A model generated the notes under the pieces. The model saw nothing but the letters and a program-made list of their open reading frames with translations, was not told where the DNA came from and made no database searches. From Candidatus Rifleibacterium amylolyticum (GTDB taxonomy: Bacteria > Muiribacteriota > Ozemobacteria > Ozemobacterales > Ozemobacteraceae), in the NCBI GenBank assembly GCA_009917695.1, contig JAACJG010000006.1:248001-312000 (forward strand): DNA of 64,000 nt. Direction: 5' to 3'. Shown piece after piece: positions 1 to 64,000 of the stretch. The position numbers were made by a program, and so were the translations under genes. Numbering within the stretch: the stretch's first letter is position 1; every line of letters begins with the position of its first letter.

Positions 1-49
1 CAAAAGAACCGGTGCCGCCGGTGACGAGAATGCTTTTGCCGTTCAGCAT
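1..49 (-). CDS. pseB: PseB-like UDP-GlcNAc 4,6-dehydratase (N-terminus only)
   Basis: Only the first 16 codons are present; the gene runs off the left edge. The peptide MLNGKSILVTGGTGSF matches the N-terminus of inverting UDP-GlcNAc 4,6-dehydratases, with the Rossmann GGTGSF motif that binds NADP. In the family this enzyme starts CMP-pseudaminic acid synthesis, the sugar used to glycosylate flagellin in many flagellated bacteria. A purine-rich GGGAGAAAAGG lies just upstream of the ATG. The link to flagellin glycosylation is supported by the maf gene at 11879-13816. A related short-chain sugar epimerase/dehydratase cannot be excluded from so short a fragment. Confidence 0.7.
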   Translation of the reverse strand, partial: MLNGKSILVTGGTGSF

Positions 50-88
50 GCCTTTTCTCCCTCGATATTAAATGACCGCTGAAACAGA

Positions 89-1102
89 TTATTGATTCAG
101 CAATGTCCTGGCACTAAGATCGATAATGCTGTTGTCGCCGATATTCATGCGTTGAAACTGGCCGGTGAGTTCTACCGAGTCTCCGATCAGTGACTTTTCA
201 AGAACCGTGCTGCGAAGTATTGAATTCGGGTTGATTACCGAATCTTTAATTATTGAATCGTGTATGCGGCAGTTCTTGGCAATCGAAACATAAGGCCCGA
301 TTACGCTGTGTTTCACTTCTGCACTCGGATGAATTGAAACCGGCGGAATTATCACACAGCCCTCGATGCAAACATGATTACCGCTGGCCCGTTCGAGCAG
401 AAAGCGGTTAGTATAGAGAAGAGTTTCTGGCTTGCCACAATCGAGCCATTCTTCGATCTCAGGCGCACCCAGCTGTTTGCCATCTTTGATCATCAGCTTG
501 AAAACTTCGGGCAGATAGAATTCACCCTTCACTCGCAGATTCTCACGAATGGCACGCGCGATATAGTCCATAAAACTTCGGCCATCCTTGAGATAGTAAA
601 GGCCGACCTGCGCCAGTTTGCTTACCGGACTATCTGGCTTTTCGACCATATCGACGATGATGTTGTCACGCATGACATTGACGCCAAAACGCTGATAGTC
701 TTCGACTTCTTTCGAATAAATCAGACCATCAAGACCATCACAGAGCTTGGGAATGCGGGTCAGGTCTGTTACAAACAAAGTATCGTTGAATACCACCAGA
801 ACGTCGTCACCCGCCTGAATGCGTGGTGAAGCGAGAGAAACCGCGTGAGCCGGCCCAAGCAGTTCTGTCTGCTGAATGTAAACAGCATTCAGATTCGGAT
901 AATGCTTTTCGACATAGCGCTGTATTACCGAACCATTCTCATCAGTTATAATGATAAATTCATCGATTTTCAGTTTTTTCAGACCATCGATGACGTGCTG
1001 CAGCACGGTTTTGCCAGCCACACGCACTAACGATTTAGGCTTGGTAAAAGTATGAGGTCTTAACCTGGTGCCTTTTCCGGCGACTGGCAAAATTAATTTC
1101 AT
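89..1102 (-). CDS. Sugar-1-phosphate nucleotidyltransferase with C-terminal left-handed beta-helix
   Basis: 337 aa. The N-terminal signature [17 protein letters not shown] (residues 9-25) is that of nucleotidyltransferases that join NTP and a hexose-1-phosphate (RmlA/GalU/GlmU type). Residues from about 245 on are hexapeptide-like ([18 protein letters not shown]) and should form a short beta-helix. The metal-binding region around residue 105 reads FNDTLF. The start overlaps the end of the UDP-glucose dehydrogenase gene by 4 bases (ATGA), so the two are probably co-translated. A UDP- or dTDP-glucose product that feeds the dehydrogenase would make sense, but the specificity is inferred only from context. 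Confidence 0.82.
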
Positions 1103-2418
1103 AGCCTTCTCCCGATTCCTTCATAATCAAACCCGAGCTCCTGCATCTTTTTTGGCTCAAACAGGTTGCGGCCGTCAAGTATGATCGGATTTTTGAGCAG
1201 ACTTTTGACCTTGTCGAGATCGGGGCGCCTGAATTCATTCCATTCGGTCACAATTACCAGCGCATCAGCACCTTCGAGAATATCATAAGACTTTTTGCCA
1301 TAGCTGATCCGTTCGGCAAAAATCTTGCGAGCCTCTTTGACCGCTTCCGGGTCATAAGCTCTTACTTTTGCGCCGGCCGCCAGAAGTTGCTCGATCAGCA
1401 CAATCGATGGAGCTTCGCGCATGTCATCGGTATTCGGCTTGAAAGCAAGACCCCATACCGCTATGGTTTTTCCCTTGAGATCTTCGCCAAAGCGGCGCAC
1501 GACCTTACTGAAAAGCACCTTTTTCTGACGATAATTAACCGCTTCGACCGCCTCGAGGATTTCGAGCTTATAAGAGTTCTGCGAAGCAGTTCGAACCAGC
1601 GCCTGAACATCTTTGGGAAAGCATGAACCACCATAGCCGGCACCCGGGAATATGAATGGATAGCCAATTCGAGAGTCTGAACCAATACCCTGGCGAACCT
1701 GCGAGATATCAACCCCAAGAATTTCGCAGAGATTGGCGATATCATTCATGAACGATATTTTGGTAGCCAGCATCGCATTGGCAGCATACTTTGTCATTTC
1801 AGCCGAAGCAATATCCATTACCAGAATCGGTTTGCCGGTTCTGACAAACGGTGAATAGAGTTCTTTCATCAGTTCGCCGGTGCGCACGTCGTCACAGCCG
1901 ATAACCACCCGGTCAGGCTTCATGAAGTCATCTATGGCATTGCCTTCTTTCAAAAATTCAGGATTGCTGACGACATCGAAGGGAATATTTTCGCCGCGTT
2001 TCGCGAGTTCTTCTTTGATAACTGCCTTAACCTTTTCGCCGGTTCCAACCGGAACGGTAGACTTGTCGACAATAATCTTGTATTCAGTCATGCTGCGCCC
2101 GATACCACGCGCAACAGCTATTACATGCTGCAGGTCAGCCGAACCGTCTTCACCAGGCGGGGTTCCTACGGCTATAAAGAGCAGCAGACATTTAGACACA
2201 GCCTCTTCAAGGCTGGTGGTAAAAGTCAGACGCTCTTCTTCGACGTTGCGCTTGACCAGACCCTCGAGACCGGGTTCATAAATCGGTATGATACCGTTCT
2301 TGAGATCCTCTATCTTTTTAACGTCGGTATCAACACAGATAACATCGTTTCCTGATTCAGCGAAACAGGTTCCGCTGACCAACCCGACGTAACCTGTACC
2401 GATCATTGCTATTTTCAT
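1099..2418 (-). CDS. ugd: UDP-glucose 6-dehydrogenase
   Basis: 439 aa, the usual length for the family. It oxidises UDP-glucose to UDP-glucuronate with two NAD+. The N-terminal Rossmann motif GTGYVG is at residues 7-12, and the active-site stretch [12 protein letters not shown] holds the catalytic Cys266. The C-terminal NAD-binding part contains [19 protein letters not shown] good Shine-Dalgarno (GAAAGGAAG) precedes the ATG. The gene overlaps the nucleotidyltransferase gene by 4 bases and has its own promoter candidate at 2469-2496. The product probably supplies uronic acid for lipopolysaccharide or exopolysaccharide. A UDP-ManNAc dehydrogenase is the main alternative, less likely given the close Ugd match. 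Confidence 0.93.
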
Positions 2419-2444
2419 TTTTCTGCTTCCTTTCTCTTTTGCAG

Positions 2445-2473
2445 TTGAAATATGATAAATTGAAAGTCATAAT
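2445..2473 (+). promoter_or_regulatory. Sigma-70-type promoter for the lptF/G operon
   Basis: TTGAAA (2445-2450), a 17-base spacer and CATAAT (2468-2473), 48 bases before the permease start. Its -10 box overlaps the -10 box of the divergent promoter at 2469-2496. Confidence 0.55.
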
Positions 2474-2496
2474 ACCATCTGAGCTAAAAAATTCAA
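2469..2496 (-). promoter_or_regulatory. Sigma-70-type promoter for ugd
   Basis: On the minus strand TTGAAT (2496-2491), a 16-base spacer and TATTAT (2474-2469), about 50 bases before the ugd start. It shares five -10 bases with the divergent promoter, so the two probably cannot be occupied by polymerase at the same time. Confidence 0.5.
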
Positions 2497-2520
2497 GCTG
2501 TACGAGTTAATCACCGCACC

Positions 2521-3603
2521 ATGATCAGAATATTGGATCGTTACATTTTTACCCAGCTGATTGGGCCGTTTCTCTTCGGCTTTTTTCTGTTCGTCACCAT
2601 CATCGCCATTGACCCGCTGATGTCGGCTCTACAAAGCATAGTTAACGAAAACGTCGGACTCAGCGTCATGGGGCGCTGGTTTCTCAATCGTCTGCCGCAG
2701 GACATGATCTTCACCTTCCCCATGTCAGTGTTGCTCGCCAACCTGCTTGTCTTCGGCCGTATGTCAAAAGATTCCGAAACAACAGCTCTGAGAGCCGGCG
2801 GCACCAATTTCTTCCGAATCCTTGTCCCCGTCATCATTTTTGCTCTAATGATAACCATTATCAGCTTCATCTTTAACGAACTCGTTGTGCCAGGCAGTAA
2901 CGAACGGGCACGCAACATCAGACGCCAGGAAATCATGCGACTGATCGAGCCCGAGGCTTCTGAGAACTCGATCATGCGAACATCTGACGGCGCCTTTGCC
3001 TATGCCAGAAAAGTTTATGAAAAGCGCGGCCAGATGGAAAAGGTGCTGCTCGAATATTATGACAACAGTGGAGTTCTCACCAAAAGAATATCGGCGGCCA
3101 CAGCTGACTGGAACGGCGATGCGTGGATTCTCAAACATGCGGTTGTTCAGGATTACACACAAAACGCGGTGCCGGCACCGGAAAGCATCACCGAGATTCG
3201 CATCGACACCATCGAAGAGACTCCCGAAGATTTTGCCCGGCAAAGCAAGAAGCCGACAGAAATGAGTTATAGCGAGCTCAAAGACCGTATCGAAGCCTAC
3301 GAGCGGGCGCAATTCATGGATACAACCGAAATGCGCGTCGGCCTGGCCATGAAAACATCTCTGCCATTCGCCAGTTTCTTTTTTGCGATAATCGGCGCCA
3401 GCTTCGGCCTCACCAATAACCGCAGCGGAGCGTTCATCGGCTTTGGTGTGTCAATTTTGATTATTTTCTTCTATTACGTTCTGATGAGCATTTTTTCTGC
3501 ACTCGGCAAATCAGGGCATATTCCGCCGATGCTGGCAGCATGGGCGCAGAACATTATTTTTGCCCTGGCAGGTTTTTACATTGTTAAACGCATCAATGAC
3601 TGA
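2521..3603 (+). CDS. LptF/LptG-family lipopolysaccharide export permease
   Basis: 360 aa, typical of the YjgP/YjgQ family. The N-terminus RILDRYIFTQLIGPFLFGFF has the family pattern, followed by membrane segments at about 15-35, 55-85 and 100-125. A periplasmic jellyroll-type part (about 130-275) and three C-terminal membrane segments (about 280-355) follow. In the Lpt system this protein is half of the transmembrane pair that extracts LPS from the inner membrane, powered by LptB. Only one of the LptF/LptG pair is seen here, so I leave the letter open. It is first in a tight + strand operon with three envelope proteins. Confidence 0.87.
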   Translation: MIRILDRYIFTQLIGPFLFGFFLFVTIIAIDPLMSALQSIVNENVGLSVMGRWFLNRLPQDMIFTFPMSVLLANLLVFGRMSKDSETTALRAGGTNFFRILVPVIIFALMITIISFIFNELVVPGSNERARNIRRQEIMRLIEPEASENSIMRTSDGAFAYARKVYEKRGQMEKVLLEYYDNSGVLTKRISAATADWNGDAWILKHAVVQDYTQNAVPAPESITEIRIDTIEETPEDFARQSKKPTEMSYSELKDRIEAYERAQFMDTTEMRVGLAMKTSLPFASFFFAIIGASFGLTNNRSGAFIGFGVSILIIFFYYVLMSIFSALGKSGHIPPMLAAWAQNIIFALAGFYIVKRIND

Positions 3604-5077
3604 AGCAAACAAAGCCATGCGAATTGCTGCAATCATGTTGCTTTTCGTTGTTACCGCCGGGATCTGCTATGCCGAAGTATTCAGGCCATTGCAGATTCTG
3701 CTGCCCGGCAACCTTGGCGGCAACCTGGCCAGCATCGACCGCGATCTCAAAATAAAACCAGATCTCTGCTGGCGCATCACCGAACAGGTTGCTTCGTTCA
3801 AAAGGCTCAAAGACAAAGACAGCCTGGTCATTGCCCCCGGCAACGATTCAAATATTTATTCACCCTTTAACTACCTGTTTCGCGGCGAACTCGAACGGGA
3901 ACTCATCGGTCACTGCCATCCTGACGTCAGAGGTATCAGCCCCGACGACCTCGAAATGTTTGCCGACTCTGGCTTGAGCAAAGAAATCAGACAACACGTC
4001 TGGACAAACCACGAAACCATCGACAATCAAATGATTTTTGCACCTTTTGCCTGTCTCAAGACCGGCAACCAGCGTATCTGGTATTTCAACTTCATCAGTG
4101 CTGAATACTGTCGCAGCCTGCCATTAAGCAACTGGGGCAACTTTGCAGCAGAGAATCCGAAACGAAGTCTGCGCCGACTGGCACCTGACCTGACTGATAC
4201 CGACATTACCATTTCAACCGTCTATCTCGGACAGTATGAGATTGAGCAGCTGGCAGCAGAGCTGAAAAACATGCCGGGCTGGCATCTGATAATTCAGGTT
4301 GCGACAGCCAATACTCCTGCGTTGTATTCAACGACAATGGCGCAACAGAATGATAATCTGTGGTTTCTTACAATCGCCGATGGACACAGGAGTCTGCCTC
4401 AGATCAATATTTTCAGACGCAACAATGGCTGGCCACGCCTGACGGTGCGCCAACTCGCCTTCAGCAAAATCAGCGGACGCAAAGGAGAAGAGCTTTTCCA
4501 GCAGGCAGAAAAAAAGTGCAAAGCCATTGCAGTTAAACCGCTTCGGGTTATTCGACCTTCTTTTCAGGCGTCTACATCCGCCTTCCGGTTTGCAGACAAG
4601 CAGCATGCCAGGCTGATCAGACAAGTATGCAACAGTGATGTGACCTTTTTGCGGGTTCCTCAAATGCAACATATGGTTGACAATGTAATATGTACTGGAC
4701 ATATTTTCGCAAGTATGGAGAACGATCGAATACACAGTTTCAGATTGTCTGGAAAGGAGTTGTTCGAGCTCGCAGCTGCACTGGTGAAAGATTCTGACAC
4801 GGAACCGACTGCCGTTGCCGGATGTGAAGTTACCTGGTTTGCCGGTCGCATCAGCACACTTAAAATCTCCGGGCAACCTTGCAGGTCAGACAGGCAATAT
4901 CTGGTAAGCACCAGCGAAAGAACTTTGCGTGATCCAGCATTGATGAAACTGACTTTTTATGACAAACTGCAAGGCTACGAAGGCATGACTCTGTGGAAGG
5001 CATGGATGAACTCCTTGAAGTCACTTCAGGCAACTGATGAGCAGCTTATAGATCAAACCGATTCTGGCGGGACATAA
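3596..5077 (+). CDS. Exported protein, degenerate 5'-nucleotidase-like
   Basis: 493 aa from the ATG at 3596, which overlaps the permease stop (ATGACTGA). A second ATG at 3617 begins exactly at a clean signal peptide (MRIAAIMLLFVVTAGICYA) and is an equally good start. The order of elements recalls the 5'-nucleotidase (UshA) family: an N-terminal LLPGNLGGNL strand-loop where family members have the metal site, and near the C-terminus a typical substrate-domain run (SFRLSGKELFEL, then QYLVSTSERTLRD). The catalytic Asp/His metal ligands of the family are not recognisable, so it may be a non-enzymatic relative. The assignment is my inference; the export signal is seen directly. Confidence 0.55.
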   Translation: MTEANKAMRIAAIMLLFVVTAGICYAEVFRPLQILLPGNLGGNLASIDRDLKIKPDLCWRITEQVASFKRLKDKDSLVIAPGNDSNIYSPFNYLFRGELERELIGHCHPDVRGISPDDLEMFADSGLSKEIRQHVWTNHETIDNQMIFAPFACLKTGNQRIWYFNFISAEYCRSLPLSNWGNFAAENPKRSLRRLAPDLTDTDITISTVYLGQYEIEQLAAELKNMPGWHLIIQVATANTPALYSTTMAQQNDNLWFLTIADGHRSLPQINIFRRNNGWPRLTVRQLAFSKISGRKGEELFQQAEKKCKAIAVKPLRVIRPSFQASTSAFRFADKQHARLIRQVCNSDVTFLRVPQMQHMVDNVICTGHIFASMENDRIHSFRLSGKELFELAAALVKDSDTEPTAVAGCEVTWFAGRISTLKISGQPCRSDRQYLVSTSERTLRDPALMKLTFYDKLQGYEGMTLWKAWMNSLKSLQATDEQLIDQTDSGGT

Positions 5078-5871
5078 TGAAAATACAACTAAAACCATAC
5101 CTGAAAAAACTGTTGGTCACGTTTGTGACAGTATTTCTGCTTCTGCCCGGTATTGGCACGCTGGCAGAAACAAATGACTACCAGCCAGACCCTGCCATAA
5201 CCGCAAAAATTGCCGAAAACCCAGGAATCATTCATGAAAAACTTACTTCAGCCATGAACAAACTTCTTGATAATCCGGCAACCCTGACCATAGAAATTAC
5301 GCCTTATAACGAGCCGGGCGACAAAGACTGTACAGAAGGCCGCTTCAAAAAGGTTGTAGTTAAGACTTCGCGCGGGCAGGTCGAAAAACTTTATCTGCAT
5401 CAGGCTGACATCGAGTTCGAAGACGTGCAGCTCGACACAAAAAAACTACTCGAAGAAGACAAAATCGACCCAGTGTCGATGAAAAATATCAACATGGATG
5501 TGATCATTAAAGAAAGCGATATGAACAGCTTTCTCGACGCCAAAAGCAAGTCAATCAAGGTCAGCGACCCCAGAATAAAACTTCTGCCTGACGTCATGGA
5601 GCTTTCTGGAATCACCAAATATGGGATGGTAAGAGTAGATTTCTGGGCAACCGGCAAACTCTCGGTAAAAGACGGCAGAGAGATACACTTTTACGCCAGT
5701 CGCATGAAAGTAAATCGCATGACCATGCCCAGATCATTCGTTGGCATGATTGTCAAAAAGATAAATCCAGTTCTCAACCTCGACAAGTTTCCTTTTAAAC
5801 TCAACCTGAAAGAGATCAAGATAACCCGCGGTGAAATGAATTTTACAAGTTACCGCGAAGGAACTCGATAA
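5077..5871 (+). CDS. Exported DUF2993 (LmeA-like) phospholipid-binding protein
   Basis: 264 aa. The start ATG shares one base with the preceding TAA stop (TAATG), which indicates translational coupling. Residues 1-31 form a signal peptide ending near LAE. The rest has the DUF2993 pattern: an early VVVKTSRGQVEKLYLHQADIEFEDVQL stretch (split around residues 90-117), a conserved ESDMNSFL helix, and a C-terminal VNRMTMPRS...INPVLNLDKFPF segment. The mycobacterial relative LmeA binds phospholipid and acts in envelope glycolipid synthesis. A role here in moving lipid between membranes fits the LPS permease in the same operon, but this is inference. Confidence 0.68.
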   Translation: MKIQLKPYLKKLLVTFVTVFLLLPGIGTLAETNDYQPDPAITAKIAENPGIIHEKLTSAMNKLLDNPATLTIEITPYNEPGDKDCTEGRFKKVVVKTSRGQVEKLYLHQADIEFEDVQLDTKKLLEEDKIDPVSMKNINMDVIIKESDMNSFLDAKSKSIKVSDPRIKLLPDVMELSGITKYGMVRVDFWATGKLSVKDGREIHFYASRMKVNRMTMPRSFVGMIVKKINPVLNLDKFPFKLNLKEIKITRGEMNFTSYREGTR

Positions 5872-5887
5872 CACAAAGAAATACCTT

Positions 5888-5917
5888 TTGCATTCAGACT
5901 TCCCGCCAAGTTACAAT
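5888..5917 (+). promoter_or_regulatory. Possible sigma-70-type promoter for the Cys-rich protein
   Basis: TTGCAT (5888-5893), an 18-base spacer and TACAAT (5912-5917), with the gene start 28 bases further on after a strong AGGAGG. The -35 box is a weak match. Confidence 0.4.
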
Positions 5918-5945
5918 ACAGCATATTCAATTCACAGGAGGAAGT

Positions 5946-6815
5946 ATGAAACGACTACTGGTTATTCTTCTCGGACTCTGTTTTGCTGTACCTGCTTTTG
6001 CAGAAGGTGTAAGATCCGTCGATAACGACGCCTGGCTCGATCATCTCGGGCAGATGCAGATAATTCGGCAGCAGATTCTGAGCCTGGTTACCAAAGAGAA
6101 CCCGACAGCAGACGACAAGGCAGTTCTAGAAACACTCAAAGCAGATTTCGCCGCCCAGAAAGCCAAATGGGACAACTATCTGGTCGATGTATCCCAGCAG
6201 CAGGAAGCCCCCAAAGTCGATGAAGCAAAGCCCGAAACACAGGAAAAAGCCTGGGGCAGCAAATGCAAAGACGGCGATTGCAAAGGCAAAAAGAAGCAGA
6301 AGAAACACTGGAAAAAGTCCTGCAAAAAATGCCAGGAAGGCTGCTCCGGCAAATGTGGCGACTGCAAGGTTAAAGACTGCAAAGTTAAAAAGGCCAAGTG
6401 CAACAAAGCAAATAAGAAACCCTGCAGCAAGGGCAAAGATTGCTGCCAGGTAACCGGCAAAGAATGCACAGATCCCGGTTGTGAAAGTTCCAAAAAGGCG
6501 GCAAAAAGTGCATTAAAACCCTGTGACAAAGGAAAAGAGTGCTGTAAGGTAACCGGCAAAAAATGCACTGACTCTAGCTGCGGCAGCTACAAAAAAGCCA
6601 GCAAAAAGTGCTGGGGCCGGCATGTATGCGGTGAACAGTGCAAAAACGGCTGCAAATTTGCCAAAACCGACTGCTGTGGCAGCGCCATGTGCAAAGAAGT
6701 TGGCCACTGCATAAGAGACAGCAAAAAAGCTGACAACTGCTGCGGCGGCAAAAAATGCGGCAACAAAACAGGCAAATGTTGCAAAACCTCTGGCAAAAAG
6801 GGCTGCAACGGCTGA
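5946..6815 (+). CDS. Secreted Cys/Lys-rich repeat protein
   Basis: 289 aa, preceded by a strong CAGGAGGAAGT ribosome site. A signal peptide (MKRLLVILLGLCFAVPAFA) is followed by a short helical domain (about 25-85) and a linker. About 185 residues follow with 33 cysteines, some as CC pairs, amid many lysines. Two copies of a 28-residue unit are visible, KPCSKGKDCCQVTGKECT... and KPCDKGKECCKVTGKKCT..., and a degenerate third ends the protein. I do not recognise a family. The composition suggests metal binding (metallothionein-like), disulfide crosslinking or a surface/matrix role after export; none is shown. A hairpin terminator follows at once. Confidence 0.8.
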   Translation: MKRLLVILLGLCFAVPAFAEGVRSVDNDAWLDHLGQMQIIRQQILSLVTKENPTADDKAVLETLKADFAAQKAKWDNYLVDVSQQQEAPKVDEAKPETQEKAWGSKCKDGDCKGKKKQKKHWKKSCKKCQEGCSGKCGDCKVKDCKVKKAKCNKANKKPCSKGKDCCQVTGKECTDPGCESSKKAAKSALKPCDKGKECCKVTGKKCTDSSCGSYKKASKKCWGRHVCGEQCKNGCKFAKTDCCGSAMCKEVGHCIRDSKKADNCCGGKKCGNKTGKCCKTSGKKGCNG

Positions 6816-6838
6816 TAAAATCGTAATTAAGTCTCTTT

Positions 6839-6869
6839 AAAAGGTCTCACCCAAAGTGAGACCTTTTTT
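6839..6869 (+). terminator. Rho-independent terminator after the Cys-rich gene
   Basis: AAAAGGTCTCAC, loop CCAAA, GTGAGACCTTTT, then T residues. It sits between two convergent genes and the A-rich left flank would also give some U on the other strand, so it may work both ways. Confidence 0.88.
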
Positions 6870-6878
6870 ATTGCAGGA

Positions 6879-7205
6879 TCAGTGCGGCAGTTTATCGACA
6901 AGGCCGGCCATGACGAAATCGTTGGCATGCAGACCGTTGATTTTTGAGGTCTTAAAGCGAACCCGGCAAAAGCCCCAGCCAATGGTAAGAACCGGGTGAT
7001 GCCCCATTTCTTCAGCCAGACTGCCGACCTTCGTCGCAAATTCCATAGCTTGAACGAAGTTTTTGAAACTGAACTTTCTGACTATGGCACGAGCATCGTC
7101 TTCGAGCTCCCAGTCCGGGAGATCGCCAAGATACTCTTTGCATTTCGCCGGATCAAGAGGTGGCAGATCAGAACTACAGGGAACACACTTTGTCAGCTTT
7201 TCCAT
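6879..7205 (-). CDS. phhB: Pterin-4a-carbinolamine dehydratase-like protein
   Basis: 108 aa, the family's usual length. Family members dehydrate 4a-hydroxytetrahydrobiopterin to recycle the cofactor of aromatic amino acid hydroxylases. The first half of the family signature is intact (E65, then H69-H70-P71, W77). The position normally occupied by His or Trp, nine residues after W77, is Ser87, within KTSKINGL; D96 follows. No phenylalanine hydroxylase gene lies in the window. Enzyme activity is therefore uncertain: in the family the conserved histidines are catalytic, and a moonlighting or altered role is possible. The gene is followed by a strong bidirectional-looking terminator. Confidence 0.8.
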   Translation of the reverse strand: MEKLTKCVPCSSDLPPLDPAKCKEYLGDLPDWELEDDARAIVRKFSFKNFVQAMEFATKVGSLAEEMGHHPVLTIGWGFCRVRFKTSKINGLHANDFVMAGLVDKLPH

Positions 7206-7220
7206 AAAAACTCCTGCTGG

Positions 7221-8795
7221 TTATAGAGGATGATACCAGTCTCGACATTCAGCACAGGGCTGAACGTCGGCAATCTGAAGCTGAAGATGTCGTTTTCTGA
7301 ACTCTTTCGCAGCCGGCGAGTTCCAGATATCGTGCAGAGACTGATCGTTAAGATGACCATAAGCATGGCGACCCTCAAAATCAAAGGGACAGATGGTAAC
7401 GCTGCCATCAGACAATACTGTTGCCGCAAGAAGAGCGTGACGACATGGGCGGCGTTTAACCGGCGTAAAATCAACTTTTGAAGTGCGGGAGCCCGGGCGA
7501 CCATACTCTGCCTCACCGAGTATCTGATACCATTGAACCGGCTCGGGTGGAAGATCGAGAGGCCAGCGAAAGAAATTTTCACGGAAAACCGGGCTGGTTA
7601 CCTGCTTCCAGTAGCGCAAAAAAGCCAACTGCTGATGCTCGGTCTGACTGTGTCGAAGCATTGTTATGCCTACTTCCGGGAATTTGTCGGGCATAGCCTT
7701 TTTACGCTCGCGCGCAAAAGCGAGAAATTTTTCGATGTTTTCCCAATTACAGCCCGGTCTGACCAGGTCGAAGCCTTCTCTGGCCAAAGCATCTGTGCTG
7801 ATTCGGAGATGATCCAGCGTACTCCACGGAAAATCAGAGTTTTCAGGCAGCTTCTGTAAAGAAGTGTGTAATGAAACCTGAAAATTGCCAAGCCGGCGCA
7901 GCAGATCTGTGAGATCTGAGTAAAGCAATGGTTCACCCATGCCCGAGATCACCCAGCGCACATCATCGCCATCAGAATATTCTCCGACCAGCCGGTTGAA
8001 GGTGGCCGGGGGCATTCGGGTTACTGCCCGCTGCATGCTGTTGTGCGGGCAATTAAAACAGCTGCCCGAGCATTCATTAGTTGGTTCAAGTTTGATTGTC
8101 TGCGGCCCATAATCGCAGTAAACAGCTTCCCAGCCAGATTCAGCCAGCCATTTTTCATAGGAAAAACTGCTGGAAACAAATTCTGCACTGCCAGTTGCAG
8201 CATAGACAGACTGCATTCGCTCTGAATTCAGCCTGAGATCAACGTTGAGCCGAGCTCTGACTCGTGGGCAGTGCCAGGCTCCGATTTTGAAAGGATAAAG
8301 CGGTTTGCGTAATGCCCAGGCCATGCCGCCACGAGCCCACATGAGATCTTCGTGACTGCGCATCAATCCGATCAGAAGCTCATCACTGAAAATGGCCCAG
8401 CCACCGCCCGACACCCGCTCTTCAGCGAAACAGGCATCGAAAGCTTCCCTTCTATATAGTTCAAGGCTGCCATAGATCTCGGCTGCTTCGACCAGTAAAT
8501 TGGGCAAAGGGACCAAAACCAGGGTTTTCCAGCCCGTCTGTTCCTGAGCAAGTGCTAAAGCAGCCCCGATCAGCGTATCATTGCCACTGTCATCCTCGAG
8601 ACCCCAACGCTGCTGTTGCAGCGAAACCGGTTTTTCGAGCACTCTTTCAGCCGGAAACAACACTGGTCTTATGCCAAGCGCTTTCGCCTGTTCGACAAGC
8701 TCGGCATACTCGTTACGGTCAGGCACCGCCAACGCGAACCCGGAAATAATGCCACGATCTTTGAACCTGTTGTGAAGGATCTGCAGGGCCGTCAT
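7221..8795 (-). CDS. Radical SAM/SPASM protein with N-terminal nucleotidyltransferase-like region
   Basis: 524 aa from the first in-frame ATG. The radical SAM cluster motif is C242-x3-C246-x2-C249 (ECSGSCFNC), followed by the GMGEPLL strand. The C-terminal part (RPCRHALLAATVLSDGSVTICPFD split across about 450-470, then PCAECRDW) is a SPASM-like auxiliary cluster region. The first 210 residues resemble the nucleotidyltransferase/glycosyltransferase-like domain seen in CMP-KDO synthetase-type fusions. Coding similarity clearly continues upstream of this ATG to about 8882 (GIIFYVDGLKNLYRRH, then RPVNNG), but no ATG, GTG or TTG occurs there in frame. The substrate is unknown; surface sugar modification is a guess. 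Confidence 0.78.
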   Translation of the reverse strand: MTALQILHNRFKDRGIISGFALAVPDRNEYAELVEQAKALGIRPVLFPAERVLEKPVSLQQQRWGLEDDSGNDTLIGAALALAQEQTGWKTLVLVPLPNLLVEAAEIYGSLELYRREAFDACFAEERVSGGGWAIFSDELLIGLMRSHEDLMWARGGMAWALRKPLYPFKIGAWHCPRVRARLNVDLRLNSERMQSVYAATGSAEFVSSSFSYEKWLAESGWEAVYCDYGPQTIKLEPTNECSGSCFNCPHNSMQRAVTRMPPATFNRLVGEYSDGDDVRWVISGMGEPLLYSDLTDLLRRLGNFQVSLHTSLQKLPENSDFPWSTLDHLRISTDALAREGFDLVRPGCNWENIEKFLAFARERKKAMPDKFPEVGITMLRHSQTEHQQLAFLRYWKQVTSPVFRENFFRWPLDLPPEPVQWYQILGEAEYGRPGSRTSKVDFTPVKRRPCRHALLAATVLSDGSVTICPFDFEGRHAYGHLNDQSLHDIWNSPAAKEFRKRHLQLQIADVQPCAECRDWYHPL

Positions 8796-9052
8796 ACCGT
8801 TATTTACCGGTCTGGCAAGGTCGACATGACGTCGGTACAGGTTTTTTAACCCGTCAACATAGAAAATAATGCCCGTGCTGATGACTGCCCCCCCGAAGAA
8901 ATGCGTGAATTAAGGTAATTTACTATAACAAAATGATGCAGGCTATGCAAAGCCAACTTTGGCAGAAAACCGAGCCTTGCGCTGATGTGAAAAACTTTTC
9001 ATAGTTGAGTATAGTATATTAAGGGTTGAACAATCCTTCCTGGAGAATCTTG

Positions 9053-11164
9053 ATGAGCAGATATACAACATTGCTGTTTCTCGCTGTTCTTCTGCTGACA
9101 ACATGTGTAGCACGAGCGGCCAACCCCTTTTCCGGCGAAGCTACGTTCAAATTATCAGAAAGCTCGTCAAAAGACTCTGACAAGAAAAATGCCAAATTGG
9201 CGGTCAAGTCAGATGCGCTTGCCGACAGGCCATGCACTCTGGCAGTGATGGCTGATCTGCACGCGCGACCGGAAAGCCTGCCCATGCTGAAAAAAGCCTT
9301 TGCCAGAGTCAATCAGCTCGATGATGTTTACGGCGTCGCCATTGTTGGCGATCTTGTCAGCAAACTCGGCACCCATGCTGAATACGATGTTCTTGCCCAG
9401 GGTCTGAAAGCGCTTTCGGTTCCGATCTATGCCGTTCCCGGCAATCACGACATTCTATACAAGGACTACCTGATCAACGGCGAGAAAAAACGTGGAACTC
9501 CAGCCGAAAAAAAAGCCAAACACCAGCTGTTCAAAAAGACACTTGGCCTCAAATCACTTTACTATGTGAAGAAAGCTGGCGGACACCTGCTCGTCTTTCT
9601 ACCAAACGACGCTTTATCAGCCATTCCGTGCTCGATGCCGTCAGACGAGGCCTGGGTGTTTCTTCGCAAAACCTTGAAAGACAACAGGGAGCTGCCAACC
9701 ATAATCTTCAGTCACGCTCCGCTGGCTGGCAGCTACGCTGATAAAAAAACTATGCCGCCTCTACAGGCCAATGTTCAGCCATCCGCCAGAATTCGCCGTC
9801 TGCTCAGAGAAAATCCCCAGGTATATCTGTGGTTTTCCGGACATCTTCACATTACACCGGCACAAAGATATTTTAACTGCCCAGCCAATAAAGCTGGCAA
9901 CGTCAACGTGATTCATGTACCGCCCTCGCAGATTCACAGTTCATGGATTCAGGTTGTCAGACTGTCGCCAAAAGGCGCCACAGTCAGAACCATGGAAGTA
10001 AAATCAGGCAAATATCTCAAAAAGCACACGCGAACATTCAAACCCGGAATCTCAAATAAGAACGATGAAAAAAAAGATAAAAACAAAAATCACAACAGCG
10101 ACGACGAGTTGAAGATCGCCAGAATTGTCGTATCAAATGCCCACTCAGGCGGAAATCATCAAAAAGAAGCTTACGGAGAATGGCTGGCCGATCTGGAGCC
10201 AGACCTGTCATTGATCAGCGAGGCAGTCAGCATGGCGCCGCATCTGCGACCGGCCGGGCGCGTTTTCAATGCTGGCATGGACAGTAGAGGCAGTCGTGAA
10301 GTGGCGGTGGTATTACGCGACGGCCTTCCATTACTGGGTCGCGACAGCGGCAAAGTGTCACCTGACCTTGGTATCGGTATCGCACATGATCGCTGGTGGA
10401 GTTGTATAAAGACAAGAGTCGCCGGTATAAGAACGAGAGTTTACTCATTACACCTGAATGCCGTTATCCAGGAGCCTGGCGGCGAAGCAAGGCAGGTAAA
10501 TCGCTGGGAAGTAACACGTGAAGGGCTCAGCCGACTCGAAGACCAGTGGAAAAAAGACATCAAAGAAGGCTGGGCAGTTATCGTCGGTGGCGACCTCAAC
10601 TGGAACGACTCCCGTCCGAAAGCCCAGTCGCATCGCATGTCGCCAGGACAGTTATTCAAGCGCATCGGCATGAAGTATGTCAATCGCGAACTGATGTGGC
10701 TGGCTTGGACTCCAGAGACCCATAAACTGGCAAAAAATGATTTTATGGCGCCGACAAAAATTCCGGGTCTGGTGCCGCGTGAGCATCCGGCATTGCTTAT
10801 AGACCTGCAGGCCAGGCACAAACCAGCGAAAGAACTCGAAGAAGACAGGCCTGATCCCGAAGAAGAAGAGCTCGATACCACAGAAGAAGAAGCTGATGAA
10901 CCAGAAACTGAAGAAACCGTCGATGAGTCAGAACTCGAAGCAGAAAATGTATCGGAAGAATCTGATGCTACAAGTTCTGAAGGCAAAGATACTGGTATCG
11001 ATGCAAAGGATGATTCAGACAATTCTCCTGAAGAGCAGGAAATGAGCACAGAGGAGCAAGCCTCTTATCAGGCAGCCATCGAGCGCATTAGAGAGCTAGT
11101 CGCTACAATATACGAGCATCTGAAAAGTATCGCTCTGACTTTTACCCGCGTGCTGATGCCCTGA
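9053..11164 (+). CDS. Secreted two-domain phosphoesterase with acidic tail
   Basis: 703 aa. I chose the ATG at 9053 because TGGAGAAT precedes it and it opens directly on a signal peptide (RYTTLLFLAVLLLTTCVARA). A calcineurin-type metallophosphoesterase domain spans about 65-335, with MADLHA, GDLVSK, GNHD, FSHAP and SGHLH. After a Lys/Asp linker comes a second domain (about 365-600). Its GGDLNWNDSRP and final REHPALLIDL resemble the catalytic Asp-x-Asn and His of the endonuclease/exonuclease/phosphatase fold. The remaining ~80 residues are mostly Glu and Asp. The protein is likely periplasmic or extracellular; substrates could be phosphodiesters, phospholipids or nucleic acid. The two-hydrolase fusion is unusual. 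Confidence 0.75.
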   Translation: MSRYTTLLFLAVLLLTTCVARAANPFSGEATFKLSESSSKDSDKKNAKLAVKSDALADRPCTLAVMADLHARPESLPMLKKAFARVNQLDDVYGVAIVGDLVSKLGTHAEYDVLAQGLKALSVPIYAVPGNHDILYKDYLINGEKKRGTPAEKKAKHQLFKKTLGLKSLYYVKKAGGHLLVFLPNDALSAIPCSMPSDEAWVFLRKTLKDNRELPTIIFSHAPLAGSYADKKTMPPLQANVQPSARIRRLLRENPQVYLWFSGHLHITPAQRYFNCPANKAGNVNVIHVPPSQIHSSWIQVVRLSPKGATVRTMEVKSGKYLKKHTRTFKPGISNKNDEKKDKNKNHNSDDELKIARIVVSNAHSGGNHQKEAYGEWLADLEPDLSLISEAVSMAPHLRPAGRVFNAGMDSRGSREVAVVLRDGLPLLGRDSGKVSPDLGIGIAHDRWWSCIKTRVAGIRTRVYSLHLNAVIQEPGGEARQVNRWEVTREGLSRLEDQWKKDIKEGWAVIVGGDLNWNDSRPKAQSHRMSPGQLFKRIGMKYVNRELMWLAWTPETHKLAKNDFMAPTKIPGLVPREHPALLIDLQARHKPAKELEEDRPDPEEEELDTTEEEADEPETEETVDESELEAENVSEESDATSSEGKDTGIDAKDDSDNSPEEQEMSTEEQASYQAAIERIRELVATIYEHLKSIALTFTRVLMP

Positions 11165-11186
11165 AGACTTGCTTCGCGAAGCAGGC

Positions 11187-11221
11187 AAAAAACCGAAGCG
11201 ACCCTTTTCAGGGTCGCTTCG
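11187..11221 (-). terminator. Rho-independent terminator of the fliD-fliS operon
   Basis: An 11-base perfect stem (CGAAGCGACCC / GGGTCGCTTCG) with a 6-base loop is followed on the minus strand by six T residues. It lies 29 bases after the last small gene of the operon and is convergent with the phosphoesterase gene. Confidence 0.85.
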
Positions 11222-11249
11222 CTGTTCAAACATCAGAACAGAAGCAGGA

Positions 11250-11435
11250 TCAGGCGTAAAGATCAACCATTTTGCCGAGTCCGGTTGCCTCAGCTTCAGA
11301 CACCTGTGCGGAATTGGCCAGTTTAACGATCTTTTCTGCCAGGTCCATGTTGGCCTGCATGCTCTCTTCGAGAACTTTCATCAGTTCAGCAGTTCCGGTT
11401 CCACTGACTCCACTGATTCCAGACAAATCGATCAC
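11250..11435 (-). CDS. Small putative motility protein (YjfB-like)
   Basis: 61 aa. It starts MIDLSGISGVSG and then runs as one amphipathic helix (LMKVLEESMQANMDLAEKI). This pattern and size resemble the YjfB-type 'putative motility protein' family, which is poorly characterised. It is the last gene of the flagellar filament operon, 12 bases after fliS and just before the terminator. An AGGCAGG-type ribosome site precedes the ATG. Function is unknown; a cofactor or chaperone for filament proteins would suit the context. Confidence 0.6.
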   Translation of the reverse strand: MIDLSGISGVSGTGTAELMKVLEESMQANMDLAEKIVKLANSAQVSEAEATGLGKMVDLYA

Positions 11436-11447
11436 CTGCCTTTCTGC

Positions 11448-11882
11448 TTAAACAGCGACGTTGAGCCTTGGGCGCGGCGGATTATTCACCTGCACTGAAT
11501 TTTGATGCTTCTGCATCGCCAGCTCCCAGGTATTGCGAAGATTCTGCACCAATGGTTTGATCTCAAGCATGGGCGCAGGATCTTTTCTGACATTGGCATC
11601 GCCAAGTTTTTCTAGAAAGAACACGTATAACCGCTCAAGGTTGTCAGCGATTTCTCCACCCTTTTCTTTGTCGAGTGCAGTCATCAGCTCTGCGAAAATA
11701 GCCTGAATACGCAAGAGTAGATTGCTTATCTGCTCGATATTCTGTTCTTCAAAGGCAACTTCAGCCTGACACATGAACTTGATGGCGCCATCATAGAGCA
11801 TGAGTATCAACGCCTCAGGCGAAGCTGTTTCGACCTGGGTTTTCTTGTAGGCAGTGTTTTTGCTGTATGGGTTGGTGTTCAT
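11448..11882 (-). CDS. fliS: Flagellin export chaperone FliS
   Basis: 144 aa. The N-terminus NPYSKNTAYKKTQVETASPE followed by LILMLYDGAIKFM is characteristic of FliS. In the family this cytoplasmic four-helix protein holds the flagellin C-terminal helix unfolded until export. The start overlaps the end of the maf gene by 4 bases. In systems with FliW and CsrA, FliS also competes for cytoplasmic flagellin and so takes part in the feedback, which is relevant because fliW and csrA are in this window. The last ~15 residues (NNPPRPRLNVAV) are a non-helical extension. Confidence 0.93.
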   Translation of the reverse strand: MNTNPYSKNTAYKKTQVETASPEALILMLYDGAIKFMCQAEVAFEEQNIEQISNLLLRIQAIFAELMTALDKEKGGEIADNLERLYVFFLEKLGDANVRKDPAPMLEIKPLVQNLRNTWELAMQKHQNSVQVNNPPRPRLNVAV

Positions 11883-13816
11883 CGGGACAGGTCTCCCTTC
11901 AAACTTTGTTTTGATTTGTCTGCCCTGTCCAGTGAGGTTATTGCTTTTTCAAGAAGCGGTATCTGATATTCGTGAAAACTCTCGAGTGCTGCCAGGAAAC
12001 CAGAAATTTCCTTAATCCATTCACCAACAGTTGCCCGCGGCGAAGCCTTCAAATTGTTAAGCTCCATCGTATGGCGGGTCATAAACTTGGTCTGATGTAT
12101 CGAAAACCATGCGAACAGATCTTTTTCGATACATATATCGTCATGCAGCTTCATGACATCGTAATATTCGGCACTGGCTTTGCCACTCAGCCTGGCCGGC
12201 TCAATATCAGCATAGGCATTGAGAAGCTTTCGGCATACCGACACGGCGCGCCGCGCTTCACTTTCGTTGCGTCTGATAAGTTTGCGGTAATGCATAAGAC
12301 GCTCGCGCAATGCATTACAATCGGCATTTACCGGCCTTTGCAGCGCTTCGTCAAGAATCTCGCGCACTGGCGCGGCACGGTCAGCATATTTGGCAATGAC
12401 GCTTGTCAGCGGCATTATATCAACATATTTGTCAACGACACCACCTTCGGTGGCATTGATTATCTTAACTGGAGTCTGCCGGAACTGATCTTCGAACCAG
12501 TCGCGGTAAAGCTTCATGTTTTCGTCGGTGTACAACGCCTTGCCATCGCTGCGAACAAGCTTATAGCGGCCTCTGGTGTTGATATAATCAGCAGACTCAT
12601 GCTCGATCGAAGTAAATGAATGAATGCGTTCAAACAGCAGATCATCCGAATAAGAACCGCGAGCATGCAGTCGACCGTCTTCAAAAGACAGGTCGAGGCC
12701 GATAAAAACTATCGGATCAGCACCCATGTTTCGCACTAGATCGAACACGGTTGTCGCGATCGAACCCCAGCAGATAAGAGTTCCAACTGGCTCGCGCAGG
12801 TCTTTGAAAACCGGGTGCAGCCCACCGCCAAATGTCATAAGCATTTTGGGGCCTTTGAAACTCTCGAATATATCAGGATGCGTCATCGGTTCGATAGCCA
12901 GAATCACATCTGACTCGTTCTCCACGCCGACAAAATCGAGAGAATTTTCATAAGATGGATCGGCTGCACAGACAATATCCGGTCTGATTCCGTTGGCAAC
13001 CAGCTGACGCAAAGCCGTATCAACAGCCACGATTGGAAACTTACCCTTTACATTCCTGAGATAGTGCATGTTGCGGTCGAGCGAAGGTCCTGCCGCAACC
13101 ACGATCGCAGGCGTATTACTGAATCTGCCAAAAAGTCTGTCGATGCCTGGCAAAGTAAAACCGGCTGCCAGGTTGGCAAAATAATTAGAATGAAACTCAA
13201 AGCCTGAGTGCATAAGCGTTACCAGATTACCCTTGGAACGATTGCACAAATATCTGATTTTTTCGACGACACGCTCAAAATAGGCGTTATGTCGAGCTTT
13301 CGCCGGCGGGTGGTCGATTATTGCCAGCCGTTCGAGAACTGACCAGTCAAGATTGACATTCCAGAAATCGCCGATCTCATCAGGCCCCATTCCGATGCAG
13401 AGGGCAACCCGCTGATCCGTAAAAAGCCGGCTGAGATCGCGCGCCTGCATGGCCGCGACAAAAACAGCAGGATCGGGCTCGATTACAAAAAGCTGTGGCC
13501 CACCAACCATTACCTTCAGTTGCAACAGAATCTCTTCTGCCGTGTAGCCCAAACCGAAACCGAGCAGCAACACATGACTCTGGCCTTCGTAACTGGCCGC
13601 CACCTGCTTTTTTGCTTCTGCCTGCGGGTCATAACGGCTGTGATAAGAAAGCGGGCGGGCACCATCTTCGTGCAAAGCCAGTGTTGGCTGGCCGTTACGG
13701 GCATTTTCGACACGATACTTTTCGGGTGTAAAGCGGGGCGCGTATCCTTTTACCAGCTGATAAGCTGCAGGATGGCGCTTCAACACCGATAGATTGCGAT
13801 TGAACGTGTCGTTCAT
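11879..13816 (-). CDS. maf: Maf-family flagellin glycosyltransferase (DUF115)
   Basis: 645 aa. The central DUF115 region is clear: AIVVAAGPSLDRNMHYL, then VAVDTALRQLVANGIRPD and VCAADP. Maf proteins transfer nonulosonic acids such as pseudaminic acid to Ser/Thr on flagellin before export. The protein sits in the filament operon between fliS and an unknown gene, overlapping fliS by 4 bases. The truncated pseB at the left edge would provide the first step of donor-sugar synthesis, so flagellin glycosylation with pseudaminic acid is a reasonable inference. A legionaminic acid donor cannot be excluded. Confidence 0.85.
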   Translation of the reverse strand: MNDTFNRNLSVLKRHPAAYQLVKGYAPRFTPEKYRVENARNGQPTLALHEDGARPLSYHSRYDPQAEAKKQVAASYEGQSHVLLLGFGLGYTAEEILLQLKVMVGGPQLFVIEPDPAVFVAAMQARDLSRLFTDQRVALCIGMGPDEIGDFWNVNLDWSVLERLAIIDHPPAKARHNAYFERVVEKIRYLCNRSKGNLVTLMHSGFEFHSNYFANLAAGFTLPGIDRLFGRFSNTPAIVVAAGPSLDRNMHYLRNVKGKFPIVAVDTALRQLVANGIRPDIVCAADPSYENSLDFVGVENESDVILAIEPMTHPDIFESFKGPKMLMTFGGGLHPVFKDLREPVGTLICWGSIATTVFDLVRNMGADPIVFIGLDLSFEDGRLHARGSYSDDLLFERIHSFTSIEHESADYINTRGRYKLVRSDGKALYTDENMKLYRDWFEDQFRQTPVKIINATEGGVVDKYVDIMPLTSVIAKYADRAAPVREILDEALQRPVNADCNALRERLMHYRKLIRRNESEARRAVSVCRKLLNAYADIEPARLSGKASAEYYDVMKLHDDICIEKDLFAWFSIHQTKFMTRHTMELNNLKASPRATVGEWIKEISGFLAALESFHEYQIPLLEKAITSLDRADKSKQSLKGDLSR

Positions 13817-13827
13817 AGAAGCCCCTG

Positions 13828-14433
13828 TCAGGCAGCAAGGATGCTTTTAATAAAACCCTTGCTGTCCTGCAAAATTTCAGGAAATTCATACTCCAGAATA
13901 TCCGCCAGACCGACCCAGTCCTGTGCCTCCTGGGCGATCTGAACCTGGTTCATCTGTTCACCAAGCCGCTGCACAAGGCTCTGTCGATCACTTTCCAGAG
14001 ATGACTCTGCCATGTTTGATGCAAAAGCGAGATCGGCATTCTTGAGCATGGTTACCAGCCATTCGATGCCATCAACAAATTCAAGGTAGCTGTCCATGCC
14101 CTCTTTAACCTTACCAATCCGCAGTTCAGACGCGACTTCGACTGCCAGCTCTTCGAGATGCTGCAGCCCGGCTTCGCCATCGGCAAAGGCGGCGCGAACC
14201 ATATCCTGGGCAGTTGCTGTAAATAATTCTATCTTCTGGTAGTCCATTACCTTGAGCGCTGAAATTTCAGAAACATCGTCGGCTGAATAACTTTTTTCGT
14301 CGAGAATGATTTCAATTACGGTTGCCTGAGTTCCTTTGAGGGATTCCTCGACCGTTGTTAAAAGTTCGAGCACTGTCACTTCAGGGCCAATGCCCTCGAT
14401 ATCAAGCCGGTTGTCATTCAGCAGTATTTCCAA
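13828..14433 (-). CDS. Unknown protein of the flagellar filament operon
   Basis: 201 aa, no signal peptide or membrane segment. The first 75 residues look like a small beta-rich domain (MEILLNDNRLDIEG, then VIEIILDEKSYSADDV and YQKIELFTAT). The rest is helical and acidic, with DWVGLADILEYEFPEIL near the C-terminus. I do not recognise a family. It lies 11 bases upstream of maf and 33 bases after fliD, in the same operon, so it is probably a cytoplasmic chaperone or assembly factor for FliD/flagellin or a partner of Maf. This is guilt by association only. Confidence 0.75.
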   Translation of the reverse strand: MEILLNDNRLDIEGIGPEVTVLELLTTVEESLKGTQATVIEIILDEKSYSADDVSEISALKVMDYQKIELFTATAQDMVRAAFADGEAGLQHLEELAVEVASELRIGKVKEGMDSYLEFVDGIEWLVTMLKNADLAFASNMAESSLESDRQSLVQRLGEQMNQVQIAQEAQDWVGLADILEYEFPEILQDSKGFIKSILAA

Positions 14434-14466
14434 GGTTGCACCTTCGTTGTATTGGTTTTAATTAGA

Positions 14467-17448
14467 CTACTTGTTTCCTGTCAGCTGTGCAAGCTGATTT
14501 GAAAATGCCGTCGCCTGTGACTGATAATTACTGAGAGCGCTTTCAAGAGTTGCGAACTGCTTGAGCAAAGCTTCTTCACGCGAAGCCAGGCGCTCTTCCT
14601 GTTTGGCGATCTGGCTGTTGATCAGCGATATCTGCTTATCCATCTCGCTGTTCGAACTGGCGACGCCAGAACGCCCAACCCGCTTGGTCAGCATACCGTC
14701 TGATCGGGTAAATTCATTGAGCACATCTTTAAGTCGGCGGGCTATGCCCCTTTTGTTGACGTCAGTCGCATCCTGGTTGAACAAGGCCGCAATCTTGTCG
14801 GGATTCGCCTTGAGCGCAGCTTCCAGATTTTCTTTGCTTGAAATAGTAAGTGTCCCGACCATGGTGTCTTTGTAGTTTGAGCCGACTGCACCCGTTGTGA
14901 TACCAATATCCGACAAACTGTCGAAGAAACTGTCGACACCAGGCACGACAGAAGACATCACCATGCGCATCTGCGATCTGACACTGCGCAAAGTACTGTC
15001 ACCAGAGAGCAACCCGACCTTGTAAGCCTCTTCATATGCAGCAAGCTCAGAATCCGACAAAGCGCTCTTCTCTTCGTCAGTAAGAGCACTTAGAGACCAG
15101 TTACGCTCTTCGGTCAACTTTCCGTATATCGTCTGGGTAATTTCATTGTAGGCATCAATAAAGTCAGTTATCGCCTGCATACCAACTTCGGTGTCAGCTT
15201 CGACATTGATTACGCTGCCGCTGGCACCGGTAACATCGTAGATATTAAAGCTCACGCCCTCGACAACGTCGCTGATGGTGTTCGACTGACTGACCTGATC
15301 GGCACCTCCAAACACCCCGTCTATGCTGTAGATAGCATTTTTACCGACATTCTGCGTTGCCCCCTGCAATCCCATTGCTGCAAGGAAATTGCTGCTGTCA
15401 GTTGGCGAGCCCAGCGCGATTGCGCGATTTCCGGTTTCAGTCGAGGTCAGTACAAATTTACCGTTAGTTTTGTCGTAATGTGCCTTTACCCCAACCTGGC
15501 TGTTATTGTTGATCGCACTGATAACCTGGTCGAGAGTCATGCTCGAAGTGCTGTTGATCATGAACTTCACGCCATTGATACTGAAACTGCCGGCCGTTAC
15601 AGCACTGGCAAAACCGGCACTGGCAAAAGGCGTAGCTGTCTTAACATCTGATATCGGCCGGGCACTGACAATACTTGAACCGGTATCGAGGCCGTTAACC
15701 GGGCCATTGGCCAGGCCAAGGGCACTGCCCAGCGTACCGGCGCCAAGATCTTTGATCTCAAGCGTTGCAGCCGTACCCTTATCAGTACCGGTTATGTTAA
15801 CTTTGCCGGTTGCTGCATCATAGTAAGCACTTGCAACACCTTCTACCTCTGCGATTCTGTCGATGATCTCACTTAAAGTTTCTGTTCCGTCATAACTGAT
15901 GTCAGTAGCCTGCCCGTTAACCAGAACCTGCAAAGTACCGGCGCCAACTCCGAATTCAGTTGCAATATCGCTGGTGCGTGCATCAGCCAGCGACAACCCG
16001 AGATTGCCCGAACTGGCCAGTTTGGCGGCGGCAGCCTGACTGCCTGCTACCAGACCGGTCGCGCTGAGAAAATTACTCGTGTCTGTTGAAGAACCCATAC
16101 CTATTGGAGCAGTGCTGCCATCTTTGCGGGTCAGAGTTATCAGGTCGGTAGCTGAATCATAAGTCGCGTTCAGATTGGTCATTGAAGTTATACGCGAAAG
16201 CACACCCTGCAGGGTGTCGATCGAAGGATTTACATTAATCTGAACGCCATCAACGGTAAAAGTTCCAGCAGTAATGCTCTGGGCAAAGGTTTCATTGGTA
16301 AGTTTTTCGCCATTATCAAGCCCGGAAACCTTCATCATTGCGCCAAAAAGTTTTTCGGTAAAGTTGGAAGTATTGTCGGTAACACTGAAAAAATTTCCGT
16401 CGGCCGAATCAGTGTTCACAATCTGAAGCTTACCACTGCCCTGGTCGAAGCGAAATTCTACCAGCCGATCATCCGGATTTCCGGTAGGAACACCGCCCTT
16501 CACAAGGCTCGCACGGGTATCTATATCCTCATTGAGAAATTTTATCAGATCAGCCACTTTGGTGCTGCCCGGCAGACCACTGATATCGAAAGATTCTGGC
16601 GAACCAGTTCCAGCGCGCTCGATGAAGAAAGACCCCGGAGTAATACCAAGATCGTCCAATGTAGTGTCAAGACCAGATCTTATATTCATCAGACCAGACT
16701 CGATGGCAGGTAGATCCTTGTCGAGATCTATTTGTCCATCGGCGTCGAACATTCCGCTTATGATCCCAGAAGGTGCGACATCGACAACTTCAACACTCAG
16801 ATTCGGGTCGAGCAGATTGAAGCGCACTCTGTTGTTGCGTGCATCATAGCTCGCATTGAGTTTGCCCTTGAGCTCTGGTTTATTGTTGATGCTGGTATTG
16901 ATGTTGTTTATCAACCCGTCGATTGTAGTATCGGCCGTAGCACCGGTCGCAATATTGTAAGTGCCTGAACCACCGCCAACAACACGCACCTCGAGGTTAC
17001 CCGGAGTAATGCCAAGCGCTCCGAGGGTCGTCGAAGAACCTCCCAGTTTGCTGGTACTTTTCAAATTGTAACCAAGTTCTAATGCTCCGGCCAGCTTGCC
17101 CTGCGATGCTACGGTAGTCGAAGTTGCCACCTGTTTAACATGCATGGTATAGCTGCCGATAGCAGCAGCAGTTGTTGCCGTCGCATTGACGACACGCGGG
17201 TCACTCGCGTCTACCTTCTTGGTATTGAAGGTGCGGCTGAAGGTAAGGTCAGTAGCCTTGTTCTGAAGCTCGAAAAGCTTGAGATTTATATCCTGAAGCA
17301 TGGTGCGCTGATAATCCATGGTGTTGCGCTTACGCTGCAGGTTGAATTTGGTAAAGCTCTCGGCTTTGAGCATCTGCTCAATCAAAGACTGGGTGTCGAG
17401 CCCTGAAGAGAGCCCGCCCACCCAGTTTCTATTTACACTGCTGACCAT
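14467..17448 (-). CDS. fliD: Flagellar filament cap / hook-associated protein 2, enlarged
   Basis: 993 aa, about twice the common FliD length of 450-600. The N-terminal GLSSGLDTQSLIEQMLKAE and the long C-terminal heptad region (QISLINSQIAKQEERLASRE) are the conserved D0/D1 parts of FliD. Between them lie several repeated modules of the Flagellin_IN type, each about 100-130 residues with motifs such as GITPGNLEVRV, DLGITPGSFFIE and FTVDGVQINVN. FliD forms the cap that folds exported flagellin into the growing filament. A strong GTCAGGAGG ribosome site precedes the ATG. The gene follows flaG and is read from the sigma-28-type promoter at 18178-18204. Confidence 0.92.
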   Translation of the reverse strand: MVSSVNRNWVGGLSSGLDTQSLIEQMLKAESFTKFNLQRKRNTMDYQRTMLQDINLKLFELQNKATDLTFSRTFNTKKVDASDPRVVNATATTAAAIGSYTMHVKQVATSTTVASQGKLAGALELGYNLKSTSKLGGSSTTLGALGITPGNLEVRVVGGGSGTYNIATGATADTTIDGLINNINTSINNKPELKGKLNASYDARNNRVRFNLLDPNLSVEVVDVAPSGIISGMFDADGQIDLDKDLPAIESGLMNIRSGLDTTLDDLGITPGSFFIERAGTGSPESFDISGLPGSTKVADLIKFLNEDIDTRASLVKGGVPTGNPDDRLVEFRFDQGSGKLQIVNTDSADGNFFSVTDNTSNFTEKLFGAMMKVSGLDNGEKLTNETFAQSITAGTFTVDGVQINVNPSIDTLQGVLSRITSMTNLNATYDSATDLITLTRKDGSTAPIGMGSSTDTSNFLSATGLVAGSQAAAAKLASSGNLGLSLADARTSDIATEFGVGAGTLQVLVNGQATDISYDGTETLSEIIDRIAEVEGVASAYYDAATGKVNITGTDKGTAATLEIKDLGAGTLGSALGLANGPVNGLDTGSSIVSARPISDVKTATPFASAGFASAVTAGSFSINGVKFMINSTSSMTLDQVISAINNNSQVGVKAHYDKTNGKFVLTSTETGNRAIALGSPTDSSNFLAAMGLQGATQNVGKNAIYSIDGVFGGADQVSQSNTISDVVEGVSFNIYDVTGASGSVINVEADTEVGMQAITDFIDAYNEITQTIYGKLTEERNWSLSALTDEEKSALSDSELAAYEEAYKVGLLSGDSTLRSVRSQMRMVMSSVVPGVDSFFDSLSDIGITTGAVGSNYKDTMVGTLTISSKENLEAALKANPDKIAALFNQDATDVNKRGIARRLKDVLNEFTRSDGMLTKRVGRSGVASSNSEMDKQISLINSQIAKQEERLASREEALLKQFATLESALSNYQSQATAFSNQLAQLTGNK

Positions 17449-17491
17449 ATCAAGCCTCCTGACGCGAATCAGTCTATCTGATTTTCTTTAT

Positions 17492-17854
17492 CTATGCTTT
17501 TTTATCGAAAATCAGACCCATGTAATCTTCCATCTTGGCAACGAGATCGAGAACTTCTTCGTTCGGAATCTGGCGGATAACCTTGTCCTTGGTAATATCC
17601 ACCACCGACACCATCGTTCTATGCGTAGCATCATGAATCTGAAAGCGCAGCGATTTGTCGAAAATCACTGCTGTCTTATTAAGTTTATCGACAGCTTCCT
17701 GAAGTTCTTCCTGTGTTTTCTCGCGATTTTCCTTGGGTGATTCGAGCTGCTTGCTATCAAGCTCCGCCACTTTACCTGCTTCTCCACTTCTATCGACGCT
17801 ACCCTGGGTGGACTGAGTCGGATCCAGGACTGGTCTTATGTTACCGATTTCCAT
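17492..17854 (-). CDS. flaG: FlaG family protein
   Basis: 120 aa. The C-terminal half carries the FlaG pattern: LRFQIHDATHRTMVSVVDI, then VIRQIPNEEVLDLVAKM. FlaG proteins influence filament length and are usually next to fliD. The N-terminal half is charged and probably disordered. A strong AAGGAGGATG ribosome site lies in the 15-base gap after the 71-codon gene, with which it is co-transcribed. Confidence 0.88.
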   Translation of the reverse strand: MEIGNIRPVLDPTQSTQGSVDRSGEAGKVAELDSKQLESPKENREKTQEELQEAVDKLNKTAVIFDKSLRFQIHDATHRTMVSVVDITKDKVIRQIPNEEVLDLVAKMEDYMGLIFDKKA

Positions 17855-17869
17855 TTCAGCATCCTCCTT

Positions 17870-18085
17870 TCATAAACTCAGTAATTCGTTGAAATATTCG
17901 AACGGCCGAAATGTCTGTAGAGCAAGACATTCGGCCAGATTTCCAGAATTGAAGTCAGAAACTGGCCTGACAAATGATATAAAATGGCCGCCCCGATCAC
18001 TGGTCGGAAAATGCGACCGGCCGGCTGGCGATTCGCCATACCGCTGCCCCGAAGCCAGATTGCTGAGCACAAAAGCTTTCTGCAT
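17870..18085 (-). CDS. Small protein with a flagellin-type leader (unknown)
   Basis: 71 aa starting MQKAFVLSNLASGQRYGE and ending FEYFNELLSL. I chose this ATG over the longer open frame (to 18187) because AAGGAGG sits 7 bases upstream, in the loop of a hairpin whose 16 bases are identical to those at the flagellin 1 start. It is the first gene of the flaG-fliD-maf-fliS operon, 15 bases before flaG. It has no signal peptide or transmembrane segment; the middle is Gly/Ser/Arg/His-rich. I do not recognise a family. It could be a regulated small flagellar protein or a leader peptide whose translation sets expression of the operon. Confidence 0.62.
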   Translation of the reverse strand: MQKAFVLSNLASGQRYGESPAGRSHFPTSDRGGHFISFVRPVSDFNSGNLAECLALQTFRPFEYFNELLSL

Positions 18086-18087
18086 CA

Positions 18088-18103
18088 GATTCCTCCTTGA
18101 ATC
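18088..18103 (-). promoter_or_regulatory. Shine-Dalgarno hairpin, candidate CsrA site (71-codon gene)
   Basis: Minus-strand GATTC-AAGGAG-GAATC: a 5-bp stem with the ribosome binding site as the loop. The loop contains A-N-GGA, the CsrA recognition core. The 16 bases are identical to those at 20563-20578. Confidence 0.65.
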
Positions 18104-18110
18104 CATAAAG

Positions 18111-18130
18111 CATTTGCATCCTTGCAAATG
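18111..18130 (-). promoter_or_regulatory. Upstream GGA hairpin, candidate second CsrA site
   Basis: An 8-bp perfect stem (CATTTGCA / TGCAAATG) with loop AGGA on the minus strand, 7 bases upstream of the ribosome-site hairpin. The core CAAGGATG fits the known high-affinity CsrA consensus (ACARGGAUG) well. Confidence 0.6.
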
Positions 18131-18177
18131 TAAATCCCTAAACCAAAAACACACAGTTTCCCCATATCCTATTATAT

Positions 18178-18204
18178 TTATCGACATAATTTACCTGACG
18201 ATTA
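18178..18204 (-). promoter_or_regulatory. Sigma-28-type promoter of the flaG-fliD-fliS operon
   Basis: On the minus strand TAAT (18204-18201), 15 bases, GTCGATAA (18185-18178). This is one base off at each box from the flagellar sigma-28 consensus (TAAA, GCCGATAA). It lies in the gap after flagellin 1, about 93 bases before the 71-codon gene. Confidence 0.68.
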
Positions 18205-18294
18205 CCGGGCTATTCCAGAAATTATGGCTAAATATCACAATCAAAAGCCGATTTCATTTGATAATGACAATATTTAGCCTATTTTCTTTAAATA

Positions 18295-20559
18295 TCACCT
18301 CAAAAGACTCAGCACTCCGGCGGCATTAGTATTCGCCTGAGCGAGCATTGCATTGGCCGACTGACTGACAACCTGATTACGGGTAAATTCTATCATTTCC
18401 AATGCAATGTCTGCATCTCTTATTCGTGATTCTGATGCCGAACTGTTGACATGCATATTGCGCAGATTGGTTATCGCATGTTCGAGACGGTTTTGAAAGG
18501 CACCCAGCTTTGAGCGTTCGGCTGAGACAAGATCAATTGCCTTGTTAAGTTTTCCTATAGCCAGTTCAGCCCCTTCGACTGTCGTCATATCAAGATTATC
18601 AATGCCAAGAGCCTTAGCTGACATTTCAGAAAAAGAAACCTTCATCACTTCCATCTGATTCGCACCAATATGGTACTGATTTTCGTTCTGCTGCACATGC
18701 ATGGTAAAGTTGCTGTCGCCAACCCCGCTTTTCGTTCCGGCACTCATGCCGAAGTACCGCAGCATGGTTTCGGCAGCGGTTGCCGTTGCATTCAACGCTG
18801 TTACCGTAACGGCTTTGATTGACACCATACTGGAGTAGGCCGTGCCGGCAGCTACGTTATCGCGCCCGATACGCGTTGAAGTGAACATTATCGAACCTTC
18901 GACCTGATCTACCCGTACATTTACACCGGCATCAGCAAAGTCCTGGTTAGCCTTATTCCTGAATTCTTCAAAACTGATCATATCGGCAGTAGTTACCACA
19001 CCTGGATCAGCTGAAATCGACTGACAAAGGTTAACCAGGATTGAATTCTGACCGTCGCCTACTTCGAGAACAGCAGCAGTGCTGACTTCTATACCAGGCT
19101 GATACTGACTGAAACCCCAGGCCATCTTGTCAGTGTCTTTTACACTTTCGACAAATCCACTGTACAAACCATCCTGAAAACCCAGAACCGAAGATGGTCC
19201 GGCATAAGAAATTTTGATACTGTTACCAAAGGCATAAGAAACCGATACCGGCCGCTGATATGCCAGCCTGATTTCGCCATTTACCACCTGCGCAGACAGT
19301 CCTGGCAGAGAACCGGCGGCCGTCGACCTGATCTGCTCGTTTAAACTGCGCGCAATACCCTCGAGAGTGCTGTAACCACTGGCTACTGCCAGCCCGATCA
19401 ACTGCCCCCCCGCTTCTACCATAAAGCTCTCAGCCGCTGAAAAGTAGAGACCCTGAACAAGTCCGCGACTACCGGCAATCTGGGCTGCCTGCGAATCGAA
19501 CTGTACATCGATGCCGCTGAGCAGACCTGAGGCTCGATCACAGTCAATCTGCGTAACTCTCGTCTGCTTGTCCTTGTCGGTAAGCTGCACTTCGACGAGA
19601 TTGTCTTTGGCCGCGCGCGCTGTCGATATGCCAAGCGCAGTCATCAGACTTTCGTCGCCCGCCATACTCACGCAGCCCTTTTCCCCTATGTAACCTGAAG
19701 TGATCTCCAGATAACCGCCAAGCCCGGTAAGCATTGTCTGTGAAGTTACCACGACGTTCACCACCGAATTATCGATCCCAAGGCCGTCCTTTTTGCTGAG
19801 CATGGCACTCTGCAACCGCGATGCGAATTCATCGAGGCTGGTATAGGCATCGATCACCACTTCGGCCGAGCGCGCATTGCCGTGCAAAGTTATTGTCTGT
19901 GGCTCTTCGAGCACAAAGACACCATTGGCGTCGTAGAATTGCGCAATGCTTTGCAGCATGGTATCGCCCTGCGCCAGATGGTTGCTGTCGCGCAGAGAAA
20001 AGAGATGCGTAGTCTGCAGCTGCGCCGAGCCCGCCTGCAAAAGCGCCAGACTGACCTGGTAATCGCCGCCCTCCGGCACATTACCAGTTACCAGACCGCG
20101 CGCATAGGCAGAGCTTGTGCTTACAGCCGCGTTTTGACTGCCATCGAGCAGCTTTTTGGTATTGAATTCTGTGTTGAAAGCAATACGGTTGATGTCGTCA
20201 CGCAGCTGTACGACCTCCTTCTGAATTTCAAGGCGGTCACGGCTGGTGAGCGTATCATTCGAAGCCTGAATGGCAAGCTCACGCATGCGGTGCAGGATAC
20301 TGTGAGTCTCGTTGAGAGCACCTTCGGCCGACTGAATCATCGAGATTCCGTCCTGGGCGTTCATGGTAGCACGGGCGAGGCCGCGCACCTGGCGCCGCAG
20401 TTTTTCACTTATCGTCAACCCCGCTGCGTCATCGGCAGCACGATTGATCCTCAAGCCAGAACTCAGTTTTTCAACTGATTTTTCGAGTCTGTTCGAAACT
20501 CCCAGCATCTGATGGTAAGAAGTTACCGCCGGGATATTATGATTTACTCTTAATGACAT
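18295..20559 (-). CDS. Flagellin 1
   Basis: 754 aa from the ATG at 20559 (MSLRVNHNIPAV), which has AAGGAGG in the loop of a small hairpin; an upstream in-frame ATG at 20613 is not supported. The N-terminal D0/D1 ([20 protein letters not shown]) and C-terminal D1/D0 ([20 protein letters not shown], ending GVLSLLR) are clearly flagellin. The middle ~480 residues form a large variable insert, so the protein is much longer than typical flagellins. It is a structural subunit of the filament, exported through the flagellar secretion system and probably glycosylated by Maf. It is paralogous to flagellin 2 directly upstream, with which it shares leader architecture. Confidence 0.94.
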   Translation of the reverse strand: MSLRVNHNIPAVTSYHQMLGVSNRLEKSVEKLSSGLRINRAADDAAGLTISEKLRRQVRGLARATMNAQDGISMIQSAEGALNETHSILHRMRELAIQASNDTLTSRDRLEIQKEVVQLRDDINRIAFNTEFNTKKLLDGSQNAAVSTSSAYARGLVTGNVPEGGDYQVSLALLQAGSAQLQTTHLFSLRDSNHLAQGDTMLQSIAQFYDANGVFVLEEPQTITLHGNARSAEVVIDAYTSLDEFASRLQSAMLSKKDGLGIDNSVVNVVVTSQTMLTGLGGYLEITSGYIGEKGCVSMAGDESLMTALGISTARAAKDNLVEVQLTDKDKQTRVTQIDCDRASGLLSGIDVQFDSQAAQIAGSRGLVQGLYFSAAESFMVEAGGQLIGLAVASGYSTLEGIARSLNEQIRSTAAGSLPGLSAQVVNGEIRLAYQRPVSVSYAFGNSIKISYAGPSSVLGFQDGLYSGFVESVKDTDKMAWGFSQYQPGIEVSTAAVLEVGDGQNSILVNLCQSISADPGVVTTADMISFEEFRNKANQDFADAGVNVRVDQVEGSIMFTSTRIGRDNVAAGTAYSSMVSIKAVTVTALNATATAAETMLRYFGMSAGTKSGVGDSNFTMHVQQNENQYHIGANQMEVMKVSFSEMSAKALGIDNLDMTTVEGAELAIGKLNKAIDLVSAERSKLGAFQNRLEHAITNLRNMHVNSSASESRIRDADIALEMIEFTRNQVVSQSANAMLAQANTNAAGVLSLLR

Positions 20560-20562
20560 GCT

Positions 20563-20578
20563 GATTCCTCCTTGAATC
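20563..20578 (-). promoter_or_regulatory. Shine-Dalgarno hairpin, candidate CsrA site (flagellin 1)
   Basis: GATTC-AAGGAG-GAATC on the minus strand, 3 bases before the ATG. The loop holds the ribosome site and an A-N-GGA core. Identical to the element before the 71-codon gene. Confidence 0.65.
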
Positions 20579-20586
20579 ATGGTAAT

Positions 20587-20604
20587 TCGCGCGTCCCTGC
20601 GCGA
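20587..20604 (-). promoter_or_regulatory. Upstream GGA hairpin, candidate second CsrA site (flagellin 1)
   Basis: Minus strand TCGCGC-AGGGAC-GCGCGA: a 6-bp GC-rich stem with AGGGA (A-N-GGA) in the loop, 8 bases upstream of the ribosome-site hairpin. Confidence 0.55.
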
Positions 20605-20703
20605 CTGGCTCACAGTTAGCCTGCGATTAAGTTGTCAGAAAACGAATCAGCAATCACCTCCATAATTTTCAGGCAGAAATTGATAATTTTTCTGCCGCAA
20701 TAA

Positions 20704-20730
20704 TTAACGGCATCTTTTGTTTTATTTTTA
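20704..20730 (-). promoter_or_regulatory. Sigma-28-type promoter of flagellin 1
   Basis: TAAA (20730-20727), 15 bases, GCCGTTAA (20711-20704) on the minus strand. The -35 is perfect and the -10 differs from consensus at one base. It begins 10 bases after the terminator of flagellin 2. Confidence 0.7.
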
Positions 20731-20740
20731 GCTAATGCGC

Positions 20741-20770
20741 AAAAAACCGCCGGAACATCTGGCGGTTTTT
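20741..20770 (-). terminator. Rho-independent terminator of flagellin 2
   Basis: Stem AAAAACCGCC / GGCGGTTTTT with a 9-base loop, ending in T residues on the minus strand. It is the third of three consecutive hairpins after the flagellin 2 stop. Confidence 0.85.
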
Positions 20771-20776
20771 CGCAAC

Positions 20777-20833
20777 GGCTGATTAAAATCAGCCGGAGGT
20801 TTCATGGCTGCCGGCCCCAGGCCGGTCAGCCAT
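20777..20833 (-). repeat. Two inverted repeats in the flagellin 2 3' region
   Basis: 20804-20833 is an almost perfect inverted repeat with arms ATGGCTG-CCGGCC and GGCCGG-(T)-CAGCCAT around a 3-base loop. 20777-20794 is a perfect GGCTGATT / AATCAGCC repeat. Neither has a T tract, so they probably protect the mRNA 3' end rather than terminate. Confidence 0.7.
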
Positions 20834-20845
20834 AAAACAGTCAGT

Positions 20846-23074
20846 TTATCTGAGCAGCTGCAAGACTCCCTGCGGAACCATATTGGCCTGAGCCAGCATG
20901 GCAGTGCCCGACTGAGAAATGATCTGGTTTCTGGTGAATTCAATCATTTCCATGGCGATATCAGCATCTCTGATTCTGGATTCAGAAGATACCAGGTTGC
21001 TGTGCGTGTTGCGCAGATTGTTGATGGCGAACTCGAGTCGGTTCTGGAAAGCACCCATCTTGGAGCGTTCGGCCGACACTTTGTCGATAGCCTTGTTGAT
21101 CTTTGCCACAGCGCTCTGAGCATTCTTGACGGTGCTGAGATCAATATTGGCAACGCCGAGTGCCTTAGACGACATATTACTGAAAGCCACATTCATACTC
21201 TGGCCCTGATCGGCGCCAATCTGGAACTGCGGCGACGAATCGACAACGAACATCTTGAAGTTCGAATCGCCCGACCCCTTTGCCGTTCCTTCGCTTACAC
21301 CCAGCTTGTTCAGGAAAACATCGTCACTCACATTCGTGCCCACCAGGGCAAGAGTTACCATGCTGCTCAATGCAGCAATATTATTCTGGTTAAGTTTGCC
21401 GACTAGAGTAGAAGTGAATGCAAGTGCTGAACCAACCTGATCCAGCCTCACATTTACCGTGTTAGTATCTATTTCAGCATGAACAAGCCGCTGGAACTCG
21501 ACGAATGAAGTCATATCGGCTGCCGTAACCGTAGTTACAATAGTCATTACAACTGTTGCCACAGTTACGCCATCACCAACCTGGAACGCCATCGTAGCAG
21601 CGGCGGCGGCGGTAGCAACATACATGCTCATGCCCCATTCGACATAGCTGGTGTCTTTGCGGGCATCGACGAAACCACTGTAAGTGCCCTCAACCAGACC
21701 GATACGAGCAGCATGTGCCGCGACACCACTTATATTGATCGTGCTGGCAATAGTTATCGAAGCGGTTGCAGGCTTATCATAGCTGATTCTAATTTCACCC
21801 TCGACAACTGAGGCTTCAAGACCTACGACATTGGCGGTAGCAATTTCATCGTTGATCTGGCGGGCAAGTGCTTCCATACTCCACAGCCCGATACCGATTT
21901 CGACTGTAACCGTCAGGCTTCCTGCGCTGATGATGAACTGCGAAGCGGCAGCGGTAATTCGCAAACCCTGTTCGAGACCTTGGGTTCCCGCTATCTGAGC
22001 CGCCTGCGATGTGAATTCCAAGTCTACGCCGTTGAGCAGAGATGATGCGGTCGCTCCTTCGACGTTCACGGTGCGAACATTTCCGAAGCCATCACGAAGC
22101 TCTACAGCCACACGATTTTCTACCGCTTCCCGGCTGATATTCAGCCCCATGGAATCGAGAACCTTCTGGTCGGCAGAAAACGACACGCTGCCTGCTTCAC
22201 CGATGCTGCCAGAGATGACCTGTAGATAGCCGCCCAGGCCGGCAACCTGGCTCTGAACAGTATTAACTGTAGCAACCCGCGAATTCTGTATATCGAGTCC
22301 ACTTTTGCTGACCATGGCGTTCTGAAGAGCCGCCGCCAGGTTGTCAAGCGTCATCTGACCATCAATGTTAACACTGGCAGTTTTACCGTTTCCGGTAAGT
22401 GTTACTGCCTGCGGCGTTGAAAGAACGAATACGCCATTAGCATCGTAGAACTGGGCAATACTCTGAAGCTGCGTACCGCCATCCGCCAGTCCGGTCGCAT
22501 CTTTGAGCGAAAAGATCTGCGAACGCTGCATTTCAGCAATACCACCGCGCAGCAGTTCGAGTGACACATCATAGCTGCCACCTGCGCCGCTGGCACTGCC
22601 ATTAACCAGACCCGACACCGAATTTGAACTGGCGCTGATCAAAGCACTCTGACTGCCATCGAGCAGCTTTTTCGTATTGAACTCGGTGTTTTTCGCGATG
22701 CGGTCGAGATCGAGCCTGAGCTGATTCACCTCTTTCTGAATCTCGAGACGGTCATTGCTGGTAAGAGTATCGTTAGATGCCTGAATCGCCAGTTCACGCA
22801 TTCTCTGCAATATGCTGTGCGACTCACCCAGCGCTCCTTCAGCGGTTTGCACCATCGAAATGCCATCCTGAGCGTTGAGCACAGCTCGACTCAGGCCACG
22901 AATCTGACGGCGCATTTTTTCGCTGATTGCAAGGCCGGCGGCATCATCAGCAGCGCTGTTGATACGCAGACCCGAACTAAGCTTCTGAATCGACTTTTCC
23001 AGTCGCGCAGAAGTCTGACTTATAGCACCATAGGTGCTGATTGAAAGCACATTCTGATTGATTTTGAGACTCAT
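20846..23074 (-). CDS. Flagellin 2
   Basis: 742 aa from the ATG at 23074 ([14 protein letters not shown]), chosen because ATGGAGG lies directly before it. The N-terminal [20 protein letters not shown] and C-terminal [20 protein letters not shown] (ending GVLQLLR) are the conserved flagellin D0/D1 coiled coils. A long middle insert contains alanine-rich stretches. Similarity to flagellin 1 is high at both ends and moderate in the insert, so the two arose by duplication. It has its own sigma-28-type promoter (23272-23299), a leader of about 190 bases with several GGA motifs, and three hairpins after its stop. It forms the filament with flagellins 1 and 3. Confidence 0.94.
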
Positions 23075-23077
23075 AAT

Positions 23078-23093
23078 GATTCCTCCATGAATC
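23078..23093 (-). promoter_or_regulatory. Shine-Dalgarno hairpin, candidate CsrA site (flagellin 2)
   Basis: Minus strand GATTC-ATGGAG-GAATC, 3 bases before the ATG. Same stem as in flagellin 1 and the 71-codon gene, with one loop base changed that keeps the A-N-GGA core. Confidence 0.65.
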
Positions 23094-23105
23094 AAAGTTT
23101 AAATT

Positions 23106-23118
23106 GTGCATCCTGCAC
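23106..23118 (-). promoter_or_regulatory. Upstream GGA hairpin (flagellin 2)
   Basis: Minus strand GTGC-AGGAT-GCAC, which can pair up to GTGCA/TGCAC with GGA as the loop, 12 bases upstream of the ribosome-site hairpin. The sequence CAGGATG resembles the CsrA consensus, but the loop is tight. Confidence 0.5.
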
Positions 23119-23271
23119 TTAGGAAACCGTTAACTAAATGGTCAGGCATGTCCCCCTTCCGTGTCTTGTGCTGAACTCCTTAAATTTCAGGCCCTATCTT
23201 TCGTTCTTAAAAATCTTTAGCCTCCTTTCTCTTTATTTTCGACAAGGCACACTTTTGCCTATCTATTAGGA

Positions 23272-23299
23272 TTATCGACAATATGCCACACATTCTTTC
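23272..23299 (-). promoter_or_regulatory. Sigma-28-type promoter of flagellin 2
   Basis: GTCGATAA (23279-23272) on the minus strand, the same -10 as at 18178-18185, with GAAA at 23299-23296 after a 16-base spacer. The -35 is one base from TAAA. Confidence 0.6.
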
Positions 23300-23402
23300 G
23301 CGCGATTCTGGAAAGTTAAGTCAATTTTTTCTCATTATTCTTCGTTTTTCTACAGTTTTTAGATCAAAATGCCTGATTTATACTTTTTACGTTTTTTTTG
23401 AA

Positions 23403-23446
23403 ACAAAAAAAATCACAGAAAACATATATTCTGCTTCCTGTGATTT
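23403..23446 (-). terminator. Rho-independent terminator after the CoA-disulfide reductase fusion
   Basis: Minus strand AAATCACAG / CTGTGATTT stem with an 19-base loop, followed by eight T residues. It lies 23 bases after the stop of the gene at 23469 and insulates the flagellin 2 promoter. Confidence 0.85.
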
Positions 23447-23468
23447 CTTGCTTTAGATCGTGATCAGA

Positions 23469-25916
23469 TCAGATAAATAAGCCGGCGTTGCTCTTTGACA
23501 GTTCATCGATATACATGGCGACACCACCAAGCTCGACTCCATCGATCAATTCGCTTTCCTTGATGCCCATGACATCCATACTCATCGAGCAGGCTACCAT
23601 TTTGACACCATTCTCGATGGCCTGCTGCAGAAGCTCTTTAAGGGTCGCAACATTTTTGCTGGCCATTACATGATGCATCATGACAGTGCCCATGCCACCC
23701 ATGTTCATTTTTGAGAGCTTCAGGCCATCAACGCCTTTCGGCAGCATCATTCCGAACATTTTTTCCATCATATCTTTCTTCACCGGCTTATCAGGTTCAC
23801 GTCTTAACAGACTGAGACCCCAAAAGGTGAAGAACAGGGTTACCTTGTAACCGGCCGCCACCGCGCCATTCGCGATAATCAAAGCCGCCATGGCCTTGTC
23901 GAAATCGTTGCTGAAGATAACGTTCGACATCTGCTTCTGGCAGGTCGTAATGGCCGTACAGCTCTGTTGCCCAAGCTTGCGCACAACCGCCCGGTATTTG
24001 CCGCCGGCGACCTTTTCGACACTGACCGACTGGTGACCGGTCGAGCGGCACCAGGCCGGCACATCGGCAGCAAAGCCCGGATCGGTTGAAAGAACCTCAA
24101 CAGCCTGCCCCTTGTCTATCGTATCGATTGCCTTGCGCAGTTGCGAGATTGGTCCTGGGCACTGCAATCCGGAAACATCGAGAGTTCTCACAATATTAAC
24201 GTCGCCAGCAACAGCAGCATCATTGGCAATTTCTGATTCGCTGCCGGCGTCGTCGCTCATGCTCGACTTATCATATACCGCAGTCTGATTGAACATGCAG
24301 TAGGTCTTATACCCACCATCTAGATTGCTGGCGCGGAAGCCACGCTGTTTGAGTATGCGGTAAGCCAGATAACCGCGCAAACCAGCCTGACAATAGACCA
24401 TGTACTCCCTGTCGGGCGACAATTCGCTTATTTTCTGGCGCAGCTCATGCAATGGAATATGTACTGCGCCAGGTATCATGCCCGCCTGGACTTCCTCGAG
24501 TGTCCTGACATCCAGCAATTTCTGATCTGGCTTGAGCGTTGATACTTCGTTAGCATGGAAATGCTCACCGTGACCACGCAACAGGTTGGCGGCTACGAAA
24601 CCGGCATAATTAACCGGATCTTTGGCTGAGCCATAAGGCGGCGCGTAACAGAGTTCCATTTCTTCGAGATCATATACAGTCATGCCGGCACGAATAGCTA
24701 CCGCCATAACGTCAATGCGCTTTTCGACACCGTCAAGCCCAACTGCCTGAGCACCGAGAACGCGGCCGGTATCAGGATCATAAATCATCTTCAGACTGAT
24801 AGATGTAGCTCCAGGGTAATAAGAAGCATGGTTGGCCGGGTGAACATAGACCTTATCGTATCGGATCGCGTTTTTAACGGCCTGTTTTTCGCTCAATCCG
24901 GTCATCGCGAAGGTCAGGTCAAACACCTTGCAGACAGCCGAACCTTGAGTGTCGCGATATTCGCGCTTGAGGCCGAAAATGTTGTCAACCGCGATACGCC
25001 CCTGACGGTTGGCAGGGCCGGCCAGCGGAATCAACGCCGGTTTGCCGGTCATCAGATCTTTGACTTCGACTGCATCGCCGACAGCATATACAGATTCGTC
25101 ACTTGTCTGCATGAACGAATTAACTTTGATGCCGCCGGTTACACCGACTTCAATACCGGCATCCTTTGCCAGGCCATTTTCAGGGCGGACACCAATAGCC
25201 ATGATCACAGCATCGGTATCTATCTTATCACCAGAACTCAGGATAACCCTTATTTTGTCGTCATTGGCAGTAAAGCTGGTAACGGATTGCCCAAGTCTCA
25301 GATTAACTGAGTTCATCTTGATCTCAGTATGCAGCATAGTTGCCATTTCAGGATCGGCCGGGCCCATGACCTGGTTCGCCAGTTCAACCAGAGTTACTTC
25401 GAGACCAAGATGGCGCAGTGATTCGGTCATTTCGAGACCGATATAACCGCCACCTACGACAACCGCCGAAGCCTTGCCTTTAACTGCAGACTTAATGCGA
25501 TCCATGTCTTCGAGATTACGCAAAGAAAAGATACCCGGCAGATCGATACCTGATATCGGAGGTTTAATAGCCGCCGCTCCCGGGCTCAAGATCAGGTAAT
25601 CGTATGTCTCGACGTAATCCTGGCCGGTTTTGAGATCTTTCACCAACACCTGTTTCTTGTCGCGTTCGATTTTGACTACTTCATTCCGAACACGCACATC
25701 TATGGCGAATTTCTCATACATGACTTCTGGAGTAGTTACCAGCAAGCTTTCGCGCTCAGGAATAACCCCGCCGATGTGATACGGCAGACCGCAGTTGGCG
25801 AAAGATATATGTTCACCCCGTTCAAAAAGAATGATTTCAGCTTTTTCATCGAGTCGGCGCGCCCGCGCTGCCGCGCTGGCGCCACCGGCCACACCACCTA
25901 TTATGAGTATTTTCAT
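23469..25916 (-). CDS. CoA-disulfide reductase-rhodanese-TusA-DsrE four-domain fusion
   Basis: 815 aa. Domain order: FAD/NAD(P)-dependent CoA-disulfide reductase-type oxidoreductase (about 1-445; FAD motif GGVAGGASAAARAR, redox Cys42 in NCGLPYH); rhodanese (about 460-545, active Cys509 in YCQAGLRG); TusA-like sulfur carrier (about 575-645, Cys586 in LQCPGP); and a DsrE/F-like domain (about 650-815, CSMSMDVMGI). Such fusions are thought to handle persulfide or polysulfide sulfur and pass it between carriers, or to reduce it with NAD(P)H. The gene lies 12 bases after thioredoxin, under a sigma-54 promoter. It interrupts the flagellar cluster. The function is inferred from domains. Confidence 0.88.
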   Translation of the reverse strand: MKILIIGGVAGGASAAARARRLDEKAEIILFERGEHISFANCGLPYHIGGVIPERESLLVTTPEVMYEKFAIDVRVRNEVVKIERDKKQVLVKDLKTGQDYVETYDYLILSPGAAAIKPPISGIDLPGIFSLRNLEDMDRIKSAVKGKASAVVVGGGYIGLEMTESLRHLGLEVTLVELANQVMGPADPEMATMLHTEIKMNSVNLRLGQSVTSFTANDDKIRVILSSGDKIDTDAVIMAIGVRPENGLAKDAGIEVGVTGGIKVNSFMQTSDESVYAVGDAVEVKDLMTGKPALIPLAGPANRQGRIAVDNIFGLKREYRDTQGSAVCKVFDLTFAMTGLSEKQAVKNAIRYDKVYVHPANHASYYPGATSISLKMIYDPDTGRVLGAQAVGLDGVEKRIDVMAVAIRAGMTVYDLEEMELCYAPPYGSAKDPVNYAGFVAANLLRGHGEHFHANEVSTLKPDQKLLDVRTLEEVQAGMIPGAVHIPLHELRQKISELSPDREYMVYCQAGLRGYLAYRILKQRGFRASNLDGGYKTYCMFNQTAVYDKSSMSDDAGSESEIANDAAVAGDVNIVRTLDVSGLQCPGPISQLRKAIDTIDKGQAVEVLSTDPGFAADVPAWCRSTGHQSVSVEKVAGGKYRAVVRKLGQQSCTAITTCQKQMSNVIFSNDFDKAMAALIIANGAVAAGYKVTLFFTFWGLSLLRREPDKPVKKDMMEKMFGMMLPKGVDGLKLSKMNMGGMGTVMMHHVMASKNVATLKELLQQAIENGVKMVACSMSMDVMGIKESELIDGVELGGVAMYIDELSKSNAGLFI

Positions 25917-25928
25917 GGTTTTTCTCCG

Positions 25929-26240
25929 TTACGATACGGCTGCGACAAGAGTTTCCTCGCGCTGCACACCCTGAAACACCTTCACCGGCTGACCTTCTTT
26001 AAAGACGATCAACGTCGGGATGCTGAAAATACTGAATTTGGCTGCAATATCGCCGGCTTCTTCAACGTTGAGTTTACCGACCTTTACGGTCTCGCCAACT
26101 TTCTTGGCAACATTGTCGAGAATCGGCAACTGCATCTGGCAAGGACCACACCAGGGCGCCCAGAAATCGACAAGCGCCGTGCCTTTTTCGACGAATCCGG
26201 AAAAGTTTTTTGAATCAAGTTTTTCTACAGTTGTACTCAT
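25929..26240 (-). CDS. trxA: Thioredoxin
   Basis: 103 aa, standard thioredoxin length and fold, with the active site WCGPC (Cys31, Cys34) and the cis-proline region FSIFSIPTLIVF. It reduces disulfides of cytoplasmic proteins. No thioredoxin reductase is adjacent. Instead the gene is followed 12 bases on by the four-domain sulfurtransferase/CoA-disulfide reductase gene, so this thioredoxin may be dedicated to reducing persulfides or disulfides on that protein. AAGGAGAT precedes the ATG. Confidence 0.93.
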   Translation of the reverse strand: MSTTVEKLDSKNFSGFVEKGTALVDFWAPWCGPCQMQLPILDNVAKKVGETVKVGKLNVEEAGDIAAKFSIFSIPTLIVFKEGQPVKVFQGVQREETLVAAVS

Positions 26241-26276
26241 GTTTTTATCTCCTTGTGAAATAGTTAACTACCATAG

Positions 26277-26292
26277 AGCAAGCTGCGTGCCA
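26277..26292 (-). promoter_or_regulatory. Sigma-54 promoter of the thioredoxin operon
   Basis: Minus strand TGGCACGCAGCTTGCT, a full match to the -24/-12 consensus TGGCAYR-N4-TTGCW. It lies 36 bases before the thioredoxin start. Such a promoter needs RpoN and an activating AAA+ enhancer-binding protein, neither of which is in the window. Confidence 0.8.
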
Positions 26293-26412
26293 AAACATAA
26301 AACCCTCTAACAATCAGCATTTCAGCCAAAGCACGACCACAAGTTGCGCGCAACTTTTCGTCTCAGCAAAACTATTCGCAACAAAATGAGACCCGGAAAA
26401 TAACAGCAGAAA

Positions 26413-26438
26413 CCGCGGATTGCCGCGATTCTTTTTTT
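26413..26438 (+). terminator. Orphan hairpin with T tract
   Basis: CGCGG-ATTG-CCGCG followed by ATTC and seven T residues on the plus strand. No plus-strand gene lies upstream, so it may be a remnant, or may stop antisense transcription toward flagellin 3. Confidence 0.35.
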
Positions 26439-26439
26439 G

Positions 26440-26670
26440 AGAGCTCACGAAAATAACGAATATGCCGGGGTTCAACATGTTGAACCCCTACGATAGATAC
26501 TACAAACAGAGAGATGAATTCTGCGACTTCGCCCGCCTTCGCTGAGCTTCAGCGCGACTTTGCGTAGAATAAATCTGCGGGCATCTGCGTTATCTGCGGA
26601 TGGTATTTTCTGACTCGACTGCGACGGCAGAAGAACGATAGTAATTTCGATACCGATACCGATTACGATT
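26440..26670. repeat. Repeat-rich noncoding stretch
   Basis: The 490 bases between thioredoxin and flagellin 3 hold no gene. Within them I see a perfect 22-base palindrome at 26467-26488 (arms GGGGTTCAACA), a CGCTGA-GCT-TCAGCG inverted repeat at 26540-26554, three ATCTGCG copies at 26573, 26583 and 26592, and repeated CGATAC/CGATTAC units at 26648-26670. This looks like a mosaic of dispersed intergenic repeats of the kind found in many copies per genome; copy number cannot be judged here. Confidence 0.6.
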
Positions 26671-26680
26671 GTAAAAGAAA

Positions 26681-26702
26681 AGGCTGCCCGGTGGGGCAGC
26701 CT
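26681..26702 (-). terminator. Rho-independent terminator of flagellin 3
   Basis: Minus strand AGGCTGCCC / GGGCAGCCT stem with a short loop, followed by TTTCTTTT. It lies 29 bases after the flagellin 3 stop. Confidence 0.85.
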
Positions 26703-26730
26703 GGTGCAAACCTATGTAAATTTTAAACGA

Positions 26731-29343
26731 TTATCTGAGGAGATCGAGAACAGCCTGGGCGGAGACGTTGGCCTGACCGACCATGGCGTTGCTGGCCTGC
26801 TGCAGAATCTGCGACGAGGTCATTTCGATAACTTCGGCGGCCATATCGACGTCTCTGATACGTGATTCAGAGGCTGTCATGTTCTGCAATGCTACACTCA
26901 AGCTGTTGAGAGTGTAGTTCATGCGGTTTTCGATGGCACCCAGTTTGGCGCGTTCAGAAGATATGCGCTGCAGGGCTTTATCGATAAGACCTATTGCTAT
27001 TTCAGACGATTTGACCGTAGTCAGATCGAGGTCTTCTATACCAAGCGCCTTACAGTCAGTGCGTATGATATTCGACACCGCCGTATGACCCTGATTCGGC
27101 CCAATCTGGAACTGAATCTGAGTATCCTTGACATGCATCGTATAGGCATAGTTGCCACTGCCGTTCTGATATGCCACCGGATCGACATCAAATATAGATT
27201 TAAGTGTGTTCGTAGAATCGGGACTGCCGAGTTCGGCGAATACTATGCGCCCATCTCTGCCTGGAATCGTCGAAAACATTCTGATGGTCTGAGTTGCCGT
27301 CAAAATTTCGGCGTTAACCTTAACCCCCTGCAAACTGGCCTGAGCATTGATCTGGTTGGCAATTTCCGTGATAGACCGGAATGAAGTGCCGGCAGAACCA
27401 GCCGGGAAGGCAATCGACATGCCATTACCATCAAGGTCGGCAATATAGAACGACAGATTATCGACACCGCCAGTAGCTGTGTGGTCAAAAACGACATAAC
27501 CAAATCGAGCCGAGGGCTGATCATAAGCGAAATTCTGCACAGCTGAATTGCCGTCGAAACCGCTTATCGTAGTTTGCTGATGCACCTTTAAACCTGCTGC
27601 AATGCCGAGAGCACCACCGCCTGTATCAAAGATGTCAAAGTTCGATTCAACACCTGTTTCAAGTGATCTGAAGGCAAGCACGCCATTTTTGGCTTCTGCG
27701 GTTACGAGAAGGCCATTTGCACCGATCTGGAGATTGATAGCCTCAACCAGCGAATTCAGGCCACCAGCAGTGTAATTACCCGTAAGTCGGATTATTGTAG
27801 AACTGCCCAAAACGTCATGTCTGTCTGCGATTGAGAACTCAATGGAAGTTCCAGCCTGAGAAAAGTCGAAAGCATCGATAATATCGTAACCAGTTGCAAC
27901 ACCTGGATTGCCACCAGTGCCAGTATATCGGCCGTTGGAAACCCCCAGAGGATTGGTAGTTGCATTGGTAATGGAAACGTATGCTGCCGAACCGGTATTC
28001 AAAGTAGTGAATTCGAGAGCATATTGATCGTTGACTCTTACAGTTACCATACTGCTTGCAGCACGCAGTTCTGTGTTAATGATCGAAGCGACCTGCTGCA
28101 TACTGTAAACACCAGAGCCAATATTAATCGGCACTGTTAGAGTAGACGAAACCGAGTCGTCGATATCAAAAGTAATAGCGCTGGGAATTGAGATGCCCAG
28201 AACCGCAGCCTTGGTAACGGCATTGGCCGACTGAGGCGGTTCAAACATCAGATCGATGCCTTCGATGAGACCCATGGCGCGATGACCGGCAATCTGCGTG
28301 GTAAGAGTATTGCGCTCGCCAAACGGAACACCGAGATTGGTGACGGCGATAGAATAAACCGGATCTTCGGCAGGAATTACAGCCTGGAATCCAAGCGCTT
28401 TAACCAGCGATTCTTCGCCGGTGAAATTGATGCGGCCAAGTTCGCCGTTGCGACCTGAAATAACAGTGATCTGACCGTTGTCGTCACCGCTGTCGCTGAT
28501 GAAAGCCTGAGAACCTTCGAAATCGAGGCCTTTGCCAAGCTGGTCAAGGGTCATCGCCGCCTGAATTCTTTCGGTCAACTGACCAAGAGTAAGGTCTTTG
28601 CTGACGACGATTTCGCCCTGGCTGTTATCGCCCTGGAGAAAAAGAGTCTGGGGCAGGTCAAGAATAAAATGATTGTTCTTGTCGTAGAAATTGGCAAGTG
28701 AAGCAAGGGTTGTCGAAGAAGTTGCAATCTCGCCGTCAGTAGTCACGAAAATAGCTGAGCGCTGATGTTCGGGAGTTCCTGAATAGGTTTTATAGCCGAT
28801 ACCGGGAATGTATTCCGATTTCGGCCAGACTACGACTGAAAAGTCAGAAAAGGTAAGAACTTCGCCGACAACTACGCCGTCAAGATTCTTCGGGTCGCTG
28901 CTGGAAATTACAGCGGTGCCCGAGCCATCAAGCAGTTTTCTGGTATTGAATTCAGTACCGTAAGAAATTCTGTTGATGTCTTCTTTGAGCTGGGCGATTT
29001 CTTTCTGAATCTCAAGACGGTCGGTAGTGGTAAGAGTGTCATTGCCCGACTGCAGAGCCAGTTCACGCATACGCTGCAGCATGCTGTGAATCTCATTGAG
29101 AGCTCCTTCTGCCGTCTGAATGAGACTGATTCCGTCCTGAACATTCATTCTGGCCCGGGTGATACCACGCACCTGCGTGCGCAGCTTCTCAGAGATGGTC
29201 AGACCGGCGGCGTCATCAGACGCGCGGTTGATTCTCAAGCCTGAGGACAGTCGCTCGATTGAACTCGACAACCTGTTGTCATTCTTAACCAGGTTACTGT
29301 GAGCGTTTAGAGCCGTTACATTTGAATTAATACGCAGGGCCAT
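26731..29343 (-). CDS. Flagellin 3
   Basis: 870 aa, the longest of the three flagellins. The N-terminus (MALRINSNVTALNAHSNL, then SGLRINRASDDAAGLT) and the C-terminus (ESRIRDVDMAAEVIEMTSSQ, ending AVLDLLR) are the conserved coiled-coil ends. The middle ~590 residues are a large insert with Flagellin_IN-like modules. It diverges more from flagellins 1 and 2 than they do from each other. The leader has ATGGAGG as ribosome site but lacks the GATTC/GAATC hairpin of the other two, so its translation may be controlled differently. It ends in a good terminator. I see only a weak sigma-28-like sequence upstream (TCCGATGA, 29428-29421). Confidence 0.94.
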   Translation of the reverse strand: MALRINSNVTALNAHSNLVKNDNRLSSSIERLSSGLRINRASDDAAGLTISEKLRTQVRGITRARMNVQDGISLIQTAEGALNEIHSMLQRMRELALQSGNDTLTTTDRLEIQKEIAQLKEDINRISYGTEFNTRKLLDGSGTAVISSSDPKNLDGVVVGEVLTFSDFSVVVWPKSEYIPGIGYKTYSGTPEHQRSAIFVTTDGEIATSSTTLASLANFYDKNNHFILDLPQTLFLQGDNSQGEIVVSKDLTLGQLTERIQAAMTLDQLGKGLDFEGSQAFISDSGDDNGQITVISGRNGELGRINFTGEESLVKALGFQAVIPAEDPVYSIAVTNLGVPFGERNTLTTQIAGHRAMGLIEGIDLMFEPPQSANAVTKAAVLGISIPSAITFDIDDSVSSTLTVPINIGSGVYSMQQVASIINTELRAASSMVTVRVNDQYALEFTTLNTGSAAYVSITNATTNPLGVSNGRYTGTGGNPGVATGYDIIDAFDFSQAGTSIEFSIADRHDVLGSSTIIRLTGNYTAGGLNSLVEAINLQIGANGLLVTAEAKNGVLAFRSLETGVESNFDIFDTGGGALGIAAGLKVHQQTTISGFDGNSAVQNFAYDQPSARFGYVVFDHTATGGVDNLSFYIADLDGNGMSIAFPAGSAGTSFRSITEIANQINAQASLQGVKVNAEILTATQTIRMFSTIPGRDGRIVFAELGSPDSTNTLKSIFDVDPVAYQNGSGNYAYTMHVKDTQIQFQIGPNQGHTAVSNIIRTDCKALGIEDLDLTTVKSSEIAIGLIDKALQRISSERAKLGAIENRMNYTLNSLSVALQNMTASESRIRDVDMAAEVIEMTSSQILQQASNAMVGQANVSAQAVLDLLR

Positions 29344-29507
29344 AGGTTTGCCTCCATGACTGTTGGGGGGTTCAATCCGTTTTTAGCTTCGAAGCTTATT
29401 TTTTTCCCCATCTACATTATTCATCGGAAACTGAAGTCAACAAACATTAACCTTGTTTCCGACAATCAAAGCCATTTTTCTTCCTTATTCTCCGTTTTTC
29501 TCGCATT

Positions 29508-29774
29508 TTATTGCTTTTTTGCTTTATTATCTTTTTTTCCGAAATTTTTAAGAATATCCTGAGGCAGGCTCTTGAGCGGATCAAGAGACGTAATCTTAGC
29601 GGCTTCGCGATTTTCCTTCTGGATTTCTTCGTAAACTTCCCAGCGATGCACCTTAACGCTTCGAGGTGCATTGATACCAATTTTCACCTGATCCTTACCG
29701 ATATCAACCAGAACGATCTCAACGTCATCGCCGATGATGATCTTTTCGTTTATTTTTCTTGTCAGTACAAGCAT
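29508..29774 (-). CDS. csrA: Translational regulator CsrA
   Basis: 88 aa. The N-terminal [20 protein letters not shown] and the following [19 protein letters not shown] are the CsrA RNA-binding fold, including the conserved Leu4/Arg6 and Arg44 regions. The protein is 15-25 residues longer than common CsrA because of a Lys-rich C-terminal tail. It binds GGA motifs in mRNA leaders and blocks ribosome access. The start overlaps the fliW stop by one base (TGATG). In organisms with FliW, the main CsrA target is flagellin mRNA, which fits the hairpins seen in the flagellin leaders here. C-terminal extensions are known in FliW-antagonised CsrA proteins. Confidence 0.95.
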
Positions 29775-30274
29775 CAGCTCTCGTCCTCCCCTTTGGGATC
29801 AGACTCGAGAGACTCCTGGACTTCCTTGAGCTTGGCGGCGCGTTTTTCCATTTCATCGAGAATGCGAGCCTTGACTGAATGTCTGGCATTGCTTGAAATG
29901 ATCTGGCGGCCTTTGCGATTGGCAGCGTTGATAACCAGCGGTCCCTGCAGGTTGGCTGTCATATCGCTGGGATTGGCCGGAATCGTTACTATCACGTAGA
30001 GAACCGCATCTTCTGCGCGTTCAAGACTGATAAAACCAGCATCTGCATCTGAGATTTCAATGTCATACTCGAACATGAAGCTCAGAGGCTCAATGATTAC
30101 AAATGCCAGATTTCCGTCATCTACGCATTGCAACCAGCGGAAAGGACTTCCATCATCAGCATTGAGAATGACATACTGGTGGTAATCCCCAAAGCCAAGC
30201 AGGCCCTCTTCAAAGGTGATGATCTCATCTTTGCAAATTTCAATTTTTCCGAATCTGGAGGTCGAAATCTTCAT
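29774..30274 (-). CDS. fliW: Flagellar assembly factor FliW (CsrA antagonist)
   Basis: 166 aa, slightly longer than usual. Family motifs are clear: [20 protein letters not shown] near the N-terminus, FVIIEPLSF in the middle, and [20 protein letters not shown], followed by a helical tail. FliW binds either CsrA or unexported flagellin. When flagellin is secreted, freed FliW sequesters CsrA and flagellin translation resumes. The gene sits 19 bases after flgL and overlaps csrA by one base, forming the end of an flgK-flgL-fliW-csrA operon. Confidence 0.95.
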
Positions 30275-30293
30275 ACCTTAGGTCGTTCCTTAC

Positions 30294-33200
30294 TTATCCT
30301 AGGAAATCCAGCAGTGACATCTGCATAATTCGCGAGCCTACCTGCAAAGCCGCCTGATAGGCGGTTTCATACTCGGTCATCTTGATGATGGCTTCTGACA
30401 TATCTATATTTTCGACAGATGAGAGCATTTTCTTTAGGTTTAAAGTAATAGTTTCCTGTTTTTCTCTGGCAGCGGCCGCCCGATTTGTCTTGCTGCCGAC
30501 CTCTGCATGCAGGTTAAGCACCCTTTTAAGGTCTTCATCTATTTTTTTGATGCTTTCTTCGGAAATCGCCTTCGCGTCGTTGCGCAGCAGATTGTCGCGC
30601 AGATCCATGAGGGTCGTGAAGATCGAGGGAGTATTGCCAAGCCCGAGGGAAGAGGCGGTATTGGGGCTTTTGCCGCCAGCGTCACGAACCTTGATATAAG
30701 GATCACCATTGGTATTGGTGATATTGATGCGTTTGCCGTCTTCTGATATCCAGGCCTGCATATTGAAGTTGTTGTCGGTATTCGACAGTTTATCAAGCAT
30801 CTCGCCCACAGTTGTCACGCCGGTAAGATCAATTTCTCCAGAGTAACTGCCGCTCTGTACGTAGACTTTGCCAAGCGGAACACCTGCCCCGCCATTCAAG
30901 GCACTTACAGATGTATTCAGACTGATGGCCGGATCAACGTCTTTGCCTATCAGCACATGATCGACCGTGCGGCCAAGAATGCCCAGGTCGGCAGCTGAAG
31001 TGCTGTCGATATCGATGATTTCGAGCTTGCCGGCAGCTCCGTGGTTTTTATCGACGATTTCGAGACCTTTACCATCCGCGCTGATACGAGCTTCGACATA
31101 TATGCCATTGGCCGGATTGTTGATTTTGGTAAGAATGTCGTCGATGGTTTTGCTGCCGCGAAGATCTATAGCAGCGAAACGCCCGGCTTTGTCGGTAATG
31201 CGAATATAACCGAGATTAACCCCGGGATTTGACAATCTGGTTGAGTTCAATGACTGTAGATCAGTTTCGGGTGTCAGTGCCGGGTCGAGATCGACAGAAC
31301 CGACAAGTGTTGGCAGAGACTTAACATGGATGGGAGCACCGGTTATAACATCAGAAACATGATTGCTGGTGCCGGTAATAAAGCCAAGATCGCGGCCGGT
31401 ATTAACCAGCTCCTCGACAACCAGTCCGAAATTACCGCCGGTAGCCGACGGATCGGTTACGATCAGACGCTTTGCCGTGGCATCCCAGGCCGCCGTAAAC
31501 TTGCCGCTGCCATTGATGCCGTCGATAACATCCTGAATTGTATTGGCGCCGGTCAGATCGATCTTTACCGGTTCTTTATCTGCACCACGGATTACCATAA
31601 AACCACGTTCAGGTGGTGGCACCAGATCGGTCAGCAGTGTCGTCTCGTCAATCGGCGGACCCGAGCTGATCAGCGTATTGCCGACCACGGTGTTGCCCTG
31701 AGAAGACTTGAGAAGGCCCAGACTGCGGGTAAGAGTAGTCATTTCGCGCACAGCGATCGGATCTGTTCCGTATACTTCTTCGATTCTGAAATCGGCCAGG
31801 CCAACGGTATTATCGGTGATAACCATACGATTGCTGTCGACATCAAAACTGGCTACGATATCGACACCGTCGGTTACTGCCTGGGCATTGACCGCTGAGA
31901 TCACATCGAGGGGCGACTGCACGCTGGTCAGATCGACTCTTACCGTGCTGCCGTCATGAGTGAAAATATCTATATAACCCGGTTCGATGCCCTTGCCGCC
32001 ATTCAGCATCGAAAGCGGCGTGGTTTCCGATTCCATAACCGGGTCATAAGTCGATATGATCTGATTGCCTGCGCCGACACTGCGCGCGATACCAAGATCG
32101 CTTGCCGTATGCGGTGGCAGGTCTTTAATATAAAGCTGGGTGCGCGTAGAGGTAATGGCAAATTCACCGGCGCCGCCAGTAATATCTTTGATTTCGATCC
32201 GTTTGTGAACCATGTCGAACTTGGCTTCAAGCGCTGCCCCACCGTTTACTGCATTAAGCTGGGCAACGACGTCGCCAACTGTGGTTGCACCACTGATATC
32301 GACGCGATAGTTCTTGCCGTCGCGGGTATTGATATTGAGGTAACCGGCAGGGACCCCGAGGCCGTTGTTAAGATCGGTGAGACTGGTAAACTCCGACAAC
32401 ATTTTCGGGTCTGAAAGTCCAACAAGAAGGCTTGAAAAACCGGCATTGCGGTTGATTCCAAGCGCCACAGCCGTATCAGAAGGCACTTCTTCGATACCAG
32501 CCTCGAATGAGCGAGTGGCATTGATCATACCGATAACGTCATCAAGACGATGAGCGGTCGACAGGTCGATCTTGTGTTCGACGCCATTCTGGTCTGTAAT
32601 GATGATCGAGCCTTCCTGAACGCCGTTGCCCATGTTCATCATCTTCAGAGGCAAGCTTTCTTCAAGCGGCGGCATGGTATAGGTAAAACCAGGAGTCGGA
32701 CTGACCGGGTTATCACCGAAAAAAAGCTCAAGACCGGTGATACTCTTTTGCAGAACGGTTCCGCGTTCGATTTCCGAGGTCAGACGCTTGTCGCTGCCGC
32801 CATAAAGAACGCTCATTATATTGTTGAGATTGGCATCAGCACGCTGATCGCCAAGAGAATAGGTCACCATGTCTTTGTTGAAATTGCCATCCTGACCGGT
32901 GAGAGCATTGAACGGCGGCGAATCAACCTTATGTCCGGCAAAAATGTATTCGCCGCCAATGTTGGTGTTCGCGACGTCGACCATATGCAGAATGAGTTCA
33001 TTGATTTCAGTAGCGATGGCATCGCGGTCAGCCTGCACGAGAGTATCGTTGGCTCCCTGCACGGCGAGTTCACGCACGCGCTGAATTGCGCTTTCTATGG
33101 TAGAAAGCGCGCCATCGGTATTGTTGTACCAGTCGGTAACATGGTCGATATTGCGAACGAACTGAGTATTTTCGTTGATCTCAACCTTGTTCTGCATAAT

Positions 33201-33344
33201 CAGGGCATTGTCTACCGGGCTTTCTGAGGCCCTGATATACTTGTTGCCAGAACTGATTCTGGTCTGCATTTCGTTAAGCGACGTGCTGTTACGGTTAACC
33301 TGATTGACGAACGAGTTGATAATCCACTGGTTGGTTATCCGCAT
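30294..33344 (-). CDS. flgL: Hook-filament junction protein FlgL, enlarged
   Basis: 1016 aa, against about 300-500 in most bacteria. The conserved N-terminus (MRITNQWIINSFVNQVNRNS, then MQTRISSGNKYIRASESP) and the C-terminal coiled coil (ENIDMSEAIIKMTEYETAYQ, ending MSLLDFLG) identify FlgL (HAP3). The central ~750 residues consist of at least five or six similar modules of about 110 residues, each with a GYI.I.D..G....IDL core followed by T(V/I).D.(I/V)..IN. FlgL connects FlgK to the first flagellins. Its enlargement parallels that of FliD and the flagellins. It lies 74 bases after flgK with an AAGGAG ribosome site. Confidence 0.93.
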   Translation of the reverse strand: MRITNQWIINSFVNQVNRNSTSLNEMQTRISSGNKYIRASESPVDNALIMQNKVEINENTQFVRNIDHVTDWYNNTDGALSTIESAIQRVRELAVQGANDTLVQADRDAIATEINELILHMVDVANTNIGGEYIFAGHKVDSPPFNALTGQDGNFNKDMVTYSLGDQRADANLNNIMSVLYGGSDKRLTSEIERGTVLQKSITGLELFFGDNPVSPTPGFTYTMPPLEESLPLKMMNMGNGVQEGSIIITDQNGVEHKIDLSTAHRLDDVIGMINATRSFEAGIEEVPSDTAVALGINRNAGFSSLLVGLSDPKMLSEFTSLTDLNNGLGVPAGYLNINTRDGKNYRVDISGATTVGDVVAQLNAVNGGAALEAKFDMVHKRIEIKDITGGAGEFAITSTRTQLYIKDLPPHTASDLGIARSVGAGNQIISTYDPVMESETTPLSMLNGGKGIEPGYIDIFTHDGSTVRVDLTSVQSPLDVISAVNAQAVTDGVDIVASFDVDSNRMVITDNTVGLADFRIEEVYGTDPIAVREMTTLTRSLGLLKSSQGNTVVGNTLISSGPPIDETTLLTDLVPPPERGFMVIRGADKEPVKIDLTGANTIQDVIDGINGSGKFTAAWDATAKRLIVTDPSATGGNFGLVVEELVNTGRDLGFITGTSNHVSDVITGAPIHVKSLPTLVGSVDLDPALTPETDLQSLNSTRLSNPGVNLGYIRITDKAGRFAAIDLRGSKTIDDILTKINNPANGIYVEARISADGKGLEIVDKNHGAAGKLEIIDIDSTSAADLGILGRTVDHVLIGKDVDPAISLNTSVSALNGGAGVPLGKVYVQSGSYSGEIDLTGVTTVGEMLDKLSNTDNNFNMQAWISEDGKRINITNTNGDPYIKVRDAGGKSPNTASSLGLGNTPSIFTTLMDLRDNLLRNDAKAISEESIKKIDEDLKRVLNLHAEVGSKTNRAAAAREKQETITLNLKKMLSSVENIDMSEAIIKMTEYETAYQAALQVGSRIMQMSLLDFLG

Positions 33345-33418
33345 ATCACCTGTCTCCTTATTTGCCTTGTCTTTCTTTCAGGATCTGTTTTGTGAGAGTC
33401 TGCCCGACCTTAGCGCCG

Positions 33419-35419
33419 TCAGATCATTCCATTGATGACTTTGTCAAGCATTTCATCGACGACTGTAATAACCTTGGCAGCAGCGTTATAAGCATGCTGA
33501 AAGCGAATCAGATTAGCCAGCTCTTCATCGAGAGAAACGCCGGAAAGCTCCTGGCGCTTGGCGTCGAGCTGGCTGAGCAGACTTTTGCTGTAATCAGCTT
33601 CGGTCTCGTAGCGTTTGCTTTGTGCCGCAATGTCGGTAACCAGCTGATTGTAAAAGTCGTTGAAGGATGACTTGCCGTCATTGAAAAAATTAGTGTATTT
33701 GAGCTGAGCGATCTTGATAGCGTTAGAACCATCACCATCGCCGTTATAAGTTCGTATACGATCGGTCGGGTTTTCGATGGTGCCGCCGGCAGCAGCTATA
33801 GTATTGAGATCGGCCTTGATGTAATCTTCGATAGCCAGATTCTGAATAGCGTTTTTATAAGGGTCATTGGTATCGAGGTATTCGAGCGGCTTGAAGAAGT
33901 TGCGGCCAGAAACGCCATCCATGCCGTAACCAGTGCGATGCACCTGGTTGGTCTCGACAGCGATGGTATAAGCGAGCTTGTTGAGGTCATCTATCGCCTG
34001 TTGCAAGGCGCCATCGCGCACTTCAAGAAGACCTTTGAGCTTACCCGAAGTAACGACCGGGCGCAGGTCAAGGTTGGCGACGCCTTCACCGCGCAGCAAA
34101 ATAGTGACGCCATCGAGAGCGTCAGAAACAGTATTCTTTGAAGAAGCATAGGCCCGTCCATTGATACTGAACATGGCATCCTGCGCCACTTTGTTATCCT
34201 GAAGATTGAGAACGGTAAACAGGTTACTGGTACCGTCTGACGTCTTGATCTCGTAATCTTTGCCTGTCTGCGAAGATTTGAGAACTATCTGACCTGATTC
34301 ATTGATATACGCTTCGACGTTGATATTGGCCTCATCGAGCATACCAGCAAGATCCTGCATATTGGTGTTGTCAGCATCGATAAAAAACTCACGACCATTG
34401 ACGACAAAGCTGCCGCTGGTTATACCAAAGTCTGACAGCGGGCCATTGAGCGGATGGAAAGTGAGAAACGAATACTGTTCATGCGCCTGAGCGATCTGCC
34501 CTACTGTAATCGTAATATTGCGCTGTTCATCAGTATGAGTCAGAGCGGCCGAAGCAACTTCGACATTGTCTGAAAACTCCGGGTATCTCTCACTGCCGCT
34601 GACGGTGCTGAATGTTTCACCATTCTTTACCGTGATATTCAGATCATGTGCGTAGATATTCTGAACCAGAGTATGCGTTCCGCAGTTGACATTCAAAAAG
34701 TCTTTTTCATCATAATGAAAGGTTACGTTGACCAGCTTTGCCAGATCTTCTAACGCCTTCTGGCGCTGATCGCGCAGGTCGTTGGCGACATTTACGTTCG
34801 ACTCAGAGCGACCGATCTGCTCATTGAGCCCGGCAATTCTATGCGCGAGTTCGTTCACCTCACCAACAGTGTCGCGAATCTGGCTTTCAATGCTGGCCTG
34901 CGAGCACCAGGTTGGAGATCCCTGCAGACGTCGCAGCTGATCGTCTACCTCTTGAAACAATGAAACCAGGGTCTCGGTTTCTTCGACCAGATTGCGGCGC
35001 AAAGCGGTATTTGAAGCATCGTTAGCGAGATCTTCCCAGGCGGCCCAGTATTTATCGAGCTGATCACGCACGGTCGCGGTGCCAGGTTCGTTGACGATCG
35101 CCTCGATCTGTTTCATCAGACTGTCGGCTGTCGATTTCCATTCGAGCGTTGTGGTCTCTTTGGTAATCTTGGCGTCGATGAATTCGTCGCGGAACTGCTG
35201 AATCTGGGCAACAGTGGCCCCGGTACCAACCTGACCAGGCACAACCGGAGTATACATGCTGGTAATCATGTATGGTCTGCTGGCTTCCAATACGGCCTTC
35301 TGGCGCGAGTAGCCTTCGGTATTGGCGTTGGCAATGTTGTGCGAAGTGACTTCCATCGCCTTGCGTTGCGTGAAAATGCCACTTTTACCGATGTTCAGAC
35401 CAAAAAACGTTCCAGCCAT
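33419..35419 (-). CDS. flgK: Hook-associated protein 1 FlgK
   Basis: 666 aa, close to common FlgK length (550-650). The N-terminus FFGLNIGKSGIFTQRKAMEV followed by SHNIANANTEGYSRQ is the flagellar rod/hook family signature, and the C-terminus (LDEELANLIRFQHAYNAAAK) is the matching coiled-coil end. FlgK forms the first junction ring at the hook tip. Unlike FlgL, FliD and the flagellins, it is only mildly enlarged. A sigma-28-type promoter with a perfect -10 lies 70 bases upstream and likely drives flgK-flgL-fliW-csrA. GGAGGCC precedes the ATG. Confidence 0.95.
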   Translation of the reverse strand: MAGTFFGLNIGKSGIFTQRKAMEVTSHNIANANTEGYSRQKAVLEASRPYMITSMYTPVVPGQVGTGATVAQIQQFRDEFIDAKITKETTTLEWKSTADSLMKQIEAIVNEPGTATVRDQLDKYWAAWEDLANDASNTALRRNLVEETETLVSLFQEVDDQLRRLQGSPTWCSQASIESQIRDTVGEVNELAHRIAGLNEQIGRSESNVNVANDLRDQRQKALEDLAKLVNVTFHYDEKDFLNVNCGTHTLVQNIYAHDLNITVKNGETFSTVSGSERYPEFSDNVEVASAALTHTDEQRNITITVGQIAQAHEQYSFLTFHPLNGPLSDFGITSGSFVVNGREFFIDADNTNMQDLAGMLDEANINVEAYINESGQIVLKSSQTGKDYEIKTSDGTSNLFTVLNLQDNKVAQDAMFSINGRAYASSKNTVSDALDGVTILLRGEGVANLDLRPVVTSGKLKGLLEVRDGALQQAIDDLNKLAYTIAVETNQVHRTGYGMDGVSGRNFFKPLEYLDTNDPYKNAIQNLAIEDYIKADLNTIAAAGGTIENPTDRIRTYNGDGDGSNAIKIAQLKYTNFFNDGKSSFNDFYNQLVTDIAAQSKRYETEADYSKSLLSQLDAKRQELSGVSLDEELANLIRFQHAYNAAAKVITVVDEMLDKVINGMI

Positions 35420-35488
35420 CGCCGGCCTCCTTATTTTGATGGCGTTTTTATATGTGCCATCGGGAATATATATTTTCCCCTATTATCT

Positions 35489-35516
35489 TTATCGGCGATT
35501 TACTGAAGTAAAATTA
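35489..35516 (-). promoter_or_regulatory. Sigma-28-type promoter of flgK-flgL-fliW-csrA
   Basis: Minus strand TAAT (35516-35513), 16 bases, and a perfect GCCGATAA (35496-35489). The spacer contains a 14-base inverted repeat, TTTACT-TC-AGTAAA (35499-35512), that could be an operator. Confidence 0.7.
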
Positions 35517-35520
35517 GTAC

Positions 35521-35580
35521 AAAAAATCTCCGTAACAGCAGAAGCGCATTAAATGCGTTCTGCCGCTACGAAGATTTTTA
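35521..35580 (-). terminator. Long intrinsic terminator between flgN and flgK
   Basis: Two 30-base arms pair along almost their whole length in the minus-strand RNA, with three G-U pairs and one bulge. The U run at the 3' end both closes the stem and forms the tail. On the plus strand the G-U pairs become A-C mismatches, so the structure is built for minus-strand RNA. It ends transcription coming from flgM-flgN just before the flgK promoter. Confidence 0.75.
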
Positions 35581-35799
35581 CTGTTTTAGTCTAGACCCGG
35601 GCTCTCGGCAGGGTCTCAACGCTACAACTCTCACCAGGCGAAAACTAATTATGAAAAGCTATGGCCTTGCGTCAATACTGCCTGGCTCGAAGTTTTCGCT
35701 TATGAGATCCCTGCCTGCGCCCTTTCAAGGTTTATTGAACTCATGTTCAACGATTCAATGGCAAAGGAATCTCGGCGAACTCATCTTAGCTTTTTTAAG
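35521..35799 (-). ncRNA. Structured noncoding stretch downstream of flgN (candidate RNA)
   Basis: The 279 bases between the flgN stop and the terminator end hold no credible gene. On the minus strand they contain, in order, TTGAAC-ATGA-GTTCAA (35735-35750), a paired GCGAAAACT / AGTTTTCGC with a 44-base interior (35638-35699), AGACCC / GGGTCT (around 35595-35618) and the long terminator. This could be a structured 3' UTR that is processed into a small RNA, an independent RNA gene, or a dispersed repeat. There is no family match that I recognise. Confidence 0.35.
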
Positions 35800-36285
35800 T
35801 CAGGCTTTGCGGTCTACGAGTTTGGGGCCGGTTGGCTTTGGCGGCTGTTTGCCGCCGGGGCCGTAGGTCACTCCGCCTGGCACTCTGGTGATCAATTTGA
35901 TCGAGTACTGCGTAAGTTCAAGCGCCTGTTCGAGCAGTTTCTGGTTTTCGTCGTTGACACCCTTGATTTCGCCCATCACATCACGCAGCTGATTGCCAAG
36001 AAGCCACAGATCAGACTTGCTGTCAGCATCTGCAATCTTTTCGACGGCAGCATCGAGATTGGCGTCTTCGCTGCCGGCGATATTAGCGACATGTTCGCGG
36101 CGCATCTGCTCAAGATCGATCAGCCTCTGCACCAGGAGTTCTTCCTGGGTGACTATCGTCTGCAGATCGGTCGAAAACTTCTCGAGCAGCAGCTTTTTTT
36201 TGTCGCGGGCAAAGCTAAGCAGCTTCTGATAGATGGTAAGCTCTTCAGCCAGGATGGCTTTGAGCTCTTCAATCGCTTGTTTCAA
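35800..36285 (-). CDS. flgN: FlgN-family export chaperone
   Basis: 161 aa, mostly helical (MKQAIEELKAILAEELTIYQ, then KLLLEKFSTDLQTIVTQEEL), with the FlgN length and pattern. FlgN binds the C-terminal ends of FlgK and FlgL and delivers them to the export gate. It starts 8 bases after flgM, so the two form an operon as in many bacteria. The C-terminal ~20 residues are Pro/Gly-rich (GPGGKQPPKPTGPK). Sequence conservation in this family is low, so context carries part of the call. Confidence 0.82.
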   Translation of the reverse strand: MKQAIEELKAILAEELTIYQKLLSFARDKKKLLLEKFSTDLQTIVTQEELLVQRLIDLEQMRREHVANIAGSEDANLDAAVEKIADADSKSDLWLLGNQLRDVMGEIKGVNDENQKLLEQALELTQYSIKLITRVPGGVTYGPGGKQPPKPTGPKLVDRKA

Positions 36286-36293
36286 AGGGGGTC

Positions 36294-36677
36294 TCAGCCT
36301 TCCCAGGATTTGGTGACAGCTCCGCTGGCAAACAGCTTTTCAGCTACCGCTTCGGGAGAAACGTTATACTGTCCGGCATCGAAAAGCTTCTTAATGCGGT
36401 CTACCCTGTCGGCTCTTACTTCTGGTTCGCTGGCAACAACTTCGGCAGCGAACTTGATGGTATCGACCGGGTCAGCCTGGGCTACCGGCTTACCCGACAA
36501 TATCGGATTGTTCGGGTTGATACCGCTGGGTGGATGAAAACTGCGGGCCGGGCCTTCTGTCTTACCGGTCGAATCCTGCATCATCTTGCTGAATTCGCCG
36601 TCAGGCTTATCTGCCTTGGCTTTTTTCACCTGGTCCTGATAGATTCTTGTTATGTTTACATCACTGGAAACCTTCAT
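36294..36677 (-). CDS. flgM: Anti-sigma-28 factor FlgM
   Basis: 127 aa. I chose the ATG at 36677 because AGGAGGAACC precedes it; the longer frame to 36773 runs through the promoter. The N-terminal half is polar and probably disordered. The C-terminal half carries the FlgM pattern that binds sigma-28: VRADRVDRIKKLFDAGQYNV followed by SPEAVAEKLFASG. FlgM holds FliA inactive until the hook is complete and FlgM is exported. Its own promoter (36749-36776) is of the sigma-28 type, giving the usual negative feedback. Confidence 0.88.
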   Translation of the reverse strand: MKVSSDVNITRIYQDQVKKAKADKPDGEFSKMMQDSTGKTEGPARSFHPPSGINPNNPILSGKPVAQADPVDTIKFAAEVVASEPEVRADRVDRIKKLFDAGQYNVSPEAVAEKLFASGAVTKSWEG

Positions 36678-36748
36678 GGTTCCTCCTACTCCCTGAACGT
36701 CTTCCCCCTGGTGTGTCTTTAACTGACGGAGGACGCCTCCATGGGTGA

Positions 36749-36776
36749 ATATCGACCGAACAGGCAGGTTCATTTA
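36749..36776 (-). promoter_or_regulatory. Sigma-28-type promoter of flgM-flgN
   Basis: Minus strand TAAA (36776-36773), 16 bases, GTCGATAT (36756-36749). The -35 is perfect and the -10 is two bases off GCCGATAA. It lies 71 bases before the flgM start. Confidence 0.58.
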
Positions 36777-36838
36777 GCTAAATTCTACAAATTATTCTAG
36801 CCCGCCCACCAATCAAAGTCAATAAGCAAACCTGACTG

Positions 36839-36876
36839 AAAAAGCGAGGGGCCGGCAACCTTTGCGGGCCGGCCCC
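36839..36876 (-). terminator. Rho-independent terminator of the lipid A operon
   Basis: Minus strand GGGGCCGGC / GCCGGCCCC stem with an 11-base loop, then TCGC and five T residues. It is 21 bases after the lpxA stop. Confidence 0.8.
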
Positions 36877-36897
36877 TGAAAATCGTCTGGTCTGGTG

Positions 36898-37701
36898 TTA
36901 TTCTTCGCTGATGTTGCTGCGACGTGTGCGCTTGTAAACGCCGCGTTTGGAATTCTTGATGAAATCGTAGAAGAGTTTAACGTTTTCGTCTTCTGCGTCG
37001 AGCAGTTCGTCCCACTTCGCCAGAACCTGCGAAACGTTCATTTCTGAGCGGAAAAAGACTTTGTACAATTCCTTGATGCTGGCCAACGACTCTTTTGAGA
37101 CATTATTGCGGCGCAGACCTACGGCATTCAGGCCGACTACGCGGGCAGGGTTCCCGTCAATCTTTATAAATGGAGGAACATCTTTGACGATCTTGCTCAT
37201 ACCGCCGATCATTACCATGCTGCCGACCTTGCAGAACTGGTGAATACCGGTGAAACCGCCAAGAACGGCGCGATTACCGATCTCAACGTGCCCGGCAAGT
37301 GTAGTGCAGTTCGACATGATGTTGAAGCTGCCGACCTTGCAGTTGTGGGCAATATGAACATACGCCATAAACAGGTTGCCATCACCGATAACAGTTGAAT
37401 TGCCTTCGCCTTCGGCGAGGTGAACGGTGGTGAATTCGCGGAAATGATTGCCATTACCGATTTTAACGAAAGTCTTCTCGCCCTTGTATTTGAGATCCTG
37501 GGGAGGGGCGCCGATTATAACCGACGGGTGAATGACGTTATCTTCACCAATGGTCGTGTAACCCTCGATAACTGCGCTTGAACCGACTGTGGTATTGGCG
37601 CCAATTTCGACGTGTTCACCAATTCTGGCAAATGGTCCGACGTTGACGGTCGGGTGGAGTCTGGCACTCGAATGAACTATAGCTGTTGAATGAACAGGCA
37701 T
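36898..37701 (-). CDS. lpxA: Acyl-ACP--UDP-GlcNAc O-acyltransferase LpxA
   Basis: 267 aa, standard length. It is a hexapeptide-repeat left-handed beta-helix followed by a C-terminal helical part. The motifs HPSVIGAPPQDLKYKGE, then GNGNHFREFTTVH (with the catalytic His region MAYVHIAHNC) and GFTGIHQFCKVG are those of LpxA. It catalyses the first step of lipid A synthesis. The gene lies 21 bases after lpxC-fabZ, with AAGGAG before the ATG, and ends the operon. An Arg/Lys-rich tail (KNSKRGVYKRTRR) extends the C-terminus slightly. Confidence 0.95.
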   Translation of the reverse strand: MPVHSTAIVHSSARLHPTVNVGPFARIGEHVEIGANTTVGSSAVIEGYTTIGEDNVIHPSVIIGAPPQDLKYKGEKTFVKIGNGNHFREFTTVHLAEGEGNSTVIGDGNLFMAYVHIAHNCKVGSFNIMSNCTTLAGHVEIGNRAVLGGFTGIHQFCKVGSMVMIGGMSKIVKDVPPFIKIDGNPARVVGLNAVGLRRNNVSKESLASIKELYKVFFRSEMNVSQVLAKWDELLDAEDENVKLFYDFIKNSKRGVYKRTRRSNISEE

Positions 37702-37722
37702 TTATCTACTCCTTGCTCAAGG

Positions 37723-39015
37723 TCAGACGATCTGGAACATGAGCTCGCCACCGGTGACCAGCTCGCCATCAACGCGGGCCTCAGCTTCAACCTTGCCGGT
37801 ATTGCCCCGCACCTTGAGGACCTTGATATGAAACTCAAGCCGGTCTCCAGGAACGACTGGCCGGCGGAATCTTACTTTATCTATACCACAAAAGAAGGGA
37901 ACCTTGCCTTTATGTTCTGGCTGCGACAAAAACAGAACACCGGCAACCTGTGCCATGGCCTCTACGATCAACACGCCGGGCATGACCGGTTTATGAGGAA
38001 AGTGCCCGTTGAAAAATTCTTCGTTGGCAGTGACGTTTTTAATACCGACAATCGATTCGCCGGGAACCATTGACAGGATTCTGTCGACAAGCAGAAAAGG
38101 ATAGCGATGCGGCAGAATCGCCTTGACTTCTTCAATGTACATCATCTTGTTTTCCTTTCGCTGCTGAGACTCAGCATACTTTGCCCTCAGCATTTTAGCA
38201 AATTTCACGTTAAAACTGTGGCCGGTTTTTTCAGCAATGATATGGCCGCGTAGCGGACGACCGATCAACGAAAAATCTCCGACCAGGTCGAGTATCTTGT
38301 GAAGAATGAGTTCGTCTTCATCACGCAGACCTTCTGGATTAACGACTTTTCCATGATTATCAATGACAACGGCGTTTTCGAGACTGCCGCCACGTGCCAG
38401 ATTATTCTGTTTAAGCATGTCGAACTCACGTTCGAAACCAAAGGTGCGCGCGCGACAGATGCGATTTTTAAATATTTCCGGGCTGATTTCGATATGAAGA
38501 TGGCGAGGAGCTACCAGATTGTCGGCATAGGCCAGATGGTAAGTCACTTCGAAGCGTTCAGAAGGCAGATACGACATCGACTTGTCGCCTTCAGCAAGGC
38601 TGAGAATCTCATTAAACGAGCAATAATCTCTATCTGCTTCCTGAGCCATCAGGCCAGCTTCTTCAATCATTTTGACAAAACTTGCAGCGCTGCCATCAAG
38701 CACGGGCGGCTCTTCGCTCGAAAGTCTGATTTCCAGATTATCGACTCCACAGCCACGCAAAGCAGACAGAACATGTTCTACAGTATGTACTGAAGCACCA
38801 TTCTCGCTGATAATGGTGCCGCGGTTGGTAGCGACGACATTATCCAGAATTGGCCTGATGCTGGGAGTTCCTTCTAGGTCTGTTCTTATAAAGACAATGC
38901 CGCTGCCTGCAGGTGCCGGGATGAACTGCATGTTTGCCGGTTTGCCGGTATGCAGGCCAAGACCTTCACAGCTGCAACTGCCTGCCAGGGTAAATTGTCG
39001 ATTGGCTTGAGTCAT
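37723..39015 (-). CDS. lpxC/fabZ: LpxC-FabZ fusion (lipid A deacetylase and hydroxyacyl-ACP dehydratase)
   Basis: 430 aa. Residues 1 to about 285 are LpxC, the zinc UDP-3-O-acyl-GlcNAc deacetylase, with [11 protein letters not shown] (zinc His), EPPVLDGSA and the later [17 protein letters not shown]. Residues from about 290 are FabZ, with [14 protein letters not shown] and [20 protein letters not shown] (catalytic His and Glu). LpxC-FabZ fusions are known in Bacteroidetes and some other phyla. The FabZ part is preceded by GAAAGGA and two ATG codons (38145 and 38142), so free FabZ may also be made. The start lies 3 bases after the previous stop. Confidence 0.94.
38140..38158 (-). promoter_or_regulatory. 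Internal ribosome binding site before the FabZ domain
   Basis: Minus strand AAAGGA followed after 7 bases by ATGATG at exactly the LpxC/FabZ junction. Starting at 38145 would give a 140-residue protein, the normal FabZ size. Confidence 0.5.
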
Positions 39016-39018
39016 TGA

Positions 39019-39651
39019 TTAAAAGGAGCGAAAATAGTTGATGTTGTAGATTTCTTCTTTGGCGTCGCGCTGACCGATTTCGAGGCTGACGCCGGGATAA
39101 GGGCTGAGTTTAACACCAAAAGTATTTATCTCATCGACGCGCTCGGCACTCAGAGTAATCAGCGGGAAGACCATTTTTTCGACACCGTAAAAGAATTTGC
39201 GATCGGTGGTTACCGGCTCTTTGTAAAAGCCGCCATGTAGATGCACCCCGAAGGTTTCTATAGATTTCGAAGCCGCGAAGTAAAAAATCTTTGAGCCCAG
39301 TGTCGTAGCAAGGTCAGAAGCGCCATAAACAATGCTTGGCAGCATTTCAGCTTCTTCAAGCAACTTGATTTTAACGCTGATCGGGTTTTCGCCCTTGAAT
39401 TCGCCATTAAGATGCTTCAGAACCGACAGTTCGACGAGATCGCCAAACATTGCCTGCGAAAGCATGAAAGCAGAATGGCTGTCATCGTTGATATAGTTGG
39501 TTGCCGATCTGGCATAACCGGTTGGCATTGAAAAAATCGCAGTGCCCATGTATCGGGAACGCCTTACGCTGTCGGCTGCTGAAACCGGTGAAACCGCAAA
39601 GGTTGCCAGAATCAGTATTACCATCAGTTTGAGAGTTCTACAAAAAGTCAT
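39019..39651 (-). CDS. Exported protein, probably outer-membrane beta-rich (unknown)
   Basis: 210 aa. A signal peptide (TLKLMVILILATFAVSPVSA) precedes a beta-rich body with alternating patterns such as SRYMGTAIFSMPTGYA, then HLNGEFKGENPISVKIKLLE and GVKLSPYPGVSLEIGQRD, ending in an aromatic residue-rich C-terminus (YNINYFRSF). The C-terminal Phe and strand pattern fit an outer-membrane protein recognised by BamA, though 170 residues would make a small barrel. It recalls YjbH-type or similar envelope proteins but I would not name a family. It overlaps lpxD by 4 bases and lies 3 bases before lpxC-fabZ, so it is probably tied to lipid A or outer-membrane assembly. Confidence 0.7.
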   Translation of the reverse strand: MTFCRTLKLMVILILATFAVSPVSAADSVRRSRYMGTAIFSMPTGYARSATNYINDDSHSAFMLSQAMFGDLVELSVLKHLNGEFKGENPISVKIKLLEEAEMLPSIVYGASDLATTLGSKIFYFAASKSIETFGVHLHGGFYKEPVTTDRKFFYGVEKMVFPLITLSAERVDEINTFGVKLSPYPGVSLEIGQRDAKEEIYNINYFRSF

Positions 39652-40703
39652 TTATTCTCATTCCCTTCAAGCATCTTTTCGAGCTCACGCACCTTTTTGA
39701 TGAGATCGGGCAGTTTTCGCAGAGACGCAAGTATTTTGCGTTCTTCGCTGTGCGGTTTGAGCGGAAAACCCGAAACAAAACTGCCGGGGGCTACATCTGA
39801 GGTTACCACGCCACGCGCTGCGACAGTAGTTCCTTTGCCAACCCGGACATGGCCAACGGTGCCAACCTGACCGGCAAGAGTAACTTCATCCTCAAGAATG
39901 GTACTGCCCGAAATACCCACCTGCGCAACAATCACACAGTTTTTGCCAATCTGAACATTATGGGCGATATGCACCATGTTATCAATTTTGGTACCAGCTC
40001 CGATAACGGTAGAGACAAGAGCACCACGGTCGACAGTGACACAGGCGCCTATTTCAACGTCATCCTCAACAACTACATTACCGACCTGAGGAACCTTCAA
40101 CTGGCGACCCTGATGCGGCGTAAAACCAAAACCATCACTGCCAATAACGGCGTTTGCATGGATTATGCAATTGTTGCCAACAATGCAGTCGGCCAGGATT
40201 CGGACACCCGGGTGAACAAGCGTGTTTTGGCCAATACGCGCATTACGACCGATATAAGCATGAGCGCTGATAACCGCTCCAGCTTCAACAATGGCGCCCT
40301 CTTCGACAACGGCCTGCGGCCCTACGCTCGCCGTAGAATCAACCTCGGCATGCTCACTGACGAACGCTGTCGGGTGAAGCGAATAGTCGGGCCTTTCGAA
40401 CGGAAAGAAAAAGTTCAGGGCTTTGACCAGACCAAAATAGGGATTTTTCAGACGTAATGAAGGCAAACCAAGTTCTGGAGCGTCTTCTGGAGCAATAACA
40501 GCTGCTGCCTTTGAATTTTTAAGCAGTTCAAGGTAGGCAGCGTAATTTTTAGCCCCGGATAGAAAAGTGAGCTGGCCAGGCCCGGCATCGTGAGCAGAAG
40601 CAACTCCGCTCAACAGAACGCTGCCATCGCCAACCACCCGACCTTCGGCAAGGCGGGCGAGATCATGCAGGCTGATTGTGCGACTTTGCTGCTTCTGTAT
40701 CAT
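39648..40703 (-). CDS. lpxD: UDP-3-O-acylglucosamine N-acyltransferase LpxD
   Basis: 351 aa, typical length. An N-terminal uridine-binding domain (about 1-105; LTFLSGAKNYAAYLEL) is followed by a hexapeptide beta-helix (about 110-320). GSDGFGFTPHQGRQLKVPQ and DNMVHIAHNVQIG, the latter with the catalytic His region, are LpxD signatures. A short coiled C-terminal helix ends the protein. It adds the N-linked hydroxyacyl chain in the third step of lipid A synthesis, after LpxA and LpxC. It overlaps the 210-residue exported protein gene by 4 bases. Confidence 0.95.
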   Translation of the reverse strand: MIQKQQSRTISLHDLARLAEGRVVGDGSVLLSGVASAHDAGPGQLTFLSGAKNYAAYLELLKNSKAAAVIAPEDAPELGLPSLRLKNPYFGLVKALNFFFPFERPDYSLHPTAFVSEHAEVDSTASVGPQAVVEEGAIVEAGAVISAHAYIGRNARIGQNTLVHPGVRILADCIVGNNCIIHANAVIGSDGFGFTPHQGRQLKVPQVGNVVVEDDVEIGACVTVDRGALVSTVIGAGTKIDNMVHIAHNVQIGKNCVIVAQVGISGSTILEDEVTLAGQVGTVGHVRVGKGTTVAARGVVTSDVAPGSFVSGFPLKPHSEERKILASLRKLPDLIKKVRELEKMLEGNENK

Positions 40704-40741
40704 ATTACCAGACTGCCAGTGGCGACAGATCTAATTATTAT

Positions 40742-40767
40742 GCGGGCAGGCAAAACCGCCTGCCCGC
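40742..40767 (-). repeat. GC-rich inverted repeat between skp and lpxD
   Basis: A perfect 10-bp stem (GCGGGCAGGC / GCCTGCCCGC) with a 6-base loop lies in the 74-base gap within the operon. No T tract follows, so it is more likely an mRNA processing or stability element than a full terminator. Confidence 0.6.
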
Positions 40768-40777
40768 CGTAATATAC

Positions 40778-41383
40778 TTATTTACCCTTGGCCGGTGCCT
40801 TAGTCGGGGCTTTAGCTGGTGTAGCAGTATTGAGAGCCTGCAGCACTTCTTCGGTAATGTCTTTTACAATGCTTTCTTCGCCATAATAGAAAAAGCGCTT
40901 TTCAAAGACCGCTTTGATCTTATGTTTCTGAGCGACCTGCTTGATAACGGTATCGACTCTCTCGTCAAGATTCTTTGAGAGAGTGCCCATTTCTTTTTCT
41001 TCCATTTCATACAAAGCTTTTTGCGAATCTTCAAAAAACTTCTGCAGTTCGCTCTGTTTCTGAGCCAGCTGTTGGCGAATGTCTTTCAGTTTGGGTTCGA
41101 GAGCCTGAGCTTCTTTATCCTTCTTAGCGTCTCTGAGTTCCTGCATGCGCTTGGCAGTGCTCAAATATTCGTCGTCAAGCTTCTGCACTTCGCCCTTGCG
41201 GCTTTCGAGTTCCTTCTGCAGCTTTTCTTTCTGACCTTCGAGAACCTTTTTGGTCTTCTGGGTTTCGCTGTATTTGTTGAAGATCTGGCCGGCATCGACA
41301 ACGCCGAATTCAAAGGCGAAGGCCACCATCGGGCTGGCAACAAGACCTGCTGCAAGACAAAGTTTCAATAAATGTTTTTTCAT
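40778..41383 (-). CDS. skp: Periplasmic chaperone Skp/OmpH family
   Basis: 201 aa. A signal peptide (about 1-23, ending AFAF) is followed by the OmpH-type start FGVVDAGQIFNKYSETQ and a long charged coiled coil (about 45-135). A Lys/Ala/Pro tail closes the protein. The trimeric Skp chaperone holds unfolded outer-membrane proteins for BamA. It follows bamA by 52 bases, the common bamA-skp-lpxD order. The Ala/Pro/Lys-rich end is an addition to typical Skp. Confidence 0.9.
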   Translation of the reverse strand: MKKHLLKLCLAAGLVASPMVAFAFEFGVVDAGQIFNKYSETQKTKKVLEGQKEKLQKELESRKGEVQKLDDEYLSTAKRMQELRDAKKDKEAQALEPKLKDIRQQLAQKQSELQKFFEDSQKALYEMEEKEMGTLSKNLDERVDTVIKQVAQKHKIKAVFEKRFFYYGEESIVKDITEEVLQALNTATPAKAPTKAPAKGK

Positions 41384-41435
41384 CGGGATCGAGTCTCCTT
41401 ATTTTCTTAGCTCCGTACTGGAGTTTTATATGTGA

Positions 41436-43151
41436 TTAGAACGATGAACCAAAGTTGATGTAAGTATTGCCCGAATCACGATCGTTGGCCTTACCATAAT
41501 CAAGAGCAACCGGGCCAAGCGGAGTTTGCAGGCGGATGCCGAGGCCGTAGCCGCCTTTAAGATCGTAGTCAAGGCTTCTGCGGTTGTAGTCAGTTCCCCA
41601 GGCGCTGCCTATGTCATAGAAAGCGACCAGATCAAAGTTTCTGGCAAAATTCTGACGCAGTTCAAAGTTGGTATAGAAAACTTTGGTGCCGAGGAATTCG
41701 CGCTCTTCATACCCACGAATAGTGCTGCTGCCACCGACAGAGAACATGTCGTAGACTGGAACGAAGCCTTCACCAATTGTAGTCTGACCGGCAACACTCT
41801 GCACGGCAAAGACAGTCTTGCGGTTCTTGCTGATAGCCATATAGCGGCGTAGTGCCAGCATATACTTGGTATACTGATTTTCGCCCTTGAGAAAACCACC
41901 GGTAGTCTCTGCCCAGAAGGTATCATGCACGCCGGTAGTTGGCCGGAAACGGTTGTCTCTGGTATCTTTGGCAAGAATTGCAGCCAGCGTCTGAATACGG
42001 CCGTTCAGCAGACCGGCCGCCGGAGCAACTGAAGGATCTTTGGGAGAAAGCCTGATGTCTTCGTCGCGAAATCTGAAAGACAGATCGAGATCCGCGTTAA
42101 GACGACGGCCGAGGGTAATAGCTCCACCGGTGCGTTTTTCGTCGTATTCGGTGAGTTCGTTGCCGCCAGCATAAAGATTGCGGGTATATTCGGTATTATA
42201 CAGGTCAATGCCAAAACTCTGTGGTTTGTTATTGAGCCAGGGATCGAAATATCCCAGTTCATAAGTTTCGATGCCGCCGAACTCGGTCTTGAGATAAACA
42301 CGTTTGCCTTCACCCTGAAAATTGTTCTGAGAGAGGTTTACAAAGCCTACCAGACCGTTGAGAGAAGAATAACCGGCACCGACACCGGCACGACCGGTCT
42401 TCTGTTCAACGACGTGAATAACCAGCACTACTTCTTCTGGCGTTTTGCCAGGCAGATGATCGCGGCGAACTTCTTCGAAGAAGCCCAGATTATAGAGGCG
42501 CTGCAGGTCGCGCACAATCTTTTTGTTATCGTATATTTCGCCAGGTTTTACCGTGAGCTCACGGCGCACGACCTTTTCTTTGGTCTTTTTAAGGCCTTCA
42601 ATCTTGATATCGACCAGAACGCCTTCAACGATTTCGATGTTGATCTTGCGGCCCTGGTCCTGAACGTAGGCATCGGAAACCTTTGAAAAAAGATAACCTT
42701 CGCGACCGAGAGCTTCATTAACGTGCTGTATATCCTGAGTCAGGAGTTTACTGTTGAATACCGAACCTATTTTGCTTTCCATGGCTGAAGTCAGAACAGA
42801 CTCAGAAACCTTGGTAACACCTTTGATTTCGATTTCGCCGACGATGGCGTTTTCTTCGACCTTGAAGACAACTTCGCGGCCTGCTTCACCGGGCCTGATT
42901 TCAGCGCCGACATACGAGAAATAGCCCATTTCACCGATGCGTGCGATGTCTTCCTGGATTTTATCAGGCTCGAGCTTATCGCCAGCTTTGATAGAAAGAT
43001 TCAACAGAATGATCTTTTCTTCGATCAGACGATTGCCTTCAACTTTAACGCCGGTAATGACATTGCTTTCATATGCCCCGGCCGTGAGGCATACAAAAAC
43101 GAGAAAACACAGGAATAGTGACTTTATCAGGCTGAAGGTGGATCTGTTCAT
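41436..43151 (-). CDS. bamA: Outer membrane assembly factor BamA (short form)
   Basis: 571 aa from the ATG at 43151, which has AAGGAG before it and opens on a signal peptide (FSLIKSLFLCFLVFVCLTAG); the longer frame to 43217 is not supported. After it come about three POTRA-like repeats (about 27-270; ITGVKVEGNRLIEEKI, IVGEIEIKGVTKVSESVL, VDIKIEGLKKTKEKVV) and a 16-strand-type barrel with VGGSSTIRGYEEREFLGTK near the end and a terminal Phe. Proteobacterial BamA has five POTRAs and about 800 residues, so this one is reduced. It inserts outer-membrane proteins. First gene of the lipid A operon. Confidence 0.92.
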   Translation of the reverse strand: MNRSTFSLIKSLFLCFLVFVCLTAGAYESNVITGVKVEGNRLIEEKIILLNLSIKAGDKLEPDKIQEDIARIGEMGYFSYVGAEIRPGEAGREVVFKVEENAIVGEIEIKGVTKVSESVLTSAMESKIGSVFNSKLLTQDIQHVNEALGREGYLFSKVSDAYVQDQGRKINIEIVEGVLVDIKIEGLKKTKEKVVRRELTVKPGEIYDNKKIVRDLQRLYNLGFFEEVRRDHLPGKTPEEVVLVIHVVEQKTGRAGVGAGYSSLNGLVGFVNLSQNNFQGEGKRVYLKTEFGGIETYELGYFDPWLNNKPQSFGIDLYNTEYTRNLYAGGNELTEYDEKRTGGAITLGRRLNADLDLSFRFRDEDIRLSPKDPSVAPAAGLLNGRIQTLAAILAKDTRDNRFRPTTGVHDTFWAETTGGFLKGENQYTKYMLALRRYMAISKNRKTVFAVQSVAGQTTIGEGFVPVYDMFSVGGSSTIRGYEEREFLGTKVFYTNFELRQNFARNFDLVAFYDIGSAWGTDYNRRSLDYDLKGGYGLGIRLQTPLGPVALDYGKANDRDSGNTYINFGSSF

Positions 43152-43188
43152 AGGCTCCTTCTCGGAATAATCTATACAAAGTATCGGC

Positions 43189-43217
43189 ATAATACTTTGT
43201 TGCCTTGAGCTTGTCAA
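43189..43217 (-). promoter_or_regulatory. Sigma-70-type promoter of the bamA-skp-lpx operon
   Basis: Minus strand TTGACA (43217-43212), 17 bases, TATTAT (43194-43189), 37 bases before the bamA start. The -35 is perfect and the -10 one base off. Confidence 0.75.
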
Positions 43218-43285
43218 GAAATCAGCTTCAAATCGGCATAACTAATCGAACGCGGCATTTTTTTTCGGTTTTCCCGGCAAGTTAC

Positions 43286-43314
43286 TTGAATTCGTCGGCA
43301 CGGGCGGGTATCCT
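43286..43314 (+). promoter_or_regulatory. Possible promoter of the DnaB-like gene
   Basis: TTGAAT (43286-43291), 17 bases, TATCCT (43309-43314), 36 bases before the GTG start. Confidence 0.42.
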
Positions 43315-43349
43315 GTAATATTGAATAACTGCAATATCGGAGGCTGCGA

Positions 43350-45635
43350 GTGGCAAACTGCAATATCTGCAACAAAGAAATAGACGAAGGTTATATCTGC
43401 GTAGACTGTGCCAGGATTCAACGACAGCAGTCAGGTCAGACACCTGCACCACCCCCTGCGGCAGGGCAACGCCCTGGGACAGGAGGATTCTCGCTCAACA
43501 GTCTGCGCGGATCGCCAACGTCTCCGCCTCCGATACGACCAGCTTCTTCCGCAGGAGCGCCGCCGCAACCCTCAGCAGCATCCCCGTTAACACCACCCAA
43601 AGCCATACCCAGGCCAGCAGCAGCGCCGCCCCCGCCCAATAAACCGGCAGAGGCGTTTTCTCTGTCGGGAGCGTCGCGACAACCTTCATCAGCGCTCCCT
43701 TCAGAACCACCGACATCTTCTAACGAAGATCACGAGAGGGAAGAACCCCTCAACTTTACAAATCTCGATTTCAGTGGCACAACCCAGGAACAGCCGCCTG
43801 TTCAGGCATATGACCAGACCCCTCCGGCACAACAGGTGACAGAACCACCAGCACCTGAGCCAGCACCTGAGCCAGAACCAGTTCCGGCACCAGCCATGCC
43901 AAAGCCGGCGGCAGCAAGGCCGCCAGTTTTGTCACAACCAGCTGCAAGCCCAGCACCGAGTCGGCGCCCGGCTCTCAATGTCGAAAGACCGGCCGACACG
44001 CCAGCAGCTCCTTCCGAGGAACAGCAGCAGATACAACGTGAAGTCTACAGTTCAGATATGACCGGCTACGGTGACGAAGAACTTGAAATTGCAGTTCTGG
44101 CCGGCATAATGAAAGACTCATTCATTCTTGACAGCCTTAAAGGGAAAGGCCTGATGGCCGGCCTGTTTTCGACGCGCTTCACCCGCGCTATCTATCAGAG
44201 CGTTCTCTCGCTGCGCGAAGAAAGCCCTGAGCTCAGCAGTCTCGACCGTATAGTGCTCAAAAACAAGCTGCGCCAGCTCAACCTCTGGGATAATTCGGTT
44301 CAGGCGATGATAGAAAAAATTGTAGCCGAGCCACCGCCCGAACTCGACCGCGCCCTTCACTTTCTTGAACTGATGAAAGAGCAGGCCCTCAAACGCAAAC
44401 TAAAGGAAGTATCGCACAATATTTCCGAATTCATCGAAAAGCCGGCCGATCACGCTAATGAGAACATAGAGACTTTTACCAACAAGATCATTCAGGATGT
44501 GCGCAATATTCAGAAAGCGCGCACAACCAAGCGCATCAACCTGGTCAAGGAAGAAATGCGCGATATCATCGGCGACATCGAAAATCGCGAGCAGGTCGGC
44601 GAAATCGAAATAATCGGTTACTCCTTCGAGCCGATGCACTACTTGAACATGGCAATATCAGGTTTCAGAAAAGGCTTTATGTATGCTATCGCCGGCGCGC
44701 CACGGCGAGGTAAAACGACTTTTACCCTGGAACTGGCTACCAGGGTGGCAACGATCAACAAGATTCCGGTACTTTTCTTTACTTACGAACAGACCAAGAA
44801 AAATCTGACCTACCGTCTGCTCGCCAAAGAAAGCCGCCTCAATCCAGACACGCTGCAGCGCAAAAAAATCAGATCAGACATGATCTCTGACGCCAAGTTC
44901 ATGGGTGGCTGGAAAAAGATGCAGGAATATATGGATTATTTCTACATCATCGAAGCGACCAAAGAAGACACAGTCGATCGTATAAGGTCTTATGCATACA
45001 ATGCCATGCAGGATTTCAATACCGAAAACATCATGATCTTCGTCGATTATATCCAGAAAATGCCACTGTCGCGCAATTACATGGACGAAAAATTCAAGGT
45101 CGAAGAAATTTCGACCGAGCTCAAAGGGCTCAGCATCGAGCTCAACAACCCGATCATGACTATCAGTTCACTGTCAAAAGAAGGTTGTATGATCGATGCG
45201 ACGCCTGACTCAGAAAGACCGACAATGTATCACTGCAAGGGCAGCGGCGACCTCGAATACGACCTTGACTGTGCCATGATCCAGGCAAAGGACTGGGGCG
45301 ACACCAAAGAATTATATCAGCAGCTGCAACATAAAGCTGAAGAGCTTGGCAAAGATACGACACGTATTCCCAAAGTCGATGTGGTCAATCTCTACCTCGA
45401 CAAGAACCGCGATGCTCCTGAAGGTATCTTCTCAACCATACAATATCTGTTTTTCATCGAAGACAACAAGTTTATCGAGCTCGGGCCCAAGTTTGATGAT
45501 GACCGCTTCAGATTCAGCAAGATCGAAGAACTTGTTGATAAGCTCATCGAGCAGAACTTCATCGTTTTCTTTGACAAACCTCGCGATACCGCTTATAACA
45601 AAGGCCGCGTCTCAATCAAACTCAAAAACTTCTAA
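43350..45635 (+). CDS. DnaB-like RecA-fold ATPase with N-terminal zinc ribbon
   Basis: 761 aa from a GTG start preceded by CGGAGG. Residues 4-22 form a four-Cys zinc ribbon (CNICNKE, then YICVDC). About 200 Pro/Ala-rich, probably disordered residues follow. A helical region at about 240-370 resembles the DnaB N-terminal domain (LEIAVLAGIMKDSFILDSL). The RecA-like core has Walker A GAPRRGKTT (about 450), a DnaB-like EQTKKNLTYRLLAKESRLN segment, and Walker B IFVDYIQKM. It is likely a hexameric helicase or KaiC-like ATPase. Whether it is the replicative helicase or a specialised relative is unclear; no other replication genes are nearby. Confidence 0.78.
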   Translation: MANCNICNKEIDEGYICVDCARIQRQQSGQTPAPPPAAGQRPGTGGFSLNSLRGSPTSPPPIRPASSAGAPPQPSAASPLTPPKAIPRPAAAPPPPNKPAEAFSLSGASRQPSSALPSEPPTSSNEDHEREEPLNFTNLDFSGTTQEQPPVQAYDQTPPAQQVTEPPAPEPAPEPEPVPAPAMPKPAAARPPVLSQPAASPAPSRRPALNVERPADTPAAPSEEQQQIQREVYSSDMTGYGDEELEIAVLAGIMKDSFILDSLKGKGLMAGLFSTRFTRAIYQSVLSLREESPELSSLDRIVLKNKLRQLNLWDNSVQAMIEKIVAEPPPELDRALHFLELMKEQALKRKLKEVSHNISEFIEKPADHANENIETFTNKIIQDVRNIQKARTTKRINLVKEEMRDIIGDIENREQVGEIEIIGYSFEPMHYLNMAISGFRKGFMYAIAGAPRRGKTTFTLELATRVATINKIPVLFFTYEQTKKNLTYRLLAKESRLNPDTLQRKKIRSDMISDAKFMGGWKKMQEYMDYFYIIEATKEDTVDRIRSYAYNAMQDFNTENIMIFVDYIQKMPLSRNYMDEKFKVEEISTELKGLSIELNNPIMTISSLSKEGCMIDATPDSERPTMYHCKGSGDLEYDLDCAMIQAKDWGDTKELYQQLQHKAEELGKDTTRIPKVDVVNLYLDKNRDAPEGIFSTIQYLFFIEDNKFIELGPKFDDDRFRFSKIEELVDKLIEQNFIVFFDKPRDTAYNKGRVSIKLKNF

Positions 45636-45646
45636 CGAGGAATCCC

Positions 45647-47416
45647 ATGGCATTTTTATCTTCTGCCAGAAGGCTGTTGTCTGTACTGGTATACATATCT
45701 ACAATCTCCTGGCTGGCCAGTGTTCTTGCCGGTTGTTCCGCCGGCCAGAAAGGGCTTTTGACCATTACTCCCGAACAGTACTTTTATTCGGCCAAAGAAA
45801 GCCTCGAAACCATAGATGAACGCAATTACGAAATTCGCGACCTCGATGAAATCATCAGAATCCTCGAAAATGCCGAAAAGGACGCCAAAAAATCGGACAT
45901 CATCGACAAGTCACGCATGTATCTGGTGCTGGCCAATACTCTGAAGGCGCGCAAACTATACCAGACTGCGCTGATGAAGGGCGAATATGTCGCCAACCGC
46001 GCCGAACCGTTTTTTGTGGTTAATACCAAAGATGTTAAAGAAACCCTGCGTATTGCCAACAAGTGGCTGCGCTCATGCAATGCTCAGTTCAAAACCAATG
46101 CTTTACAGGCTGATCTGAACTTTGTCAGAGGCCTTTATCTGACCCAGAAAATGCTGACGCAACACAGCCGCGAAAGGAAAGAGAGTCTCAACGAAGCGGT
46201 TACCTCGCTGCGGCGCTGCCTTGGCCAGGCCCCGGCATTCAAAGCTGATTTTCGTCTGTTTGGTCGCGACCAGACAGAACGCGAAGTGCGAATGCGGCTG
46301 ATAGAAGTGCTGGCATTAGGCGGCCAGCAGGCCGAAGCCTACGCACTGCTCAGCGAATACAGTTTTGCCGCAACCACTCCGGCGCCAGGAACCGTCGACA
46401 TACAGGATGCCGCCTGGAACCACATGCGCGGCCTGACTCTGGCAATGATGGGTCGATACGAAGAAGCCGCAGAGGTTCTCGAAAAGTTCAAAATCATTGT
46501 TCCTCAGGATTATCCACAAGTTGACGAAGCGCTGTGGCTGCTGGAAGGGGTATTCGACCGTCTTGCCGAGATCAGACGCGAAGACCGCTATAAAATGGAA
46601 GCCCGCATTGTTGCAGCCATGCTGAAAAAGCTCAAGGGCCCATTTTCCAAAGAGCAATATTCAACTGCCGCCCACCTTTATCCACGCCTCATGCCTGGCG
46701 ACAACAGGTTTTACGAAGCAGTAACCCGATTTTACCGAGGTCGTTTTGCCGAAACCGTTGAACTGCTGGAACAACTGAACAATCGTGGTCTGATGTCGAG
46801 CAGCAACCGAATTTCGACCAGAATCATGCTGGTAGAAGCCATGCTGTATTCGGGCGCAACAATAACAGACGACCTGCTCGAAGAAATGGTGGCGCTTACC
46901 GAAAGCAGCTCATTGACTCCTCTACAGTCTGAGAGAGTAGGATATCTTCTGGCGAGATATGTCATGGATGCTGATGAAAAATTTTCGCAACGCCGCGTCG
47001 ATCATGAGGGACAAAGCTTTATCAAAAGTATTACCGGCAAACCCTGGGCGCTCGAGCTTACTCATAAAAGAGGCGTGGTCAAGCGCGCAAAAAAACCGGT
47101 GAGATCGAGAAATCTTAAAGAACAGGATGCCGACGAAGAAGTAGAACGCGAACCCGGCAGCCTGACAGCAGAGGCCTACGCCAACCGCGCCGAAGACTGG
47201 GTGGTAAGCGCTAACATGTACCTGGTCACGCTGCCAGAGCTGCATCTTTTGGGCACCGGCCGCATTGTCGGGCGCGAGAGTGAAGGTGAAGGCTGGGTTT
47301 TCAAAGATGAACAGATCGACGCCATTCGCCGCCGCCAACGCTACCTGGTAATTCTGGAATTCGACAACAGCGACAGCGAAAAATCCTTACAGGGAATGCT
47401 GTTCAGACCTAAATAA
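45647..47416 (+). CDS. TPR lipoprotein (unknown role)
   Basis: 589 aa. The signal peptide ends in a lipobox (SVLAGCSAG, Cys at about 29), so the mature protein should be lipid-anchored. The body is helical with TPR-like repeats (for example LTLAMMGRYEEAAEVLEKF and VTRFYRGRFAETVELLEQL). A basic stretch (KKPVRSRNLKE) and a short beta C-terminal part (LVILEFDNSD) close it. GAGGAAT precedes the ATG, 11 bases after the DnaB-like gene. It could be a scaffold for an envelope complex such as the pili or outer-membrane machinery nearby; this is context only. Confidence 0.72.
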   Translation: MAFLSSARRLLSVLVYISTISWLASVLAGCSAGQKGLLTITPEQYFYSAKESLETIDERNYEIRDLDEIIRILENAEKDAKKSDIIDKSRMYLVLANTLKARKLYQTALMKGEYVANRAEPFFVVNTKDVKETLRIANKWLRSCNAQFKTNALQADLNFVRGLYLTQKMLTQHSRERKESLNEAVTSLRRCLGQAPAFKADFRLFGRDQTEREVRMRLIEVLALGGQQAEAYALLSEYSFAATTPAPGTVDIQDAAWNHMRGLTLAMMGRYEEAAEVLEKFKIIVPQDYPQVDEALWLLEGVFDRLAEIRREDRYKMEARIVAAMLKKLKGPFSKEQYSTAAHLYPRLMPGDNRFYEAVTRFYRGRFAETVELLEQLNNRGLMSSSNRISTRIMLVEAMLYSGATITDDLLEEMVALTESSSLTPLQSERVGYLLARYVMDADEKFSQRRVDHEGQSFIKSITGKPWALELTHKRGVVKRAKKPVRSRNLKEQDADEEVEREPGSLTAEAYANRAEDWVVSANMYLVTLPELHLLGTGRIVGRESEGEGWVFKDEQIDAIRRRQRYLVILEFDNSDSEKSLQGMLFRPK

Positions 47417-47508
47417 GCAAAACCCCGGTAACATTTTCTTCCTGTACATTGCGGAGCATGCAAGTTTTTCTTATACTTACAAAAGATGTTCAAGGGAGGT
47501 TGTTTATT

Positions 47509-48258
47509 ATGGTTTATCAACTCGTTAAAAATCGACAGTTCAATCTGTTCTTACTAGCTTCGTTCATATTCGCCATTCTCATCGTGCCGGCTACGGCAGA
47601 AGCCGGAATTCTCGGCAGCATACTCAACGCGGCACGCCCATATGCCAAAGTTCTTGGCAAGATCGCTGGCGCAGTAGCCGGTGCGTCACTGTGTGCCGGC
47701 TTCGTTCCGCCACTGGGCATGATTGCCGGTGGTATTGCCGGCTGGATAGTCGGTGGAATAGTCACTGGCTACGCAACTGGCAGTCTGAGTAATCTGGCAG
47801 CACTTGGTGGCGCAGCCGCAGGTGTTATGGCGCTCTCTTCTTTCGGCCCGGTCGGTTATGTTGCCGGCGCCCTGATCGGCGGCTTTCTCGGCAAAACCGC
47901 AATGGCTCTTCTGCACAAAGCAGACCGCGAAGCCACCGGTGGCATACTGTTCATGACCGGAGGTTCGGCACCGGCCACGACTTCAGGCGTAGCCCTCTCA
48001 CCTGAAGTTCCCGTATCTCTTGACAACGCTGCTCCAGCTCCGCTGCCGGTAACTTCAAGTGTCAGCAATGGCGGATCGGTAACCATAGCACCCAGCACCG
48101 AAGAAATCAGAAAGGCCGATGCTGCTTATCGCAATGCCTACCAGGCATATATCAGTGCAACCCGCGAAAGCAATTCAAAGAACATCAGCGAAACTCATAA
48201 GGCTTATCTGAAAGCCCTCGAAGACTACAAAAAACTGACCGGCAAAGATCCTCAGTAA
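47509..48258 (+). CDS. Exported glycine-zipper protein (unknown)
   Basis: 249 aa. I chose the ATG at 47509 (MVYQLVKNRQFN) because AAGGGAGG precedes it, rather than a TTG at 47449. A signal peptide (about 8-32, ending in ATAEA) is followed by strongly glycine/alanine-zipper membrane-type stretches (GMIAGGIAGWIVGGIVTG, then GYVAGALIGGFLG). A Pro/Ser linker and a charged helix (ADAAYRNAYQAYISATRES) follow. Glycine-zipper proteins often insert in or span the outer membrane. No function can be given. It is last in the + strand group and ends in a good terminator. Confidence 0.7.
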   Translation: MVYQLVKNRQFNLFLLASFIFAILIVPATAEAGILGSILNAARPYAKVLGKIAGAVAGASLCAGFVPPLGMIAGGIAGWIVGGIVTGYATGSLSNLAALGGAAAGVMALSSFGPVGYVAGALIGGFLGKTAMALLHKADREATGGILFMTGGSAPATTSGVALSPEVPVSLDNAAPAPLPVTSSVSNGGSVTIAPSTEEIRKADAAYRNAYQAYISATRESNSKNISETHKAYLKALEDYKKLTGKDPQ

Positions 48259-48273
48259 ACTGCTGAAACGCAA

Positions 48274-48309
48274 AACCACCACCCGACTGATGTCTGGTGG
48301 TGGTTTTTT
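48274..48309 (+). terminator. Rho-independent terminator of the glycine-zipper gene
   Basis: AACCACCACC / GGTGGTGGTT stem with a 12-base loop and a T tract, 16 bases after the stop codon. Confidence 0.88.
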
Positions 48310-48356
48310 ATTGCTCGTTTATCAGTCAATATGGTTGCTATATAGCATTTTATTTT

Positions 48357-48437
48357 GTCATCGCGAGGAGCGAAGCGACGCGGCGATCTCTTTGAGCATT
48401 GGGACTGCTTCGTCGGGCTGGCCCGTCTCGCAGTGAC
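48357..48437. repeat. Dispersed intergenic repeat of the GTCATCGCGAG type
   Basis: An 81-base element whose ends form an imperfect inverted repeat (GTCATCGCGAG ... CTCGCAGTGAC), with internal AGCGAAGCGAC and GACTGCTTCGTC. The same kind of sequence is scattered between genes in many unrelated bacteria. The rest of the 286-base gap to 48544 holds the terminator above and nothing else I can name. Confidence 0.7.
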
Positions 48438-48544
48438 GGGTTTTTGTTTTTTGATGACGATTACGAGCACCGTTTCGCTGCGCGCGAATAATTGTTCGGA
48501 TGAATGATTAGAGAAGGGTGTGAAAGCAATACAACGAGGGGTAA

Positions 48545-49180
48545 CTACTGAGTGGCCTGGAGCAGCCAGTTGACCTTGCGCGGGGTGATCATCATGAAAA
48601 AAGACTTAACCCGGGGATCCTCATCTGGATTTTCAAGAATCTTAGCTTTTTCATCTTCAGCAAGCCGATCGAATTTTTCGGTGTAAAGAATCTTCATCGA
48701 AACTTTGAACCAGACCTTGGAGTTCAGTGCCAGCTCAGATTCGACAAAAGCATTGGAGTCACGATAGCTCGAGTCGTAGGTAAATTCAAGAATCTGTCCG
48801 TCGTTGAAAAGGAACGGGCGCATCTGGCTCGGATGCGGATTGGGTTCTGAAAGCGCACCTTTTTTATCTCTGGCCAGACGACGAGTCTCGGGATCGAAAT
48901 GATAAAGCACGGTTTCAGTTGGCGAAAGCGGAATCTGAAGAATATCTTCATAAACCACGGGCTTGTCATGAGCGTTACGCAACTCGTTGCGAATACCCGA
49001 CATGATGATTCGCGTTGTCTGAAGAATGTCGAGTCGATTGCGGGATTGTGTAAAAGAGGTTCTGACCATGCGAAGAATCTGATACAGAGAGGTAGAAAGC
49101 AGCACAAACAGTCCAACTGCAAATATCAGCTCGATGATCGTCGTACCGGTAGTTCTTTTACGCCTGAACATTCTCATCAA
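48545..49180 (-). CDS. Pseudopilin-like protein (PilW/GspJ type)
   Basis: 211 aa. The N-terminus has a basic leader and a prepilin-type hydrophobic helix (GTTIIELIFAVGLFVLLSTS, Glu at +5 relative to the likely cleavage). It continues with an alpha-helical spine (LDILQTTRIIMSGIRNEL) and a beta-rich globular part, as in GspJ/PilW minor pilins. It would be processed by a prepilin peptidase and sit at the tip of a pilus or pseudopilus. It overlaps the previous gene by 4 bases and ends the operon. The leader residue before the helix is Gly-Thr-Thr, an unusual cleavage context. Confidence 0.78.
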   Translation of the reverse strand: MMRMFRRKRTTGTTIIELIFAVGLFVLLSTSLYQILRMVRTSFTQSRNRLDILQTTRIIMSGIRNELRNAHDKPVVYEDILQIPLSPTETVLYHFDPETRRLARDKKGALSEPNPHPSQMRPFLFNDGQILEFTYDSSYRDSNAFVESELALNSKVWFKVSMKILYTEKFDRLAEDEKAKILENPDEDPRVKSFFMMITPRKVNWLLQATQ

Positions 49181-49623
49181 TAGAAATTATACCTCGGGTC
49201 GGTAAGCAGTGAAACAAAAGTCAGAACCGGCACGTCATCACTTGCCGTGCGATGCTTTGAAACTACGGTAATCTTGATGCGCAACAGATAAAGTGGCTTG
49301 GCATTTTTTGGCAGTGGCATAACCGGCTGCAAAGTCGGCTCAAAATGCATCTCAAAACCGTTTTTGTCGGCGGTCTTAACCAGTTCCATGTATTCTTCAT
49401 CGTTTTGCAGCTTTTGCGCCTTATCGTAACCGAGAGTTCTGGCAAGTTCTATTGCCGAAGTCCCAAAAAGCGTCGCCATGGTTCGGGTATCTGCGCGCAC
49501 AATACGCTTCTGACCAGATTGCATCAGCGAGTAAATCGGCAGAATTCCGGCGGTAATCATCATAATGACTATGAGTATTTCCACCAGAGAGAAGCCACTA
49601 TTTACTCTTGATCTGTTCATCAC
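49177..49623 (-). CDS. Pseudopilin-like protein (PilV/GspI type)
   Basis: 148 aa. A short leader ends in NSG, then FSLVEILIVIMMITAGILPI, a classic prepilin type III signal with Glu5. The remainder is small, with a beta-rich end (FVSLLTDPRYNFY). Length and position between the GspK/PilX-like and GspJ/PilW-like genes suggest GspI/PilV. It overlaps both neighbours by 4 bases. Confidence 0.83.
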   Translation of the reverse strand: MMNRSRVNSGFSLVEILIVIMMITAGILPIYSLMQSGQKRIVRADTRTMATLFGTSAIELARTLGYDKAQKLQNDEEYMELVKTADKNGFEMHFEPTLQPVMPLPKNAKPLYLLRIKITVVSKHRTASDDVPVLTFVSLLTDPRYNFY

Positions 49624-52166
49624 TCGCGCTCGTACTTCCAGTCAAACTTGCCAACGCCGCCGGTAACTATCTTGGCGACATACTGCTGATCCATCAGTTG
49701 CGGCATGGCATTTCGCCAGATGCCGTTGAGTGCGTTATAAACTATAACATTCTCACCAGGCGTTGCAAAATGTTCTTCAAGATTCAAATATGGCGTAACG
49801 ACCGAGCCTTTTATGGTTACCGGTTTATCGCCAATCACCTGCAGCGGCTCAGAAACCGAAATAAGGTTCGCTTCGACATAACAGCGACTGGCCTGGGCAT
49901 TCGTAGTTCTGATAACAATCTGCGGCGCGATAATCGTAATCATATCATTACCGATAGATGAAGAGAAATTGTTTACATCAGTATCGACACCGACCAGATC
50001 GCCTTCAATCAGCACCTTACCGCCACCCATCATCGGGCTGGAATAAATAATACTGTGCCCGCGGAAACGCAGATTTCTCAGGCCAAGCGGCTCTGAGTCG
50101 TTCAAAGCGAGAATGCCGTTAAGTTCAAGAACCTGATTGTTGGCGCCACTGCGATATGCCGCGACTTCATTGATGTATTTGAATTCAAAGCGGTCATAAG
50201 AAGTGCCGCCGATAGCAACAGTAGTGCGTCCGCGGAAAAAATCTTCGGTGCTACGTGGGATAAAGTAGAAATCAAGCAGATACGAACTATAGGCGTCGGG
50301 CAGGGCATGCCACAGCGCGCCCTCATAGAATTCGAGCATAGGACTGTTTTTGATGACCTGATCCATGCCTTTCGGAATCTGATCGTATGGATACGGAAAG
50401 TTTTCGAGGAAGCCGCCGAGTGCGTCTTCGAGAGGGCCTTTGTATTCTTTGGTTTCGCCGCGGGTGCGCTGCAAAAAGTTGCTGAGACCGCGATTATAAA
50501 GCTCGACCCCTGAGTCGCTCATAAAGTTGCCGTATTTATCGAGCTCTTTAAGACCATCAGGCAGCTTGTCCCAGTTCTGATAGATCTTTTCGGCAAACTC
50601 GGTCGAAACTCCTGCCAGAACAAAAAGATCTCTCGCCTGAGTAGCATTCAGTTCGGTGTCTCCTTTTATGTTGAGAGAAGCCACGATCGGACCTGCGGTT
50701 GCAATAAACGGCAACTCGAAGGGTTCACCGCCATCGGGGTGAATCTGCACTGCCCTGAAATACTGACGCATGGCCGGCCCATAAACCAATGTCGGCGAAA
50801 GCCTGGTGGCATCAGCCGGAGAATCCGGGGCCAGTCGTGAACCGCCAATAGGCGGCATATTACCGAAAATATCGAGTCCGCTTCGGTCAAGCGGCGGCAT
50901 CAGACGAGCCTTCATCATTGCTTCGCTTGAATTTGGCGCACCCGGCGTCTGGTTGATCAGCTCACCGGTGTGGGTCTTGTAAGATTGAAAACAGTTGATA
51001 AAAGAAGGTGGCCCGTCGGTCAGCGGCTCAATAAGTTCTTTGCCCGAACCAACGTTAAAAAGTCTGATTTTGTGTTTGTTGTTCCAGCCGGTTGTCCAGA
51101 GAATGCCGTCTTTAGTCTTCTTCTGCCCCTGGAGTTCCATGAAGTCCTTGACGTAATCTTTCATGCCGTGCCACGGCACATCGAAACGCAGATAGAAGTT
51201 CTCCTGGCCGTTAACCTGCCGGGCATTGCGATCGTTCGGATCGACGTTGGAACCAAACAAAAGCTTGGCACCGTTGGTAGAGCGTACTATAACCGCGGGG
51301 CCGGCCTGTAAAAGGCTGTTGAGATCCTGGCCGAGGTATACCCGACCTGGCGGTGTCAGAGCTTTGTTACCAAACTGGGCAAGATCGGTCTCCCAGCTGC
51401 TGGCGTTGTTGAGGGCGTTAAAATCTTTGCGGATTGCGTTCCAGCCATGATCAAGTCGCAGCAGACCAACCGACGGCTTGTTGTCGTCACGCTTGATACC
51501 TTCCTGCAGGCCGCTGGCAGATTCATGGTGATTGAAGTGCGAACCGCCGTAAACGCTGCCATCTTTAACATAAAGTGTAAAATAGTTGAAAGGTGGCACA
51601 AAGGTTTTAACAACTCTGATCAGAAATTTAAGCGAAACCTTTGCGGTATGCCCGCGATAGGTGACTTTTGCCCTGACTTCGAGCTCACCCTGCTTTTCTT
51701 TCTTATCCTGCTTGATCTTATAAAGCACCTGCTCGCCATTCGCGGCTTCGACAGCGTTGATGTGCTGAAGCTTGATCACGGCATCGACGAGAAAATCCTT
51801 TGATTCAACGAGACCCCGGCCAAACTGTATGCCGTATATCTGTCGCGCGGTTTCTCGCGTATATGCCGTTAATTTGGCTACCTGGCTCGCTTCCAGGGGT
51901 ATTTCCTGGCTGACATCGACAGTGTGCGAACGAAGAACCTTGTAAAGCTGGTTATTATCGTCGTCGTGATTGAGAGAGTTCTTGAGACGCGCGACAAATT
52001 CTTCGACGGCCGCTTCGGCCAGATTAAAAGCGACTTCTGATTCATACGACATGGCAGAAGAGTAATCTTCTGAACCAGTAAAAAATGTCAGAGAAAAGCC
52101 AAGAATGAAAAGAACGGTCATACAGGTCAGGGTAAGAAGAAAGATCGATCCGCTCTTATTCGGCAT
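49620..52166 (-). CDS. Very large PilX/GspK-like minor pilin
   Basis: 848 aa from the ATG at 52166 (MPNKSGSIFLLTLTCMTVLF), which has GGGGAGGG before it and overlaps the lipoprotein gene by 11 bases. The N-terminal hydrophobic segment followed by FNLAEAAVEEFVARLKNSL is typical of PilX/GspK proteins, which lack Glu5. These are usually 200-350 residues. The remaining ~700 residues have no recognised domain, though GPAVIVRSTNGAKLLFGS and IEGDLVGVDTDVNNFSS suggest beta-rich, possibly surface-exposed structure. It is probably the tip or adhesive component of the pilus; this is inference. Confidence 0.72.
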   Translation of the reverse strand: MPNKSGSIFLLTLTCMTVLFILGFSLTFFTGSEDYSSAMSYESEVAFNLAEAAVEEFVARLKNSLNHDDDNNQLYKVLRSHTVDVSQEIPLEASQVAKLTAYTRETARQIYGIQFGRGLVESKDFLVDAVIKLQHINAVEAANGEQVLYKIKQDKKEKQGELEVRAKVTYRGHTAKVSLKFLIRVVKTFVPPFNYFTLYVKDGSVYGGSHFNHHESASGLQEGIKRDDNKPSVGLLRLDHGWNAIRKDFNALNNASSWETDLAQFGNKALTPPGRVYLGQDLNSLLQAGPAVIVRSTNGAKLLFGSNVDPNDRNARQVNGQENFYLRFDVPWHGMKDYVKDFMELQGQKKTKDGILWTTGWNNKHKIRLFNVGSGKELIEPLTDGPPSFINCFQSYKTHTGELINQTPGAPNSSEAMMKARLMPPLDRSGLDIFGNMPPIGGSRLAPDSPADATRLSPTLVYGPAMRQYFRAVQIHPDGGEPFELPFIATAGPIVASLNIKGDTELNATQARDLFVLAGVSTEFAEKIYQNWDKLPDGLKELDKYGNFMSDSGVELYNRGLSNFLQRTRGETKEYKGPLEDALGGFLENFPYPYDQIPKGMDQVIKNSPMLEFYEGALWHALPDAYSSYLLDFYFIPRSTEDFFRGRTTVAIGGTSYDRFEFKYINEVAAYRSGANNQVLELNGILALNDSEPLGLRNLRFRGHSIIYSSPMMGGGKVLIEGDLVGVDTDVNNFSSSIGNDMITIIAPQIVIRTTNAQASRCYVEANLISVSEPLQVIGDKPVTIKGSVVTPYLNLEEHFATPGENVIVYNALNGIWRNAMPQLMDQQYVAKIVTGGVGKFDWKYERE

Positions 52167-52707
52167 ACTTTCCCTCCCCTTGAGTGAGAGCCATGTCAAT
52201 TACCTGCTGACTCATCGCACCTTCTTCGAAAGACTGACGAAAGCGCGGGTCTTTTTGCAGGGTTTCCATTAATTCGAGCATTTTTCGCATCGCCCTACCT
52301 CTTCGGCTCGGTTTTGCCGTTTTGTGATAGATCATAGCAGAAAGATACCAGGTTTGCATTTCGAGGTAGGGGTCTTCATTGATTTCCATCTGCACGCGTT
52401 CGACCTCGCGCAGGGCCCCATCAAAATTCTCTTTCTGGAACATTTCAAACGAGAGTTCGAGACGACGATAAAGCTCCTGGGTTCGCCGGTCCTTTTCACG
52501 TTCAGGCAGTTGTGGATCGACAAGCACCGATGCTTCTCCGCTATTCTGGACTTCAGTTTGAGAGCCAACCCGGCTGACGGACTTCACAGGGTTCTCAGGA
52601 AAAATGTTTCGGATGGGCCGCGGGCCTGTTTTTGTACAGCAACCAGTACAGCAGAGAACGACTGCCATGACATTCAGGATGAGCAGCCATCTGGTGTTTC
52701 TGAGCAA
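52156..52707 (-). CDS. Putative lipoprotein of the minor-pilin operon
   Basis: 183 aa. An N-terminal hydrophobic stretch (WLLILNVMAVVLCCTGC) ends in a Cys-rich lipobox-like site, so it is probably lipid-anchored. A polar linker (about 30-70) leads into a helical TPR-like domain (LYRRLELSFEMFQKENFDGA, then ALREVERVQMEINEDPYLE). It is the first gene of the four-gene minor-pilin operon and may be its outer-membrane or pilotin-like partner. I do not recognise a family. Confidence 0.65.
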   Translation of the reverse strand: MLRNTRWLLILNVMAVVLCCTGCCTKTGPRPIRNIFPENPVKSVSRVGSQTEVQNSGEASVLVDPQLPEREKDRRTQELYRRLELSFEMFQKENFDGALREVERVQMEINEDPYLEMQTWYLSAMIYHKTAKPSRRGRAMRKMLELMETLQKDPRFRQSFEEGAMSQQVIDMALTQGEGKYAE

Positions 52708-52742
52708 AGCAAATTTCCTGTAACCACGATATAGTTCTCATA

Positions 52743-52771
52743 ATAGTACCCCATAGAGAATGTAAAGTCAA
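52743..52771 (-). promoter_or_regulatory. Sigma-70-type promoter of the minor-pilin operon
   Basis: Minus strand TTGACT (52771-52766), 17 bases, TACTAT (52748-52743), 35 bases before the lipoprotein start. Confidence 0.62.
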
Positions 52772-52804
52772 TCAAACTGGTTGCAGAGGTCAATTAAACT
52801 TGCC

Positions 52805-52833
52805 TTGACAAGCCTCTGTATTCAGGCTAAAAT
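52805..52833 (+). promoter_or_regulatory. Strong sigma-70-type promoter of the cupin/pil operon
   Basis: TTGACA (52805-52810), 17 bases, TAAAAT (52828-52833). The cupin ATG at 52840 is where transcription should begin, and no ribosome site precedes it. Confidence 0.75.
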
Positions 52834-52839
52834 CTGCAC

Positions 52840-53535
52840 ATGAAAAAACCAACTAACCTGTTCACAAACTTAGGATCCATACTGATAGCTGTAATGTTGA
52901 CGTGTCCTGCAATTTCATTCTCCGCAGAAAAAGCCGCCGGCAAAACCGCTTCCTCCAATCACTTCTTCGCTTTCGAAGATGCTGCTTACCACACGTCTCC
53001 CGACAAGCGCATCGGCGCCAAAATACTGGCTGACCCGGCAAAGGTGGGCCCATCGATTTCTTCGCTCGTTCACCTGACCTATCTCCCTGGTGCACATATC
53101 ACCAGTCATCGCCACGTTTACGTGACCGAGATAATCTACGTTCTCGAAGGCAACCTGACCCTGCGCATCGGCGATGAAATCAAGGTTCTTGGCCCGAACA
53201 GCACAGCCCATATACCGGCCAAGTCGTTTCATGAATATCTCAACGATTCGACCGATGTCGTCAAGTTTCTTCAGTATTACTCTCCCTCAGGCCCGGAAGA
53301 AGAATACCGCAACTGGGAAAAGCCGGCAGCGACTTCAGCCGCTCCTGCCCCTTCAGAGTCAGCAAAAGAGCCGGCAGCGAAAAAAGATGAGGCACCGGCC
53401 CACGTCATAGCGCCAACTCTGCCGCCAGTTCCCGGCAGCCCACAGCCAGTTCTCGGCACGGTCAGCGAAGGAACCGGCGAAAGCACCGACAAGCCAGTCA
53501 CCGAGCTTAAACTCAAAACCGGCAAGGATAATTAA
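52840..53535 (+). CDS. Exported cupin protein
   Basis: 231 aa. A signal peptide (about 1-29, ending SFSA) precedes a single cupin domain (about 60-150) with GAHITSHRHVYVTEIIYVLE and, further on, HIPAKSFHEYLND, giving the two His/Glu metal-binding motifs. A Pro/Ala/Lys-rich tail of about 70 residues follows. Cupins of this kind bind metal and may be sensors or isomerase-like enzymes; periplasmic ones are less common. It is first in the pilus operon, overlaps the next gene by one base (TAATG), and appears to be translated from a leaderless mRNA. Its role in pilus function is unknown. Confidence 0.75.
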   Translation: MKKPTNLFTNLGSILIAVMLTCPAISFSAEKAAGKTASSNHFFAFEDAAYHTSPDKRIGAKILADPAKVGPSISSLVHLTYLPGAHITSHRHVYVTEIIYVLEGNLTLRIGDEIKVLGPNSTAHIPAKSFHEYLNDSTDVVKFLQYYSPSGPEEEYRNWEKPAATSAAPAPSESAKEPAAKKDEAPAHVIAPTLPPVPGSPQPVLGTVSEGTGESTDKPVTELKLKTGKDN

Positions 53536-54290
53536 TGACAGTTCCCGAGACCAAGAGCTCTTATTACAGTGAAGGACTACTTGAAGAGGCTGTCCAGGAA
53601 AACCGCAGAAAACTGGAGCAGGAACCCGACAATCATCTGCTCAGATGCAGCCTGGCAAACGGCCTGGCCCGTCTCGGTCAATTCAACGAAGCCATAGCTC
53701 ACTATAAAAAGTGTATCGAAGCCAGCGAAAGCGCCGAATACTGGAACAATCTTGGCAAGGCACTTTTAAATGCCGGTCAATATCAGGAAGCCATCGAAGC
53801 TTTCTCTCAGGTTCTGAGTCGTCACCAGTGGCCTGACGCGCATTTTTATCGGGCACTCGCCTATCGCAGCCTCAACCAGCTAGACAAAGCCAATGAAGAA
53901 CTGCTTGAGGCAATCAGAATCAATCCGAAGTATCGTGAGGCCCTCAATGAGCGCGCCCATATTCTTGAAGCACTTGGCCGTATCGAAGAGGCTTTGAACG
54001 AATATAAAAAGGTAATTGCCCTGTTTTTTGCCGAATATCAGGCAAATGAAGCTGAAATGTACAGCTACGAAACCTCGGTATTGCTTGACAGCAACGAACT
54101 TGTCGAAGAACTGATCAGGCAGCTGCGCCGTTATATCCAGAAATTTCCGGGGTTCGCCGATGGCTACTACAAACTTGGCCAGGCACTCGAAGCCAAGGGG
54201 CTTAAGAACGAGGCGATGATGGCTTTCAGGCGTGCGCTCGAGATAAATCCCAGCTACGAAACCGCCAGAAAATGTTTCTGGAAAAGATAA
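53535..54290 (+). CDS. TPR protein (PilF/pilotin-like position)
   Basis: 251 aa, composed of TPR repeats (for example LGQFNEAIAHYKKCIEASES, AGQYQEAIEAFSQVLSRHQW, and LKNEAMMAFRRALEINPSYE). No signal peptide, so it is probably cytoplasmic, unlike the PilF/PilW pilotins. It shares one base with the cupin gene and lies 10 bases before pilB. It likely mediates protein contacts for the pilus ATPase complex or for regulation. Confidence 0.8.
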   Translation: MTVPETKSSYYSEGLLEEAVQENRRKLEQEPDNHLLRCSLANGLARLGQFNEAIAHYKKCIEASESAEYWNNLGKALLNAGQYQEAIEAFSQVLSRHQWPDAHFYRALAYRSLNQLDKANEELLEAIRINPKYREALNERAHILEALGRIEEALNEYKKVIALFFAEYQANEAEMYSYETSVLLDSNELVEELIRQLRRYIQKFPGFADGYYKLGQALEAKGLKNEAMMAFRRALEINPSYETARKCFWKR

Positions 54291-54300
54291 GTGAATTGTA

Positions 54301-56055
54301 ATGTGCGCTAAACCAGCCCCTCAGCAACGCAAACGCCTTGGCGACATTCTGGTCGAAGCCGGTCTGATCACCTCTGAACAGCTCCAGGAAGCCCTTGGCA
54401 AGCAAAAAGTGCTTGGCAAACGCCTCGGCAAGGTTCTTGTCGAAACCGGCATGACCAATGAAGACAGCATTGCCACCACGCTGGCGCGCCAGATGAATAT
54501 ACCTTATCTTAATCTCAACGAGCTGACCGTGCCGCCCGAAGTGCTCACGACGATTCCCGAAGGCATAGTGCGCAGTCATAATCTGCTGCCGGTTCAGCTC
54601 ACCGGCAACCTTTTGCAGATCAGCATGGCTGACCCTCTCGACGTTTTCATCATCGACGAAATTCATTACCAGACCGGTTATGAACTTGAGGTCGCCATCA
54701 GTCCTGAATCGCAGGTCGAAGCCGCGATCAGGCATTATTACGGCACCAGCGACAGTCTGCAGAACGCTGTCGATAATATCGCAGCCGAACGCAGTTCTGA
54801 GGTTACCCTCGACGAGAGTTTCTTTACGACCTTTGAACTCGGCGGCGAAGAGCAGAGCGTGCCGATCATCAATCTGGTCAACACCATTATTCAGCAGGCA
54901 ATCAACGACCGCGCCAGTGATATTCATATCGAGCCTGACGAAGAAATTATCAGAGTCAGATACCGCATCGACGGTATTCTCAACGAGCTGATGAAGGCAC
55001 CCAAGACGATTCAGAGCGAACTCCTCTCACGTCTCAAGATTATGGCGCAGATGGATATCTCGGAGAAACGCCTGCCGCAGGACGGTCGCATCAAGGTCAA
55101 AGTACAGAACAAGAGCATCGATCTGCGCGTTTCATCGTTGCCAACAGTATATGGCGAAAAGATCGTCATTCGTATTCTCGACAAGAGCCGCATGCAGCTC
55201 ACTCTCGATCAGGTCGGCTTCGACAACGATCTGCTCGAACTCTTCAAGACCCTTTCTTCATCGCCGAACGGCATCTTTCTGATGACTGGTCCAACCGGTT
55301 CGGGCAAGACCTCTACTCTATACGCCGCTATCAACTTCATCAGAAATGGCCAGATCAATATCACCACGGTCGAAGATCCGGTCGAATACCTGATACCAAG
55401 CATAAACCAGGTGCAGGTGCGACCCGAAATCGGCCTGACCTTCGCGCGCACACTGCGCTCGATTCTGCGTCAGGACCCCAACGTCATTCTCATCGGCGAA
55501 ATCCGCGACTTTGAAACCGCCCAGATCGCCATTGAATCTGCCCTGACCGGTCATCTTGTTTTTTCGACCCTGCATACCAACGATGCCGCTTCAGCCGTTA
55601 CGCGCCTGATCGAAATGGGTGTCGAGCCGTATCTGGTTGCGTCAGCCGTTATCGGCGTCGGTGGCCAGCGCCTTGTCCGCAAAATCTGCCCATCTTGTCG
55701 CACGTCTTACAAGCCGACCGGCGAGGCGCTTGAACTGCTGACAGAGCATGGCTATACCGATGCCGAACTGTTCAGCGGCAAGGGCTGTCTGACCTGTCGA
55801 CGCACCGGCTATTCAGGGCGAACAGCTATTCATGAGATCATGACCATCAATGAAGAAATTCACAGTCTGATTCTCAAATCAGTTTCGGCACGCGATATCA
55901 GACATGCATCGATAGCTGCCGGCATGCGCACCATGCGCGTTGATGGTATCATCAAGGCAGTCAAAGGCGTTACCACGCTCGAAGAAGTCATGCGACTCAC
56001 CCGTGGCGAAGAGATTCGCCGGGTAACCAGCAGCAAAACAGGTAAGATCGGGTGA
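54301..56055 (+). CDS. pilB: Type IV pilus / type II secretion assembly ATPase
   Basis: 584 aa, the usual size. An N-terminal MshEN-type domain (about 10-155; RLGDILVEAGLITSEQLQEA) is followed by the GspE N2 and C domains. Walker A GPTGSGKTSTLY is near residue 330, the Asp box/Walker B stretch LIGEIRDFETAQIA follows, and a tetra-Cys zinc site (CPSC, then CLTC) lies at about 460-505. It powers pilin extraction from the inner membrane. pilB overlaps pilC by 4 bases. The MshEN domain in relatives binds cyclic di-GMP, so pilus assembly may respond to that signal. Confidence 0.95.
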   Translation: MCAKPAPQQRKRLGDILVEAGLITSEQLQEALGKQKVLGKRLGKVLVETGMTNEDSIATTLARQMNIPYLNLNELTVPPEVLTTIPEGIVRSHNLLPVQLTGNLLQISMADPLDVFIIDEIHYQTGYELEVAISPESQVEAAIRHYYGTSDSLQNAVDNIAAERSSEVTLDESFFTTFELGGEEQSVPIINLVNTIIQQAINDRASDIHIEPDEEIIRVRYRIDGILNELMKAPKTIQSELLSRLKIMAQMDISEKRLPQDGRIKVKVQNKSIDLRVSSLPTVYGEKIVIRILDKSRMQLTLDQVGFDNDLLELFKTLSSSPNGIFLMTGPTGSGKTSTLYAAINFIRNGQINITTVEDPVEYLIPSINQVQVRPEIGLTFARTLRSILRQDPNVILIGEIRDFETAQIAIESALTGHLVFSTLHTNDAASAVTRLIEMGVEPYLVASAVIGVGGQRLVRKICPSCRTSYKPTGEALELLTEHGYTDAELFSGKGCLTCRRTGYSGRTAIHEIMTINEEIHSLILKSVSARDIRHASIAAGMRTMRVDGIIKAVKGVTTLEEVMRLTRGEEIRRVTSSKTGKIG

Positions 56056-57266
56056 ACAGAAGATTTGCATACAAAGCCCTCGACCTGAACGGCAAAACCA
56101 TGGAAGGCTTCATGGAAGCCGCAACCCCTGAAGAAGTTGGCACCTGGCTGGCTGATCGCAACTATTTCGTTCTCGAAATCGCTTCAGCACCTCTACAGAC
56201 TCTGGTAGCAACCGGCAAAGCTGAGCTCAGAATTCCGGCGCGTAAAATGAATTTTTTTCTGCTGCAGCTTTCGAGTCTTATCAATGCAGGATGTCCGTTG
56301 ATCATGAGCCTGCACGCACTCTATCGTCAGACGCCCAAGGGGCCGCTGCGTGAACTTTTAAAAGACCTTCGCGAAAAGATCGAATCTGGCAAATCATTTT
56401 CAGAAGCGCTCAAGGCTCACCGCAAGGTGTTTTCGAACCTTTTCATAACAATGGTAGAAGTTGGTGAGATTGGTGGTATTCTCGGCGAGATTCTCGAGCG
56501 CTACGCCAATATCAATGACGCCATGTACCGTCTGCGCGCCAAGATCATCAAGTCGATGATTTATCCGACCATACTGCTGGTGTTTACGATTCTGGTGGCC
56601 TGGGCTCTGCTCGCCTACGTTTTTCCGGTATTTATCGAAAAAATACAGGTCAGCGGCGATATGTTGCCTTTACCGACCAGAATGGTTCTGTTTGCTTCTG
56701 ACCTGCTGACCGGCAATTCGATATTGATCGGAAGCTTTATGGCTCTGCTGGTATTCGGTTTTTTCATGATGCGCAGTTCGGCAACCGGCTCGCGCCTGAT
56801 ATCGAAAACCATGATAAGTATTCCGCTGATCAGCGCGATGTTCAAGCAGATGGAACTTTCGCTGTTCGCGCGTATTCTGGGCACCCTGCTGAAATGCGGA
56901 GTGCCGATTCTCACCTCATTACAGGCAGTAGAGAAAGCCCTTGGCAACGTCATTTACAAAGAAGCCCTCAACGGCATCCGCGAAGCAGTCAGCCGCGGTG
57001 AATCGCTGACTCAGGCGATCAGCAAGCATCGCGACCTGTTTCCCGAAAGCATCATTCTGATGACCGATGTTGGCGAGCGCGGCGGCAACACTGGCGACAT
57101 GCTGGAAAAAGCCGGCATCATTTACGAGCGTGATCTCGAAACCGCGATCGAAACTATCGTTTCACTTCTGCAACCGGCCATGGTAATCTTTCTTTCGATT
57201 TTCGTGGTAACTTTAACCATGGCAATGTACCTTCCATTGTTTGACATAATTAAAACTGTGAGATAA
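56052..57266 (+). CDS. pilC: Type IV pilus / type II secretion platform protein
   Basis: 404 aa, standard length. Two GspF domains (about 65-190 and 270-395) with the pattern LSSLINAGCPLIMSLHALYR and LGTLLKCGVPILTSLQAVEK, three transmembrane segments, and the typical VEVGEIGGILGEILERYA and DVGERGGNTGDMLEKAGIIY. It is the inner-membrane rotor/platform on which PilB acts. The first ~60 residues (FAYKALDLNGKTMEGFMEAA) are the usual N-terminal cytoplasmic domain. Confidence 0.95.
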   Translation: MNRRFAYKALDLNGKTMEGFMEAATPEEVGTWLADRNYFVLEIASAPLQTLVATGKAELRIPARKMNFFLLQLSSLINAGCPLIMSLHALYRQTPKGPLRELLKDLREKIESGKSFSEALKAHRKVFSNLFITMVEVGEIGGILGEILERYANINDAMYRLRAKIIKSMIYPTILLVFTILVAWALLAYVFPVFIEKIQVSGDMLPLPTRMVLFASDLLTGNSILIGSFMALLVFGFFMMRSSATGSRLISKTMISIPLISAMFKQMELSLFARILGTLLKCGVPILTSLQAVEKALGNVIYKEALNGIREAVSRGESLTQAISKHRDLFPESIILMTDVGERGGNTGDMLEKAGIIYERDLETAIETIVSLLQPAMVIFLSIFVVTLTMAMYLPLFDIIKTVR

Positions 57267-57314
57267 AGTAACAAAGACTGCAATCGTTTGTCGCAAAATC
57301 TTCGTGGAGGCTCT

Positions 57315-57830
57315 ATGCGAAAAAAAGGTTTTTCACTTGTCGAGTTATTGATCGTTGTGCTGGTAATAGGCATTCTCGTTGCCATTGCCATTCCGAGATA
57401 TCAGAGTATCGCCTCCATTGCCCGCGCTAAATCATGCCTGTCGAATCAGAAGGGCGTCGAAAGCCTTATCTCCCTCTGGGAAGCCAAGAACTTCGAGCTT
57501 GATTCAGGTAAGAATCGCTGGTCATGGGTCGATCGATCAGGCAACATGCGCTGGAAGTATTCAAATGCACTTCTGCAGCTCAACGATATCGCCAAGGACA
57601 CCAAGCTGTTCATCTGCCCTGAAGCAGCCAATCGCTGGGGCTACACCTGGAACGGCTCAAGCTACCGTTTTTACAACACGGACAACACCGGCCTGTGGAT
57701 CATCGGATCGACCGGAAAAATGGGCGGCCGCGGCGTCGTATGCGCCCTCAGGCTAGGCACCCGCTGGATCGGCATGAACGGCCAGATGGGCCCGGACGGT
57801 TCAAAGGACAGCGCTCACCATTACTGGTAA
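57315..57830 (+). CDS. Type IV pilin / GspG-type major pseudopilin
   Basis: 171 aa from the ATG at 57315, preceded by GTGGAGG. Leader MRKKG, then FSLVELLIVVLVIGILVAIA with Glu5, is a textbook prepilin signal and N-terminal helix. The globular part contains CLSNQKGVESLISLWEAKN and a Trp/Gly-rich end. As the gene directly after pilC with the cleanest signal, it is the best candidate for the major pilin. GspG-type pseudopilin is the alternative; the lack of a secretin in the window leaves this open. Confidence 0.88.
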   Translation: MRKKGFSLVELLIVVLVIGILVAIAIPRYQSIASIARAKSCLSNQKGVESLISLWEAKNFELDSGKNRWSWVDRSGNMRWKYSNALLQLNDIAKDTKLFICPEAANRWGYTWNGSSYRFYNTDNTGLWIIGSTGKMGGRGVVCALRLGTRWIGMNGQMGPDGSKDSAHHYW

Positions 57831-57835
57831 GCTGA

Positions 57836-58336
57836 ATGGCTAAAAGCACAAGCTGCCTGGCCAAAAACTCAGCAAACAATGCAACTCCGGGATCGAGTCT
57901 CCACCACCGCAGTCGGTTCAGTCACCGGAGCAGAGTTTCTGGCTTCACCCTGATCGAAGTATTGATCGTAGTTCTGGTCATGGGCGTTCTTTTTGGCACC
58001 GGCCTTTCTGTGTATTCCGGCGTCACCCGCGATTCGCAGCTGCGCACCCGCACCGATGAACTCACCAGTTTTTTTGCGGCCTGCCGACACCGGGCCGTTT
58101 TGCGCCGAACACCAGTCAAATTCATCTATGAAAATGGCATTCTCGGCACTGATCAGTCATACAATCTTCGCCAGAGAATCAATGAAGTCGATGTTCAGAC
58201 AGCAAACAAGCTTTTTAACAACCTTTCGGTCGATAACAACGGCATCTTCATGCTGAATGACCGGCCGATCAATCACCTGCAACTGCCGGTAACGCTGCCG
58301 GGTGGTCACTCCAGCTCAATAACAGTAGGTCTTTAA
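57836..58336 (+). CDS. Pseudopilin-like protein (GspH/FimT type)
   Basis: 166 aa. The prepilin signal SGFTLIEVLIVVLVMGVLFG is preceded by an unusually long leader of about 35 residues rich in Ser and His. The remainder (RTDELTSFFAACRHRAVLRR, then VKFIYENGILG) fits GspH/FimT minor pseudopilins. Another start within the leader (no obvious one is present) would shorten it. It begins 5 bases after the pilin stop. Confidence 0.82.
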   Translation: MAKSTSCLAKNSANNATPGSSLHHRSRFSHRSRVSGFTLIEVLIVVLVMGVLFGTGLSVYSGVTRDSQLRTRTDELTSFFAACRHRAVLRRTPVKFIYENGILGTDQSYNLRQRINEVDVQTANKLFNNLSVDNNGIFMLNDRPINHLQLPVTLPGGHSSSITVGL

Positions 58337-58753
58337 ATGCAGAGACACGCACGAGCAGAAAAACACGCAAGCGTCGGCAATCGTCGCGGCTTTTCTCTGC
58401 TCGAAATTCTCATTACCCTGCTGGTACTGTCAGGCTCGGTGGTCATCATGTTCTCCGGCTTTGATACGGCAGCACAGCTCGACATGTTTGCCAGCTTTGA
58501 ATCTGAAGCGGCATTTCTCGCCGAACGCGAAATCGAACTGCTCAAATCAGAATTGCTGCAGGGCCACATCAAACCGGCAGCTGGATCGATGAAAAGCCGC
58601 TTTCGCCTTAAACCTGGCTGGAAGATTGCAAGCGTAATGGCCGATATCGACAAGGAAGATTCCGTGCGCCTGATCTGCTCGGTCAGCAATGGCGACCGTC
58701 TCTTTCAGCTTGAATCGTTCATCTACGTTCCCACAGCAGGAGCCAAAAAATGA
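58337..58753 (+). CDS. Pseudopilin-like protein (GspI/PilV type)
   Basis: 138 aa. RRGFSLLEILITLLVLSGSV is a prepilin signal with Glu5, preceded by a basic leader of about 18 residues. FESEAAFLAEREIELLKSEL follows, as in minor pseudopilins. Its ATG begins directly after the previous stop, and it overlaps the next gene by 4 bases. Confidence 0.82.
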   Translation: MQRHARAEKHASVGNRRGFSLLEILITLLVLSGSVVIMFSGFDTAAQLDMFASFESEAAFLAEREIELLKSELLQGHIKPAAGSMKSRFRLKPGWKIASVMADIDKEDSVRLICSVSNGDRLFQLESFIYVPTAGAKK

Positions 58754-59148
58754 TCTTACGCAAAGGCTTTTCGCTCCTCGAAATAACAGTGGTCATGCTG
58801 ATCATGGGCCTGACCATCACTGCCCTGCTCCAGATGTTTGACTGGAGCCAGATGCGCTACTCAGAAATATCGCGCGGCTGGCAGCGGCGGGCAGGACTTA
58901 CCGAAGTCAGATTGTGGCTGCGCGACAGAATTATTCATTCAGACTTCGACAACATCTCGGCTGAGAACCTTGCCAATGCGGTAAGACTACCGGCCGGCCT
59001 GCACATCGCAAAGCTCAAAATGCGTGAGCACAATGACAACACCTGGTTCATCACTCTCGATTACTTTGACGACCGCAATAGAAACCAGAAAGCCGACCCC
59101 GGTGAGTCCGCGACCAGGCTGTTCTGCTTCAGGGGGAGGTCGGCATGA
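58750..59148 (+). CDS. Pseudopilin-like protein (GspJ type)
   Basis: 132 aa. RKGFSLLEITVVMLIMGLTI is a prepilin signal with Glu5. The body (RRAGLTEVRLWLRDRIIHSD) matches the GspJ/PilW-like pattern, though it is shorter than most GspJ. It overlaps both neighbours by 4 bases, so translation is coupled. Confidence 0.82.
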   Translation: MILRKGFSLLEITVVMLIMGLTITALLQMFDWSQMRYSEISRGWQRRAGLTEVRLWLRDRIIHSDFDNISAENLANAVRLPAGLHIAKLKMREHNDNTWFITLDYFDDRNRNQKADPGESATRLFCFRGRSA

Positions 59149-59552
59149 ACAGGCGTGGATTCAGTCTTTATCTGACATTTCTCATCAGCACAGTTATCTT
59201 TTTGCTGGTAACCACAAGTTATGAGATAAGTAAAACCGCGCTCGATCTCGGGCGCTCAGAAGCGATAGAAACCCAGCTGTTTCATGCCGCCGATGGCGGT
59301 CTCGAACGCGGTCTGGCGCACCTTCGCCAAAAATATGCGCCATTCACCATGAACTACAGTTCTGTCATCAACAGTCGCCGACGCCTGGTAATCAACGTTG
59401 AAGCGGTCAAAGTCAACGGTTTGATAGATCTGCTGGTGTCGGCCAATCTCTTCGAAGGCAATCGAGAACTTGCCAGCAGAAAGCTTAAACGCAGCGGAAT
59501 CAAAAATTTGCACGGGCGCAACGGTATCGGAAAGTTAGTGGAGGCCACATGA
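59145..59552 (+). CDS. PilX/GspK-like minor pseudopilin (short)
   Basis: 135 aa. RRGFSLYLTFLISTVIFLLV is a prepilin-like helix in which Glu5 is replaced by Tyr, as in GspK/PilX proteins. It is followed by LFHAADGGLERGLAHLRQKY, the matching amphipathic part. It is much shorter than the 848-residue relative on the opposite strand. It overlaps pilM by 4 bases. Confidence 0.78.
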   Translation: MNRRGFSLYLTFLISTVIFLLVTTSYEISKTALDLGRSEAIETQLFHAADGGLERGLAHLRQKYAPFTMNYSSVINSRRRLVINVEAVKVNGLIDLLVSANLFEGNRELASRKLKRSGIKNLHGRNGIGKLVEAT

Positions 59553-61243
59553 AGAGCACCAGCAACAAAGGCTTATATGCAGCATTTGACATAGGAACAG
59601 CCGCAATAAAAGCGGTAATAATAGAGGTTACCGATACCGGCAAACGTCTGGCTTCGCTCGAAGACGAGCCGCTCAAGCCGGTTTCCGAATTTCCCGGCGA
59701 AGACGAGTATCGTCAGCATGTTATCGCATCACTTTTAAATCTGACCGAACGCCTGCCTTTGAAGGAATGCCGACATGTGGCGGCTCTCTATTCAAACCGC
59801 GAACTGCAGGTAAAGATTATTGAGCTGCCGAGCCAGGTGCAGGCCGATCAGATCGACAAGATTCTCAACTGGGAAGCCAAGAAACTGCTATCTCCCAACT
59901 TTCGCGAAGAGCCCTATGCTTTTGCCTACAAGATCATTCGCAAGAACCCTTACATGGTGGCTCTGTCGGTAATACCACAGCGGCTGCTCGAGAGGTTCAC
60001 CGATATGTTCGAATCGGCCGGTATCAAACTCGACAGCTCTTACGGCGAAGTTTTTGCGGCTGATGCACTCAAGGAGATTGTCGATATTTCCGGTCTGCCG
60101 GCAATGTCGATTGTAAACTTCGGTTACAGCGGCACGCACCTGCAGATTTTCGCAGCTGGTGAACTGCGTTTTTACCGTTTCATACCATCGGGAATGAGTG
60201 AAATGACCGTCCCCCCCACCGACAGCGAGCTTGAGATGTTCGCGCAGAAGATCAGATTCAGCTTCGATTATTTCCGCGCCATCAGCAAACTCAACCAGAT
60301 CGACAGTCTTTTCTTCATGGGCGGCGGCGCAGCCCTGCCTGGTGCCCTGCCCTTTTCACGCAGCTACTTCAATCCTTCACGGGTTAATATCGTCGATACT
60401 TCAGGCGGCATCGACATCAGCCCGATACTCCCGGAAATCACCGACAATTCTCCAGCTGAAGAGAAGCAGCGGCGGCTTCTGCCTTTCATTCCGTCAATTG
60501 GCGCTATTCTCGCCAGTCTGTCAGAGCAGTCGGCCAGCATGAACCTGAGCGAGTGTCTCAAAAACAAAAAACGCGACAAGCGCATCCAGGAACTGGCGAA
60601 ACTTCTGCCACTCTGGATCGGCATCGGCGGGTTGCTGCTGATCGTGCTTGTGCTTTTCGTCTGGCGCGGTAGTCTGCAACAACGTCTTCAGGAAACCGAA
60701 AAACAGAAAGATTCAGCCCGAATGGGTGTCGAAGCAGTAACGATCAAAGCCAATCGCCTGCGCGCTTCGCTCGACACTGCGATAAAACTCAGCCCGGCAG
60801 CGCGCAAGGCTCTTCTGCCGGTAATACAGAATCGACTCAGCGTCGATCAACTGCTGTTTGTCATGGCACAGGCACGCCCGGAAGGCCTCAAGATCGATGA
60901 AATTCTCATCCGCGCTGATGCCGAAGCCGAAAACATAGGATTTGAGAATGTAGACATGCAGATGCCTGGTGACACTGGAGAAACAGGGGAATATGGTGAG
61001 ACCACCCCCAGAAACGAGTTTGCCAGCAGCCTCGCTGATGATGTCGGCGATTCAGATGCAACCGGCGAAGGACTCATCGGTAAGATTATAATTATAAAAG
61101 GAACCGCAGCCAGCAACGAAGAGCTCAGCCAGTTTGCCGGAACGCTGAGCGAAAAGCGTGTAATTAAGCGCTACAAAGGCATAGACAGCCGAAAGACAAA
61201 AGCTTCTGGCCTGGAATTTCTTATCAGAGGAGAATTGCCATGA
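59549..61243 (+). CDS. PilM-PilN-like fusion (pilus inner-membrane assembly)
   Basis: 564 aa. Residues 1 to about 340 are an actin-like PilM domain (AAFDIGTAAIKAVIIEV, then QADQIDKILNWEAKKLL and SLFFMGGGAALPGAL). A transmembrane segment follows at about 350-375 (LPLWIGIGGLLLIVLVLFVW). Then comes a coiled coil and a PilN-like periplasmic domain with an acidic insert. PilM and PilN are usually separate proteins that interact; here they are joined, somewhat like GspL. It bridges the cytoplasmic ATPase to the periplasmic PilO layer. It overlaps the next gene by 4 bases. Confidence 0.8.
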   Translation: MKSTSNKGLYAAFDIGTAAIKAVIIEVTDTGKRLASLEDEPLKPVSEFPGEDEYRQHVIASLLNLTERLPLKECRHVAALYSNRELQVKIIELPSQVQADQIDKILNWEAKKLLSPNFREEPYAFAYKIIRKNPYMVALSVIPQRLLERFTDMFESAGIKLDSSYGEVFAADALKEIVDISGLPAMSIVNFGYSGTHLQIFAAGELRFYRFIPSGMSEMTVPPTDSELEMFAQKIRFSFDYFRAISKLNQIDSLFFMGGGAALPGALPFSRSYFNPSRVNIVDTSGGIDISPILPEITDNSPAEEKQRRLLPFIPSIGAILASLSEQSASMNLSECLKNKKRDKRIQELAKLLPLWIGIGGLLLIVLVLFVWRGSLQQRLQETEKQKDSARMGVEAVTIKANRLRASLDTAIKLSPAARKALLPVIQNRLSVDQLLFVMAQARPEGLKIDEILIRADAEAENIGFENVDMQMPGDTGETGEYGETTPRNEFASSLADDVGDSDATGEGLIGKIIIIKGTAASNEELSQFAGTLSEKRVIKRYKGIDSRKTKASGLEFLIRGELP

Positions 61244-61881
61244 AAAACATAGGAGCCAATATGGCGGCGCTTCTCATCGTTCTCATCGTAGTATTTTTCG
61301 TCGGTCGCATTTTCCTGCTGGCTGACGTTCAGAGGCAGCTGGAGCAGTCTGAAGGAGAACTCGAACAGTATAGGACCACTCAGACAGAGATCGACGCCGA
61401 ATACGAGAAGTTAAAGGAGCGTGTAAAGAACGCAGATGTGCCGTTACGCAGCAACAAACTGCTGATCGCCGGTCAGGAAGCATCGCTGCTGCGCTCGACT
61501 CTCGACCTTGGCGGCAAAAGCCTGCGGCTCAATTCCTACGCAATGCTGCCGTCATTCAGGGTAAAGCCTGCCGAAAGCGACAGTTATTCCGACAGCCCGG
61601 CTCAATCGCCTGGCAGCCCTGAAGAAATGCCACAACTCGACGATCAGGGCATGCCGGTCGGTTTGGCGGCAGATGACGATGAAGAATGGCCTGGCGTCGA
61701 GGTTATTCCGGTCAAGATGACCTTCACCTCGACTTATCGTTCTTTTGGTAAGTTCCTCAGCGATGCCGGTAAAAACATGCCGGTAAACGCAGTCAGGTCG
61801 ATGGATCTGCTGCTGAAAAGCGATGGAATAGTCAAAGGCACGTTGATCATGAATTTTCCAGTTGCTGAGAACGGCAATTAG
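61240..61881 (+). CDS. PilO-like periplasmic alignment protein
   Basis: 213 aa. A single N-terminal membrane segment (ALLIVLIVVFFVGRIFLL), a coiled coil (about 32-68), an acidic Pro/Gly-rich linker (about 108-150) and a ferredoxin-like C-terminal domain (VIPVKMTFTSTYRSFGKFL) follow the PilO/GspM layout. It would pair with the PilN half of the upstream fusion. It is placed by architecture and context more than by motif. Confidence 0.7.
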   Translation: MKNIGANMAALLIVLIVVFFVGRIFLLADVQRQLEQSEGELEQYRTTQTEIDAEYEKLKERVKNADVPLRSNKLLIAGQEASLLRSTLDLGGKSLRLNSYAMLPSFRVKPAESDSYSDSPAQSPGSPEEMPQLDDQGMPVGLAADDDEEWPGVEVIPVKMTFTSTYRSFGKFLSDAGKNMPVNAVRSMDLLLKSDGIVKGTLIMNFPVAENGN

Positions 61882-61905
61882 CAGCTTAACACTGAGGAGA
61901 CACAA

Positions 61906-62232
61906 ATGCAGAACGGAAGCGAAACCTGGAAATGGGGCGTCGTGTTCATATTGCTGGCGATTTTTCTGGTAACGGCCAATCAGGCGTATCAGCATGTTAC
62001 CAGCCAGGAAGACTACGAGCCGCCCGATGACTATCTCAAGGGTGACTCGTGGGATATCGAGCACCAGAGCGGTCCGGGAGCCGGGCAACCAGTGCAGCTC
62101 ACCCCCGATCAGCAGGAAGGCCTGGATCGACCGCTGGGTGAACCAAACCCGAATTCAGAAGAGCCTTTCGAGCCGGTGGTGATTGACGAAGACATCGACT
62201 GGAACAAGGTCAAAGATCCATCTGAGGAATAA
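61906..62232 (+). CDS. Small membrane-anchored acidic protein (PilP-like position)
   Basis: 108 aa. A short cytoplasmic start, one membrane segment (WGVVFILLAIFLVTANQAY) and a Pro/Glu/Asp-rich, probably disordered periplasmic tail. TGAGGAGA precedes the ATG. It occupies the place where pilP normally lies, after pilM-N-O, but lacks the lipobox and the beta domain of PilP. It might link the inner-membrane complex to the secretin; this is only context. Confidence 0.65.
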   Translation: MQNGSETWKWGVVFILLAIFLVTANQAYQHVTSQEDYEPPDDYLKGDSWDIEHQSGPGAGQPVQLTPDQQEGLDRPLGEPNPNSEEPFEPVVIDEDIDWNKVKDPSEE

Positions 62233-62237
62233 CATCA

Positions 62238-63041
62238 ATGCGGCGATCGCATTTTTTCATAGTTCCGCTGGCAGCAGCGCTGGTTCTGGCCGTTATCTGT
62301 CTCAACGGCCAGGAGCTTCAGCCGCAGTTGCGCGAGGCCGAACGGCTTTATCAGGCCGGACGTTATCAGGATGCCGCCCGCGCAGCCGATAATTATCTGC
62401 GTTTTTTTCCGGATGATTTTCAGGCACTTCTCATTGCCGGCATCAGCGCCTTCAACCATGGCGACTATTTGTCGGCAAAGCGGCATTTGACCAAAGCACA
62501 TGCCAGACAGGCACGGCATCCGCTGGTAGTTGAGTATACCAACCTGCTGCGCGAAATTGAGTATCGCAGCGGTTCACTCGAGCCGGTGCCATTGCAACCA
62601 CCTGACAGCAACAAATACGAAACCGCCGGTTTCTATAAAAGGGGTTACTTCGGCCCGGGATTTACCCACACATCAGGGCGCGTGATAGATCCGGCGCTGG
62701 CAACGGCCGAAGTCGCCCTGCCCATGCCACATCCTTCGACAGACAGCATATTTACGACGCAACCGGTTCAGGAAATTGCCGATAAGGCTTTCAGCGAAGG
62801 AAATTTTCACAAAGCCTACCTGTTTTATTCACAATTGCTGGCTTCAGAGCCGACCAACCGGCGTTTTTTACTGGGCCGTGCCAGATCAGCGTTTCACATG
62901 AAACGCTATCGACAGGTGGTAGATATGCTCGGCCCATTGCTGGCAGCGCCTGAAATTCAGGGATTCAGCGATACTGAGATAGAAAATGCCCGGGAGCTGT
63001 TAGCCGATGCAAAACAAAAGGCCTTTGCCGGAACCCCTTAA
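62238..63041 (+). CDS. Exported TPR protein
   Basis: 267 aa. A signal peptide or anchor (HFFIVPLAAALVLAVICLNG) is followed by TPR-like repeats (LREAERLYQAGRYQDAARAA, then LLIAGISAFNHGDYLSAKRH). A Gly/Tyr-rich middle and a second TPR pair (KAFSEGNFHKAYLFYSQLLA) follow. It is the last gene of the pilus operon, 5 bases after the small acidic protein, and ends 4 bases from the convergent motB. It may act like a periplasmic pilotin or scaffold for a secretin encoded elsewhere. Confidence 0.72.
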   Translation: MRRSHFFIVPLAAALVLAVICLNGQELQPQLREAERLYQAGRYQDAARAADNYLRFFPDDFQALLIAGISAFNHGDYLSAKRHLTKAHARQARHPLVVEYTNLLREIEYRSGSLEPVPLQPPDSNKYETAGFYKRGYFGPGFTHTSGRVIDPALATAEVALPMPHPSTDSIFTTQPVQEIADKAFSEGNFHKAYLFYSQLLASEPTNRRFLLGRARSAFHMKRYRQVVDMLGPLLAAPEIQGFSDTEIENARELLADAKQKAFAGTP

Positions 63042-63045
63042 AGGC

Positions 63046-63783
63046 TTATTCCCAGGTAAAATCGCGAACCACTTTTTTCTTGGTCGATAACACGATGATC
63101 TCGACCCGTCGATTGATTTCACGATTTTCAGCACTGGTATTAGGCACTTTTGGCCGGAATTCTCCGTAACCCTGTGCCGAGAAACGCTCAGGATCCTGCA
63201 TCATTTTATCGACAAAAAAGCGTACAACCGAACAGGCGCGCGCGGTCGAAAGTTCCCAGTTGGAGGGGTAGGTTCCGCTACGCGTCGGCTGATCATCTGT
63301 GTGACCGTCTATACGAATATGATTGTCAATTGTACTGAGAACCGGCACCAGAGAGGTCAGAACATCTTCGGCACCCTGGCGCATTTCAGCGCTGCCGCTC
63401 TCAAAAAGCACGTTTGAAGGAATTTCAATTTTAACCATCTGGTCAGATGCCATTACCAGCATACGATCAGCTGCCGGCGTCTTGCGCAACTGGTTCTTAA
63501 CCTTCTTGACCAGATGCGGAATTTCGCTTTTGCGTGAGGCCGGAGTCAGAAGAATTCCTTTGCCGCCATGAGTAAGCCACTGGCTCGAACCCTGCGCCGC
63601 ATTGATGCTGAATACAGCATGAAACTTTTCGTCACGCGATTCGCTTTTCTGACGCTTTTTGGGGGAGTCAAGCGATGAGAAAGCGAACAGCATGACGAAA
63701 AAGCAGAGCATGTTCGTCACCAGGTCTGCATAAGATACAAACCATAATGGCGCCGAAATTTCTTCAGACTTTCTCTTTTTCAT
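63046..63783 (-). CDS. motB: Flagellar motor stator protein MotB
   Basis: 245 aa. A short basic N-terminus leads to the single membrane helix with the proton- or sodium-binding Asp20 (VSYADLVTNMLCFFVMLFAF). A plug/linker follows. The C-terminal OmpA-like peptidoglycan-binding domain (about 130-240) has IRIDGHTDDQPTRSG, then SNWELSTARACSVVRFF and NREINRRVEI. With MotA it forms the stator ring that turns the flagellum. The ATG shares one base with the motA stop (TAATG). The converging pilus operon ends 4 bases away with no terminator between them. Confidence 0.93.
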   Translation of the reverse strand: MKKRKSEEISAPLWFVSYADLVTNMLCFFVMLFAFSSLDSPKKRQKSESRDEKFHAVFSINAAQGSSQWLTHGGKGILLTPASRKSEIPHLVKKVKNQLRKTPAADRMLVMASDQMVKIEIPSNVLFESGSAEMRQGAEDVLTSLVPVLSTIDNHIRIDGHTDDQPTRSGTYPSNWELSTARACSVVRFFVDKMMQDPERFSAQGYGEFRPKVPNTSAENREINRRVEIIVLSTKKKVVRDFTWE

Positions 63784-64000
63784 TAACCGCCCTGGCCGAG
63801 TTCTTCTGAGAGATGGAGCTCGTTGAACTGCACTCGCGACTGGTCAGACATAAAGGCCAGCAGGCGCTCCTGAATAATGCGAGGATGTATGCCGCCAGCG
63901 ATCAACATGCAGCCGCGGGCTATGATTTCGCCATACATCTGTTCGGCGACGCTGCGCTCTTCAGCCTTTTTGCCATAGGGAATAAACAACAGATTGGCGG
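63783..64000 (-). CDS. motA: Flagellar motor stator protein MotA (C-terminal part only)
   Basis: The last ~72 codons; the gene continues past the right edge. ANLLFIPYGKKAEERS is the MotA cytoplasmic boundary after the last membrane helix, followed by GCMLIAGGIHPRIIQERLLA, the conserved C-terminal segment of MotA. A TTG within the frame at 63989 is not the start. Position before motB supports the call. Confidence 0.88.
   Translation of the reverse strand, partial: ANLLFIPYGKKAEERSVAEQMYGEIIARGCMLIAGGIHPRIIQERLLAFMSDQSRVQFNELHLSEELGQGG

Follow-up and report, generated by a model that had tools for sequence, protein, structure and literature searches.

The window analyzed here, a stretch of 64,000 nucleotides from a metagenome-assembled genome of Candidatus Rifleibacterium amylolyticum, carries on its minus strand a small open reading frame (uORF) located between a flagellin gene (18295-20613) and flaG (Table 1). 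Its start codon lies 2 nt 3′ of a hairpin, BS2, that holds the Shine-Dalgarno (SD) sequence AAGGAGGA, and 15 nt separate its TGA stop codon from the flaG ATG. The original prediction had placed a small frame with a ribosome site and a sigma-28-type promoter between the first flagellin gene and flaG, and these elements were all found, including the -10 sequence GTCGATAA. It had also warned that gene callers could start the frame too far upstream, and a mechanical caller did set the start at 18187, for a product of 105 amino acids. The gene order proposed behind the ORF agreed with the Pfam matches, which identified flaG, fliD, a maf/MptE-like gene and fliS, with one additional gene after fliD whose 201-amino acid product had no Pfam or NCBIfam family above cut-off. 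The fliW and csrA genes are side by side in the same window, and both genes were present in 20 of 22 genomes of the family.

Table 1. Features of the flaG leader, genes of the window and related small ORFs (window positions unless a locus is named)
Feature	Position	Strand	Sequence, match or remark
Candidate sigma-28-type promoter	18178..18204	minus	-35 TAAT, 18204-18201; -10 GTCGATAA, 18185-18178
BS1, distal CsrA-type hairpin	18111..18130	minus	CATTTGCAAGGATGCAAATG; loop AAGGAT; CANGGANG hexaloop
BS2, proximal hairpin	18088..18103	minus	GATTCAAGGAGGAATC; CANGGANG hexaloop with SD of the small ORF
Leader ORF (uORF), 71 codons	17870..18085	minus	MQKAFVLSNLASGQRYGESPAGRSHFPTSDRGGHFISFVRPVSDFNSGNLAECLALQTFRPFEYFNELLSL, 71 aa; stop TGA
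HP3, candidate RNA hairpin in ORF	17986..18018	minus	GGTCGC-ATTT-TCCG...CGGG-GCGGCC; 10 pairs kept in four genomes
HP4, candidate RNA hairpin in ORF	17904..17936	minus	GGCCGAATGTCT/AGACATTTCGGCC; three compensatory pairs, four genomes
flaG	17492..17854	minus	PF03646, E 1e-26
fliD, filament cap	14467..17448	minus	PF07195 + PF02465
201-aa protein between fliD and maf	13828-14433	minus	TTG start
maf/MptE-like, putative flagellin glycosyltransferase	11879..13816	minus	PF01973 + PF20157
fliS, flagellin chaperone	11448..11882	minus	PF02561
fliW, CsrA antagonist	29774..30274	minus	PF02623
csrA (Pfam match stretch)	29616..29774	minus	PF02599, E 2.7e-24; sole csrA match in genome
Genus g8 tandem small leader-ORFs, L116 (G012 C64)	6055-5577	minus	
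Genus g8 tandem small leader-ORFs, L118 (G019 C43)	4510-4267		

The two hairpins of the leader, BS1 and BS2, both fit the CsrA hexaloop CANGGANG, and the AAGGAGG enclosed by BS2 is a putative CsrA site, by sequence match, that overlaps the SD of the uORF. The GGA-to-GGA distance computed by script was 26 here; related leaders whose stem was scored had values of 23-38. As had been noticed before, the adjacent flagellin gene (18295-20613) has the identical 16-base BS2 sequence; the hairpin of a second flagellin gene (20846-23095) differs from it by one base. A search of the 5.4 Mb genome for GATTCANGGAGGAATC found three copies, all in this cluster (two flagellins and this ORF), and the reversed pattern used as control gave 0 matches. 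Within the window, hexaloops of the CANGGANG type with a stem of at least 4 bp numbered five, all of them in the leaders of two flagellins and of the ORF. In related genomes, the copies of BS2 found elsewhere were nearly all 5′ of flagellin genes. The flagellin and flaG leaders were pooled into a set of 48 distinct sequences, in which pairing at positions 2-5 of the BS1 stem exceeded that of all 2000 shuffles, a test that takes no account of relatedness. Since the sequence changes are many and occur on both sides, we take these stems to be real RNA structures. Searches of Rfam with positions 17870-18204 produced no match up to E = 1. Between the leader ORF and flaG (18204 to 17854, minus strand), nothing resembling the intrinsic terminator that a transcription attenuator with a leader peptide would have was detected.

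A flaG gene was located in 20 of the 24 family genomes. In 11 of these, distributed over four genera (g1, g5, g8 and g11), the -10 motif, a GGA-loop element and BS2 lie upstream of it, and a twelfth genome (G016) has the leader at a contig end. BS2 is retained in 10 of the flaG leaders and is one base off in G022. All 11 loci have the motif [GT][CT]CGATA 62-76 nt 5′ of the SD hairpin, and most have a TAA-type -35 at a fixed 19-nt offset from the -10. The exact BS2 was not found at flaG in the remaining flaG-bearing genomes of the family, and no such leader was seen in other families of the phylum where the region upstream of flaG was readable. The frame is open in 10 of the 11 loci, all 10 with an intact SD, and has 29-76 codons. 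Its stop codon lies anywhere from 11 nt inside flaG to 48 nt 5′ of the flaG start; stop and start strictly overlap only in G012, and the gap is 2 nt in G002. In shuffled sequences, 70 open codons were unremarkable by themselves (p = 0.09). When openness was combined over five lineages, each represented by one genome, Fisher's p was about 1e-4 to 1e-3, the latter value corresponding to the choice of the genome with the lost frame as representative of its lineage. The length of the ORF is within chance; the conservation of its leader, and the recurrence of an open frame in lineage after lineage, are not. This openness indicates that some pressure favors ribosomes reaching flaG. Conservation of the frame among relatives, on which the original prediction depended, thus held for an open frame reaching up to flaG but not for its sequence or length, which drift, nor for G022 (genus g11), where the frame was lost although the hairpins were kept.

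The leader could instead act as RNA only: its hairpins would serve to titrate CsrA or to determine mRNA stability, and the ORF would be incidental, or useful merely in keeping the RNA occupied by ribosomes. G022 retains the hairpins and a long stem described below with the frame gone, and G014, of genus g10, has GGA-loop hairpins and no frame; these two cases indicate that the frame is not always needed. The G014 leader (L152, about 1270-1420) shows the hairpin GGCTC-ACGGAT-GAGCC inside a longer stem at flaG, together with a sigma-28-like motif. A role in titration has been described for the Campylobacter jejuni flaA leader (PMC4894983), and tandem small leader-ORFs 5′ of flagellin in genus g8 are also compatible with it. 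Nonetheless, we judge this explanation unlikely as a whole, in view of a frame that is open beyond chance in 10 of 11 loci, with its stop near flaG, and of the intact SD wherever the frame is open. The g8 loci deserve a description of their own: one or two ORFs of 44-48 amino acids stand in tandem before flagellin, each preceded by a separate two-hairpin leader of flagellin type. They contain no detectable flagellin remnant, and it is possible that they are CsrA decoys or duplicated leaders.

RNA structure was also considered inside the frame and between the leader and flaG. Two candidate hairpins, HP3 and HP4, were found within the ORF. The compensatory pairs of HP4 had no counterpart in slid controls. 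In the stems of HP3, codon positions 1 and 2 vary and third positions are invariant among the four g1 genomes, but the little variation that exists makes it weak as covariation. The HP3 core had exact matches at the flaG loci of the four g1 genomes and nowhere else; when mismatches were allowed, many scattered matches appeared, and control matches were of similar order. Taken together, the four sequences are suggestive of HP3 and HP4 structures in g1. Stability z-scores of the ORF interior were -0.3 to -1.9 in g1 and -2.7 to -2.9 in G003, g8 and g5; the g1 values are not generally unusual, and we therefore do not propose that the ORF is structured as a whole. In genus g11, the segment 3′ of BS2 and the 5′ arm of BS2 were predicted to fold into a long stem, 6-12 kcal/mol more stable than the BS2 fold, in which TCAAGGA pairs with a downstream TCCTTGA. 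This stem and BS2 are mutually exclusive. It has the same shape in four genomes (L042, L046, L048 and L049), with changed inner arms, and it is retained in G022 without the ORF. When BS2 was constrained to form, as it would with CsrA bound, the freed TCCTT was predicted to pair with the flaG SD, AAGGAG, in G018 and G021; access to this SD, initially 0.80 in G021, fell there to 0.17, whereas it dropped only slightly in G018, and no effect on it was predicted in G022 or G023. The modeled competition between BS2 and the long stem suggests an RNA switch in g11. In g1, g5 and g8, BS2 is part of, or near, the default fold. In the predicted fold of this genome, the unpaired fraction of the flaG SD rose from 0.34 to 0.89 when the ORF was held open, but such a release was clear only in G000 and G012 and not at the other loci. 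A broader version of this idea, in which the leader is a protein-gated RNA switch, CsrA acts on flaG even without the uORF and the uORF serves elsewhere as an alternative relay of the same signal, is possible but unlikely.

The original prediction had offered a new small flagellar protein as one identity of the ORF product. The peptide could be aligned only among four genomes of genus g1, with 43, 35 and 23 percent identity to that of this genome and a common core, LA-x-R...GRSxFP...RGDR. Together with the strong SD and start, this core is what a fast-evolving protein with a real function would leave, as is the weak hint of coding constraint in g5, where two species compared over 23 codons show differences of 1/1/4 at the three codon positions. 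The comparison with flaG speaks against it. Differences in the ORF among g1 genomes are spread evenly over the codon positions (e.g., 22/23/25, 24/28/26 and 34/37/35), and those in flaG of the same genomes are 8/9/50 and similar; dN/dS was about 0.72-0.92 for the ORF and about 0.08-0.17 for the adjacent flaG. The HP3 stems, as described above, change at codon positions 1 and 2 and never at 3, and in G005 an extra base shifts the 3′ part of the ORF, HP4 included, into another reading frame. The peptides of G003 (g1), g5, g8 and g11 are unrelated and vary from 29 to 72 amino acids. The 71-amino acid peptide matched no family in Pfam or NCBIfam, and AlphaFold2 (AF2) gave no confident fold for it, although the mean pLDDT of 46, obtained with a thin alignment of four sequences, is only weak evidence. 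Homologs with weak E-values were rejected: one in the same genome (C7) is antisense inside a sensor-kinase gene, one in G004 overlaps gene starts and contains an internal stop, and the others were judged to be chance matches from their score and missing context. Judged from these comparisons, the sequence of the peptide is not what selection keeps, and the proposal of a new flagellar protein is not supported; we consider a functional, rapidly evolving protein improbable, somewhat more so than a leader acting as RNA only.

Even less credible is a decayed flagellin gene whose leader survives ahead of a new frame without a role: the leader is indeed of flagellin type and relatives hold decaying flagellins with intact leaders (G012 C64 at 2987 and G009 C160), but no flagellin coding remnant was detected in any ORF interior at the protein or DNA level, in a search that had the decaying flagellins of relatives as positive control, and the leader is retained over four genera with co-varying stems. 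Two truncated flagellin genes, at 2987-2400 of L116 (G012 C64) and 626-813 of L123, have frames of 65 and 55 amino acids and intact CsrA-type leaders, and they are probably decaying copies.

Comparison with known systems shows that the anatomy of this locus joins two designs, a flagellin leader and a uORF ending at flaG. The flagellin leaders of Bacillus subtilis (hag), Clostridioides difficile (fliC) and C. jejuni (flaA) contain two CsrA sites (PMC8523840, PMC4894983), GGA hexaloop hairpins separated by about 21-26 nt, of which the second covers the SD; CsrA represses and FliW releases. A sigma-28-type promoter and the presence of fliW and csrA in the genome are further points in common. Here, however, the leader is followed first by a short ORF that is not conserved, and the genes of the operon are flaG-fliD-maf-fliS rather than flagellin. 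The C. jejuni flaG leader has a sigma-28 promoter as well and is a CsrA-bound target under CsrA and FliW control, but its GGA motifs are near the SD of flaG itself, and the portion of that report available to us describes no uORF (PMC4894983). The second design is that of Escherichia coli iraD, which CsrA represses entirely via a coupled short uORF, ORF27, whose stop overlaps the iraD start (PMC5574718). There, as here, the CsrA-type sites are at the SD of a short uORF and not of the downstream gene, the uORF stops at or near the downstream start, and repression by coupling was proposed (PMC5574718). The differences are that the operon is flagellar in this case, that a FliW partner switch is expected in place of the CsrB/C sRNAs, that the uORF has 29-76 codons with stop/start overlap in some genomes only, and that these loci do not consistently sequester the downstream SD. 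When the literature was searched for uORFs in the leaders of flagellin genes or flaG, nothing came up beyond iraD and the papers on CsrA leaders.

These comparisons led us to favor, with moderate confidence, a flagellin-type CsrA leader placed on a translated uORF that is coupled to flaG-fliD-maf-fliS, such that the act of translation matters and the peptide does not. Since relatives retain the hairpins and the open frame but not the peptide, a regulatory relay is the most likely role of the element, ahead of that of a new flagellar protein. The variable spacing between the uORF stop and the flaG start counts against this reading. A transcript initiated with the flagellar sigma factor would carry both CsrA hexaloop hairpins, with the SD of the uORF inside the second. 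Flagellin accumulating in the cell would, by analogy with B. subtilis, take FliW from CsrA, and free CsrA would then bridge both hairpins and block the uORF. Once flagellin is exported, FliW would be free to remove CsrA and the uORF would be translated. Ribosomes finishing it would stop about -11 to +48 nt from the flaG start, and translation of flaG-fliD-maf-fliS would follow. Because the uORF would terminate near flaG, translation of the operon would track that of the uORF, and synthesis of the cap and chaperone would keep pace with that of flagellin. We infer from the sequence and by analogy that CsrA binds, that the frame is translated and that it is coupled to the operon, and the direction of the signal in this cell is taken from the B. 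subtilis, C. difficile, C. jejuni and E. coli systems. The earlier suggestion of a leader that couples CsrA status to expression of the cap and chaperone genes is therefore the best reading as far as the hairpins and the open frame are concerned; what does not stand is a part for the peptide sequence, which shows no codon-level constraint.

If this relay operates as proposed, a flagellin-type leader puts the cap and chaperone under the same CsrA/FliW signal as flagellin, with the uORF as the relay, and CsrA-uORF coupling, known from iraD, would extend to flagellar assembly. The locus would also exemplify a short ORF that is retained because it is translated, with a peptide free to drift, and would caution against annotating frames of this kind as new small proteins. 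A third flagellin gene, at 26731-29343 of the window on the minus strand (870 amino acids), adjoins csrA and is without the BS2 hairpin; thus, CsrA may not control all flagellins of this genome in the same way. At 25729-25897 on the plus strand, antisense to an 815-amino acid frame (23469-25916), there is a sub-threshold match to the Rfam family V_AS7 (59.8 bits; gathering threshold, 90).

Follow-up and report, generated by a model that had tools for sequence, protein, structure and literature searches.

Covarying twin GGA-loop hairpins around the ribosome site of flagellin and flaG leaders suggest CsrA control in Candidatus Rifleibacterium amylolyticum and its relatives

The stretch analysed here, referred to as the window, comprises 64,000 nucleotides of Candidatus Rifleibacterium amylolyticum (contig JAACJG010000006.1) from an assembly of 5.39 Mb in 35 contigs; the nearest named relatives of this genome are Candidatus Riflebacteria. 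The window contains a flagellar cluster in which fliW, csrA, flagellin 3 (fla3), flagellin 1 (fla1), flagellin 2 (fla2), a 71-codon open reading frame (ORF), flaG, fliD and fliS follow one another on the same strand, with other genes between (Table 1). An earlier note on this DNA had placed csrA and fliW in the same cluster, and Pfam matches and overlapping frames at 29508..30274 bear this out; the stop codon of fliW overlaps the start codon of csrA (TGATG). The nearest solved chains of CsrA and FliW both belong to entry 5dmb, which contains both proteins.

Table 1. Genes and hairpins of the flagellar cluster, in coordinates of the window
Feature	Position	Strand	Description
csrA	29508..29774	(-)	Pfam CsrA; nearest solved chain 5dmb_D; proposed repressor
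fliW	29774..30274	(-)	Pfam FliW; nearest solved chain 5dmb_A; proposed antagonist
flagellin 3 (fla3)	26731..29343	(-)	adjoins csrA; without twin hairpins
flagellin 1 (fla1)	20846..23074	(-)	putative target gene
flagellin 2 (fla2)	18295..20559	(-)	putative target gene
71-codon leader ORF	17870..18085	(-)	no protein-level constraint seen; no Pfam match at E 0.1
flaG	17492..17854	(-)	Pfam FlaG; proposed coupled target
fliD	14467..17448	(-)	Pfam FliD_N, FliD_C; downstream of flaG
fliS	11448..11882	(-)	Pfam FliS; further downstream, same strand
fla1 distal hairpin	23106..23118	(-)	GTGC-AGGAT-GCAC; alternative: five pairs around GGA
fla1 proximal hairpin	23077..23094	(-)	TGATTC-ATGGAG-GAATCA; loop is the Shine-Dalgarno; ATG 23074
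fla2 distal hairpin	20587..20604	(-)	TCGCGC-AGGGAC-GCGCGA
fla2 proximal hairpin	20562..20579	(-)	TGATTC-AAGGAG-GAATCA; loop is the Shine-Dalgarno; ATG 20559
flaG-leader distal hairpin	18111..18130	(-)	CATTTGC-AAGGAT-GCAAATG
flaG-leader proximal hairpin	18088..18103	(-)	GATTC-AAGGAG-GAATC; 5′ of 71-codon ORF, ATG 18085
conserved hairpin inside leader ORF	17986..18018	(-)	GGTCGC..GCGGCC; alignment columns 123-155; no double changes
second hairpin inside leader ORF	17905..17935	(-)	alignment columns 207-237; double changes at 3 pairs, four relatives

The minus-strand leaders of fla1, fla2 and the 71-codon ORF each contain two GGA-loop hairpins 5′ of the start codon. The earlier note had described these twin hairpins, including a proximal stem GATTC-A(A/T)GGAG-GAATC with the Shine-Dalgarno as its loop, and we found both features when reading the three leaders. 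A scan of the window, run on the plus and minus strands alike, also recovered the twin arrangement; it required two perfect stems, each with 5 or more Watson-Crick pairs enclosing GGA (loop 3–8) and no more than 30 nt from each other. The plus strand yielded 0 such pairs and the minus strand 3, which are exactly the leaders of fla1, fla2 and the 71-codon ORF; in 20 first-order shuffles of each strand, such pairs averaged 0.2 and 0.35, and no shuffle held more than 3 and 4, respectively. The two GGA motifs lie 22 nt apart in fla2 and in the 71-codon ORF leader, and 24 nt apart in fla1. As in a CsrA-type site, the window leaders hold two A-N-GGA/AGGA loop motifs, one of them over the Shine-Dalgarno. 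The distal copy of fla1 has a 5-nt loop, and its equivalents in relatives covary. An Rfam search of the window gave 0 matches at the gathering score; 6 weak matches below that score fell within 17800–23200.

Single leaders did not fold significantly better than their shuffles (z -1.33, -0.17 and -1.39). For the leader of the 71-codon ORF, a 71-nt fragment favoured another fold and a 63-nt fragment made both hairpins. In the minimum-energy fold of the fla1 leader, GAUUCAUGG pairs with UUAUGAGUC over the start codon, replacing the GAUUC/GAAUC stem. Because the folding energies are ordinary and fla1 has a competing fold, the case rests on comparison. The fla1 fold also fits an alternative in which the proximal hairpin is a plain device for sequestering the Shine-Dalgarno, independent of any protein or dependent on temperature, and the distal hairpin has a separate role in stabilising the 5′ end: the proximal stem does bury the ribosome site, and the minimum-energy fold covers the start codon too.

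We therefore compared the leaders with those of relatives. Flagellin starts, limited to matches beginning within the first 6 query residues, numbered 140 and gave 125 distinct leaders, 92 from the same family and 33 from elsewhere in the phylum, among which one leader (L122 of genome G030) appears twice, its two starts differing by 3 nt. In the 73 family leaders that are not of the flagellin 3 type (see below), the proximal stem had at least 4 Watson-Crick pairs in 49 and the distal stem in 51; the strict stem fell below 4 such pairs in 24/73 and 22/73, respectively, and G-U pairing rescues some of these. Of 5716 control GGA sites from these loci, the leaders themselves included, 6.0% reached 4 pairs. 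To avoid the bias of choosing the best stem, distal sites were also picked blind to pairing, by taking the ANGGA closest to the Shine-Dalgarno on its 5′ side and fixing the loop at 6 nt. This count used 90 of 106 rows; the other 16, among them window fla1 with its AGGA loop that lacks the extra base, had no GGAGG or no ANGGA upstream. The inner three distal pairs were formed in 75 of the 90 rows and failed in 15, compared with 255 of 3147 control ANGGA sites (8.1%). Counted over distinct rows the figure was 66/79, and without the doubled L122 row 75/89; by group, it was 56/67 within the family and 19/23 outside it. The 75 paired rows contain 24 different inner distal stems.

For covariation, 71 of 81 leaders were retained (10 misses), one (L108_2967) in a shifted register; across the 71, the median spacing between GGA motifs was 23 nt, and 69 had a spacing of at least 18 nt. 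Alignment A1 consists of the 57 of these that are distinct and have a 6-nt distal loop, a spacer of 4–14 and at least 3 distal pairs; window fla1 is not among its rows. Double changes that preserve pairing occurred at all 6 distal pairs and at 3 of the 5 proximal pairs. The covariation score of A1, whose rows were preselected for at least 3 distal pairs, was 0.459 versus 0.147 when shuffled (0/500 shuffles reached 0.459), and slid partners scored at most 0.087. Most of the family uses GATTC/GAATC as its proximal stem, so that much of this stem is nearly invariant there: within the family, pairs 4-11 and 2-13 were no better than, or within reach of, column shuffles, and pair 1-14 was only 2 above the column-shuffle maximum. 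Relatives also use the proximal stems CTGC-AAGGAG-GCAG and AATTC-AAGGAG-GAATT, and ATC-AAGGAG-GAT is found in other families. Compensatory change conserves the hairpins, strongly in the distal stem and modestly in the proximal stem. As judged from these alignments, selection has preserved the shape of the leader in relatives. The earlier note had read differing distal stems around a kept GGA loop as selection on structure, and had named absence of covariation in relatives as the result that speaks against it; the 57-leader alignment and the stem-blind count uphold that reading, with compensatory changes in both stems.

These results also bear on whether the hairpins could be chance inverted repeats of one ancestral flagellin leader, copied by gene duplication. 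The almost constant GATTC/GAATC proximal stem within the family is compatible with such a history, but the distal stems of paralogues are wholly different and still paired, and the proximal stem has been substituted as well. Covariation contradicts a chance origin, which we consider almost certainly wrong. Plain sequestration of the Shine-Dalgarno fares poorly for other reasons: the distal hairpin is clear of the ribosome site, yet its A-N-GGA loop is kept across the 24 inner stems (A-N-GGA was the selection rule of that count, so that loop constancy is better judged from the listed leaders of relatives), and both loops take the form of CsrA hexaloops at the spacing of proven sites.

A similar distal hairpin, formed around ANGGA with 4 or more pairs, was present 5′ of flagellins in 30 of 60 loci from other phyla (Synergistota, Deferribacterota, Bacilli and others), compared with 58 of 864 control sites (6.7%) that lie downstream in these loci. 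This count took the best of three registers and allowed G-U pairs, and it excluded L197, which is from Riflebacteria, and L200. From these sequences, the twin arrangement is probably widespread.

To what extent is the element tied to flagellar genes? In the window genome, a covariance model built from A1 gave 3 matches at E 0.05, all in the window, with 150 of 1250 candidates scored; at the sensitivity of this one model search, the element occurs there only in the leaders of flagellins and flaG. With at most 150 candidates scored per genome, the model found at least 74 matches in at least 18 of 23 genomes. Reading their positions by eye, we placed 63 of the 74 listed matches 5′ of a flagellin, a flagellin fragment or a flaG leader ORF; 1 lay at a contig end and 10 did not fit this pattern. 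Seven of the misfits are units before flagellins with a short ORF or none (two each in G003 and G012, and one each in G004, G011 and G031). Another, in G009, precedes a 451-aa ORF without a clear family, and borderline matches precede two further ORFs, of 325 aa in G010 (E 0.024) and of 370 aa in G002 (E 0.048).

CsrA and FliW matches were found in an identical set of 31 of 39 phylum genomes. csrA was present in 30 of the 33 genomes with Flagellin_N versus 1 of the 6 without (Fisher p = 0.0005, a guide only since the genomes are related; Flagellin_N matches may include hook-associated proteins). The csrA search found none in three flagellin-bearing genomes, G001 and G016, which are both incomplete, and G030, which is 92% complete. 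G030 has five Flagellin_N matches and no csrA or fliW match; its leader L265 forms a perfect six-pair distal hexaloop hairpin, and its leaders L122 and L147 have weak distal stems. A good twin leader retained where csrA was not found favours sequestration independent of a protein, although csrA may just be absent from the G030 assembly. Weighing this together with the evidence from the distal loop, we regard plain sequestration as very unlikely.

The units that stand before flagellins raise the question of whether twin hairpins act mainly as CsrA decoys, several per genome and some on short non-conserved ORFs, which would titrate CsrA away from other messages. Such elements occur with ORFs of 16–67 codons before flagellins in G003, G004, G011, G012 and G019, and the Campylobacter jejuni flaA leader titrates CsrA (Dugar et al. 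2016, PMC4894983). However, in the leaders that we read an ORF has the proximal loop as its Shine-Dalgarno, which argues for translational control first. Extra units were present within 520 nt upstream in only 1 of 9 flagellins examined, all of one leader type, and may be leftovers of lost genes. A principal role as decoys is thus unlikely in our view, and translational control by CsrA remains the preferred reading.

The third twin element of the window lies 5′ of the 71-codon ORF, whose stop codon touches the Shine-Dalgarno of flaG (TGAAAGGAGG) 15 nt before the flaG start. Inspection by eye of the 18 genomes with flaG in the fetched loci showed the order twin element, short ORF, flaG in 9 and its absence in the other 9. 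The leader ORFs of these nine genomes are 71, 69, 76, 65, 72, 62, 65, 33 and 29 codons long, and their ends range from 11 nt within flaG to 48 nt short of it. The earlier note had treated the 71-codon ORF as a gene, and an open frame of 29–76 codons between twin element and flaG in all nine genomes with such a leader would suit a genuine small flagellar protein controlled by CsrA, as would the earlier closure of other frames in G001, G002, G005, G009 and G012. In the window, by contrast, another frame is open for 68 codons. Moreover, differences between the window genome (G000) and G001 are spread evenly over the codon positions of the leader ORF (22/23/25), versus 8/9/50 in flaG; relative to two further members of the genus, the window differs by 24/28/26 and 34/37/35 in the leader ORF and by 10/8/52 and 22/15/43 in flaG. 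Given this even spread, the peptide is not what is kept. The ORF also has no Pfam match, and the peptides of other genera seem unrelated by eye. On the codon-position counts and the absent Pfam match we rejected the ORF as a conserved protein gene, and a small flagellar protein is quite unlikely; the supposed gene shows no sign of protein selection and is a variable leader ORF 5′ of flaG.

Two hairpins inside the leader ORF (Table 1) are conserved among four sequences. Over the whole flaG leader, double changes were seen at 6 of 49 predicted pairs in four sequences, and overall folding was not significantly better than that of shuffles (z -1.62, -0.85 and -0.28). An anti-Shine-Dalgarno pairing between leader ORF and flaG (GCATTTTCC with GGAGGATGC in the window), suggested by inspection, is no more than a lead, as it was not clearly above shuffled ORFs in the 9 genomes; shuffles gave as good a duplex in 67/200 cases in the window, 22/200 in G018 and 19/200 in G021. 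When the ORF was melted, the flaG site was predicted to become much more accessible in G000 and G012, modestly more accessible in G002, G003 and G005, and less accessible in G001, G009, G018 and G021.

In Escherichia coli, according to PMC5574718, CsrA represses a short upstream ORF that ends at the start signals of iraD, and iraD follows by translational coupling. The flaG leader is like this case in that a CsrA-type site covers the Shine-Dalgarno of a short ORF, although the point where this ORF ends relative to flaG varies among the nine genomes; compared with iraD as described there, the flaG leader differs in the gene, in the phylum and in carrying a twin element of the flagellin type. 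Because the leader ORF ends at the flaG Shine-Dalgarno, we propose that the two are coupled, possibly as in iraD: CsrA would repress the leader ORF, and flaG, perhaps with fliD and fliS, would follow by translational coupling. A broader, rather unlikely extension is that the phylum uses a portable CsrA cassette, in which ORF translation under the control of CsrA and FliW would serve as an RNA switch that opens the flaG-fliD-fliS operon, the peptide would be irrelevant, and free-standing copies before flagellins would act as CsrA decoys.

In contrast to fla1 and fla2, the fla3 leader (ATG 29343) has no twin hairpins. Leaders of the flagellin 3 type, defined by the leader motif ATGGAGGC and not by the protein, account for 19 of the 92 family leaders, and in none of the 19 does a strict stem, distal or proximal, reach 4 pairs. 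The third flagellin stands outside the scheme of flagellar leaders set out in the earlier note. fla3 would thus escape CsrA control.

Repression of fla1, fla2 and the flaG leader ORF by CsrA, relieved by FliW, is the best reading of these leaders and, we think, very probably the right one. The twin element would form a two-site docking platform for a single CsrA dimer, with one subunit taking the distal ANGGAN loop and the other the proximal loop that is the Shine-Dalgarno. CsrA seated there would exclude the ribosome and so repress all three ORFs. FliW, encoded by the overlapping upstream gene, would keep CsrA away. By analogy with Bacillus subtilis, a build-up of cytoplasmic flagellin would bind FliW and free CsrA, and flagellin synthesis would halt.

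The arrangement itself is already known from flaA and hag. The C. jejuni study (Dugar et al. 2016, PMC4894983) describes proven CsrA sites with ANGGAN hexaloops in the flaA leader and a GGA spacing of 21 nt; the window leaders resemble them in having ANGGAN hexaloops in both hairpins at a comparable spacing. They differ from flaA as presented there in the stem of 5–6 pairs around the Shine-Dalgarno, and CsrA binding is proven for flaA and predicted here from sequence. In that study flaA is the major flagellin, whereas here, in many relatives, several flagellins per genome, plus flaG, have their own separately evolving copies of the element. For B. subtilis hag, two papers (PMC7652899, PMC6529632) describe two CsrA sites, one over the Shine-Dalgarno, and antagonism by FliW; cytoplasmic flagellin ties up FliW by partner switching (PMC7652899), and fliW lies upstream of and overlaps csrA, whose translation is coupled to that of fliW (PMC6529632). 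The window shares with hag the two sites, the overlap with the Shine-Dalgarno and the fliW/csrA overlap. One hag flagellin gene is described in those papers, whereas here a third flagellin is exempt. Our literature search found no paper on CsrA in Riflebacteria, and a search for a covariance model of CsrA flagellin leaders found only the C. jejuni paper.

To this the present analysis contributes strong structural evidence from the group, a flagellin (fla3) that is exempt, and the leader ORF of flaG. The alignment and covariance model are supplied where Rfam gave no match, and paralogous flagellins that have the site and that lack it occur naturally side by side in one genome. On comparative evidence, the CsrA-FliW checkpoint on flagellin would extend to an uncultured group that is distant from both Bacillus and Campylobacter; the twin arrangement may be an old, general feature.

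Extra twin-hairpin units, in which two GGA-loop hairpins stand one after the other and the proximal loop is the Shine-Dalgarno, were found 5′ of flagellin leaders in relatives of the window's genome. Each is accompanied by a non-conserved ORF (range 16–67 codons), and the units may be either decoys or remnants. In G009, the ORF after a strong twin element encodes 451 aa and has a flagellin directly downstream; a Pfam search with this ORF gave no convincing family. The covariance model built from 57 twin leaders also gave two borderline matches before non-flagellin ORFs. The stem of the G002 match is perfect (TACTC-AAGGAG-GAGTA), and both matches are perhaps due to chance.

Features in the window and in fetched loci (L) of relatives
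Feature	Position	Genome position	Strand	E	Remark
Flagellin 3 leader	window 29340-29420				relatives in alignment A3
Strong twin element and following ORF	L131 1167-2569	G009:C26:28166-28210 (element)		1.4e-7	
Borderline match	L263 1692-1728	G002:C43:61191-61227		0.048	before 370-aa ORF
Borderline match	L262 1553-1602	G010:C7:140052-140101		0.024	before 325-aa ORF
Extra unit	L108 5797-6080	G012			
Extra unit	L114 4491-4535	G019			
Extra unit	L094 4354-4645	G003			
Extra unit	L096 8111-8149	G004			
Extra unit	L106 3366-3404	G011			
Flagellin leader-like stretch	window 23160-23219		minus		by eye

The twin hairpins are absent from the family's flagellin 3 leaders, both in the window and in the aligned relatives. 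By eye, many of these leaders carry a GGGG-type run opposite a CCCC-type run ∼25–35 nt downstream, preceding a ATGGAGGCA Shine-Dalgarno.

Genome G030 has flagellins, and searches of its assembly (92% complete) for csrA and fliW returned no match for either. Its leaders are mixed: the distal hairpin is perfect in L265, the distal stems of L122 and L147 are weak, and the distal-loop motif ANGGA was not found in the L148 leader. FliW, the proposed CsrA antagonist, has two or three matches per genome in G027, G032 and G034 of family f5; G027 has three, of which only one is not partial.

G001 and G002 have another flagellin whose leader, judged by eye, is similar to the stretch 5′ of flagellin 1 as read on the minus strand. 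The stretch shares with that leader the pattern TTTTTAAGAAC..GGGCCTGAAATTTAAGGAGTTC..GCACAAG; unlike that leader, it is missing the distal GGA loop. From its sequence, this stretch looks like the vestige of a lost flagellin gene.
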